Shown here piece by piece: positions 1-32,719 of a DNA stretch of 32,719 bases. The position numbers were made by a program, and so were the translations under genes. The DNA is from Acidobacteriaceae bacterium (lineage in GTDB: Bacteria > Acidobacteriota > Terriglobia > Terriglobales > Acidobacteriaceae). Each line of letters starts with the position of its first letter. Position 1 is the first letter of the stretch. The stretch spans positions 4,767-37,485 of the forward strand of contig PKXK01000070.1 in assembly GCA_003132325.1 (NCBI GenBank), read 5' to 3'. Under the pieces are notes generated by a model, which was not told the origin of the DNA, did no database searches, and saw only the letters and a list, made by a program, of their open reading frames with translations.

Positions 1-63
1 CCGTCTCTACACGTGGGTTCTTAGTGCGACGCGCCGCCGATTGCCAGAAATTCGAGGTTGCCA
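1..63. other. window edge, no gene assigned
   Basis: No coding region can be supported here. The first bases (ccgtctctacacg) look like the outer half of the GACGGGGC/GCCCCGTC palindromes seen later in the window, so a cut repeat copy is possible. A GAGG ribosome binding site at 54-57 serves the next gene. Confidence 0.4.
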
Positions 64-624
64 GTGAAAAGAAATCCGCTAATTCTGTTTTTCATCGCCG
101 TCATCGTCGCGGCCATGTTATTCGCCGGCATTCGCATCGCCCGCAACAATCGCGCCAACGGTCCCGGTAAGGGACAACTCATCGGCAACTTGGCGCCTGA
201 CTTCGAACTGCCCGGGCTCGATGGCAAAAAGCTCAAGCTCTCCGACCTGCGCGGCAAAGCCGTTCTGCTCAATTTCTGGGCCACGTATTGCGGTCCCTGC
301 AAGATCGAGATGCCGTGGTTTGTCGAGTTGCAGAAAGAATACGGCCCGCAAGGCTTCCAGATCGTCGGCGTAGCCATGGACGATGCCAGCACCGAAGATA
401 TCGCTAAATTCACGAAGGAGATGGGCGTCAACTACCCCATCCTGCTTGGCAAAGAATCGGTTGGCGAAAGCTACGGCGGCGTCGGCGTGCTGCCCACAAC
501 GTATTTCATCGACCGCGACGGCAAGCTCATCGCCCGCGAATTCGGCCTGCAGAGCCGCAGCGTCTTCGTCGACCACATCAAGAAGGCCCTGAGCCAGGGC
601 CAGGCGGTACAGGCTCGGAGGTAA
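64..624 (+). CDS. TlpA/ResA-like membrane-anchored thioredoxin
   Basis: Predicted thiol-disulfide oxidoreductase of the AhpC-TSA/redoxin family, acting on the outer face of the cytoplasmic membrane, typically in cytochrome c maturation or disulfide reduction. The GTG at 64 is preferred over the TTG at 58 because GAGG at 54-57 has proper spacing only to the GTG. From this start the protein has 186 residues: an N-terminal hydrophobic anchor (about residues 5-24), then a redoxin fold with the entry motif APDFELPGLDG and the active site YCGPC (Cys76 and Cys79 by count), and a conserved VLPTTYFIDRDG segment containing the cis-proline. Length fits the family. The next gene on the same strand is a DsbD N-domain-like secreted protein, which fits a periplasmic redox theme, though 190 bp with a repeat separate them. 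The family is secure; the exact substrate is not. Confidence 0.9.
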   Translation: MKRNPLILFFIAVIVAAMLFAGIRIARNNRANGPGKGQLIGNLAPDFELPGLDGKKLKLSDLRGKAVLLNFWATYCGPCKIEMPWFVELQKEYGPQGFQIVGVAMDDASTEDIAKFTKEMGVNYPILLGKESVGESYGGVGVLPTTYFIDRDGKLIAREFGLQSRSVFVDHIKKALSQGQAVQARR

Positions 625-708
625 CTGCGAACCGTACTTAAACCTGGAGTACGCTAGCATCAGGCGGCGAGACTCATTCGCAGCAGCGCGCACCTTGCGC
701 GATGCGGG

Positions 709-776
709 TTCGTATCAGGGCATCGCTTTAGCGATGCCATAAGCTTCAAGATCAACCGCCCCTTTAGGGGCTGGCG
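709..776 (+). repeat. two-hairpin dispersed repeat, copy A
   Basis: First stem GGCATCGCT/AGCGATGCC (719-727 and 730-738), about 19 nt of linker, then second stem GCCCCT/AGGGGC (758-763 and 766-771). The first 30 bp are identical to copy B near 14075. Related copies lie at 10827-10900 and, inverted, at 26587-26660. It occupies the gap between the two redox genes. Confidence 0.85.
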
Positions 777-818
777 CGTCGAACGCTGTTGCAGTCTGCT
801 GGGGCTGGAGTCGAAAAA

Positions 819-1352
819 ATGAAAGCACTTTTCGCAAGCGCACTGCTCCTCTCATCCGCGTGGGCTTGGGCGCAGGACGACCTCGGCCCCAAAGGTCCTC
901 TGGTCAAGATGGCCCCCGTTCCAGTCGTGACCGTCATGCAAGGCAAGTCGATTACCGTCCCGCTCCTGTTCCGCGTTTCGAGCGGCTATCACGTTAATTC
1001 CAACCACCCGAAGTCGGAGTTCCTAATCCCAACCGTGCTCAAGGTGGAACCCGCCACCGACATCGTCATCGGCAGAACCACCTACCCCGACGGCCAGGAT
1101 ATGAGTTTCGCCTTCGCTCCCGACGAAAAGCTCAATGTCTATACCGGAGATTTCAAAGTGGATGTGCTGGTGCGTCCCCTGCATGCCGCGCAAACCGGTA
1201 AGTATGTCGTCCGCGGATCTCTGAAATACCAGGCCTGCGATAACGCCGCCTGCTTTCCGCCAAAACAGTTACCGGTCAGCTTTGATGTGCGGATCGCCAA
1301 GGCTCCGCCGGCGCCGCGCAAGAACCCCGCGCAAAGTGCGCACCCGCGCTAA
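819..1352 (+). CDS. secreted DsbD N-terminal-domain-like protein
   Basis: The protein has 177 residues starting at the ATG at 819, supported by GGAG at 807-810 with 8 nt spacing. A signal peptide is clear (MKALFASALLLSSAWAWA, cleavage near Ala-Gln). The mature part resembles the alpha domain of the thiol:disulfide interchange protein DsbD: an immunoglobulin-like fold with a motif of the type YHVNSNHP and a pair of cysteines in the segment KYQACDNAACFPP, which is the usual DsbD-alpha pattern. The membrane and C-terminal thioredoxin domains of full DsbD are absent, so it is a stand-alone domain. It likely takes electrons from, or passes them to, a thioredoxin such as the preceding gene product (inference). 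The C-terminal tail is rich in Pro/Ala/Lys. The gene converges on the CBS gene downstream, with a palindrome 8 nt after its stop. Confidence 0.82.
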   Translation: MKALFASALLLSSAWAWAQDDLGPKGPLVKMAPVPVVTVMQGKSITVPLLFRVSSGYHVNSNHPKSEFLIPTVLKVEPATDIVIGRTTYPDGQDMSFAFAPDEKLNVYTGDFKVDVLVRPLHAAQTGKYVVRGSLKYQACDNAACFPPKQLPVSFDVRIAKAPPAPRKNPAQSAHPR

Positions 1353-1360
1353 CTGCCCCC

Positions 1361-1386
1361 GGACGGCCGGGGCGGCCGTTCCTACG
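1361..1386 (+). repeat. GGCCGT-type palindrome between convergent genes
   Basis: Short palindrome ggacggcc / ggccgttcc followed by ctacg, between two convergent stop codons (1352 and 1398). It is nearly identical to a segment inside nrdJ (24744-24770) and to each arm of the inverted repeat at 14906-15026. It could act as a bidirectional 3'-end structure, although no T-run follows it. Confidence 0.75.
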
Positions 1387-1397
1387 CGCGCACATTC

Positions 1398-1814
1398 CTA
1401 CCGCACAACCAACCGCACCTGATCCAGTTGATGCGTCAGCGTGTCGATCCGCGCCTGGAGCAGGTTGCGGATGGAAAGCATCCCCAGCAACTGCCCGTTA
1501 TCGTCGACGATCGGCAAGTGCCGGTAGTGGCGCTCGACCATGGTGGCCAGCGCTTCGCCCGCAGTGGTGGCCCGCGTCGCCATCTCGACGGGCGCGGTCA
1601 TGACCTGGCGAACGGGGATTTTGCGCAGCTCATGTTCGCCCAGCGACAGCCGGAGCAGGTCGCGTTCTGTAAAAACTCCCGCGACGCGTCGGTTTTCGTC
1701 AATGACGGCAACCGCTCCCACCTGCCGATCGAGCATGGTCCGGATCGCCTGCTCCACGGTCGCTTCCAGCGGAACCGCGGCCGCTTCCCAATCGCACATT
1801 TCCAGGATGTTCAT
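1398..1814 (-). CDS. CBS-domain pair protein
   Basis: A 138-residue protein made almost entirely of two CBS domains (about residues 8-60 and 75-125). Each ends in the usual pattern, seen as VAGVFTERDLLR and LLGMLSIRNLL. CBS pairs bind adenine nucleotides or S-adenosylmethionine and normally regulate a partner; stand-alone pairs like this have no enzymatic domain. The start at 1814 is chosen because GGTGAGGGA lies just upstream on the minus strand; an extension to 1880 would add a non-conserved lysine-rich stretch. The amidohydrolase lies upstream on the same strand, but 185 bp and a large heptamer hairpin separate them, so co-transcription is doubtful. Target unknown. Confidence 0.88.
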   Translation of the reverse strand: MNILEMCDWEAAAVPLEATVEQAIRTMLDRQVGAVAVIDENRRVAGVFTERDLLRLSLGEHELRKIPVRQVMTAPVEMATRATTAGEALATMVERHYRHLPIVDDNGQLLGMLSIRNLLQARIDTLTHQLDQVRLVVR

Positions 1815-1881
1815 TCCCTCACCTTTTCGGCCCCGCGTCGTTTCTTTAAACTTTGATTTTTCAAACGATTCCACTGCCACG

Positions 1882-1989
1882 GTCGTTAGTCGTTAGTCGC
1901 TGGTCGATGGTCGTTGGCAACTCCGAAAATAGCGATACCGCCGCGAGTGCTGGCCACGCGCGAACGACCAACGACTGACGACCAACGAC
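1882..1989. repeat. inverted array of GTCGTTR heptamers
   Basis: Five tandem heptamers on the plus strand (1882-1916: gtcgtta, gtcgtta, gtcgctg, gtcgatg, gtcgttg) face about four heptamers of the complementary type (1962-1989: aacgac, caacgac, tgacgac, caacgac). Together they form a long imperfect hairpin with a loop of about 45 nt. The array begins 10 nt after the amidohydrolase stop codon on the transcribed strand. Confidence 0.88.
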
Positions 1990-1999
1990 TATTGCCCGA

Positions 2000-3346
2000 C
2001 TAATGTTGCCCCATTCCAAGGTCGTTCTTGAATACCTTGCCATCCTTCATCACAAAGCCGACATTCTCAAGAATCTTGACATTCGCCAAGGGGTCGCCCG
2101 CAACCGCGACCACATCCGCGTACGCGCCCGGCGCGATCACGCCGAGTCGTCCTTTCATCTCCAGCAATTCCGCGGCCCGCGAAGTCGCGCTCTGGATCGC
2201 CTGCATCGGCGTCATGCCCAGATCAACCATGCGCGAGAACTCTTGCGCGATCGGCTCGGTCCACGGCATGCCCCCAATGTCAGTCCCGAAAGCGATCTTG
2301 ACTCCCGCCTTCAAAGCCTTGCGAAACGACTCTTCGTGCGCGGAGGCGCGCTTGCGGTCGCGCTGGCCTGCCGGAGTGCCGGCCGGCGCCCAGTCTTCGT
2401 AGTAGATGTTCAGAGTCGCGCAGAGCCATGTGCCCTGCCGGACCATCTGCGCGATCTGCGCGTCGGTCAGCAGCAAGCCGTGCTCGATCGAATCGCATCC
2501 GCCGTCGAGCGCGCGCTGCAAGCCTTCTCCGCCGTAAGCGTGGCAGGCCACCTTTTTGCCCCAGCCATGAGTCTCGTCCACAATCGCGCGTAGTTCTTCC
2601 ACCGTCAGAGTTGGCTGCGAGACCAGTTCGCCGTTCTTCCCGACCCACGACCGATGCGTCATGTACACCTTGATCCAGTCCGCGCCGTGGTCGAGCTGCT
2701 CGCGCGCGGCCTTGCGCGCCTCGACCGGCCCGTCAATGATCTGCACGCCCTTGGGCACTTCAATCTCCGGTGCGTAACCCTCCAGCGGATATCCGCCGGT
2801 CGTCGAAATCGCGCGCGTCGAAACAAACAAGCGCGGCCCGGGAATGTATCCGCCTTCAATCGCCTGCTTGATGCCCACGTCACCGTAGCCCGCGCCTTCG
2901 GTTTCCATGTCGCGCAAGGTGGTGAAGCCCTGTTCCAGCGCGCGCCTCACCGAGACTGTCGCGCGCGCCGCGCGGAACGCCAGCGGATACTTGAGCAGTT
3001 GAATGTCGTATCCGCCCTCGGCGGGATCCTCACCCTGCAGAAAGATGTGAGTGTGGGCATCAATCAGCCCGGGAAGCACCGTGTATTGCGAGAGATCGAT
3101 AAAGGCAGCACCCGCGGGGAGGTTCGATGGAACGCCCGCCGGTCCCGCGTCGGCGACGTCGGTGATCGTATTCCCGCGAATGGTGATGAGCTGGTCGCGA
3201 CGAGCGGAACCCGACGCGCCGTCAATCAGCACTCCCGCCCGAATCACCGTCACCGGTGCGGCCACGGGCGTGGTTTGCTGAGCCCAACTTGCGGAAATCA
3301 GCCACAACAAACTCAGAACCGTCGACAGAATCGTCCAGCGCTTCAC
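2000..3346 (-). CDS. exported metal-dependent amidohydrolase
   Basis: Amidohydrolase-superfamily enzyme, closest in pattern to the imidazolonepropionase/Xaa-Pro dipeptidase-like group. The likely start is GTG at 3346, because GGAGG lies a few bases upstream and the resulting N-terminus is a good signal peptide (MKRWTILSTVLSLLWLISAS, then WAQ), giving 448 residues and an extracytoplasmic location. Metal-site motifs are complete: GLIDAHTH (HxH), the lysine in WIKVYM, the histidine in ACHAYGG, the histidine in SIEHG and the aspartate in FGTDIGG. This fits a binuclear metal hydrolase of amide, peptide or related bonds. The substrate cannot be read from sequence. The upstream gene on the same strand, the histidine kinase, ends 70 bp away. 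Confidence 0.88.
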   Translation of the reverse strand: MKRWTILSTVLSLLWLISASWAQQTTPVAAPVTVIRAGVLIDGASGSARRDQLITIRGNTITDVADAGPAGVPSNLPAGAAFIDLSQYTVLPGLIDAHTHIFLQGEDPAEGGYDIQLLKYPLAFRAARATVSVRRALEQGFTTLRDMETEGAGYGDVGIKQAIEGGYIPGPRLFVSTRAISTTGGYPLEGYAPEIEVPKGVQIIDGPVEARKAAREQLDHGADWIKVYMTHRSWVGKNGELVSQPTLTVEELRAIVDETHGWGKKVACHAYGGEGLQRALDGGCDSIEHGLLLTDAQIAQMVRQGTWLCATLNIYYEDWAPAGTPAGQRDRKRASAHEESFRKALKAGVKIAFGTDIGGMPWTEPIAQEFSRMVDLGMTPMQAIQSATSRAAELLEMKGRLGVIAPGAYADVVAVAGDPLANVKILENVGFVMKDGKVFKNDLGMGQH

Positions 3347-3415
3347 CGCAACCTCCGGAAAGGCTGGATTGTACTCCTTGCCGCAAGCGCCATCGGGCAA
3401 TATTTCAGGATGAAG

Positions 3416-4174
3416 TCATCCGGCAGAAGCCCCAACTCGGCGCGGAATGCGAAGAACGAATCCCGTAGAACCAACGTCGCCGTCGCCGAACACCAGCGAT
3501 CCTCCGGCGTTTTCGAGCACGCGGCGGGCGATTGCGAGCCTCACCCGGCGCAAAGTTGATAGGGATGCCGATGTGGCCCCAACCGGATCGCGCTGCGTCG
3601 GCCAACGGGTTGCGCTCTGTTCCATGTCGTGAAAACTCGGCTCGTGAACATTCGGCCCGCGAAAACCGCGTTCGCCTTCCACCCGCAGCACCGTTTCCGC
3701 CGGGCCTTCCCCCAGTCGTAGCGTAACCCTGCCGCCCGCTGCTTGCGCCTCCACCATCGCCGCAATCAAGTATTGCAAAGCCAGGCGCAGCCGCGCTTCC
3801 GGCGCCGGCATCGCCGCCAGGCATGTGCCCACCAGGCGCAACCGTATGCCGCGCACCGCCGCGATCGAAGAGAATGCTTCGATCACACTCCGCACCACCG
3901 GTGCCAGCGCGGTCGAAGAAGCTTCCGGCCCGGGCTGCTCGGCATCCAGATACTCCCGCATCAACTGGATCATGCCGATAACTCTTTCCGTCTGTTGCAG
4001 AGCTGCCGCAACGCTCGCCTGCTGCTGCTCCGCGACTTCCTCGGGCGACAGTTCGAGCGAGAGTTCGAGCGAGCAGCGCAAACTGGTAAGCGGCTGGCTT
4101 AACGAGTGCAGCAATTCGCCGAGCACGTCCGGAGCTTGCGGCTGTCTCGGGAAAGAATGCGAACTCGTGCTCAT
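3416..4174 (-). CDS. degenerate soluble histidine kinase-like protein
   Basis: A 252-residue protein that overlaps the response regulator gene by four bases (ATGA), so the two are translationally coupled. A dimerisation/phosphoacceptor-like segment lies at residues 20-32 (LLHSLSQPLTSLR), aligning to the usual H-E-L-R-x-P-L box with His23 kept but Glu and Arg lost. Residues 130-245 occupy the place of the HATPase domain, but I see no N-box asparagine, no D-x-G-x-G and no clear G-x-G-x-G. Only the C-terminal shape with VLENAGGSLVF resembles the G2/strand region. There is no membrane segment or sensor domain. It may be a phosphotransfer or phosphatase partner of the regulator rather than an active kinase (inference). 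Confidence 0.72.
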   Translation of the reverse strand: MSTSSHSFPRQPQAPDVLGELLHSLSQPLTSLRCSLELSLELSPEEVAEQQQASVAAALQQTERVIGMIQLMREYLDAEQPGPEASSTALAPVVRSVIEAFSSIAAVRGIRLRLVGTCLAAMPAPEARLRLALQYLIAAMVEAQAAGGRVTLRLGEGPAETVLRVEGERGFRGPNVHEPSFHDMEQSATRWPTQRDPVGATSASLSTLRRVRLAIARRVLENAGGSLVFGDGDVGSTGFVLRIPRRVGASAG

Positions 4175-4863
4175 GCCGATGCCCCTTCTGGATTCATCTG
4201 ATACCCCACCCCGCGGACGGTGTGAATCAAAGAGGGCGAGAAGCCGTCGTCCACCTTGCGGCGCAGATAGTTGATGTACACATCCACCACGTTCGTGGTG
4301 GAGTCGAAGGTCAGGTTCCAGACGTGTTCGATGATCATTGCCCGTGTCAGACGGCGCCCGGCGTTGCGCATCAGGTACTCAAGTAGCGCGAATTCCTTGG
4401 TCGTCAATTCAATGTGCCGGCCGGCGCGCTCCACTTTGCGTTCCACGCGATCCAGGCAAAGATCGCGCACCGTAAGTACCGATTCCGATGGCAGATGGCT
4501 GCGCCGCAACAACGCCCGCGCCCGCGCCGACAATTCGAGATACGAAAACGGCTTCACCAGATAGTCGTCCGCTCCCGAATCCAGGCACTGCACGCGGTCT
4601 TCGACCCGGCTGCGCGCAGTGAGAATCATTACCGGCAGGTTCGCCTTGCGCTGCCGCAAACTTTTCAGAATCGACAACCCGTCAACCCCCGGCAGGTTCA
4701 GGTCAAGAACCACCAGGTCGTAGTCAACCTCCATCGCCATCGAACGGCCATGGTTCCCGTCATTGGCAACGTCCACCACATGCTGTTCGGCTTCCAGTCC
4801 CTTCCGGAGAAAGCTGGAAAGCGCCGTATCGTCTTCCACAATAAGAATTCTCATGAGTTTCAT
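4171..4863 (-). CDS. OmpR/PhoB-family response regulator
   Basis: A 230-residue DNA-binding response regulator. The receiver domain (residues 4-115) has the acidic pair Asp11/Asp12, phosphoacceptor Asp54, Thr82 and Lys104 in the motif DYLVKPF, so it is fully competent for phosphorylation. The C-terminal winged-helix domain (about 130-228) has the family signatures LTTKEFALLEYL and VHTVRGVGY-like IHTVRGVGYQM. The start could be the Met at 4863 or the Met three codons on (4854); neither has a strong ribosome binding site. The gene is followed, with ATGA overlap, by a histidine kinase-like gene whose ATP-binding motifs are poor. The signal and targets are unknown. Confidence 0.93.
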   Translation of the reverse strand: MKLMRILIVEDDTALSSFLRKGLEAEQHVVDVANDGNHGRSMAMEVDYDLVVLDLNLPGVDGLSILKSLRQRKANLPVMILTARSRVEDRVQCLDSGADDYLVKPFSYLELSARARALLRRSHLPSESVLTVRDLCLDRVERKVERAGRHIELTTKEFALLEYLMRNAGRRLTRAMIIEHVWNLTFDSTTNVVDVYINYLRRKVDDGFSPSLIHTVRGVGYQMNPEGASA

Positions 4864-4979
4864 CTAAGTGGAGTAACTGTGAACCGATTCTCATTCTCGA
4901 CTTACTCGCCCCAGGACACAAGATAACCAGCACGTACAAAGGGACGTACTTCCGGAAGTGAAATAGAAAGTTGCAAAAC

Positions 4980-4992
4980 GGGTCCTTTGTGC
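4980..4992 (+). repeat. 13-bp direct repeat flanking TA module, left
   Basis: The sequence gggtcctttgtgc occurs here and again at 5708-5720, bracketing the DUF433/DUF5615 module. The right copy is part of a palindrome, cacaaagg/cctttgtg, at 5702-5719. Confidence 0.6.
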
Positions 4993-5073
4993 CGCATTGC
5001 CGCACCAGTGACTGGACACTTCATGAAAGCGCCGAACCGTGATAAAAGACTATGATGGAAGGAGGGTGAAAAC

Positions 5074-5355
5074 ATGGCGACTCTCGATTGGTCACAATGC
5101 CCCGCCGTGGAAAGCATCCCCGGTAAGCGTAGCGGCGCATGGGTATTCCGAGGAACACGGACCCCAATTTCGACAGTATTCGAGAACCTTCAGGACATGA
5201 ATGTCGACAAACTGGTGGAAGAATTCGGCGTGACGCGGGAGCAGGTTCAGGCTGTTCTTGAATTTGCGGCGCATAGTGCAGAAGCCCCAGTCCCCCACCC
5301 GAAATGCTTATTTTGTTCGACAACGGCACCCCGCGCACTCTTGCCCACTATTTGA
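5074..5355 (+). CDS. DUF433 antitoxin-like protein
   Basis: A small DUF433-family protein that resembles antitoxins paired with PIN-like DUF5615 proteins. The start at 5074 follows a strong ribosome binding site (GGAAGGAGG at 5057-5065). The family pattern is clear in residues 1-68: CPAVESIPGKRSGAWVFRGTR, then ISTVFENLQDMNVDKLVEEF and the helix VTREQVQAVLEFAAHS. The last 25 or so residues (Pro- and Cys-rich) do not look conserved and read through the start of the next gene, overlapping it by 52 bp. The true family C-terminus may therefore be altered by a nearby frameshift. The family name is a recognition call; the toxin-antitoxin role is inferred from the pairing. Confidence 0.85.
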   Translation: MATLDWSQCPAVESIPGKRSGAWVFRGTRTPISTVFENLQDMNVDKLVEEFGVTREQVQAVLEFAAHSAEAPVPHPKCLFCSTTAPRALLPTI

Positions 5356-5631
5356 ATCGGCCACCATGCGGTCACGGAAGCCCGCGCCCGTGGGTGGGAA
5401 CAATTGGAAAACGGCGACTTGCTGACCGTGGCCGAGGCCGCAGGGTTTGAAGTGTTGGTGACGACGGACAAGAATCTCCGCTACCAGCAGAACCTTGCGG
5501 GCCGCAAACTAGCCGTTGTCGTATTAGGAAAAGGACGTTGGAGCCTCATCAAGCCGCATGTGGCGCAGATTGTCGCAGCGGTCAACGCAGCAACACCCGG
5601 CAGCTTTGCTGAAGTCGAGATACCAGAATAG
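5304..5631 (+). pseudogene. DUF5615 PIN-like toxin, one-base frameshift
   Basis: The reading frame from the ATG at 5304 encodes MLILFDNGTPRTLAHYLN, the classic N-terminus of the DUF5615 (PIN-like) family, including the first acidic active-site residue. It then leaves frame. The family continues in another frame from about 5359 (GHHAVTEARARGW, then LVTTDKNLRYQQNLAG and VVLGKGRWSLIKPHV) to the stop at 5631. Removing a single A at 5355/5356 would read YLIGHHAVTEARARGW and give one intact protein of about 108 residues. So this is either a recent inactivating mutation or a sequencing error. It overlaps the DUF433 partner upstream. Family PIN domains are ribonuclease-like; activity here is uncertain. 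Confidence 0.85.
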
Positions 5632-5707
5632 AAGCCATTCCTTCTCTGCCCGCGCCGAGGACCGCTAAAGCGCGGAGAGTTTTTTCATGCTTCGCTTCTC
5701 ACACAAA

Positions 5708-5720
5708 GGGTCCTTTGTGC
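5708..5720 (+). repeat. 13-bp direct repeat flanking TA module, right
   Basis: Second copy of gggtcctttgtgc (see 4980-4992), embedded in the palindrome cacaaagg/cctttgtg. It lies 76 bp after the toxin stop codon. Confidence 0.6.
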
Positions 5721-5811
5721 AACGTCGCTGATCTCCGCGCCGGCGCGGGGAAACAGTGAACCCGACAGATACCTAAATCCAAGCGAGCGCAGCTTGCCAG
5801 TGTCAATTGCG

Positions 5812-7194
5812 CTACGCGCCCAGCTCCGACCGAATCGCCCCGACAATCGCCTCCGCGATCCGGTCGATCTGCTCTTTCGACTCCGCCTCAATCATCACCC
5901 GCGCCAGCGCCTCGGTGCCGGAATAACGTACGACCACCCGGCCATTGCCGTCGAGTTCCCGCTCCGCCGTTGCAATCGCCGCTTGCACCGCCGGAATCTG
6001 CGCAAAGGGAGTTTTATTCCGCACTCGCACATTCCGAATCGTCTGCGGAAATACTTTTAGATCGCTCACCAGTTCGGCCAGCGGCTTGCCCGTACGAACC
6101 ATGATCTCCATTACCCGGAGCGCAGTCAAAAGTCCGTCGCCGGTAGTTGCTTCCCCATCGCGAAACAGAATGTGTCCCGACTGTTCGCCGCCGAGCGTAG
6201 CTCCCACGCGCTGCATTTCTTCGAGCACGTACTTATCGCCGACATTGGCACGCAGCATCTGAATGCCGGAGCGCTTGAGCGCCAACTCTAATCCCATATT
6301 CGACATCGTCGTCGCCACCACGGTAGCTTTCGCCAGCGCGCCGCGCGACTGCATTTCGCGCGCCGCCACGAGCAGAACGGCATCTCCGTTTACCACTCGC
6401 CCCTCGGCATCGCAAAACAGCGCGCGGTCCGCATCGCCATCAAAGGTCACGCCAATATCGAAACCTTCCTGCCTGCCCGCGCTCTCGCTGACAAAGCGCG
6501 CCAGCATCTCCGGATGCAGCGCGCCGCAATTCTCGTTGATGTTCTGTCCATCGGGCGCGGAGTGCAGGTAGGTGGTGTTGACCTTCAGCGAACCGAATAA
6601 CTCCGGAGCCTCCTCCGCCGCCGCCCCATTGGCGCAATCGACCGCCACACGCAAGCGGGTCAAGTCGGTCGAAACACTGCTGGCGAGCCAGTGAACGTAC
6701 GACTGCCGCAAGCCTTCCTCGCCGGGAAGGCTCGAAATTTCGGGAGCAGCGTCCGGCGGAACTGCGTCCGAATCCCGCAGCAATGCGAAGATTTCTTTTT
6801 CAATCGCCAGTTCGTGTGCGTCTGGCAGCTTGTAACCATCGCCGGAAAAAATCTTGATCCCGTTGTCGGTCCACGGATTATGCGAAGCCGAAATTACCAC
6901 CCCCGCATCGAACCCTTGCGAGCGCGCCAGAAACGCGACGCCCGGGGTGGTAATCACGCCCGCGCTGCGCGTCTCCACGCCCACCGACGCCAGCCCTAGC
7001 AGAAATCGGTCGGCGATCCATCGGCTGGAGACGCGCGTGTCCTGCCCAATCACCACCCGCGCCTGGGAATTCACCCGCGCCAGATCGTGTCCCAGAGCCC
7101 GCCCCATCCAATAAACATTGTCACGCGTCAGCGGAAACTCCCCCGCTACGCCGCGAATCCCGTCAGTACCGAAGAGTTGTCTGGTTTGCGTCAT
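5812..7194 (-). CDS. glmM: phosphoglucosamine mutase GlmM
   Basis: Converts glucosamine-6-phosphate to glucosamine-1-phosphate in the cytoplasm, a step toward UDP-N-acetylglucosamine for peptidoglycan. The 460 residues match the family length. Seen in order: the opening motif FGTDGIRG (residues 8-15), the phosphoserine loop ISASHNPWTDNG with catalytic Ser104, the metal loop FDGDADR, the sugar loop EQSGH and the phosphate-binding loop RYSGTEALARV near the C-terminus. The start ATG at 7194 begins MTQTRQLFGTDG, as expected. Upstream on the same strand are cdaR and cdaA, an arrangement known in other bacteria where CdaA/CdaR and GlmM interact. A 98-bp heptamer-hairpin gap separates glmM from cdaR, so it may have partly independent expression. 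Confidence 0.97.
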   Translation of the reverse strand: MTQTRQLFGTDGIRGVAGEFPLTRDNVYWMGRALGHDLARVNSQARVVIGQDTRVSSRWIADRFLLGLASVGVETRSAGVITTPGVAFLARSQGFDAGVVISASHNPWTDNGIKIFSGDGYKLPDAHELAIEKEIFALLRDSDAVPPDAAPEISSLPGEEGLRQSYVHWLASSVSTDLTRLRVAVDCANGAAAEEAPELFGSLKVNTTYLHSAPDGQNINENCGALHPEMLARFVSESAGRQEGFDIGVTFDGDADRALFCDAEGRVVNGDAVLLVAAREMQSRGALAKATVVATTMSNMGLELALKRSGIQMLRANVGDKYVLEEMQRVGATLGGEQSGHILFRDGEATTGDGLLTALRVMEIMVRTGKPLAELVSDLKVFPQTIRNVRVRNKTPFAQIPAVQAAIATAERELDGNGRVVVRYSGTEALARVMIEAESKEQIDRIAEAIVGAIRSELGA

Positions 7195-7201
7195 GAATCG
7201 G

Positions 7202-7288
7202 TTGGTAGTCGCTAGTCGCTAGTCGTTGGTCGTTCGGGGCGTCGTCCATCTGAGACTTGCAAACGACTATCGACCACCGACCACCGAC
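7202..7288. repeat. inverted array of GTCGCTR heptamers
   Basis: Four tandem heptamers at 7208-7235 (gtcgcta, gtcgcta, gtcgttg, gtcgttc) face four complementary-type heptamers at 7261-7288 (aaacgac, tatcgac, caccgac, caccgac), making a hairpin with a loop of about 25 nt. On the transcribed strand it starts 4 nt after the cdaR stop and ends just before the glmM start. Confidence 0.88.
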
Positions 7289-7292
7289 CGCC

Positions 7293-7979
7293 CTACTTTT
7301 TCTCGTCTCCCGCGCCTTCCATAATAACGGTCACGCGAATCGGGGTGGGGTGCACAACTTGGATCAGAGGATCGGGGACATAGGCCTGCGTCACAAAAGA
7401 AGCCCGCGTCATCACTCCGCTGACATCCACCGGATCGGTGATGGCGGCCTCCACCGCATCGACCCGGCGCCGAGGTCCGATAATCTGGATATTCGCCGGC
7501 TCGGCAATCACCCGCGCCACTCGCATGCCGCTCGCAAAACTCCCCGTCACACGCGGCCGAACCTCGACCACGCGGGTCGCACGATTGTCGAAGGAGAGGT
7601 GAAATTGACCCGGTATAATCTGCACCACTTGCACATCCTGCGGCACATGAATTTGCCGGCCGGTCAAATCGAAAGTCCGTTCCCCAGGCCGCACGCCGGC
7701 CAGGTCAATCTCAGTCCGCACATCCGCAACCCCCAGGCGATGAATTACACGCTCCGGCCCTCGTACCCGGATCTGCGCTTCGGTGAAGCTGGCGGAATCG
7801 ATCTCCAGATTGTCGGGAAGATTACGGAACTCGATCGCAACTTTCATCTCGACTTCGGCGATGGGATCGCGCGCCACCACCGTCCACAGGCCGATGGCGA
7901 GTAACAGGGAAACGACCTTGAGCCCGATATTGTGAACGAAAATACGCTGGAAAAAGCTGCGCTGCACAAAGCCCGGCAT
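7293..7979 (-). CDS. cdaR: YbbR-domain regulator CdaR
   Basis: A 228-residue membrane-anchored protein with YbbR-type domains. The first 45 residues contain a basic start and one transmembrane helix (VFHN-type lead, then LKVVSLLLAIGLWTVVA). The remainder is extracytoplasmic, with repeating beta-rich units containing patterns such as VEFRNLPDNLEI and VRVRGPERVIHRL, then a further unit ending in VTVIMEG. CdaR proteins modulate the diadenylate cyclase CdaA. The start at 7979 lies 2 nt after the cdaA stop (7982), so the two are coupled; an open frame continues further upstream only as a shadow of cdaA. The gene is followed by the heptamer hairpin and glmM. Confidence 0.9.
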   Translation of the reverse strand: MPGFVQRSFFQRIFVHNIGLKVVSLLLAIGLWTVVARDPIAEVEMKVAIEFRNLPDNLEIDSASFTEAQIRVRGPERVIHRLGVADVRTEIDLAGVRPGERTFDLTGRQIHVPQDVQVVQIIPGQFHLSFDNRATRVVEVRPRVTGSFASGMRVARVIAEPANIQIIGPRRRVDAVEAAITDPVDVSGVMTRASFVTQAYVPDPLIQVVHPTPIRVTVIMEGAGDEKK

Positions 7980-7981
7980 CG

Positions 7982-8854
7982 TCAGTCGTCCCTTCCTGCA
8001 TCTTGCCGGCGCGAGAGTTTCGACGAAAGTTGCGAACTGGCAGGCTCCTCGTCGGCTAAGCTCTCCTCCACCGGACTGGGCAGCGACGGCGCGGGCGCGT
8101 AACGGCGCAGCAGGTGGCTCAATCGCTCCCGCAGACGCTCGACCGTCAAATCGCGCTCGATGCTCCCGGCCACCGCCATGCTGATTGTGCCCGTCTCTTC
8201 CGAAATGATGACGGCGACCGCGTCGGTTTCTTCCGTGATCCCGATCCCGGCGCGATGCCGTGTGCCCAGTTGGGTGGATAGCACGGGGTTCATCGACAGC
8301 GGCAGAAAGCAAGCGGCAGCCGCGACGCGATCCCGCTGCACAATCACCGCGCCGTCATGCAAGGGAGCGCTCGGTCGAAACACCGTGGCCAGCAGGTCGT
8401 ACGACAGCCTGGCGTCGAGCGCCACGCCGCTTTCGATATAGGTGCGCAGCCCAATCTCGCGCTCGATCACGATCAGCGCGCCCGTCTGATTTTGCGAAAA
8501 AAGATTGGCCGCCAAAACAATGTCGTCGTAAACGTCGGCCACCGAACTCGAAGCCCGCATCAGTGAAACGCGGCTCCCAAGGTTGGCCAGTGCGTGCCGG
8601 ATCTCCGACTGGAACACGACGATCAGCGCAAAAACAACAAACGGCAGCAGCGTGCTCAGCAGCCAGTTCAGCGTCCGCAGTTCTCCCAGCCGCGCGAAAT
8701 AAAAGGCCAGCCCCAGCGTCGCCACTCCAACCAGCATCGGCGCCGCCCGCGTCCCCCGCACCAGCGACAGAAACTGGTAGATCAGGATCGCGACCAGCAC
8801 CACGTCCAGAATCGAAATGACCGAGATGTGCGACCAGATCAGCGACGGCGTCAC
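7982..8854 (-). CDS. cdaA: diadenylate cyclase CdaA
   Basis: Makes cyclic di-AMP from two ATP at the membrane. The 290 residues comprise three N-terminal transmembrane helices (about residues 11-31, 38-55 and 64-82), a short linker and the DisA_N/DAC catalytic domain (about 100-255). Both catalytic signatures are intact: DGA at 167-169 in APLHDGAVI, and RHR at 199-201 in GTRHRAGIG. The C-terminal tail (255-290) is Pro/Ser-rich and not conserved. It heads the coupled pair cdaA-cdaR, followed by glmM. XseA is encoded 74 bp upstream on the same strand, with an 8-bp stem hairpin between, so it may be a separate unit. Confidence 0.96.
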   Translation of the reverse strand: MTPSLIWSHISVISILDVVLVAILIYQFLSLVRGTRAAPMLVGVATLGLAFYFARLGELRTLNWLLSTLLPFVVFALIVVFQSEIRHALANLGSRVSLMRASSSVADVYDDIVLAANLFSQNQTGALIVIEREIGLRTYIESGVALDARLSYDLLATVFRPSAPLHDGAVIVQRDRVAAAACFLPLSMNPVLSTQLGTRHRAGIGITEETDAVAVIISEETGTISMAVAGSIERDLTVERLRERLSHLLRRYAPAPSLPSPVEESLADEEPASSQLSSKLSRRQDAGRDD

Positions 8855-8874
8855 GCCACCCTCATGTCGACTAT

Positions 8875-8893
8875 CGACTCAAACGTTGAGTCG
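8875..8893. repeat. 8-bp stem hairpin between xseA and cdaA
   Basis: Perfect palindrome CGACTCAA / TTGAGTCG with a 3-nt loop, 35 nt downstream of the xseA stop on the transcribed strand and 20 nt before cdaA. There is no T-run, so it is not a canonical terminator. The neighbouring bases (gtcgactatcgac) resemble the heptamer family. Confidence 0.6.
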
Positions 8894-8927
8894 AAAGTTG
8901 AATTGGCCTTCATTCTAATGCACGCAC

Positions 8928-10364
8928 CTAATGCAGATCGCCGGGTTCCGGTTCACCCGGTTCGCTGGCCGTCACGCGGGCGCGGACTCGTCCCCGAGCC
9001 AGGCGCGCCGACAACTCATCCCCAGCTTCGAGTCGCGCCGCATCTTTCACCAGCCGGCCTTTCGCGTCGAACACCAGCGCGTACCCCCGATTCAGAATTG
9101 CCACCGGCGAAAGCGCCTCCAGGCTCGCAGCGCGGCGATCCAGCGCCCCGCCGCTCTCCAGCAAACGCCTGCGTATAGCGGCAGCCAGGTTCGCAACTTG
9201 CGCCTCCAGCCCTTGCCGGACAGCCGCCAGACGGCGTCGCGCGTCATAATGGCGGACCGCCGAGGAAACATTCTCCGAACGCCGACGGCATCGCTCCAAA
9301 AGCTGCCGTTCCGCCTTTTCCAACCGGAAGCGCTGTTCATCCAGCTTCTGCTGTCGCCGGTGGATGCCGTCCATCATGCGCGCAAACGCTCCGTGCTGTG
9401 CCCGCTCGGTCAGGTACTGACGCGCCATCAGCAACCGGTAACGCACCGCATGCTCCAATCGCCGGTACAAGTCTTCGGCCTGCGCTTCAATTTCCTGCCG
9501 CGATCGGATCACCAATTCCGCCGCCGCTGAAGGCGTAGGCGCCCGCAGATCGGCGACAAAATCCACGATCGTGAAATCCGTCTCGTGCCCAATCGCCGAA
9601 ATCACCGGGATCTTTGATTCCGCGACCGCCCGAGCCAGGCCCTCGTGATTGAAGCAGGCCAAGTCTTCGGCCGAGCCTCCGCCGCGAGCAATAATAATGA
9701 CTTCGACTGTGCGACTGCCCCGCAAGTCCGGATGCCGCGGTTCCGAATGAAAGTGCGAATGAAAGTACCGCAGCCCGGCCATCACTTCGCCCGCCGCCGA
9801 GTCTCCCTGCACCTGCGCCGGATAGATCAGCACATTCGCCGAGTGATGCCGCCGCGCCAGAACGTTCAGGATGTCGCGCAGCGCCGCCCCCTGCGGCGAA
9901 GTAATAATGCCAATTCGTTGCGGCAACGGCGGAATCGCCTTCTTTCGCGCGGCTTCGAACAGTCCCTCCGCCTGCAATCGTGCCTTCAATTGTTCGAACG
10001 CCAACTGCAGAGCGCCCGCGCCCTTAGGCTCCATGAATTCAGCGGAGATTTGCAGCTCCCCGCGCTCTTCATACACGGTGATGCGCCCGCGAACCGTAAC
10101 GTGCAATCCGTTCTCCGGCCGAAACCGCAGCAGCTTCGCGGAAGATCGAAACATCACCACGCGAATCTGCGCACTCTCTTCCTTCAGGGTGAAATACAGG
10201 TGGCCGGAATCGGGATTACGTAGGTTCGAAATTTCCCCTTCCACCCAGCAATCCGAATACTCGCGCTCGATGTGCGAGCGAACCGCCGAGACCAGCGCCC
10301 GCACCGTCCACACGCGCCGCTCCGCAGGACGAAACTGGAACCCGAGTTGGTCGGTCGCGTCCAT
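8928..10364 (-). CDS. xseA: exodeoxyribonuclease VII large subunit
   Basis: Large subunit of the ATP-independent single-strand-specific exonuclease that degrades ssDNA to oligonucleotides in repair. From the Met at 10364 (MDATDQLGFQF) it has 478 residues, near the family norm. An N-terminal OB-fold (about residues 15-115) carries the typical WVEGEISNLRNPDSGHLYF. The catalytic domain carries GIITSPQGAALRDILNVL, then ARGGGSAEDLACFNHE and ISAIGHETDFTIVDFVADLRAPTPSAAAE, followed by the long coiled-coil region and a C-terminal segment ending in NRGYAL. An in-frame extension to 10475 is possible but not conserved-looking. No small subunit (xseB) is visible next to it, so it must be elsewhere. Confidence 0.96.
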   Translation of the reverse strand: MDATDQLGFQFRPAERRVWTVRALVSAVRSHIEREYSDCWVEGEISNLRNPDSGHLYFTLKEESAQIRVVMFRSSAKLLRFRPENGLHVTVRGRITVYEERGELQISAEFMEPKGAGALQLAFEQLKARLQAEGLFEAARKKAIPPLPQRIGIITSPQGAALRDILNVLARRHHSANVLIYPAQVQGDSAAGEVMAGLRYFHSHFHSEPRHPDLRGSRTVEVIIIARGGGSAEDLACFNHEGLARAVAESKIPVISAIGHETDFTIVDFVADLRAPTPSAAAELVIRSRQEIEAQAEDLYRRLEHAVRYRLLMARQYLTERAQHGAFARMMDGIHRRQQKLDEQRFRLEKAERQLLERCRRRSENVSSAVRHYDARRRLAAVRQGLEAQVANLAAAIRRRLLESGGALDRRAASLEALSPVAILNRGYALVFDAKGRLVKDAARLEAGDELSARLARGRVRARVTASEPGEPEPGDLH

Positions 10365-10550
10365 GAATGCCAAGTTATGAAGCTTCAGTTTACCTTGTGG
10401 CGTAAGTCTATATTGAGATGCCCATGCGTTTGTCGATTTCCGGCTTCGATAAGGGGTCGAATTCTCGTCGCGCAAACTTTTTCTTCAGGGGAGACATTGC
10501 GGAGTGACTTTGGTGCATCGTTCGATGCGCCCGTTTCGATCATTTTTCTC

Positions 10551-10579
10551 TTGACTTCGTTCTGCGTTGACTCTATACA
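10551..10579 (+). promoter_or_regulatory. sigma70-type promoter of the 14-codon unit
   Basis: TTGACT (10551-10556) and TATACA (10574-10579) are separated by exactly 17 bp, close to the vegetative consensus. The predicted start is near 10586, leaving a leader of about 59 nt before the small reading frame at 10645. No other plus-strand gene lies downstream before the terminator. Confidence 0.75.
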
Positions 10580-10644
10580 TTCAAACAGTTGCAACAAAAT
10601 ACCGTTGCGAAATTCCATGAAGAATGGAAAGGGAGAATAGATCC

Positions 10645-10689
10645 ATGGCAACCAAAAAGAAAGCAAAGAAGAAAGCCAAGAAGCACTAG
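10645..10689 (+). CDS. 14-residue Lys/Ala micropeptide
   Basis: A reading frame too short for normal gene callers: MATKKKAKKKAKKH followed by TAG. It has nine lysines, no acidic residues and a histone-tail-like K/A pattern. A purine-rich ribosome binding site (AAAGGGAG at about 10628-10635) precedes the ATG. A vegetative-type promoter lies at 10551-10579 and an intrinsic terminator at 10714-10745, so the whole transcript would be about 160 nt. I do not recognise a named family. It could be a nucleic-acid-binding micropeptide or only an open frame inside a small RNA. It lies between xseA and the helicase gene, both on the other strand, so it is not read-through from a neighbour. Confidence 0.6.
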   Translation: MATKKKAKKKAKKH

Positions 10690-10713
10690 GCAACCCGCAA
10701 CAGGCAACGACCA

Positions 10714-10745
10714 AGGGGACGCGATGAGCGTCCCCTAAGTTTTTT
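10714..10745 (+). terminator. Rho-independent terminator
   Basis: A 9-bp GC-rich stem, AGGGGACGC / GCGTCCCCT, with a 5-nt loop, followed after taag by TTTTTT (10740-10745). It lies 25 nt after the 14-codon frame and is the cleanest intrinsic terminator in the window. Confidence 0.8.
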
Positions 10746-10778
10746 GCGGCGCTTTTCTGCCGGGAAGACGCACTAACC

Positions 10779-10803
10779 GTAGAGACGGGGCTTGCCCCGT
10801 CTC
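10779..10803. repeat. GACGGGGC/GCCCCGTC palindrome
   Basis: 10-bp perfect stem GAGACGGGGC / GCCCCGTCTC (10782-10791 and 10794-10803), preceded by gta. The same core recurs at 27293-27310. Confidence 0.75.
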
Positions 10804-10826
10804 AGACTGCCGATCAACCGCGGTTT

Positions 10827-10900
10827 TTAGGTTTTTGGCAAGGCACGGCTTCAGCCGTGCCGTCAAAAGCCAATAAAGACGGGGGCTTTAGCCCCTGAGG
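10827..10900 (+). repeat. two-hairpin dispersed repeat, copy D
   Basis: First stem GGCACGGCT/AGCCGTGCC (10842-10850, 10853-10861), about 19 nt of linker, then second stem GGGGCT/AGCCCC (10882-10887, 10890-10895). It has the same layout as copies A, B and C, with changed but self-complementary stem sequences. It lies 46 nt beyond the helicase stop on that gene's strand. Confidence 0.75.
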
Positions 10901-10941
10901 GTCCCGGCAGTCTATCCCCTGAGTGCATTACGAGATCGCTT

Positions 10942-13900
10942 CTAGTTCACGCGCGACGCCGATTTCTTCTGCGGACCCGCAACCACTTTCTCCGTCGCCG
11001 GACAAAGATTGCGATAGGGACAAAACGCGCAATGATACTGGGGATTCGGCGAAAACTCTCCCTGCGCGATTCCCTCCGCCACTTTCCGCACCCGCAATTT
11101 CGCCGCTTCCAACTCGCCGTCATTCCGCGTGGTGCAAACCGCCGTATTGTTTTCGAGGTTATAAAAGATCAAGCGGTCGGCGCGCTTTCCAAACGCCTCC
11201 CTCGCCGCCAGCGCATACAACGAAAGTTGCAGGCTCTCATCGGCATCCTCCTGTGACTTCGGCTTGCCCGTCTTGTAGTCCACGATGGCAACCGTCTCCG
11301 CCCCCGTGCGGTCGATACGATCCACGCGTCCAGCCAACTTCGCCGATCCCACTTGCAGTTCAAATCTGCGCTCGGTCTCCAGCACCTCGGGCAGCGGAGC
11401 ATTGCGCGCGCCGTCGAAGAACTGCCGCAACTGCTCCATACCCTGCCGCAGGTACAACTCATACTGATAGCGGTCGGCAATGCCCGCCGAAGCCAAGGCC
11501 GACCGGAACTGTTCAAGCAAATCGTCGTCGCCGATTTCCCGTTGATAGCGCAGCGCGTCGTAGAAGGTACGCAACACTCCGTGCATGGCCGCTCCGTAGT
11601 GCAGTGAGGCGGAGACGTCGCGGGGCAGGTTCCACTCTCGCTCGAGCTTGAAGCGCAGCGGACACTCTTCATAGATCTCAATCGCCGACGCGCTCAGTCC
11701 GGTAACAAAGTTCGCCGAAGGCTCCATGAGCAGCCACCCAGCTACGTTCGATTGCTGCAAGGCGATTCTCTGTTCTTCTTCCGCAAACAAGGTATCCTGC
11801 ACGGCCGCCGCTGAACGCGTGAACCAGAACTTCCGGTAAGCAGGATGAACCATGAACTCGCGCAAAAATTGCGTGGGCTTCGGATCTTTCTTGCCCCTCC
11901 CCTGGTGCGCATAAATCGCCAGCGTGTCCTTGGCGCGCGTCATGGCCACGTAGAAAAGGCGCCGCTCTTCTTCTTCGTGCAGCGTTTTGTCGTCGCGCGC
12001 GCGTGTGTCAGAAGGCGTGTCGAAAGAAGAAGCGTTCGACCAGCGCAGCTCCGCCGGAAACGCAACCAGCGGCTCCCGGTAGGCCATTGGGAACCAGGCT
12101 GAAGAACCGCGAAAGATGGCGACGTGACGGAACTCAAGCCCCTTGGCGGCATGCGCGGTCAAAAGCTGCACCGCGTCGTCCGCACTGCGCGGCAGCGCGA
12201 TCGTGCCTTTCGCCTGTACAAAATAATCGAGGTACTCGAGAAATTCGGAAGGGCTCCCAGTTTCGGCGATGGCTTTCTTGTGCCACGCTTCCACAAACTT
12301 CAGAAACGCACCGGCCAGCGCCGACCGCTCCAGCCCAAAATGGCGGATCACAAGCTTCACCGCATCGTCCGCGCGAACTCCGTCCTTCCTCACTTCCCCG
12401 TGCACCTTCTCGACACTTTCCAGCACCGCCGCGCCCTTCGGCAATCGTCCCAGCACCGTGCGCAGATCGAGTTCCTGACGCCGCACGGCCCTCATCGCCG
12501 CCCGCAATTCCACTGGGTCGATGCCGAACTGGGGCAGCGCCGCCACGCGAAACAGGCTGGCAGCATCATTCGGAGACACCGCCGCGGTCAGGCAAGCCAC
12601 CACGTCGCGGACCTCGGCCGTGTCGAGCACGTCCAGTCCTTCGATGGAGAATGGAATGCCCCGCTCGGCAAGTTCATGAACCAGTTCATCGCGATGGCGG
12701 TGCTGGCGATACAGCACGGCAAAATCGCTCCACGCACAGCGCTGGTCTTTATCCTTATCCTTACGCTTCTTCTGGATGCGCCGAGCCAGGTCGGCGGCCT
12801 CCACTTCTTTATCTCTCCAAGTAACAATCTCGACCGGCGGCGCGGCCGCGGTCTCGCCTCGCTGCTTCGCCTCCTCGTCGCGCAGCGATTCCAGAGGAGT
12901 CCGTTGGTAGGAAATTGAGATCTCCTTGTGCGAGAGCGCTTGCCCGAATACCGGAGGATTGTCGTTCACCATGCCAAAAGCGCATCGCAGAATCGGCAAG
13001 AGCGAACGCCGATTCTTCCCCAGCACAACGACTCGCGCCGAGGGAAAATTCCTCGCGAACAGCGTGAACGCCTCGCTCGACGCGCCGCGAAACTGATAGA
13101 TCGCCTGATCCGGATCGCCCACCGCAAAAACGTTCGCCGCCGAACTGGCAAGTAGCGAGAGAATTTCAACCTGGGCAAAATTCGCGTCCTGAAATTCATC
13201 GACCAGCACGAAGCGCGTACGGAGCCGTTCTTCCTCGAGCAACGTGGGATCGTCCTTCAGCAACCGATGGGCCTTGGCGATCATGTGACCGAAGGTGCCC
13301 AGGTTTTTCTCCCGAAGCATATTTTCCACGGTAGCGAAAACGCGAGCGATTTCCTGGCAGCGTTCGAGAATCTCGCGTTCTTCCAAATCCGCCTGATTTT
13401 TCGACTTGGCAACGCGAGGCAAAGGGATCTCGCCGCGCTCAAGACGCTCGACATAGCGCGCATATTCTTCGGGACCGACCAGTTCGTCCTGGCAACGGCG
13501 CATGAAATCGAGCAGGCTGTCGAGGAACTGTCCGACGTTGGCGGCGCGCACAAAGTGCTTCAGGCGCAGATCGCGAATACGCCGGCGCAAAAACACCCGC
13601 AGATCTTTATCGTCGAGCACGCCAAAACCAGCGCCGCGACGCTGCAGCAATCCGTAACACCAGGCGTGGAACGTGCAGGCCTGCAAGCCGTCGATGGCGG
13701 TGCCCTTCAATTCTCCCTGCACGCGCGCCAGCATCTCCGCGGCCGAATTATCGGTATAGGTGAGGGCAAGAATTTCGTCAGGGCGGGCGTGGCCTTCGCG
13801 AATCAGATTGGCCACGCGCTGCGTGAGCACGGTAGTCTTCCCGGTGCCAGCGCCGGCGATCACCAGCATCGGGCCATCCAGATGTTCGATGGCTTGCCGC

Positions 13901-13950
13901 TGCCGCTCATCGGGAATGATCTTCGTCGCAGGTAAAACAGTGGACGCCAC
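10942..13950 (-). CDS. UvrD-type helicase fused to RecB-type nuclease
   Basis: A 1002-residue superfamily 1A DNA helicase with a C-terminal PD-(D/E)XK nuclease, likely a DNA repair/end-processing enzyme. The helicase motifs are complete: Q-motif DERQRQAIEH (14-23), Walker A GAGTGKTT (33-40), motif II VLVDEFQDA, motif III VGDPDQAIYQFRGA, motif V LLTAHAAKGLEFRHV and motif VI RRLFYVAMTRAKD. The nuclease shows GRVDRID and IVDYKTGK (RecB-like). One cysteine (YEECPLRF) plus the C-terminal cluster CAFCPYRNLC suggests the AddB/Cas4-type iron-sulfur cluster. The GTG start at 13950 is used because no ATG precedes motif I. There is no AddB or RecC-like partner nearby. I leave the symbol blank because UvrD, PcrA and AddA names do not fit cleanly. 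Confidence 0.93.
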   Translation of the reverse strand: MASTVLPATKIIPDERQRQAIEHLDGPMLVIAGAGTGKTTVLTQRVANLIREGHARPDEILALTYTDNSAAEMLARVQGELKGTAIDGLQACTFHAWCYGLLQRRGAGFGVLDDKDLRVFLRRRIRDLRLKHFVRAANVGQFLDSLLDFMRRCQDELVGPEEYARYVERLERGEIPLPRVAKSKNQADLEEREILERCQEIARVFATVENMLREKNLGTFGHMIAKAHRLLKDDPTLLEEERLRTRFVLVDEFQDANFAQVEILSLLASSAANVFAVGDPDQAIYQFRGASSEAFTLFARNFPSARVVVLGKNRRSLLPILRCAFGMVNDNPPVFGQALSHKEISISYQRTPLESLRDEEAKQRGETAAAPPVEIVTWRDKEVEAADLARRIQKKRKDKDKDQRCAWSDFAVLYRQHRHRDELVHELAERGIPFSIEGLDVLDTAEVRDVVACLTAAVSPNDAASLFRVAALPQFGIDPVELRAAMRAVRRQELDLRTVLGRLPKGAAVLESVEKVHGEVRKDGVRADDAVKLVIRHFGLERSALAGAFLKFVEAWHKKAIAETGSPSEFLEYLDYFVQAKGTIALPRSADDAVQLLTAHAAKGLEFRHVAIFRGSSAWFPMAYREPLVAFPAELRWSNASSFDTPSDTRARDDKTLHEEEERRLFYVAMTRAKDTLAIYAHQGRGKKDPKPTQFLREFMVHPAYRKFWFTRSAAAVQDTLFAEEEQRIALQQSNVAGWLLMEPSANFVTGLSASAIEIYEECPLRFKLEREWNLPRDVSASLHYGAAMHGVLRTFYDALRYQREIGDDDLLEQFRSALASAGIADRYQYELYLRQGMEQLRQFFDGARNAPLPEVLETERRFELQVGSAKLAGRVDRIDRTGAETVAIVDYKTGKPKSQEDADESLQLSLYALAAREAFGKRADRLIFYNLENNTAVCTTRNDGELEAAKLRVRKVAEGIAQGEFSPNPQYHCAFCPYRNLCPATEKVVAGPQKKSASRVN

Positions 13951-14020
13951 TTGAGATCTCTAGCCGGAGAATATCAGAGGTGGTTGTGGAAGGCTGTGCG
14001 CAAGCTGGCGAAAAACCCGG

Positions 14021-14073
14021 CTTCGTCGTCCGGCGCCCGTCGTCCGGCTTCGTCGTCCGGCTTCGTCGTCCGG
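14021..14073 (+). repeat. 13-bp tandem repeat
   Basis: About four units of cttcgtcgtccgg (14021-14033, a 14-nt variant at 14034-14047, 14048-14060, 14061-14073) run straight into repeat copy B. It lies upstream of the helicase start, in a 210-bp gap with no gene. Confidence 0.8.
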
Positions 14074-14143
14074 CTTCGTATCAGGGCATCGCTTTAGCGA
14101 TGCCGCAATTCTTCGAAATCCGATGCCCCTTTTGGGGCTGGCG
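14074..14143 (+). repeat. two-hairpin dispersed repeat, copy B
   Basis: First stem GGCATCGCT/AGCGATGCC (14085-14093, 14096-14104), 20 nt of linker, then second stem GCCCC/GGGGC (14125-14129, 14134-14138). The first stem and its lead share 30 identical bases with copy A. It ends 18 nt from the rsmE stop codon. Confidence 0.85.
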
Positions 14144-14160
14144 GTCAGCCGATTCGGGAA

Positions 14161-14895
14161 TCACCGCAGCGCTTCAAGAGCAATTGCCGTGGCGACAATC
14201 GCCGCGGTTTCCGCTCGCAGTATCGTCTCGCCGAGCGACGCCGCTACCCATCCCGATTCGTAAAACCAGCCTAGTTCCCCGTCGGCCCATCCGCCTTCGG
14301 GGCCAATGGCAAGGACCACCTCGGTTGGTCTGGATCGCAAGACTGCTCCCAGCCGAGTCTCCTCTTCGGATTCCGCAAGAACGACGCGGGTCAGCAGGTC
14401 CTCAGGCAGAGCACCGTCAAGCTCTTTCAACTTGACCGGAGCCGCAATCTCCGGCGGCGCCAACCGTCGCGACTGTTCGGCCGCCTGACGAACGATCCGC
14501 TGCCACCGTTCGTGGCGCTTCACGGCGGCGGTGGCGAGATGAACATCCGTCCGGCGAGCGATGACCGGAATGATGCGAGCGACCCCGATCTCCGTGCACT
14601 TCTCGATCGCCCACTCCATGCGGTCAAACTTGAAAATGGCAAGCGCCAGCGTAATCTTCGGAGCGCCCGCCGGCTTGGACCTCAGCCGATGGAGCGGCTT
14701 CGTGTCGAGCGCGAAATCGACACGGTCGTTCGAGATAAACGTGATCGTCCCGCGCCGAACCTCATCCCCGGTTGCAATGTCGAACTCCTGCCCGACTTCA
14801 GCACGAAGCACGCGGGCAAGGTGAGCAGCGTGCTCGCCCACCAAAGCGGCGGTTGTTCCGCTAACCTCGTCGGCGATCCAGCGGCGGCGCGTCAT
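14161..14895 (-). CDS. rsmE: 16S rRNA m3U1498 methyltransferase RsmE
   Basis: SPOUT-family methyltransferase that methylates N3 of U1498 in 16S rRNA. From the Met at 14895 (MTRRRWIADEV) the protein has 244 residues, the usual size. The N-terminal PUA-like domain (1-72) contains HLARVLRAEVGQEF. The C-terminal trefoil-knot domain carries KCTEIGVARIIPV, then VLAIGPEGGWADGE and a closing LGETILRAETAAI, all family signatures for S-adenosylmethionine binding. A longer frame to 14979 exists only because the flanking inverted repeat is open, so the short start is preferred. It follows dnaJ on the same strand, as in many bacteria, separated by a 27-bp-arm inverted repeat. Confidence 0.96.
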   Translation of the reverse strand: MTRRRWIADEVSGTTAALVGEHAAHLARVLRAEVGQEFDIATGDEVRRGTITFISNDRVDFALDTKPLHRLRSKPAGAPKITLALAIFKFDRMEWAIEKCTEIGVARIIPVIARRTDVHLATAAVKRHERWQRIVRQAAEQSRRLAPPEIAAPVKLKELDGALPEDLLTRVVLAESEEETRLGAVLRSRPTEVVLAIGPEGGWADGELGWFYESGWVAASLGETILRAETAAIVATAIALEALR

Positions 14896-14905
14896 GGATT
14901 GGTTA

Positions 14906-15026
14906 CGTAGGGACAGCCGCCCTCGGCTGTCCGGGCGAGCGTAGCTCGCCGGGGTTTCGCCCTTCGTTGCAACTAACACTTGGCGGGGCTGCGCCCGCTG
15001 GACAGCCGAGGGCGGCTGTCCCTACG
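14906..15026. repeat. 27-bp perfect inverted repeat, rsmE-dnaJ gap
   Basis: The arms at 14906-14932 and 15000-15026 are exact reverse complements. Each arm is itself a palindrome (GGACAGCCG / CGGCTGTCC type) of the family seen at 1361 and 24744. A further hairpin, GGCGAGC-GTA-GCTCGCC (14934-14950), lies inside. The dnaJ stop codon (15022-15024) falls within the right arm. Confidence 0.9.
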
Positions 15027-16164
15027 CAAACATATCCTTCACCCGTCCCAACAGCGACCGGTGCTGCGGCTTGTTCTCCACCGGAAATATTTCCCCCAGT
15101 TCGCTCAACAATTCACGCTGGCGCTTATTCAGCTTTCCGGGTGTCTGGATTCGCACCTCGACATAAAGATCGCCTTTGCCGCGCCCATTGAGAACCGGCA
15201 CGCCTTTGTTCCGGATGCGAAACGACGTTCCCGACTGTGTGCCTTCGGGAACCTTCAGCCTGTGTTCTCCCTCCAGCGTGGGAACCACGATCTCAGTGCC
15301 CAAAGCAGCTTGGGGGAACGAGATCGGCACCACGCAGTGCAGGTCGTTGCCCTCACGCTCAAAGAAAGCATGTTCCTTGACGTGCAGCACAACATACAAA
15401 TCGCCCGCCGGCCCGCCGAACGCGCCCGCTTCGCCGAGTCCGCTGAAACGAATTCGCGTGCCGTCCTCCACTCCCGCGGGTACCTTGGCTTCCACCACGC
15501 GCTCGCGCAGCAAGCGGCCTTCGCCTTTGCACTTCGGGCAGGGATCGGTGATCACGCTGCCCGCGCCCTGGCAGGTGGGGCAGGTGCGAGCGATGCTGAA
15601 GAACCCTTGCTGATACCGCACCTGCCCTCGTCCATTGCACGACCGGCAGGTGACCGGAGCTTTACCGGGCGCTGCGCCGTTTCCGCGGCACGAGTCGCAG
15701 GTCTCATGGCGGCGCACGCTGACTTGCTTCTCGGCGCCAAACACGGCTTCGTCGAATTCAAGATGCAAGTCTTCGCGAAGATCGGCTCCGCGCTGGGCGC
15801 GGCTGCGACGGCGTCCGCCCTGTCCGAACATGTCGCCGAAGCCAAAGATATCGCCAAAGATGTCGCCGAAATCCTGGAAGATCGCGGGATCGAATCCCGC
15901 CGGGCCCCCGGTATTGCCGCCCAAGCCGGCGTGTCCGAACCGGTCATACAACGATCGCTTCTCGCTGTCGGCGAGGATGGCGTACGCCTCCGTGATTTCC
16001 TTGAACTTCTCTTCCGCGTCGGGATTATTAGGGTTGCGGTCGGGATGGTAGGTCATCGCGAGCTTGCGGTACGCGCTCTTGATCTCAACGTCGGTGGCCG
16101 CACGGGCAACCCCGAGCACTTCGTAAAAATCGCGTTTCGTATTGGCGGCCAGAAACTCCCCCAC
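15022..16164 (-). CDS. dnaJ: chaperone DnaJ
   Basis: Hsp40 co-chaperone that stimulates DnaK ATPase and holds unfolded protein. The 380 residues comprise a J-domain (about 10-75) with the HPD motif in MTYHPDRNPNN, a Gly/Phe-rich region (80-120) with repeated GDIFG units, a zinc region with four CxxCxG modules (CDSCRG, CRSCNG, CPTCQG, CPKCKG), and a C-terminal substrate-binding domain. The GTG at 16164 is the only usable start close to the J-domain; its ribosome binding site is weak. The gene is third in hrcA-grpE-dnaJ; dnaK is not in this cluster. The stop TAG is supplied by the terminal ctac bases of the inverted repeat that follows, so the repeat abuts or truncated the original 3' end. Confidence 0.97.
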   Translation of the reverse strand: MGEFLAANTKRDFYEVLGVARAATDVEIKSAYRKLAMTYHPDRNPNNPDAEEKFKEITEAYAILADSEKRSLYDRFGHAGLGGNTGGPAGFDPAIFQDFGDIFGDIFGFGDMFGQGGRRRSRAQRGADLREDLHLEFDEAVFGAEKQVSVRRHETCDSCRGNGAAPGKAPVTCRSCNGRGQVRYQQGFFSIARTCPTCQGAGSVITDPCPKCKGEGRLLRERVVEAKVPAGVEDGTRIRFSGLGEAGAFGGPAGDLYVVLHVKEHAFFEREGNDLHCVVPISFPQAALGTEIVVPTLEGEHRLKVPEGTQSGTSFRIRNKGVPVLNGRGKGDLYVEVRIQTPGKLNKRQRELLSELGEIFPVENKPQHRSLLGRVKDMFA

Positions 16165-16203
16165 TCTAATTAAACAAATCGGCTGAGCAAATTGTAGATC
16201 GTA

Positions 16204-16860
16204 TTATCCGCGGCTATTGCGGGCGACCCGCACCATCGCGGGACGCAACAGGCGATCCTTGTACTTGTAGCCGCGCTGCAGTTCATCGAAGACATGATGA
16301 TCCGCGACCTCGGTGGTATCCACCATTTCGACCGCCTCGTGAACCCGCGGATCGAAAGCCTGCCCCACCGCAAGAATCGGCTGCACTCCAATTTTCTGCA
16401 GCGCATCCTGAAACTGCCGGTAGATCAGCTCAACGCCGTTGCGGAAGTCGTTGGAATTGGGATTGGCATTGGAGTCGCCGCCGCCGGCCTTCAGCGCCCG
16501 CTCAAAACTGTCAAGGATCGGCAGAAAGTTCCTGATGACGTCGGCCGCGGCAAATTCCCGGAATTCCTGCTGTTCGCGCACCGCGCGCTTGCGGGCATTG
16601 TCGAATTCCGCCTGCAAACGGGCCAGTCGGTCGAGAAGCGCATCGCGCTCGGCCTTAAGCGGTTCAGTTTCCGATCCCGCGCCGACCTCGGCCGGTTTGG
16701 CCCCGACGGCTGCCGACGCAGCTTCTTCTCCGCCCTCTGCGGCCGGGAGTTCGTGCTCCAGATCCTCTTGCGACAGTCCAACGTTCCGCGGATCGGCGTT
16801 CCGCAGATCAACGTTCCGCAGATCAACGTTCCCGTCGGTCTTTCCGTTTCTCTTACCCAT
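16204..16860 (-). CDS. grpE: nucleotide exchange factor GrpE
   Basis: Promotes ADP release from DnaK. The protein has 218 residues. The conserved core (about 75-215) shows the long coiled coil (ERDALLDRLARLQAEFDNARKR) and the beta domain ending FDPRVHEAVEM, then a RGYKYKDRLLRPAMVRVA tail, all typical. The N-terminal 70 residues are variable, with a short internal repeat, NVDLRNVDLRNADPRNVG, encoded by a 15-bp tandem DNA repeat at 16782-16832. The start at 16860 lies 8 nt after the hrcA stop with GGAG upstream, so the two are an operon. The gap to dnaJ is 39 nt. Confidence 0.96.
   Translation of the reverse strand: MGKRNGKTDGNVDLRNVDLRNADPRNVGLSQEDLEHELPAAEGGEEAASAAVGAKPAEVGAGSETEPLKAERDALLDRLARLQAEFDNARKRAVREQQEFREFAAADVIRNFLPILDSFERALKAGGGDSNANPNSNDFRNGVELIYRQFQDALQKIGVQPILAVGQAFDPRVHEAVEMVDTTEVADHHVFDELQRGYKYKDRLLRPAMVRVARNSRG
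16782..16832. repeat. 15-bp tandem repeat in grpE N-terminus
   Basis: About 3.5 imperfect copies of gttccgcagatcaac within the grpE reading frame. The unit is a multiple of three, so copy number can change without frameshift. It encodes the repeating NVDLR-type pentapeptide. Confidence 0.8.
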
Positions 16861-16868
16861 ACTGCCGA

Positions 16869-17948
16869 TTACTCCGATTCGTTCAAAAGTTTGTCGAACA
16901 GCCGCGCGATGTACGACACCGCCGACATGGTGTGTTGATAATCCAGCCGCATAGGTCCAATCACGGCCAGCGACCCCATCACTTCGCCGCCGACCCGAGC
17001 GGGCGCCCCAATCAAGACAAAATTCTGCAACGATGAAGCAGGCAGCGCCTCGTCCAGCCCAATCACCACCCGCACCGCCTCCTGCCGCGTGTCCAGATAA
17101 GCGCTGAGCAGCTTCACAACCTTTTCCTTTTCCTCCAGCGTCCGCAGCATATCCTGCAGCCGCTGCCGATCTTCCTGGCCGGTCGCCTGGTTCGTGACCA
17201 GGTTCGTAACCAGGTTCGCCGCCCCTTCCACGAACACCGCCTGCGTGTCGTCCGTCGAAGCCAGCGCCCCCTGCTGATAGAGCTGCTCAATGGACTTCAT
17301 CAGCCGGTCATACTCGCTGCGTTCTTGTTCCAACCGACGAGCCAGCTCGGCCCGCATATCGCCCATTGTCCAGCCGCGAAAATTTTCATTGATGTAGCGC
17401 GCGGCCAAATCAAGATCGGACTGCTGAATATCCAACCGCAGCACGCGATCGCGCACCACCCCCGACCGAGTGACCACAACCGCCAGCACCTTCTGATCGC
17501 CCAAGCGAGAAAAATAAACATGCTCCAGCGCATTCCCGGCTGCATTTCGAAGACCGCTGGTAGCGACGGTAACGCCAACGCTATGCGAGATCAAAGAGAG
17601 CACATGCGAAGTCCGCTCCATGAACTCCGCCACGTCCGTAACCCCGGTCAAAGTGTCCTGAATAATGCTCTGGTTCTCGTGCGAAAGATGCGCCTCGCCA
17701 CTAAGCTGCTCAACGTAATACCGATAAGCCTCCGCCGTAGGAACGCGCCCCGCCGAAGCGTGAGGCTGCTCCAGAAATCCAGCATCGGCAAGATCGGCCA
17801 TCACATTGCGAATCGTAGCCGCACTCAGCCCTTCGCGGCTGGAGCGCGCAAGCGTCCGCGACCCCACCGGCTCTCCGCTGGCAATGAATGTCTCGACAAT
17901 GGCGGTCAGGATTTCCCGTTCCCGTCCACCCGCTGGCCCTGCTGGCAT
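16869..17948 (-). CDS. hrcA: heat-shock repressor HrcA
   Basis: Repressor of class I heat-shock genes, normally binding the CIRCE operator. The 359 residues start MPAGPAGGREREILTAIVETFIASGEPVGS. The N-terminal winged helix is clear (VGSRTLAR, then LSAATIRNVMADLADAGFLEQPHASAGRVPT-type residues 40-75), followed by the GAF-like dimerisation domain with VVVTRSGVVRDRVL and the closing segment GSLAVIGPMRLDYQHTMSAVSYIA. First gene of hrcA-grpE-dnaJ. A vegetative promoter lies at 18067-18095, with a leader of about 110 nt that contains a 12-bp-stem hairpin. Only a CIRCE half-site was found upstream, not the full operator. Confidence 0.95.
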   Translation of the reverse strand: MPAGPAGGREREILTAIVETFIASGEPVGSRTLARSSREGLSAATIRNVMADLADAGFLEQPHASAGRVPTAEAYRYYVEQLSGEAHLSHENQSIIQDTLTGVTDVAEFMERTSHVLSLISHSVGVTVATSGLRNAAGNALEHVYFSRLGDQKVLAVVVTRSGVVRDRVLRLDIQQSDLDLAARYINENFRGWTMGDMRAELARRLEQERSEYDRLMKSIEQLYQQGALASTDDTQAVFVEGAANLVTNLVTNQATGQEDRQRLQDMLRTLEEKEKVVKLLSAYLDTRQEAVRVVIGLDEALPASSLQNFVLIGAPARVGGEVMGSLAVIGPMRLDYQHTMSAVSYIARLFDKLLNESE

Positions 17949-17961
17949 ATCAACCTGAGGG

Positions 17962-17999
17962 GTGCCCCACTCATCGCGTCCTTTGCGATGAGTGGGAAC
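17962..17999 (-). repeat. 12-bp-stem palindrome in the hrcA leader
   Basis: cccactcatcgc and gcgatgagtggg, separated by 7 nt, lie 15-50 nt before the hrcA start codon, preceded by ggggtgcc. The same gggtgcccc-plus-stem layout recurs at 22089-22125 and 22530-22567. It may be a dispersed repeat or a leader RNA structure. Confidence 0.8.
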
Positions 18000-18066
18000 C
18001 GGAACCCATCCTTTAAATTCTTTAGATGCAGTGGCTTAGATTAAGATTCCACTACGCCTAATTGGA

Positions 18067-18095
18067 ATTCTAGGGAGCGCTGGCGAGGGTGTCAA
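18067..18095 (-). promoter_or_regulatory. sigma70-type promoter of hrcA-grpE-dnaJ
   Basis: On the minus strand TTGACA (18090-18095) and TAGAAT (18067-18072) are separated by exactly 17 bp. The predicted start is near 18060. A CIRCE half-site, GAGTGCTA (18109-18116 on the minus strand), lies 13 bp upstream of the -35 box, without its partner half. Confidence 0.8.
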
Positions 18096-18287
18096 GGATA
18101 GGGTTGGGTAGCACTCTTCGAGAAAAATTGTCGCCCCCCTTACCACCGGGTTGGTGTTGGGCCCTGGGCCGGGGCGCGTGCTAGGCTAGCGGGGAGGGAG
18201 GGCAGCAATTCTCAGTTAGTGTAATCGGTTACATCAGCAATGACCGAGGTGTCAGAAAGGGTCGTTCGCTACACGCCATGACGGTAC

Positions 18288-18563
18288 CTATCTCATTACA
18301 CTGGCGACATACAAATCAGAGAGAATCTTGTAAGGGGAATAAACGTAGGACTTGCCGTCGGGCGTAAGGAGAATTGGGTCGATATTTCCCCATAAACCAG
18401 CGGCATCGCTTGGGGCCAGGTTGTAAAGGAGTTGCCGGCGGCCGGTGCTGACTTCGATTTGATAAACCTTGGCAGGGATAACATCGTAGTTCGCTACAAA
18501 CAGATCCTTGCCGTCAGCGCTCCAGCGAATGGTCTCTTCTTCAGGCTCAATGCCGGAAAGCGC
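18288..18563 (-). pseudogene. C-terminal remnant of a PD40/TolB propeller protein
   Basis: Translating directly after the stop codon of the TPR regulator, in the same frame, gives about 91 residues beginning ALSGIEPEEETIRWSADGKD, then PAKVYQIEVSTGRRQLL, and ending LLTPDGKSYVYSPYKILSDLYVASVMR and a stop. This is the typical C-terminus of acidobacterial Ser/Thr-kinase or winged-helix proteins with WD40-like PD40 repeats. There is no start codon with a ribosome binding site and no upstream propeller blades, so it is a remnant. The TPR regulator gene may have replaced or recombined with a PD40 protein gene, leaving this tail (inference). Confidence 0.75.
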
Positions 18564-20465
18564 TCAGTTAGGCGGCAGGCCGACTCTACGAATGAGACTC
18601 GCGAAGCGTTGGTCAGAGCGCAACGGATCGTAAAAAGCAACGACCTTTATTCCCAGGATGTCGGTGGTACGTTCCTCGACTGCTGCGTTTAACTCAGAGA
18701 AAGCCATATCTCTGTCTCCAAGTCCGGTATGAATGATCGCGGGATACAGGGGGCTGACATGCTCGCGCTTCGCGCGGACCTGCAGTTCATTCAGAATTTG
18801 CCGAGCGCGGGTTTTGTCTCCCGCCAGTGCGTATGCTTCTCCTAGCATGGCCGCGCTGCGCAGACTGTCGTCCAGCTTTGCGGACGTTTCAAGATCGGCG
18901 ATTGCTTCTTTCCACTTCCCTTGCTGCTCGTACGTAAGGCCACGATAAAGATAGGCGTTGGCATAGTTCGGTTCAATTTCCACAATGCGACTTAATTCGC
19001 CCAAGGCGTCGTTGTAGCGCCGTGCCATGTAGGATTCCGCCCCTTCCGCCGTCCGGATCGGCAGTGACATGGGGTCTAACCGCCGGGCAATTGCGATTTC
19101 ATGAACGCTCTCCTCGAATCTCCCCCTGGCTGCCAAGCCCGCCGAGTACCAATGATGCAAGGTTGGGTTCGCGGGGTCGGCGGCCATGGCCAACTTGAAT
19201 TCCCGCTCCGATTCCTCCCAGTTCCAGTCGTGGTTCTGTGCAATCACCGCCAGCACGGCGTGCGGTTCTGCCAACCCAGGATCGAGCGCCAGCGCCTTGT
19301 TGGCTGCGGCCCGGGCCTGAACGACGGTGGCTTCCGGCGAAATGTCATAGGTGCTCACCATCAAGACATAGCAGTCTGCCAAGCCTGCATCGGCCAGCGC
19401 GTAACCCGGATCGGCCTCGAGCGCCGCATGGAAATAACCCAGCGCATTATGGAGTCCCTCTTCGGTTCGACGGTTGAGGCTGTAGCGGCCCCTAAGATAG
19501 GCATCGTAAGCCTCCGCATTTGCGGGCTGATGGCGCACCGGATGGCCGCGTGCTTCGATGGCCCAACGCGCCTGGATTTCTTGCGTGACTCCAGCCGCCA
19601 CATCGTCCTGCAATGCGATGATGTCTTGCAAGCTGCGGTCGTATTCTTGCGCCCAAAGGTGACTCTGGTCTTTCACCTGAATGAGCTGTGCGGTGATGCG
19701 CAACCGGTTTCGATCGCGCCGGACGCTGCCCTCAAGAACATATTGCACGTCGAGTTCACGGCCGATTTGGTCCAGTCGCTTGTCGCCGTGCTTGTATCCC
19801 ATGACCGAGGTTCGCGCGATTATGCCCAGTCGTTCGGGTTGCAGCCCTCCAAGCCGGGCGATGGTCTCTTCGGTGAGGCCGTCCGTCAAATACTCCTGCT
19901 CCGGATCGCCGGTGAGATTCTGGAATGGCAGCACCGCCATCATGATCCGGCCGGTCGGTGCGGGCGCCCTGGAATTCCGGCGCCACGCAACATAACTCAC
20001 CATCGCCATGATCGCGAGTAAACCCGCAGCCACAGCGGATCGCCATCGAAGAACGCCCACAGCCAGGGCAGCGTTTTTACTCTGTTGCGCCGGGGAAGCC
20101 GGTGACACCTCTGCCGATCCGGCGCCGTTGCGAGTGACCACAGCCACCAAGCGGTATCCGCGCTTGGGAAAAGTCTCGATAAAGCGCGGTTGTTCCGCGG
20201 AATCGTTCAATGATTCGCGGAGGCGGTTGACGGCTTTGTTCAGGCCGAGTTCGAAATCGACAAAAGTGCCAGCGGGCCAGAGTCGCTTGATCAACTCTTC
20301 CCGCGCGACCATCTCGCCCGGCCGCTCCAGCAAGGCCGTCAAAATCTGGAAAGGCTTTTCCTGAAGAATGATGTGGTGGCCATGGCTGCGAAGTTCGCCG
20401 GTGCGCAGGTCGAGTTCGAACTCGCCAAAGCGGACGATGTGGGTGGATTCCGTTGAATTCGCCAT
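18564..20465 (-). CDS. CadC-like winged-helix/TolB-like/TPR regulator
   Basis: A membrane-associated transcription regulator of 633 residues from the Met at 20465 (MANSTESTHIVRFGEFEL). Domains in order: an OmpR/CadC-type winged helix (about 10-105; LQEKPFQILTALLERPGEMV and ETFPKRGYRLVA), one transmembrane helix (about 145-165; AGLLAIMAMVSYVAW), an extracytoplasmic TolB-like/adenylate-cyclase-associated domain (VLPFQNLTGDPEQEYLTDGL, then VLEGSVRRDRNRLRITAQLI), then TPR repeats (about 320-600; ANAYLYRGLTYEQQGKWKEA and similar). It likely senses an external or membrane signal and controls nearby genes. It is transcribed divergently from the secreted beta-propeller gene, with 256 bp between. The family is abundant in Acidobacteriota; the target is unknown. 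Confidence 0.9.
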   Translation of the reverse strand: MANSTESTHIVRFGEFELDLRTGELRSHGHHIILQEKPFQILTALLERPGEMVAREELIKRLWPAGTFVDFELGLNKAVNRLRESLNDSAEQPRFIETFPKRGYRLVAVVTRNGAGSAEVSPASPAQQSKNAALAVGVLRWRSAVAAGLLAIMAMVSYVAWRRNSRAPAPTGRIMMAVLPFQNLTGDPEQEYLTDGLTEETIARLGGLQPERLGIIARTSVMGYKHGDKRLDQIGRELDVQYVLEGSVRRDRNRLRITAQLIQVKDQSHLWAQEYDRSLQDIIALQDDVAAGVTQEIQARWAIEARGHPVRHQPANAEAYDAYLRGRYSLNRRTEEGLHNALGYFHAALEADPGYALADAGLADCYVLMVSTYDISPEATVVQARAAANKALALDPGLAEPHAVLAVIAQNHDWNWEESEREFKLAMAADPANPTLHHWYSAGLAARGRFEESVHEIAIARRLDPMSLPIRTAEGAESYMARRYNDALGELSRIVEIEPNYANAYLYRGLTYEQQGKWKEAIADLETSAKLDDSLRSAAMLGEAYALAGDKTRARQILNELQVRAKREHVSPLYPAIIHTGLGDRDMAFSELNAAVEERTTDILGIKVVAFYDPLRSDQRFASLIRRVGLPPN

Positions 20466-20721
20466 CGGCGACCCTGCGATGGGGAAGAAACGTGCCGGAA
20501 GTGTAGCACGGATTCGCCAAGCGAGGGGCCAGAATTCCACCTAAGTGACTGAGAACTCTCTGGTTGTACAAGGGACAAAAATGTCACGCGCAAGTCACAC
20601 GCAGGCCATTGACGCCGCGACCGAGTAGACGCATAGTTTCGCCGCAAAGCGAACCCGGCACTTCCCGCCAGTCACCAGGCTGAAGCCGACGCTACCCAAA
20701 AAATCAAAAGGAGAAGTGCGC

Positions 20722-21831
20722 ATGAAAAGCAGAAGATTTACCCGCATCACCGGAAAACACAAAGGAAAAGGAGACAACATGAAAAATTGCAGCTTCGCAA
20801 CTTCCATCAGGCTGCGCCGGAATAAGGCGCTGCGAGCGGTATCTCTAGTTGCACTCTTGGGTTTGGGCTCAGTCCTGGCCTACTCCCAGGAGCAAAGCCC
20901 GGTGGGGGAAAATGGCTCGGCCCCACTGATTGGGGTGACCAACTCGAACCTGAACCCGCTCCAAATCGCCATCCTGCACTGGTACGACGCTAACCAGACG
21001 ACCAGCTTTGCCGTAGGAAAGGGTGGGGGCGGTATTGCCTTTGACGGAGCTAACATGTGGGTGGTGAATTCGGGCGACGGTACGGTGACCAAGCTGCGCG
21101 TCAACGACGGCGCCAACCTGGGGACGTTCGCCGTTGGAAGTGGAGGTACTGTCGGGGGCGTGGCCTTTGACGGGGCCAACATCTTGGTAGCGAACTTCAG
21201 TAACAACAGCATCACCAAGCTCCGGGCCAGCGACGGTGCCAATCTGGGGACATTCACTAGCTCCCGCATAAAGAACCCAATAGCCTTGGCCTTCGATGGG
21301 GCCAACCTCTGGGTGGCGAACTTTACCAACAAAACGGTCCTCAAGATGCGGCCCAGCAATGGCTTTAACCTTTTATTACGCGTCGTCGGAAGCTATCCCT
21401 TGGCCATCGCCTGTGACGGGATCAACATCTGGGTGGTGAACTATAACGACGGCACTGTGACCAAGTTGAGGGCCAGCGACGGCCTTGTGCTCGGCACTTT
21501 TGCCGTGGGGCACAGCCCCTATGCCGTGACGTTTGACGGGGCCAACATTTGGGTAGCGAACTCTCAGGACAGCACTGTGACCAAGTTGCGGGCCAGCGAC
21601 GGCGCTACTCTGGGGACATTTGCCACTGGAAAAACCCCATGTGGCCTAGCCTTTGATGGAGCCAACGTTTGGGTGACCAATTATTGGGGCACCAACGTGA
21701 CCAAGTTGAGGGCCAGCGACGGCACCAATCTCGGGACATTTGCCGTTCAAAACAATCCCCGCAGCGTCGCCTTTGACGGGGCCAGCATCTGGGTAGTGAA
21801 TGACTCGAGCAGCACTGTTTCTAAGCTGTAG
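20722..21831 (+). CDS. secreted seven-bladed beta-propeller protein
   Basis: A repeat protein of 369 residues from the ATG at 20722 (AAAAGGAG at 20707-20714). A second ATG at 20779 also has a good site (AAGGAG) and gives a more standard signal peptide with a hydrophobic stretch VSLVALLGLGSVLA, so it may be the real start. The mature protein is seven repeats of about 41 residues with the pattern VAFDGANIWVANxxDxTVTKLRASDGANLGTF, like YncE/YVTN or NHL propellers; the DNA repeats are also strongly conserved. It should fold as a seven-bladed propeller outside the cytoplasm, probably for binding, with no catalytic motif visible. The divergent CadC-like regulator may control it. Confidence 0.85.
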   Translation: MKSRRFTRITGKHKGKGDNMKNCSFATSIRLRRNKALRAVSLVALLGLGSVLAYSQEQSPVGENGSAPLIGVTNSNLNPLQIAILHWYDANQTTSFAVGKGGGGIAFDGANMWVVNSGDGTVTKLRVNDGANLGTFAVGSGGTVGGVAFDGANILVANFSNNSITKLRASDGANLGTFTSSRIKNPIALAFDGANLWVANFTNKTVLKMRPSNGFNLLLRVVGSYPLAIACDGINIWVVNYNDGTVTKLRASDGLVLGTFAVGHSPYAVTFDGANIWVANSQDSTVTKLRASDGATLGTFATGKTPCGLAFDGANVWVTNYWGTNVTKLRASDGTNLGTFAVQNNPRSVAFDGASIWVVNDSSSTVSKL

Positions 21832-21875
21832 CGTCGTGGGTTAAGGCCCGGGCTGTGTAGCCGTTTCCCCGGCCC

Positions 21876-22007
21876 CAGATCTGGGTACCGAGCTGGGAGA
21901 AACGCGATCTGCGGCAACTGCTGTGGCATCGTCACCGGATGGTGCAGGCGCGCACGCGGATCATGAACCAACTACAAGCCGTGGCGCTGAACGAGGGCCT
22001 ACGCTGA
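21876..22007 (+). pseudogene. IS110-family transposase fragment
   Basis: A 44-codon open stretch reads QIWVPSWEKRDLRQLL, then WHRHRMVQARTRIMNQLQAVALNEGLR and a stop. This is the characteristic middle segment of IS110-type (DEDD) transposases. The upstream DEDD part and the downstream transposase_20 part are missing, and no element ends are visible. It starts 45 nt after the propeller gene stop. It marks an old insertion at the head of the repeat-rich interval. Confidence 0.8.
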
Positions 22008-22014
22008 GGGGTTC

Positions 22015-23035
22015 CGGTTAGGCGGGTGGGCCCCATCTCCGGAGCGAGTATAACCCGCGCTGTCCTCAAATGTTGACAGAGAAAAACCGGGGGTGCCCCA
22101 GGTCTCGCGCTTTTCGAGACCTGGGACTCCACAGTCGCGTCAAGCTTGGGATTTCCTTAGAAGGGCGGATGAACAGCTAGGTTCGCCTGCGGCCGGTAGT
22201 GGTGCAGTTTGAAATCCACATGGCTGGCAATATGGTCCGGCCTGTGGGAAACTGAGGACATGGCAAAACCAGAATTGACTGACGTGGGGTGGCTTGGACC
22301 AAAGTACGAAATGGATAGCGCCAGTCATCTCTTCGGCAAGTGCTCTGAGTGCCATGAGATCGTCTGCGTCGAAAAGGCCGTGACCGATACACAGAATACG
22401 AAAACGGAAACCAATGAAATGCTCCATGAAGTGTTTCTCACACACGTTAAACTGAAGCACTGACTTTCTTCTCGCCTAGCCCCGCATTCGTTGGGGCTGG
22501 CCCACCCTTTCATCTCTTACAACCCCGAGGGGTGCCCCGTCCTTGTGTCTGCGTTCTTTGCAGACACAGAGCCTGCCCTGAGCGGAGCCGAAGGGGCGGG
22601 GATTTTGACCTCTTTTATCATGGTTCGCGGGCGGGCCACTTTCGCGAGAAAGTATAACCCGGGGCCTGGCCCAGCCTTCTCCATGCTCTGTTCTTCTTTT
22701 CCCATAACGAAAGGTGGTTGCCCCATCCGTGCGTTTTTTGCAAGAGCCTGCCCTGAGCGTGGTCGAAGGGGGGGCCGCGATGCCGCTGGTAGCATAACGC
22801 TTGTCATGCCTCGCGGACTGCATCCAAAAAAAGATCCCTTCTGGTGGCCTCGCTTTTGTCAAGCTTGACTTTTTGATCGGGACGAAATGGGGGTCCAACG
22901 CCGGGAGGAAGCAAAAGGCCATCCCGGAGCCCCAACCGGCCGGGTGACCCAGAGCCTGCCCTGAGCTTGTCGAAGGGTCTCGCGCTTTTCGAGACCTGGG
23001 ATTCCACAGTCGTGTCAATCTTGGGATTTTGTTTG
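22015..23035. repeat. cluster of nested palindromic repeats
   Basis: Apart from the small gene at 22260-22463, this kilobase is repeat material. Palindromes with a gggtgcccc lead occur at 22089-22125, 22530-22567 and, interrupted, at 22712 and about 22942-23001. A widespread short repeat beginning gagcctgccctgagc occurs at 22568-22592, 22744-22768 and 22952-22975, each time inside or against one of these palindromes. About 55 bp after the stem are shared between 22104-22157 and 22978-23031. Pieces like agtataacccg recur at 22047 and 22651. No credible gene is seen in 22464-23416. Confidence 0.8.
22260..22463 (+). CDS. small Cys/His protein, possible zinc finger
   Basis: A 67-residue hypothetical protein starting MAKPELTDVGWLGPKYEMDSA. 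A CxxC pair in FGKCSECHEIVC and a C-terminal pair of histidines in LTHVKLKH (H-x4-H) could form a single zinc site. Length and the GWLGPKxE start resemble small uncharacterised acidobacterial proteins, but I cannot name a family. GAGGA lies directly before the ATG, closer than usual. The longer frame to 22209 lacks a better site. It stands alone inside a repeat cluster, so regulation and partners cannot be inferred. Confidence 0.6.
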   Translation: MAKPELTDVGWLGPKYEMDSASHLFGKCSECHEIVCVEKAVTDTQNTKTETNEMLHEVFLTHVKLKH

Positions 23036-23136
23036 GCCGGCTACTGAGCCTCTGAGATTTTTCATCAAAACCACTCGTGATCGAAATCCATTGACTTAAG
23101 AACCGTAGTGCGCAACTATAACGATAGAGATTCTGA

Positions 23137-23193
23137 TTGGGGCAGTTTCGAGGCGCGTCTGTCCACCAAGACGGCCCCTCGAAACTGCCCCAA
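23137..23193. repeat. 17-bp perfect inverted repeat with nested stem
   Basis: The arms ttggggcagtttcgagg (23137-23153) and its exact complement (23177-23193) enclose an inner CGTCT/AGACG stem (23156-23160, 23169-23173). It lies in an AT-richer gap (about 23040-23340) without genes. No T-run follows on either side. Confidence 0.85.
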
Positions 23194-23385
23194 ACCAATT
23201 TTCAGCGCTCTTTGACAACTTAAGTCCTTATTCCGGAATATTTTGACTATAGACCCTTTAAACTCAAGGATTTTGAGTGTTTTAGCCTGTAACTCTATGA
23301 TTCCAATAAGAGGGAGGGAGGGTACCCCCGTCTCCACCGCGAGCCGAGACCTCGCAGTTTGCTCCGTTTAAGAAATAAGAAATAA

Positions 23386-23416
23386 GGACGGGCGAGTCGC
23401 CCGTCCCCACACGAGC
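23386..23416. repeat. palindrome abutting the nrdJ stop codon
   Basis: Stem GGACGGGCGA / TCGCCCGTCC (23386-23395, 23397-23406) followed by cccacacgagc. The acacgagc flank touches the nrdJ stop codon (23417-23419) and is the same flank found beside the palindromes at 26909 and 29303. Confidence 0.8.
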
Positions 23417-26400
23417 TTAGCTGCAACCGCTCGTGCTGCCGCAGCTCATGCACTTGTAGCAACTGCCGTTGCGCACCATGATGGAGCCGCAGACGTGGCA
23501 ACTGGGAGCGTCTCCCATGTCGATCATGCTGGCCAGCGCGTCGGCGGCATGAATGGCGCCGGAGCCTGAACCAGTCGTTGGTCGTCCGTCGCTGGTCGTT
23601 GGGCCAGAACCCATCGATCCGTTCAGATCGCCAACGCCTTCGGCAGCGGGCCAGTTCTTGGGACGCAGGTTGTCGAACAGGAGCTGTTGCTGTCCGGTGA
23701 GGAAGCGCAATTGGATCCAGCGGAAAATGTAATCCACGACCGACTTGGCGAAGCCGATATCGGGATTGTTCGACCAACCGCTGGGCTCAAAGCGCGTGTG
23801 TGCGAACTTTTCGCAGAGCATGCGAGCGGGAACGCCGTGCTGGAGCGCGACCGAGACGGCCAGCGCGAAGCTATCCATCAGTCCGGAGACGGTCGAGCCT
23901 TCCTTCGCCATCTTGATGAAGATCTCGCCCGGTTCGCCATTGGGATAGAGACCGACGGTGATGTAGCCTTCGTGGCCTCCGATGTTGAACTTGTGCGTCA
24001 CCGACATGCGCTCTTCTTTCAAACGGTGACGCACGGCGCGCGGAGGAGCGTCGAGATTTTCGTCTTCCCTAAGCGCCATGGCCGCCGCGTTTCGCGCCGC
24101 GTCGTCCTTGGTGGAGTTCGCCGTCTTCGTTCCCGCAGCCGAAAGCGGCTGCGACTGCTTGCATCCATCGCGATAGACCGCTACCGCCTTCAGGCCTAAC
24201 TTCCAGGCCTGAATGAACGCCTCGGAAATATCGTCGACGGTGGCTGCATTCGGCAGGTTCACGGTCTTCGAGATCGCTCCCGAAATAAAGGGCTGAGCGG
24301 CAGCCATCATCTTCAGGTGTCCCATGTAGTGAATGGAACGCGTACCCTTGGCCGGCTTGAACGAACAATCAAACACGGCCAGATGGTCGTCTTTTACATG
24401 CGGCGCGCCCTCGATGGTTCCGGTGGCGTCGATGTAGCTCACGATCGCATCGGTTTGTTCGTGGGTGTAACCGAGTTTGAAGAGCGCGCTGGGGACGGTG
24501 TTGTTCACGATCTTGATCATGCCGCCGCCAACCAGTTTCTTGAACTTGATCAGCGCCAGGTCGGGCTCGATGCCCGTCGTATCGCAGTCCATCATGAAGC
24601 CTATCGTTCCGGTCGGAGCGAGCACCGTGACTTGGGAGTTTCGATAGCCATGTTTTTCGCCATGGGAAAGGGCTTCGCCCCAGCATTGTTTCGAGGCTTC
24701 TATCAGCTCTGGCAACTGGCTGGCTGCCGAGCTTCGCTCGGCTGGACGGCCGGGGGCGGCCGTCGCTACGTTATTTGTGGCAGCGCCTATGTTGTTTACG
24801 CTGGCTCTATGCATTCTTATTACGTCTAAGAATGGCTCGCGATTGATGTACCAGCCGGGACAAGCGGATCCGGGCATGTTCTCGGCGGTGGTTACTCCCA
24901 GGCGTGTTTGCACTGTGTCGGTGATGGGAGCTAACGGTTGGCATTGTTCGGCTATTCTTGACGACTGGAGATAGGCCTCGCCGCACATGATTGCGGTTAC
25001 ACTGGCGGCGTAGTCTCTGCCGGCATCGCTGTCGTAGGGTAGGCCTGCGGCCATTAACAAGGCGCCTAAGTTGGCATAGCCTAATCCCAGCGGGCGATAG
25101 TCGTGCGAATTCTTGCCTATGATTTCGGTGGGGTAGCCGGCGTTGTCTACCAGAATTTCCTGCGCGGTGATTACCACGTCCACGGCGTGGCGGTAGGCTT
25201 CCACGTCGAACGAGCCGTTGGGCGCGAACTTCAGCAGGTTCAGGCTGGCTAGATTGCAGGCCGAGTCATCGAGGAACATGTATTCGCTGCAAGGATTCGA
25301 GGCGTTGATGCGGGCTGTATTTTTTGACGTGTGCCAGCGGTTGACCGTGGAATCGTACTGCATGCCGGGATCGCCGCAATGCCAGGTGGCCTCGGAAATC
25401 TCCTGCAGCAGGTCTTTGGCTTTATAGGTGTTGACTACGCGGCCGCCGACGATCGCGCGGGTGGAAAAATCTGTGTCGCGCATCACGGCTACCATAAAGT
25501 CGTCGGTTACTCGGACGGAGTTATTCGCGTTCTGGAAGAAGATGGAGCTGTAGGCGTCGGAGTCGGGATGGGATCCGTCGTATCCCTGGGCTACTAAGGC
25601 GTGGGCCTTGGCTTCTTCTTTGCTCTTGCACTCGATGAAGTCGACTATGTCGGGATGGTCGATGTTCAGGATCACCATCTTCGCGGCACGGCGCGTTTTG
25701 CCTCCAGACTTAATGACTCCGGCGAAGGCGTCGAAACCTTTCATGAAGCTGAGCGGACCGCTGGCGGTGCCGCCTCCGCTTAGAACTTCGGTGGAGGAGC
25801 GCAGCGGCGAGAGATTGGTGCCGGTGCCGGATCCCCACTTGAAGAGCATGCCTTCGGTCTTGGCCAACGTGAGGATGGAATCGAGCGAGTCCTTCACCGA
25901 GTTGATGAAGCAGGCGGAGCATTGCGGGCGCGTGTATCCGGTGGCTCCGAACTCGACTTGCTGCGTGGTGAAGTTCCAGTGCCAGTTGGTGGCGTCCGAT
26001 TTCGGCTCGACGCGTTCGCAGCCTACGTTGAACCAGACGGGCGAGTTGAAGGCCACGTGCTGGCGAATGAGCAGGTGGACTAACTCGTCATGGAAGGTGG
26101 CGGCGTCTTCGGAGGAGCGGAAGTAGCCATCTTTCATGCCCCAGTCGCGAATGGTTTCGGCGACGCGGGCTACCAGTTGACGGACTCCGGTTTCGCGCTC
26201 ATCGGTGCCGATCTGGCCGTGGAGATATTTTGAGGCGACAATGTTGGTCGCGGTCATCGACCAGTCTTTGGGGACTTCGACATTCTTCTGCTCGAAGATC
26301 ATGCCTCCCTGGGAGTCGGTGATCTGAGCGTTGCGGAGTTCCCACTCGACTTCGGAGTAGGGAGAGACGCCGGGCTTGGTGAAAAAGCGACGGAAGGTGA

Positions 26401-26473
26401 GGCCGGGGGCCTTCTTCTTAGTTGCGTTGCTGGCGGCGGTTGGAGTCTTTAATTGATCGCTCACTTCGGGCAT
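23417..26473 (-). CDS. nrdJ: class II (B12-dependent) ribonucleotide reductase
   Basis: Adenosylcobalamin-dependent ribonucleoside-diphosphate reductase, making deoxyribonucleotides without oxygen requirement. The 1018 residues start MPEVSDQLKTPT after AGGAGAAGGAA. Conserved parts: the N-terminal RFFTKPGVSPYSEVEWE, PQCSACFINSV, KWGSGTGTNLS, the catalytic loop NPCSEYMFLDDSACNLASLN with N-x-C-x-E, and LAPTGTIGFMMDCDTTGIEPD. The C-terminus ends in a Cys-rich tail (CHVCGSIMV, CYKCMSCGSTSGCS) for reduction by thioredoxin. There are two in-frame oddities. Residues encoded by 24726-24770 (VATAAPGRPAERSSA) derive from a palindromic repeat, and the linker before the Cys tail (GPTTSDGRPTTG, 23574-23601) derives from the heptamer repeat. 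No cobalamin riboswitch was recognised upstream. Confidence 0.96.
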   Translation of the reverse strand: MPEVSDQLKTPTAASNATKKKAPGLTFRRFFTKPGVSPYSEVEWELRNAQITDSQGGMIFEQKNVEVPKDWSMTATNIVASKYLHGQIGTDERETGVRQLVARVAETIRDWGMKDGYFRSSEDAATFHDELVHLLIRQHVAFNSPVWFNVGCERVEPKSDATNWHWNFTTQQVEFGATGYTRPQCSACFINSVKDSLDSILTLAKTEGMLFKWGSGTGTNLSPLRSSTEVLSGGGTASGPLSFMKGFDAFAGVIKSGGKTRRAAKMVILNIDHPDIVDFIECKSKEEAKAHALVAQGYDGSHPDSDAYSSIFFQNANNSVRVTDDFMVAVMRDTDFSTRAIVGGRVVNTYKAKDLLQEISEATWHCGDPGMQYDSTVNRWHTSKNTARINASNPCSEYMFLDDSACNLASLNLLKFAPNGSFDVEAYRHAVDVVITAQEILVDNAGYPTEIIGKNSHDYRPLGLGYANLGALLMAAGLPYDSDAGRDYAASVTAIMCGEAYLQSSRIAEQCQPLAPITDTVQTRLGVTTAENMPGSACPGWYINREPFLDVIRMHRASVNNIGAATNNVATAAPGRPAERSSAASQLPELIEASKQCWGEALSHGEKHGYRNSQVTVLAPTGTIGFMMDCDTTGIEPDLALIKFKKLVGGGMIKIVNNTVPSALFKLGYTHEQTDAIVSYIDATGTIEGAPHVKDDHLAVFDCSFKPAKGTRSIHYMGHLKMMAAAQPFISGAISKTVNLPNAATVDDISEAFIQAWKLGLKAVAVYRDGCKQSQPLSAAGTKTANSTKDDAARNAAAMALREDENLDAPPRAVRHRLKEERMSVTHKFNIGGHEGYITVGLYPNGEPGEIFIKMAKEGSTVSGLMDSFALAVSVALQHGVPARMLCEKFAHTRFEPSGWSNNPDIGFAKSVVDYIFRWIQLRFLTGQQQLLFDNLRPKNWPAAEGVGDLNGSMGSGPTTSDGRPTTGSGSGAIHAADALASMIDMGDAPSCHVCGSIMVRNGSCYKCMSCGSTSGCS
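23574..23601 (+). repeat. heptamer repeat inside nrdJ
   Basis: Four tandem heptamers gtcgttg, gtcgtcc, gtcgctg, gtcgttg, the same family as the arrays at 1882-1989 and 7202-7288, here single-armed and within the linker before the Cys-rich tail. The gene stays open through it. Confidence 0.85.
24726..24770 (+). repeat. palindromic repeat inside nrdJ, in frame
   Basis: Hairpin GCCGAGC/GCTCGGC (24726-24732, 24736-24742) followed by GACGGCCG/CGGCCGTC (24745-24752, 24757-24764) and gctacg. The second part matches the intergenic element at 1361-1386 and the arm at 15000-15026 almost base for base. Confidence 0.85.
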
Positions 26474-26586
26474 TTCCTTCTCCTAGTTTAGATGATGGCA
26501 AACAGCAGTCGGTCGAAATAACAGGTTCTAAGTTCCTTATCCATTCTTAAGAATGAGCGCAACCAAAAAAGACTGCGGAAGAAATC

Positions 26587-26660
26587 GGGCGACGATGCCC
26601 GGCCCCTGACGGGGCATTCTATTTTCAAGAAGCTTGCGGTATCGCTGAAGCGATACCCCG
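26587..26660 (-). repeat. two-hairpin dispersed repeat, copy C
   Basis: Read on the minus strand: GGTATCGCT/AGCGATACC (26638-26657), a 22-nt linker containing aagcttcttgaa, then GCCCC/GGGGC (26602-26606, 26611-26615). It has the same layout as copies A, B and D. Confidence 0.8.
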
Positions 26661-26669
26661 ACACGAACC

Positions 26670-26879
26670 TTATGGAGCGGGATCACCCTGCGAGCTCTTT
26701 CGGTAGTTGTGCTCAGGGAGCTTGGTGGCAAGGGGTGGCTCAGCCGGCGGGACTGCTGCGAGTTCAGAGGCAACTGCCGAACTACGCGGCCGTCTCGACA
26801 CAAACTGAGAACCGTTGGCTGGGCATTCGATGCCATGGCGGGCAAAAGAGGCAGCAACGAGTTCGATCAAACTTTCCAT
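26670..26879 (-). CDS. hypothetical 69-residue protein
   Basis: Start MESLIELVAASFARHGIECP at 26879, preceded on the minus strand by TTAGGAG with good spacing, which is the main support. The remaining residues are Ala/Pro/Arg-rich with no recognised motif and may be chance coding. It lies upstream of nrdJ on the same strand, with repeat copy C between. No function can be proposed. Confidence 0.35.
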   Translation of the reverse strand: MESLIELVAASFARHGIECPANGSQFVSRRPRSSAVASELAAVPPAEPPLATKLPEHNYRKSSQGDPAP

Positions 26880-27327
26880 CGGGGGCTCCTAAGTGGCGCT
26901 GAGTCGACGGGGCAGGCCCCATCTTTACACGAGCGGGCTACGGCAGCGCTGAATCCGCTCTGATTCCGTCGATGAATTCCCCCGGGGGGAGTCTGGCAAA
27001 GCCAGACCAGGGGAAGCCACCGCTTGGTTCCATTCTGCTTTTCCATCCACTTCGGAGGGATGGTTTCCGTGAAAGGGGAGGACGCGAAGTCACCTCGACT
27101 TTGAGTCTCGCCCTTGTGGTTTACGGTCGCAGCCTCCTTTCAAGGAGGTCAGCCAAAAGTTCTCTGGGATGCTTAACGTACTCCCGTATATGGGGTCTGT
27201 CAAGAGGGAAACCCAACATATTGTAGCCTGAGTGCTAAGGGTACCGAATTGAGAAAGTTGGCCGATCGCTGACGCCACGTCCCGGGTGGGGAGACGGGGC
27301 AAGCCCCGTCGCTACAGAAAAGCACCC
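26880..27327. other. gene-poor interval with small palindromes
   Basis: No convincing gene. Small palindromes: GGGGC-ag-GCCCC with tttacacgagc flank (26909-26934), gtctggc/gccagac (26991-27007), ccatcc/gggatgg (27043-27063), ctcctt/aaggag (27134-27147) and GACGGGGC-aa-GCCCCGTC with gctacag (27293-27316). The last lies 17 nt beyond the stop of the gene at 27328 on that gene's strand. Confidence 0.6.
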
Positions 27328-27609
27328 TTAGGCGGTGGCACGGGGGCGCTGTTCTGGGGAGGCTCGGGTTACGGGCCGGGCTAGAACGCCTGGGGCTCCG
27401 TGGGTATCTGTGAGTGGCACGTAGATGTCTTCGAAGATGGCTTGGGTGGTGATGCGTTTTATACCGTCCGAGGACTCGACGAGGTAGTCGCCCGGGCGGC
27501 CGGATTGTTCGCGGCCGAGAGCGTCGGTAAAAACGAGTGGTTGGGTGAGTTGACGAGCACGCACCAGGAAACGGGTGCGATAGACGGTCCACTGGCAATC
27601 AAGATTCAT
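27328..27609 (-). CDS. hypothetical protein with PGDYLV motif
   Basis: A 93-residue protein starting MNLDCQWTVYRTRFLVRARQL. The segment GRPGDYLVESSDGIKRITTQAIFEDIYVPL is patterned like small proteins in which a PGDY/PGDW loop is followed by an IFExxYxP strand, often of phage or unknown origin. The Arg/Pro-rich tail is not conserved-looking. The start at 27609 is chosen because the frame upstream (to 27789) is low-complexity; GGGTGAAAG lies about 10 nt upstream, only a fair ribosome binding site. Function unknown. The neighbouring plus-strand hydrolase is transcribed away from it. Confidence 0.65.
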   Translation of the reverse strand: MNLDCQWTVYRTRFLVRARQLTQPLVFTDALGREQSGRPGDYLVESSDGIKRITTQAIFEDIYVPLTDTHGAPGVLARPVTRASPEQRPRATA

Positions 27610-28033
27610 GGCACTTTCTTTCACCCTTCGGCAGGGCTGGGCAGATTCTGGCTTTCTGGTTTCTGGCTTTGACTGGGTACGGTCGCTGCTCGAAGCGACG
27701 TCCTTGCTTCGAGTGGAGCGAATGTACGCGCACGGAGAGGGCGGGTCAATACCATAAGAATTGTGCAACGGTGGAATTTCGGTTCGCAAATGGCATGGGA
27801 TGAATCGGGATCAAGCATCGGTCGAGGTGAACCGTGGCGGGCGCACGAGTGGCGGGGTTTGCGGCGCGGGGAGGAAATTACGTTGGACGATTCCGCGCGG
27901 AGCGGCCGGAATTTGCACAAGGAGCGCACAGAAAAGAAACAGTTCGCCAGTACTCAGTTGGCCGCTGGCCGGTAAACTTTAGCCGAGGACGCGAAGCGAA
28001 GAATCACAAATCACAAAAGGGCAACGACACTTT
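27610..28033. other. intergenic region between divergent genes
   Basis: About 420 bp between the divergent hypothetical and hydrolase genes. Several overlapping short open frames exist in all three plus frames but none has a convincing start or recognisable product. No hairpin repeat of the families seen elsewhere was found. Confidence 0.5.
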
Positions 28034-28783
28034 ATGTTCAGGACACGATTCGTGCGCGACATCGTCACGGAATTCTTGCCTCCGGCTCGAGCTGGGAAGA
28101 GGCAACGGGCGATTATTTTGTGCGATGGGATGCCTTCGATTCCGCGCAAACAGCCGTTGGCTGAATTTCTTTCCGCCAAGGGATATTGGGTGTTTTATCC
28201 GCGATATCGCGGAGCGTGGGAAAGTGGCGGAGAGTTTCTGGCCCGATCACCGCACTTGGACATTCTGGACGTGATTGGCGGGCTGTCAAAAGAGTTTCGG
28301 GAGCTTGCATTTGGACGGCGATTTCGCGTCGCGCTGGATGAACTTTTTGTGATCAGGGGGAGTTTTGGCGGTGCGGCAGCCATCTTGTCGTCGCTCGATC
28401 CGCGTGTGAAGAAGGTGGTTGCCAATTGTCCCGTGGTGGATTGGGCCATTCTTCCGCGCGAGAAGAAGGAAACCTCAAATCCGAGCTACGCCGCGTATAT
28501 TCGCTCGGCGTTTGGCAGCGGGTATCGGCTGTCAGACAGGAATTGGAACAAGCTGCGTGCTGGAAAGTTTTATAACCCCTCCTATCACGCGCGTGACGTT
28601 ACTGCCTCGAAGATCATGATGTTTCATGCGCAGGATGATCCTTACGTTCCTTATCAGTCAGTTAGGAAATTCGCGCGGGTTACGGGAGTTGGCTTGAAGC
28701 TGTTCCGGCGTGGTGGTCATCTGAGCACGGACTTGATGATTCGAAAGTATTGGAAGGAGATCAGGGCTTTTTTTGAGAGTTGA
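28034..28783 (+). CDS. alpha/beta hydrolase
   Basis: A 249-residue serine hydrolase of the prolyl-oligopeptidase/dienelactone-hydrolase-like fold. Visible elements: the strand AIILCDGMPS, the oxyanion-region segment VFYPRYRGAWESGG, the nucleophile elbow RGSFGGAAA, in which the usual first Gly of GxSxG is Arg, the acid in MFHAQDDPYVPY and the histidine in RRGGHLSTD. There is no signal peptide, so it is probably cytoplasmic. The substrate is unknown. The ATG at 28034 lacks a close ribosome binding site (AAAAGGG is about 14 nt upstream), so expression may be low or the true start may differ. It converges on the cytochrome c gene with only 20 bp between stops. Confidence 0.82.
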   Translation: MFRTRFVRDIVTEFLPPARAGKRQRAIILCDGMPSIPRKQPLAEFLSAKGYWVFYPRYRGAWESGGEFLARSPHLDILDVIGGLSKEFRELAFGRRFRVALDELFVIRGSFGGAAAILSSLDPRVKKVVANCPVVDWAILPREKKETSNPSYAAYIRSAFGSGYRLSDRNWNKLRAGKFYNPSYHARDVTASKIMMFHAQDDPYVPYQSVRKFARVTGVGLKLFRRGGHLSTDLMIRKYWKEIRAFFES

Positions 28784-28803
28784 CTGTCCCCTGTCCCCGG
28801 GTT

Positions 28804-29238
28804 TTAGTTGGATGGCTTCGGTTCGGGGGGTGGCTGCTTTCTGGCTAATGACCGGATGTAGTTGACCAGATCCCAGAGTTGCTCGGGCTTGACGCGATTG
28901 CCTTCGGGAGGCATGTCGCCGTGGCCAGTCTTGATGATGTAGAAGAGTTCGCCGTCGGTGCGGTCTTTGAGCCGCGCCGGATCGGTGAGGTCGGGGACTT
29001 TCAGATCCTTGGCAACCTCGGCCTTGGCGTCGCCGGTGACGCCGTGGCATGAAGCACAGTCGTAGCTATAGATATTCTTGCCTTGCGCGATGGATTCGGG
29101 CGTGGGCTTCACCGGGTTCGGCTCGCGGGCAGCCTTGACGGGAACCGGGTAGTAGCCGCTCTTGGGAGCGGGCTTGGTTTCTTGCGCCGAGGAGAAGAAT
29201 GGAATCAGGAGGAACAAGGCAAGAGCAAGCATACGCAT
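28804..29238 (-). CDS. secreted mono-heme cytochrome c
   Basis: A 144-residue electron carrier. The start at 29238 follows GGAGG with 4 nt spacing. The signal peptide is MRMLALALFLLIPFFSSAQ. One heme site CASCH lies in SYDCASCHGVTGD, and the axial methionine is probably in GHGDMPPEGNRV. The C-terminal helix LWDLVNYIRSLA is typical of class I cytochrome c. The Pro-rich ends suggest a flexible extracytoplasmic protein. The next gene upstream on the same strand is superoxide dismutase's neighbour region; a palindrome at 29303-29326 separates the two, so they are probably separate transcripts. The redox partner is unknown. Confidence 0.92.
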   Translation of the reverse strand: MRMLALALFLLIPFFSSAQETKPAPKSGYYPVPVKAAREPNPVKPTPESIAQGKNIYSYDCASCHGVTGDAKAEVAKDLKVPDLTDPARLKDRTDGELFYIIKTGHGDMPPEGNRVKPEQLWDLVNYIRSLARKQPPPEPKPSN

Positions 29239-29302
29239 GGCGACCTCCAACGGAGCGAGACGTCGTACGATCTGCAGCTTATCTTACGCTGGAAGGCAAG
29301 GG

Positions 29303-29333
29303 GGCGCGGACAGGAGTGTCCGCGCCACACGAG
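29303..29333. repeat. palindrome abutting the superoxide dismutase stop
   Basis: 10-bp stem GGCGCGGACA / TGTCCGCGCC (29303-29312, 29317-29326) followed by acacgag, which runs directly into the stop codon of the dismutase gene (29334-29336). The flank is the same as beside nrdJ. Confidence 0.85.
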
Positions 29334-29951
29334 CTATTTCTTGATTGACGATTGGTAACGTTTGTTGATTTCTTCCCAGTTCGCTACGTTCCACCATGCC
29401 TGCAAATATTCGGGGCGGCGGTTGTTGTATTTGAGATAGTAGGCGTGCTCCCAGACGTCGTTGCCGAAGATGGGATGGAGACCTTGGGAAATTGGGTTGT
29501 CCTGGTTCGGGGTGCTGAGGATCTTCACTTCGCCCTTGGAGTCGCCGGCCAGCCAGACCCATCCGCTGCCGAACTGGCCTGCTCCGGCGGCATTGAATTT
29601 TTCCTGGAAGGTTTTGAAGTCGCCAAAGGTTTTCTTGATCACGTCGGCGATGGGGCCGATGGGATCGCCGCCGCCGTGGGGCTTCATGATGTTCCAGAAC
29701 ATGGTGTGGTTGACGTGGCCTCCGCCATTGTTGCGGACAGCGCCGCGGATGTCTTCGGGGATGGCGTTCAGGTCGCGGAGGAGATCTTCCGCGGTTTTGT
29801 TGTGCAGATCGGGATGCTTGTCGAGCGCCGCATTCAGGTTCTTGACGTAGGCGGCGTGATGCATATCGTGGTGCAGGTGCATCGTCTTTTCGTCGATGGT
29901 GGGTTCGAGCGCCGTGTAATGGTACGGCAAGGGGGGTAGTTCATGCGCCAT
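29334..29951 (-). CDS. sodA: Mn/Fe superoxide dismutase
   Basis: Converts superoxide to oxygen and hydrogen peroxide. The 205 residues match the family. Metal ligands: the first His in [13 protein letters not shown], the His in [11 protein letters not shown], and the Asp and His in [12 protein letters not shown]. The motifs GGGHVNH and STPNQDNPI (with Gln) favour the Mn-type or cambialistic subgroup over Fe-type; this is an inference, hence sodA is tentative against sodB. No signal peptide, so it is cytoplasmic. GGAGG lies about 10 nt before the ATG. It is divergent from serA across a 277-bp gap that holds a three-way-junction repeat. Confidence 0.95.
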
Positions 29952-30145
29952 TTTCTCATTTCCTCCAAAGCATTAGAGATGACGGGATGCGGCTGAAAGA
30001 TTCAGGCGGGGCGGGCTGGTTGTGCCGGCGGCCCCAATATAGTGTATCGGGAAAACCATCGCAGGAAGCCTCTCACGGAACTCACCTATATAATTCATGG
30101 TTGTCTTCAACTTCTGTAACGCCGTAACTGTTTGACAAGTCCTAC

Positions 30146-30202
30146 GGTGGAGGGACGGGCGTCTCGCCCGTCCAGCCGGGCGGGGATGCCCGGCGCTCCA
30201 CC
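30146..30202. repeat. three-way-junction palindrome upstream of serA
   Basis: Outer stem GGTGGAG/CTCCACC (30146-30152, 30196-30202) encloses two hairpins, GGACGGGCG/CGCCCGTCC and GCCGGGC/GCCCGGC. The GGACGGGCG stem matches the one beside nrdJ (23386). It ends 26 nt before the serA start codon, so it would lie in or next to the leader RNA. Confidence 0.75.
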
Positions 30203-30228
30203 AGCACGTTTCTGGTCCGGGAGGGTCT

Positions 30229-31464
30229 TTGAAGGTTCTATTGCTGGAGAACATCAGCGGAGTGGCGGCTTCTCAGTTTGAGGAAGCGGGATTCGAGGTG
30301 GAAGCGCTCAAGGAGGCGCTGGACGAACGCGAACTGCTTGCGAAGGTGCGCGGAACCTCGATCTTAGGCGTCCGGTCAAGGACGCGGATCACGGCGGCGG
30401 TTCTGGATGCGGCTCCGGAACTGGTGTCGGTGGGAGCGTTCTGCATTGGCGTCGACAAGATCGACCGCGCGGCCTCGAGCGATCGGGGGATTGCGGTGTT
30501 TAACGATCCGCACTCGAACAGCCGGTCGGTGGCGGAGCTGGCGATCGGGGAGATCATCCTGCTGATGCGGCGGACGTTTGAGGCGAGCACCCGGCTCCAC
30601 GGCGGGGTATGGAATAAATCGTCGGCGGGATCGCATGAGGTGCGCGGGCTGACATTGGGAATTATAGGGTACGGGAAGATTGGGTCGCAGTTGTCGGAAC
30701 TCGCCGAGGCGTTGGGCATGCGGGTGGTGTTCCACGATGTGGCGCATGTTTTGGCTCGCGGGAATGCCCGGCCAGTCAGCTTTCGCGAATTGCTGGAGAC
30801 TTCAGACGTCATCACTTTGCATGTCGATGGGAGGGCGCAGAACCGCGATTTGTTTGGGGAAGACCAGTTCCGCCTTATGAAGGATGGGGCTTGCCTGATC
30901 AATCTTAGCCGCGGGTTCGTGGTGGATCACGAGGCTTTGGGCCGACATTTGAAGAGCGGAAAGCTGGCGGGAGCGGCGATCGATGTGTTTCCGCAGGAAC
31001 CGGAGAGTGGCGGCGCGTTTTCAAGCCCGCTCAAAGGGCTGCCCAATGTAATTTTGACTCCTCATATTGGCGGGAGCACGGAAGAGGCACAGGAGAATAT
31101 TGGGAACTTTGTTTCGGCGCGGATGATCGATTACTTCAAGACCGGGAATTCGCTGCTGAGCGTGAACCTGCCGAATTGTCATCTGGACATTGACCCGAGC
31201 CAGGACACGAACGGTGACCGGGACTCTGTGCCGGGATCGCACCGGCTGACGCATATCCACCGCAATGTGCCGGGAATCTTGCGCGCGATAAACGACATTC
31301 TGGCGGATCGCGGGATCAATATCGACCGGCAAGTGCTGGATACTCGTGGGCAGCTGGGATACGCGATTTACGACATCAATCGAGCTTGCAACGAGGAATT
31401 GCTGGAGAAGTTGCGGAGCGTGCCGCATACGATTCGGGTGCGGGTGCCGGGAGCGTGCGGGTAA
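30229..31464 (+). CDS. serA: D-3-phosphoglycerate dehydrogenase
   Basis: First step of serine synthesis: oxidises 3-phosphoglycerate to 3-phosphohydroxypyruvate with NAD. The 411 residues are of the E. coli length class. The start is TTG at 30229 with GGGAGGG just upstream; no ATG fits better. Seen: the NAD fold GIIGYGKIGSQ, the catalytic Arg in NLSRGFVVD, the Glu in FPQEPES and the His in TPHIGGSTEEAQ, then a C-terminal ACT domain (about 335-405) with THIHRNVPGIL and RGINIDRQVL, keeping the His/Asn residues that bind serine in the E. coli enzyme, so feedback inhibition is likely. It stands alone. It converges on a diguanylate cyclase gene. Confidence 0.96.
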   Translation: MKVLLLENISGVAASQFEEAGFEVEALKEALDERELLAKVRGTSILGVRSRTRITAAVLDAAPELVSVGAFCIGVDKIDRAASSDRGIAVFNDPHSNSRSVAELAIGEIILLMRRTFEASTRLHGGVWNKSSAGSHEVRGLTLGIIGYGKIGSQLSELAEALGMRVVFHDVAHVLARGNARPVSFRELLETSDVITLHVDGRAQNRDLFGEDQFRLMKDGACLINLSRGFVVDHEALGRHLKSGKLAGAAIDVFPQEPESGGAFSSPLKGLPNVILTPHIGGSTEEAQENIGNFVSARMIDYFKTGNSLLSVNLPNCHLDIDPSQDTNGDRDSVPGSHRLTHIHRNVPGILRAINDILADRGINIDRQVLDTRGQLGYAIYDINRACNEELLEKLRSVPHTIRVRVPGACG

Positions 31465-31558
31465 AGTGCGGACGCCCTATTGCCTCCAAGAGGAATGCAT
31501 GGGTCCTGGGCTTCTCCACCCCGGTTTGCTCCGGATGACAGAGTGTGTTGTGGGGAAA

Positions 31559-32719
31559 TCAGGTGGCGGAGGCAGCGGCGGTGTTGGCGGAAGGTGTGGT
31601 TGGGCCGGGCGTGGAGATCGAATCGAGGGACGGGCCCGGGGTGGTTACGGGAGAGGCTGGAATTCCGTTGATGTAGATGGTGGGGGCGACGGTTCCGGCC
31701 CGGACGGTTTGGCCCGCGGGCAGCAGACCCACAGCCCGATTTCTTCCCGAACCCTTGGCTTGGTAAAGGGCAAAGTCGGCTAACACGAGTACCTGGTCGT
31801 GAGACACGAGTTTAGGATCGCTCTCGGTCCATGGAAAGACCGCCCAACCGAGAGAACAGGTGACGCGCAGGTCCGCTTTGCTGGCTTCCACGCGATAAGG
31901 CTTCGATCCGACCGAATCGAGAATGCGATTGGCGAGAATGTGGGCTTCTTTACGGTCGGTATAGCGCGATAAAAGTAGAAATTCTTCGCCGCCCCAGCGG
32001 ATGACCGCATCGGAAAGGCGGGCGGCAGAGTTGATGCGGCGCGCGACCTCGGCCAGGATCTGATCTCCAATCTTGTGGCCGAACTGGTCATTGACCTTCT
32101 TGAAGTGATCGATGTCGATCAGATAGAAAACCAGATCGCGATTGCGAACGTCGGCGGATGAATAGTCGGCAAACGAGCGCAACACATGCTGCACGTCGGC
32201 CTCGATCGAACTGGTGAAGAATCTCCGGTTGCGAACACCGGTTAGCAGGTCGGTGAGGGAAGCGTCGAGCAACTCACGATTGGCATTGGCTAGTTCCTTT
32301 TCCAGGCGGGCCTGTTTCACGATGCCGACAGAAGCGAACACCACCACCGCGGCCAGCGACAGGAAAACGCGGAATTGCCACACCGGGACTGGGAGACTGC
32401 GATCCAGGAACGACCACGCCGCCAGCAGGGGCAGGACGAGGGTGAAGGGGGCGGCCAGACGCGAAGCCCACCACCAGTATCGTTCGCTGTCGGGATCTTC
32501 GCGCTCCGACACGGGTTCCAGACGGTACACCATCAGAGCGGCCAGCGTCATGCCGGCGATACCGGCCGCCGTCGCGGCATCGTACCAACTGCCGCTGAAG
32601 GAAACGGCAGCGGGGATCGTATCCACGACGTATTCCAAGACGGTGTCGAAGGCGACGATGGCCGAGAGCAGGGCGTAGAAATGCCGCCATCGTCCCGAAC
32701 TGTGGCGCCAGCCGAGCAC
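31559..32719 (-). CDS. membrane diguanylate cyclase (5' end cut)
   Basis: GGDEF-domain enzyme making c-di-GMP from two GTP. The 386 residues visible run to the window edge, so the true start may lie outside. The N-terminal half has several hydrophobic helices (for example HFYALLSAIVAFDTVLEYV, AGIAGMTLAALMVY, FTLVLPLLAAWSFL and LSLAAVVVFASVGIV), then a coiled linker (KELANANRELLDASLTDLLTGVRNRRFF) and the GGDEF domain with FYLIDIDHFKKVND and the active site WGGEEF. An RLSD motif five residues before GGEEF is the canonical inhibitory I-site, so product feedback is likely. The C-terminal 60 residues are Pro/Thr/Ala-rich and not conserved. Confidence 0.93.
   Translation of the reverse strand: MLGWRHSSGRWRHFYALLSAIVAFDTVLEYVVDTIPAAVSFSGSWYDAATAAGIAGMTLAALMVYRLEPVSEREDPDSERYWWWASRLAAPFTLVLPLLAAWSFLDRSLPVPVWQFRVFLSLAAVVVFASVGIVKQARLEKELANANRELLDASLTDLLTGVRNRRFFTSSIEADVQHVLRSFADYSSADVRNRDLVFYLIDIDHFKKVNDQFGHKIGDQILAEVARRINSAARLSDAVIRWGGEEFLLLSRYTDRKEAHILANRILDSVGSKPYRVEASKADLRVTCSLGWAVFPWTESDPKLVSHDQVLVLADFALYQAKGSGRNRAVGLLPAGQTVRAGTVAPTIYINGIPASPVTTPGPSLDSISTPGPTTPSANTAAASAT

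Follow-up and report, generated by a model that had tools for sequence, protein, structure and literature searches.

A conserved free-standing lysine/alanine micropeptide gene in Acidobacteriaceae, a candidate detached histone H1-like tail

Can an open reading frame of 14 codons be a protein gene in its own right, and if so, what might its product do? The question is raised by a short unit in a 32,719-nucleotide stretch of DNA from an Acidobacteriaceae bacterium (contig PKXK01000070.1), which as a whole we call the window. An earlier note, made from the letters of this DNA, had described a TTGACT-N17-TATACA promoter, a short sequence ahead of the ATG, a 14-codon frame, a 9-bp stem and a T-run, and all of these can be read directly at 10551-10745, within the following set of features:

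10504-10516, plus strand: conserved upstream element GTGACTTTGGTGC, with GACTTT(G/A)GT in 20 of 21 aligned loci of the genus
10551-10579, plus strand: promoter TTGACT-N17-TATACA, read directly (-35 box TTGACT 10551-10556, -10 box TATACA 10574-10579)
10586-10644, plus strand: 5' leader, its start placed from the promoter at about 7 nt past the -10 box
10590-10609, plus strand: leader hairpin 1, six pairs, arms 10590-10595 and 10604-10609
10613-10629, plus strand: leader hairpin 2, arms 10613-10618 and 10624-10629 in the window sequence
10628-10635, plus strand: ribosome-binding site AAAGGGAG, of which AAGGGAG is invariant in a 30-sequence alignment
10645-10689, plus strand: open reading frame of 14 codons, MATKKKAKKKAKKH, from ATG at 10645 to a TAG stop ending at 10689
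10714-10745, plus strand: intrinsic terminator, 9-bp stem 10714-10736 and T6 at 10740-10745

Lysine accounts for eight of the 14 codons, the -10 box lies 65 nt from the ATG, and the trailer between stop and stem measures 24 nt. The neighbouring genes are on the minus strand, again as the note had it. Exonuclease VII large subunit lies divergently upstream (8928-10475) and a UvrD helicase/PD-(D/E)XK nuclease convergently downstream (10942-13950). A longer product of 21 residues, starting at the in-frame ATG at 10624, was considered and rejected; an open in-frame ATG upstream is present in just 46 of the 88 loci compared below, so that 10645 is the better start. The GTGACTTTGGTGC element, a possible regulator site, is not general in the family beyond the genus. 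Rfam gave no matches in the window above gathering score. At 10780-10900, beyond the terminator but before the convergent gene, lie the short palindromes GGGGCTTGCCCC, CGGCTTCAGCCG and GGGGCTTTAGCCCC, each occurring once in the window, which look like REP-type repeats.

With up to one mismatch allowed, the promoter core ACTCTATACATTCA and the terminator stem GGGGACGC-N5-GCGTCCCC each occur at a single site in the assembled genome (5.3 Mb in 305 contigs, 93.5% complete), namely at the window unit. A promoter shared by a regulon was rejected, since the core occurs only once. A generic promoter scan of 9500-12000 did not list the unit's promoter, because TATACA lacks the final T demanded by the scan rule; this absence is answered by conservation, TTGAC[A/T]-N17-TATA being present in 86 of the 88 loci, with a spacer of 17 in all 86 (the promoter is unassigned in L012 and L228).

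An initial search matched the DNA of the unit in 34 of 61 genomes, and in 22 of 24 within the genus. A covariance model built from 30 leader-plus-ORF sequences matches 229 of 300 family genomes, representing 74 of 79 genera, and 161 of the 207 well-assembled ones; the remaining 71 of the 300 gave no match. All 40 stretches fetched from model matches contain a short lysine-rich frame after the same leader layout. The comparisons that follow use 88 loci: 30 in a first set (29 from the DNA search plus L049, found with the pattern MA[T/A]KKKA), the 40 model matches, and 18 of 27 further loci. Excluded from the first set were L002 (a second unit, see below), L024 (cut by a contig end) and L053 (the same place as a covariance-model match); excluded from the 27 were the second-type units L272 and L274, L278-L280, where lysine-rich frames follow other leaders, and L275, L276, L277 and L281, which have no short lysine-rich frame.

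None of the 88 loci has a broken frame, and the encoded peptides have 12 to 32 residues, 64 of them being distinct. As the probes themselves contained the ORF, the presence of an A-rich frame in these loci is in part a product of selection, but intact frames and codon-position bias are free of this effect. By parsimony, the four near-invariant lysine codons have undergone 4, 6 and 77 changes at first, second and third positions respectively, that is, 77 of 87 inferred changes are at third positions, on a tree drawn from promoter and leader of the same locus rather than from an independent gene. Across all eight codons compared the figures are 32, 18 and 140, and the first-position changes are largely Thr/Ala swaps at codon 3. 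The lysine codons are therefore under selection. The earlier note had offered substitution without synonymous bias as grounds for abandoning the frame, and the opposite was found; of its two suggestions, a nucleic-acid-binding micropeptide or a small RNA with a decoy frame, the translated micropeptide survives, while a mere decoy becomes very unlikely given the codon-position bias. In addition, ORF length varies among the compared loci by whole codons, whereas leader and trailer lengths vary by single bases.

The other parts of the unit are conserved alongside the frame. In 79 of the 88 loci the stop is followed by a terminator-like hairpin (by the rule used there is none in L247, L248, L251, L252, L254, L261, L262, L265 and L270), and the distance from -10 box to ATG ranges from 48 to 68 nt. 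Sharing of promoter, leader, ORF and terminator across loci indicates that the parts have been inherited together. We regard it as nearly certain, from these sequence comparisons, that the unit is a real gene and that it is translated. A protein gene that stands alone and is conserved by vertical descent can thus be as short as 11-15 codons, and so be missed on length alone, and yet have a constant promoter, a leader that covaries and a terminator; to our knowledge, genes of the window type are among the shortest self-standing protein genes known.

Does the unit serve a neighbouring gene? Downstream of the unit, the longest ORF runs on the opposite strand in 66 of the 88 loci and on the same strand in 21; one locus has no ORF there. 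In the first set, 26 of 30 loci have the convergent helicase/nuclease gene after the unit, as do 27 of the other 58; where the neighbours change, the form of the unit stays. The comparison bears out the earlier suggestion of an independent short transcription unit. Amino-acid attenuator leader peptides of the trpL/hisL kind are also about 14 codons long, with a run of a single amino acid and a terminator past the ORF. They differ in that window-type loci mostly lack a co-directional gene and in that the peptide here is kept through synonymous change. The regulated gene on the same strand that an attenuator calls for was not found downstream in most loci, and the preponderance of opposite-strand ORFs speaks against a leader of this sort, which we rejected.

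The leader itself nevertheless has features of a structured RNA. Both hairpins covary. On an alignment of the 88 loci fitted to the structure, which favours pairing, four of the six pairs of hairpin 1 show changes on both sides, with 96.3% of cells paired, as do all four inner pairs counted in hairpin 2 (97.4%); over the ten pairs together, 96.8% of cells are standard and eight pairs have changed on both sides. None of 500 shuffles attains the observed values, and sliding the partners by 1-3 columns reduces pairing to 18.6-50.3%. The narrower 30-sequence set has double changes in just two of the ten pairs. By eye, stem 1 goes from GCAAC/GTTGC to GCAGC/GCTGC in distant genera, and stem 2 from CCATG/CATGG to CGATG/CATCG. 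Long-range pairing between leader and trailer, seen in a single-sequence fold, was set aside because the trailer's GCAAC repeats are missing from many loci outside the genus. These covarying hairpins, the conserved terminator stem that is unique in the genome, and the lysine content of the frame (eight codons in 14) might suggest that RNA is the main product, either as a lysine-rich leader peptide sensing charged tRNA-Lys by attenuation or as a dual-function small RNA. However, what is conserved is the peptide sequence and not codon identity, and the orientation of downstream genes given above fits poorly with attenuation; we give such a regulatory RNA a low probability.

If the peptide is the product, its composition offers the main clue to function. 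The 88 peptides average 56% lysine, 27% alanine and 2% proline, contain no acidic or aromatic residues, and consist almost wholly of K, A, T, H, S, P and G with a few V. Comparison between loci fixes the product, as far as sequences can, as a polycation under selection, transcribed on its own and translated, with a predicted net charge of about +8. The low-complexity K/A(/P) sequence and strong positive charge of histone H1-like tails are found throughout the 88. The earlier remark on likeness to a histone tail is borne out by longer relatives in deeper genera, where the same unit encodes 22-30 residue peptides of the KKAAKKAPAKKA type. Bacterial histone H1-like proteins (Hc2/HctB, PF07382, and NF038053 of Burkholderiales) have a similar lysine/alanine-rich, disordered-looking polycationic tail, but are far longer (models of 194 and 195 positions), whereas here a gene encodes nothing but the tail.

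Given the peptide's composition and its likeness to H1-type tails, nucleic-acid neutralisation is the most economical reading. We propose, with about an even chance of being right, that the product would bind nucleic acid as a polycation, a "detached histone-H1 tail" in minimal form. On this proposal, transcription from the unit's own promoter would give a short mRNA with two hairpins in its leader and closed by a terminator; its translation product would be a lysine/alanine polycation, of 14 residues in the window and 11-32 in relatives. The peptide would act in trans as a disordered polycation, neutralising and bridging nucleic acid (nucleoid DNA, possibly RNA), alongside a longer H1-like protein made in that cell. 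We infer strong expression, nucleic-acid binding and a role in compaction. Such a gene would provide a natural minimal system in which the role of a lysine-rich H1-type tail could be seen without any folded domain.

Several observations count against the H1-tail proposal. The short forms stay below the curated cut-off of 40 bits for Hc2 (PF07382), do not match NF038053 (curated cut-off 80 bits) and find nothing above cut-off in NCBIfam; in Pfam, forms of 21-30 residues match nothing, the 14-mer being too short to scan. A 50-residue relative scores 12.9 bits against PF07382 and 14.7 against NF038053, and of the long relatives scanned only L055 exceeds the PF07382 cut-off (41.8 bits); it is an ORF of 126 residues in a different family of the phylum. 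Lysine/alanine sequence also converges easily, so that likeness to long proteins need not mean homology, and 71 of the 300 family genomes give no match to the model.

Antimicrobial or toxic activity would be another use for a short, cationic, secreted peptide. A product composed almost only of K, A, T, H, S, P and G, with no signal- or membrane-like stretch and encoded in most genera of a family, makes this highly improbable. A further candidate role is that of counter-ion to polyphosphate or to polyanions in general, the peptide organising polyphosphate granules or serving as a lysine store instead of binding DNA. Precedent comes from AlgP of Pseudomonas aeruginosa, an H1-like protein whose lysine/alanine-rich C-terminal tail of KPAA repeats binds polyanions there, and which associates with polyphosphate granules and spaces them, according to its description (PMC9239181). 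AlgP has 352 residues including an N-terminal domain, whereas window-type peptides have no other domain. Nothing at the locus points to polyphosphate, the Pfam-named neighbours being DNA-repair genes, and we consider this role unlikely, but a live rival given that AlgP shows an H1-like tail serving such granules.

The very short basic ribosomal proteins THX and eL41 resemble the peptide in being tiny, basic and the single product of their genes, and a ribosome-associated mini-protein sitting on rRNA would fit the size, the charge and the possession of an own gene. Lysine/alanine tails of the same kind lend this idea some weight: in genomes without the unit, one ends ribosomal protein uL29 (L309, in a related genome) and another ends the ribosome silencing factor RsfS (L334), while L306 has, by likeness, a K/A-rich tail of the same sort. 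Such tails are thus not confined to nucleoid-type proteins, which slightly raises the ribosomal explanation and counts to that extent against the H1-tail proposal. On the other hand, both length (12-32 residues) and sequence vary beyond what would be expected of an rRNA-fitted peptide, and the 21-30 residue forms differ from THX and eL41 in having no Pfam sequence match, ribosomal families included. We judge the ribosomal role unlikely.

Returning to the detached H1-type tail, a possible connection to longer proteins emerged from ten family genomes without a convincing unit, which were searched for KKAAKKA. In eight of the ten there is an ORF of about 214-341 codons whose N-terminal part is acidic and whose C-terminal part is rich in K/A, and in these eight the last C-terminal module starts with LATKKA; two genomes with the free unit also carry a long protein with this module. 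The leucine of LATKKA is encoded by TTG in 10 of 10 DNAs read (L307, L308, L310-L314, L317, L353 and L354), and this TTG is preceded by a purine-rich stretch, for example AGAGGT or GAGGAAAA. The arrangement points to initiation inside the gene or to a past fusion, a lead drawn from sequences of related genomes. The long acidic/basic protein encoded in the window's own genome (L384, about 144 residues) lacks LATKKA. Two of the long acidic/basic proteins were scanned, with no Pfam match above cut-off.

A more elaborate conjecture would join these threads. A free, trans-acting histone tail of 11-32 residues would have its own gene across much of the phylum; the covarying leader would be the peptide's own RNA target, giving autoregulated translation by which the level of polycation tunes the nucleoid; and genera without the free gene would make the tail from an internal TTG start in a long H1-like gene. 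We set this out as speculation that is, on balance, more apt to be wrong than right by a clear measure. The link to long H1-like proteins, the covarying hairpins and the second unit described below all go beyond the earlier note.

How novel is such a gene? Lysine-rich H1-like proteins are already known from bacteria, whereas a tail-only gene so short and so conserved was not found in the literature searched. That no earlier description of the gene was found is a weak negative, peptide sequences being poorly indexed and the search having excluded preprints.

Much of one Acidobacteriota family carries the unit, as does part of the class to which that family belongs. Of 200 genomes sampled from the class, 48 match the model, 31 within the family and 17 outside; 14 of the latter 17 were fetched, and each has a short lysine-rich ORF, with an ambiguous start in L287 and L297. 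Peptides in one such family (f5) have 11-12 residues (MAAKKKAKKKR), mostly behind a promoter TTGACAAG..TATACAT. The MA[T/A]KKKA pattern is matched in 36 of 396 genomes of the phylum; of its 30 readable loci, 15 hold a stand-alone ORF of 12-31 residues, and the other 15 hold longer ORFs, among which are many unrelated proteins. In families f65 and f74, four loci combine a promoter region resembling TTGACAC..TATATTCG with a terminator of the form GGGGACGCC..GGCGTCCCC.

The window's genome also carries a second unit, MATKKKAAKKKKH, in L002 (G000:C51:42046-42090), with a different leader and terminator. Alignment of 24 second-type rows, 23 of them distinct and L002 included, shows a conserved leader, AAATCGTTCAAACGGAGG, and a terminator, AGCCTCTCAGGAGAAGCACCTCTTGAGAGGC, that are proper to this type. 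Two members of the genus, G006 (75% complete) and G020 (96%), have the second unit, and the first was not found in them. Elsewhere in the window's genome, L034 (G000:C236:16656-16673, minus strand) lies in a 49-residue ORF that starts MAVKKKAKKKSLKKK, has a Cys/His-containing end and has no Pfam match.

A scan of named genomes gave at least 119 loci. Among the matches listed, at least 76 have an in-frame ORF of up to 30 residues, and at least 63 of the ORFs have 11 or more residues and 45% or more lysine; at least 56 of those 63 are preceded by a sequence like a ribosome-binding site, and at least 27 have a terminator-like hairpin as well. By title, the window-type carriers among the matches listed are Acidobacteriaceae and Terriglobia MAGs (L083, L104, L114 and L128), and Candidatus Sulfotelmatobacter (L141) has a second-type unit. 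Similar stand-alone lysine/alanine micro-ORFs are also present in other phyla among the matches listed, so genes of this kind may be common across phyla, a likeness in kind that does not imply homology. Seven loci (L073, L096, L119, L129, L134, L152 and L181), three of them titled Reyranella, encode MAAKKKAAKKKAAKKKKQ (ending ..KKI in L073) after a near-identical leader CTAACCATAGGAGACAGT; judged by these sequences, they are a further lineage in which a stand-alone lysine micropeptide is conserved.
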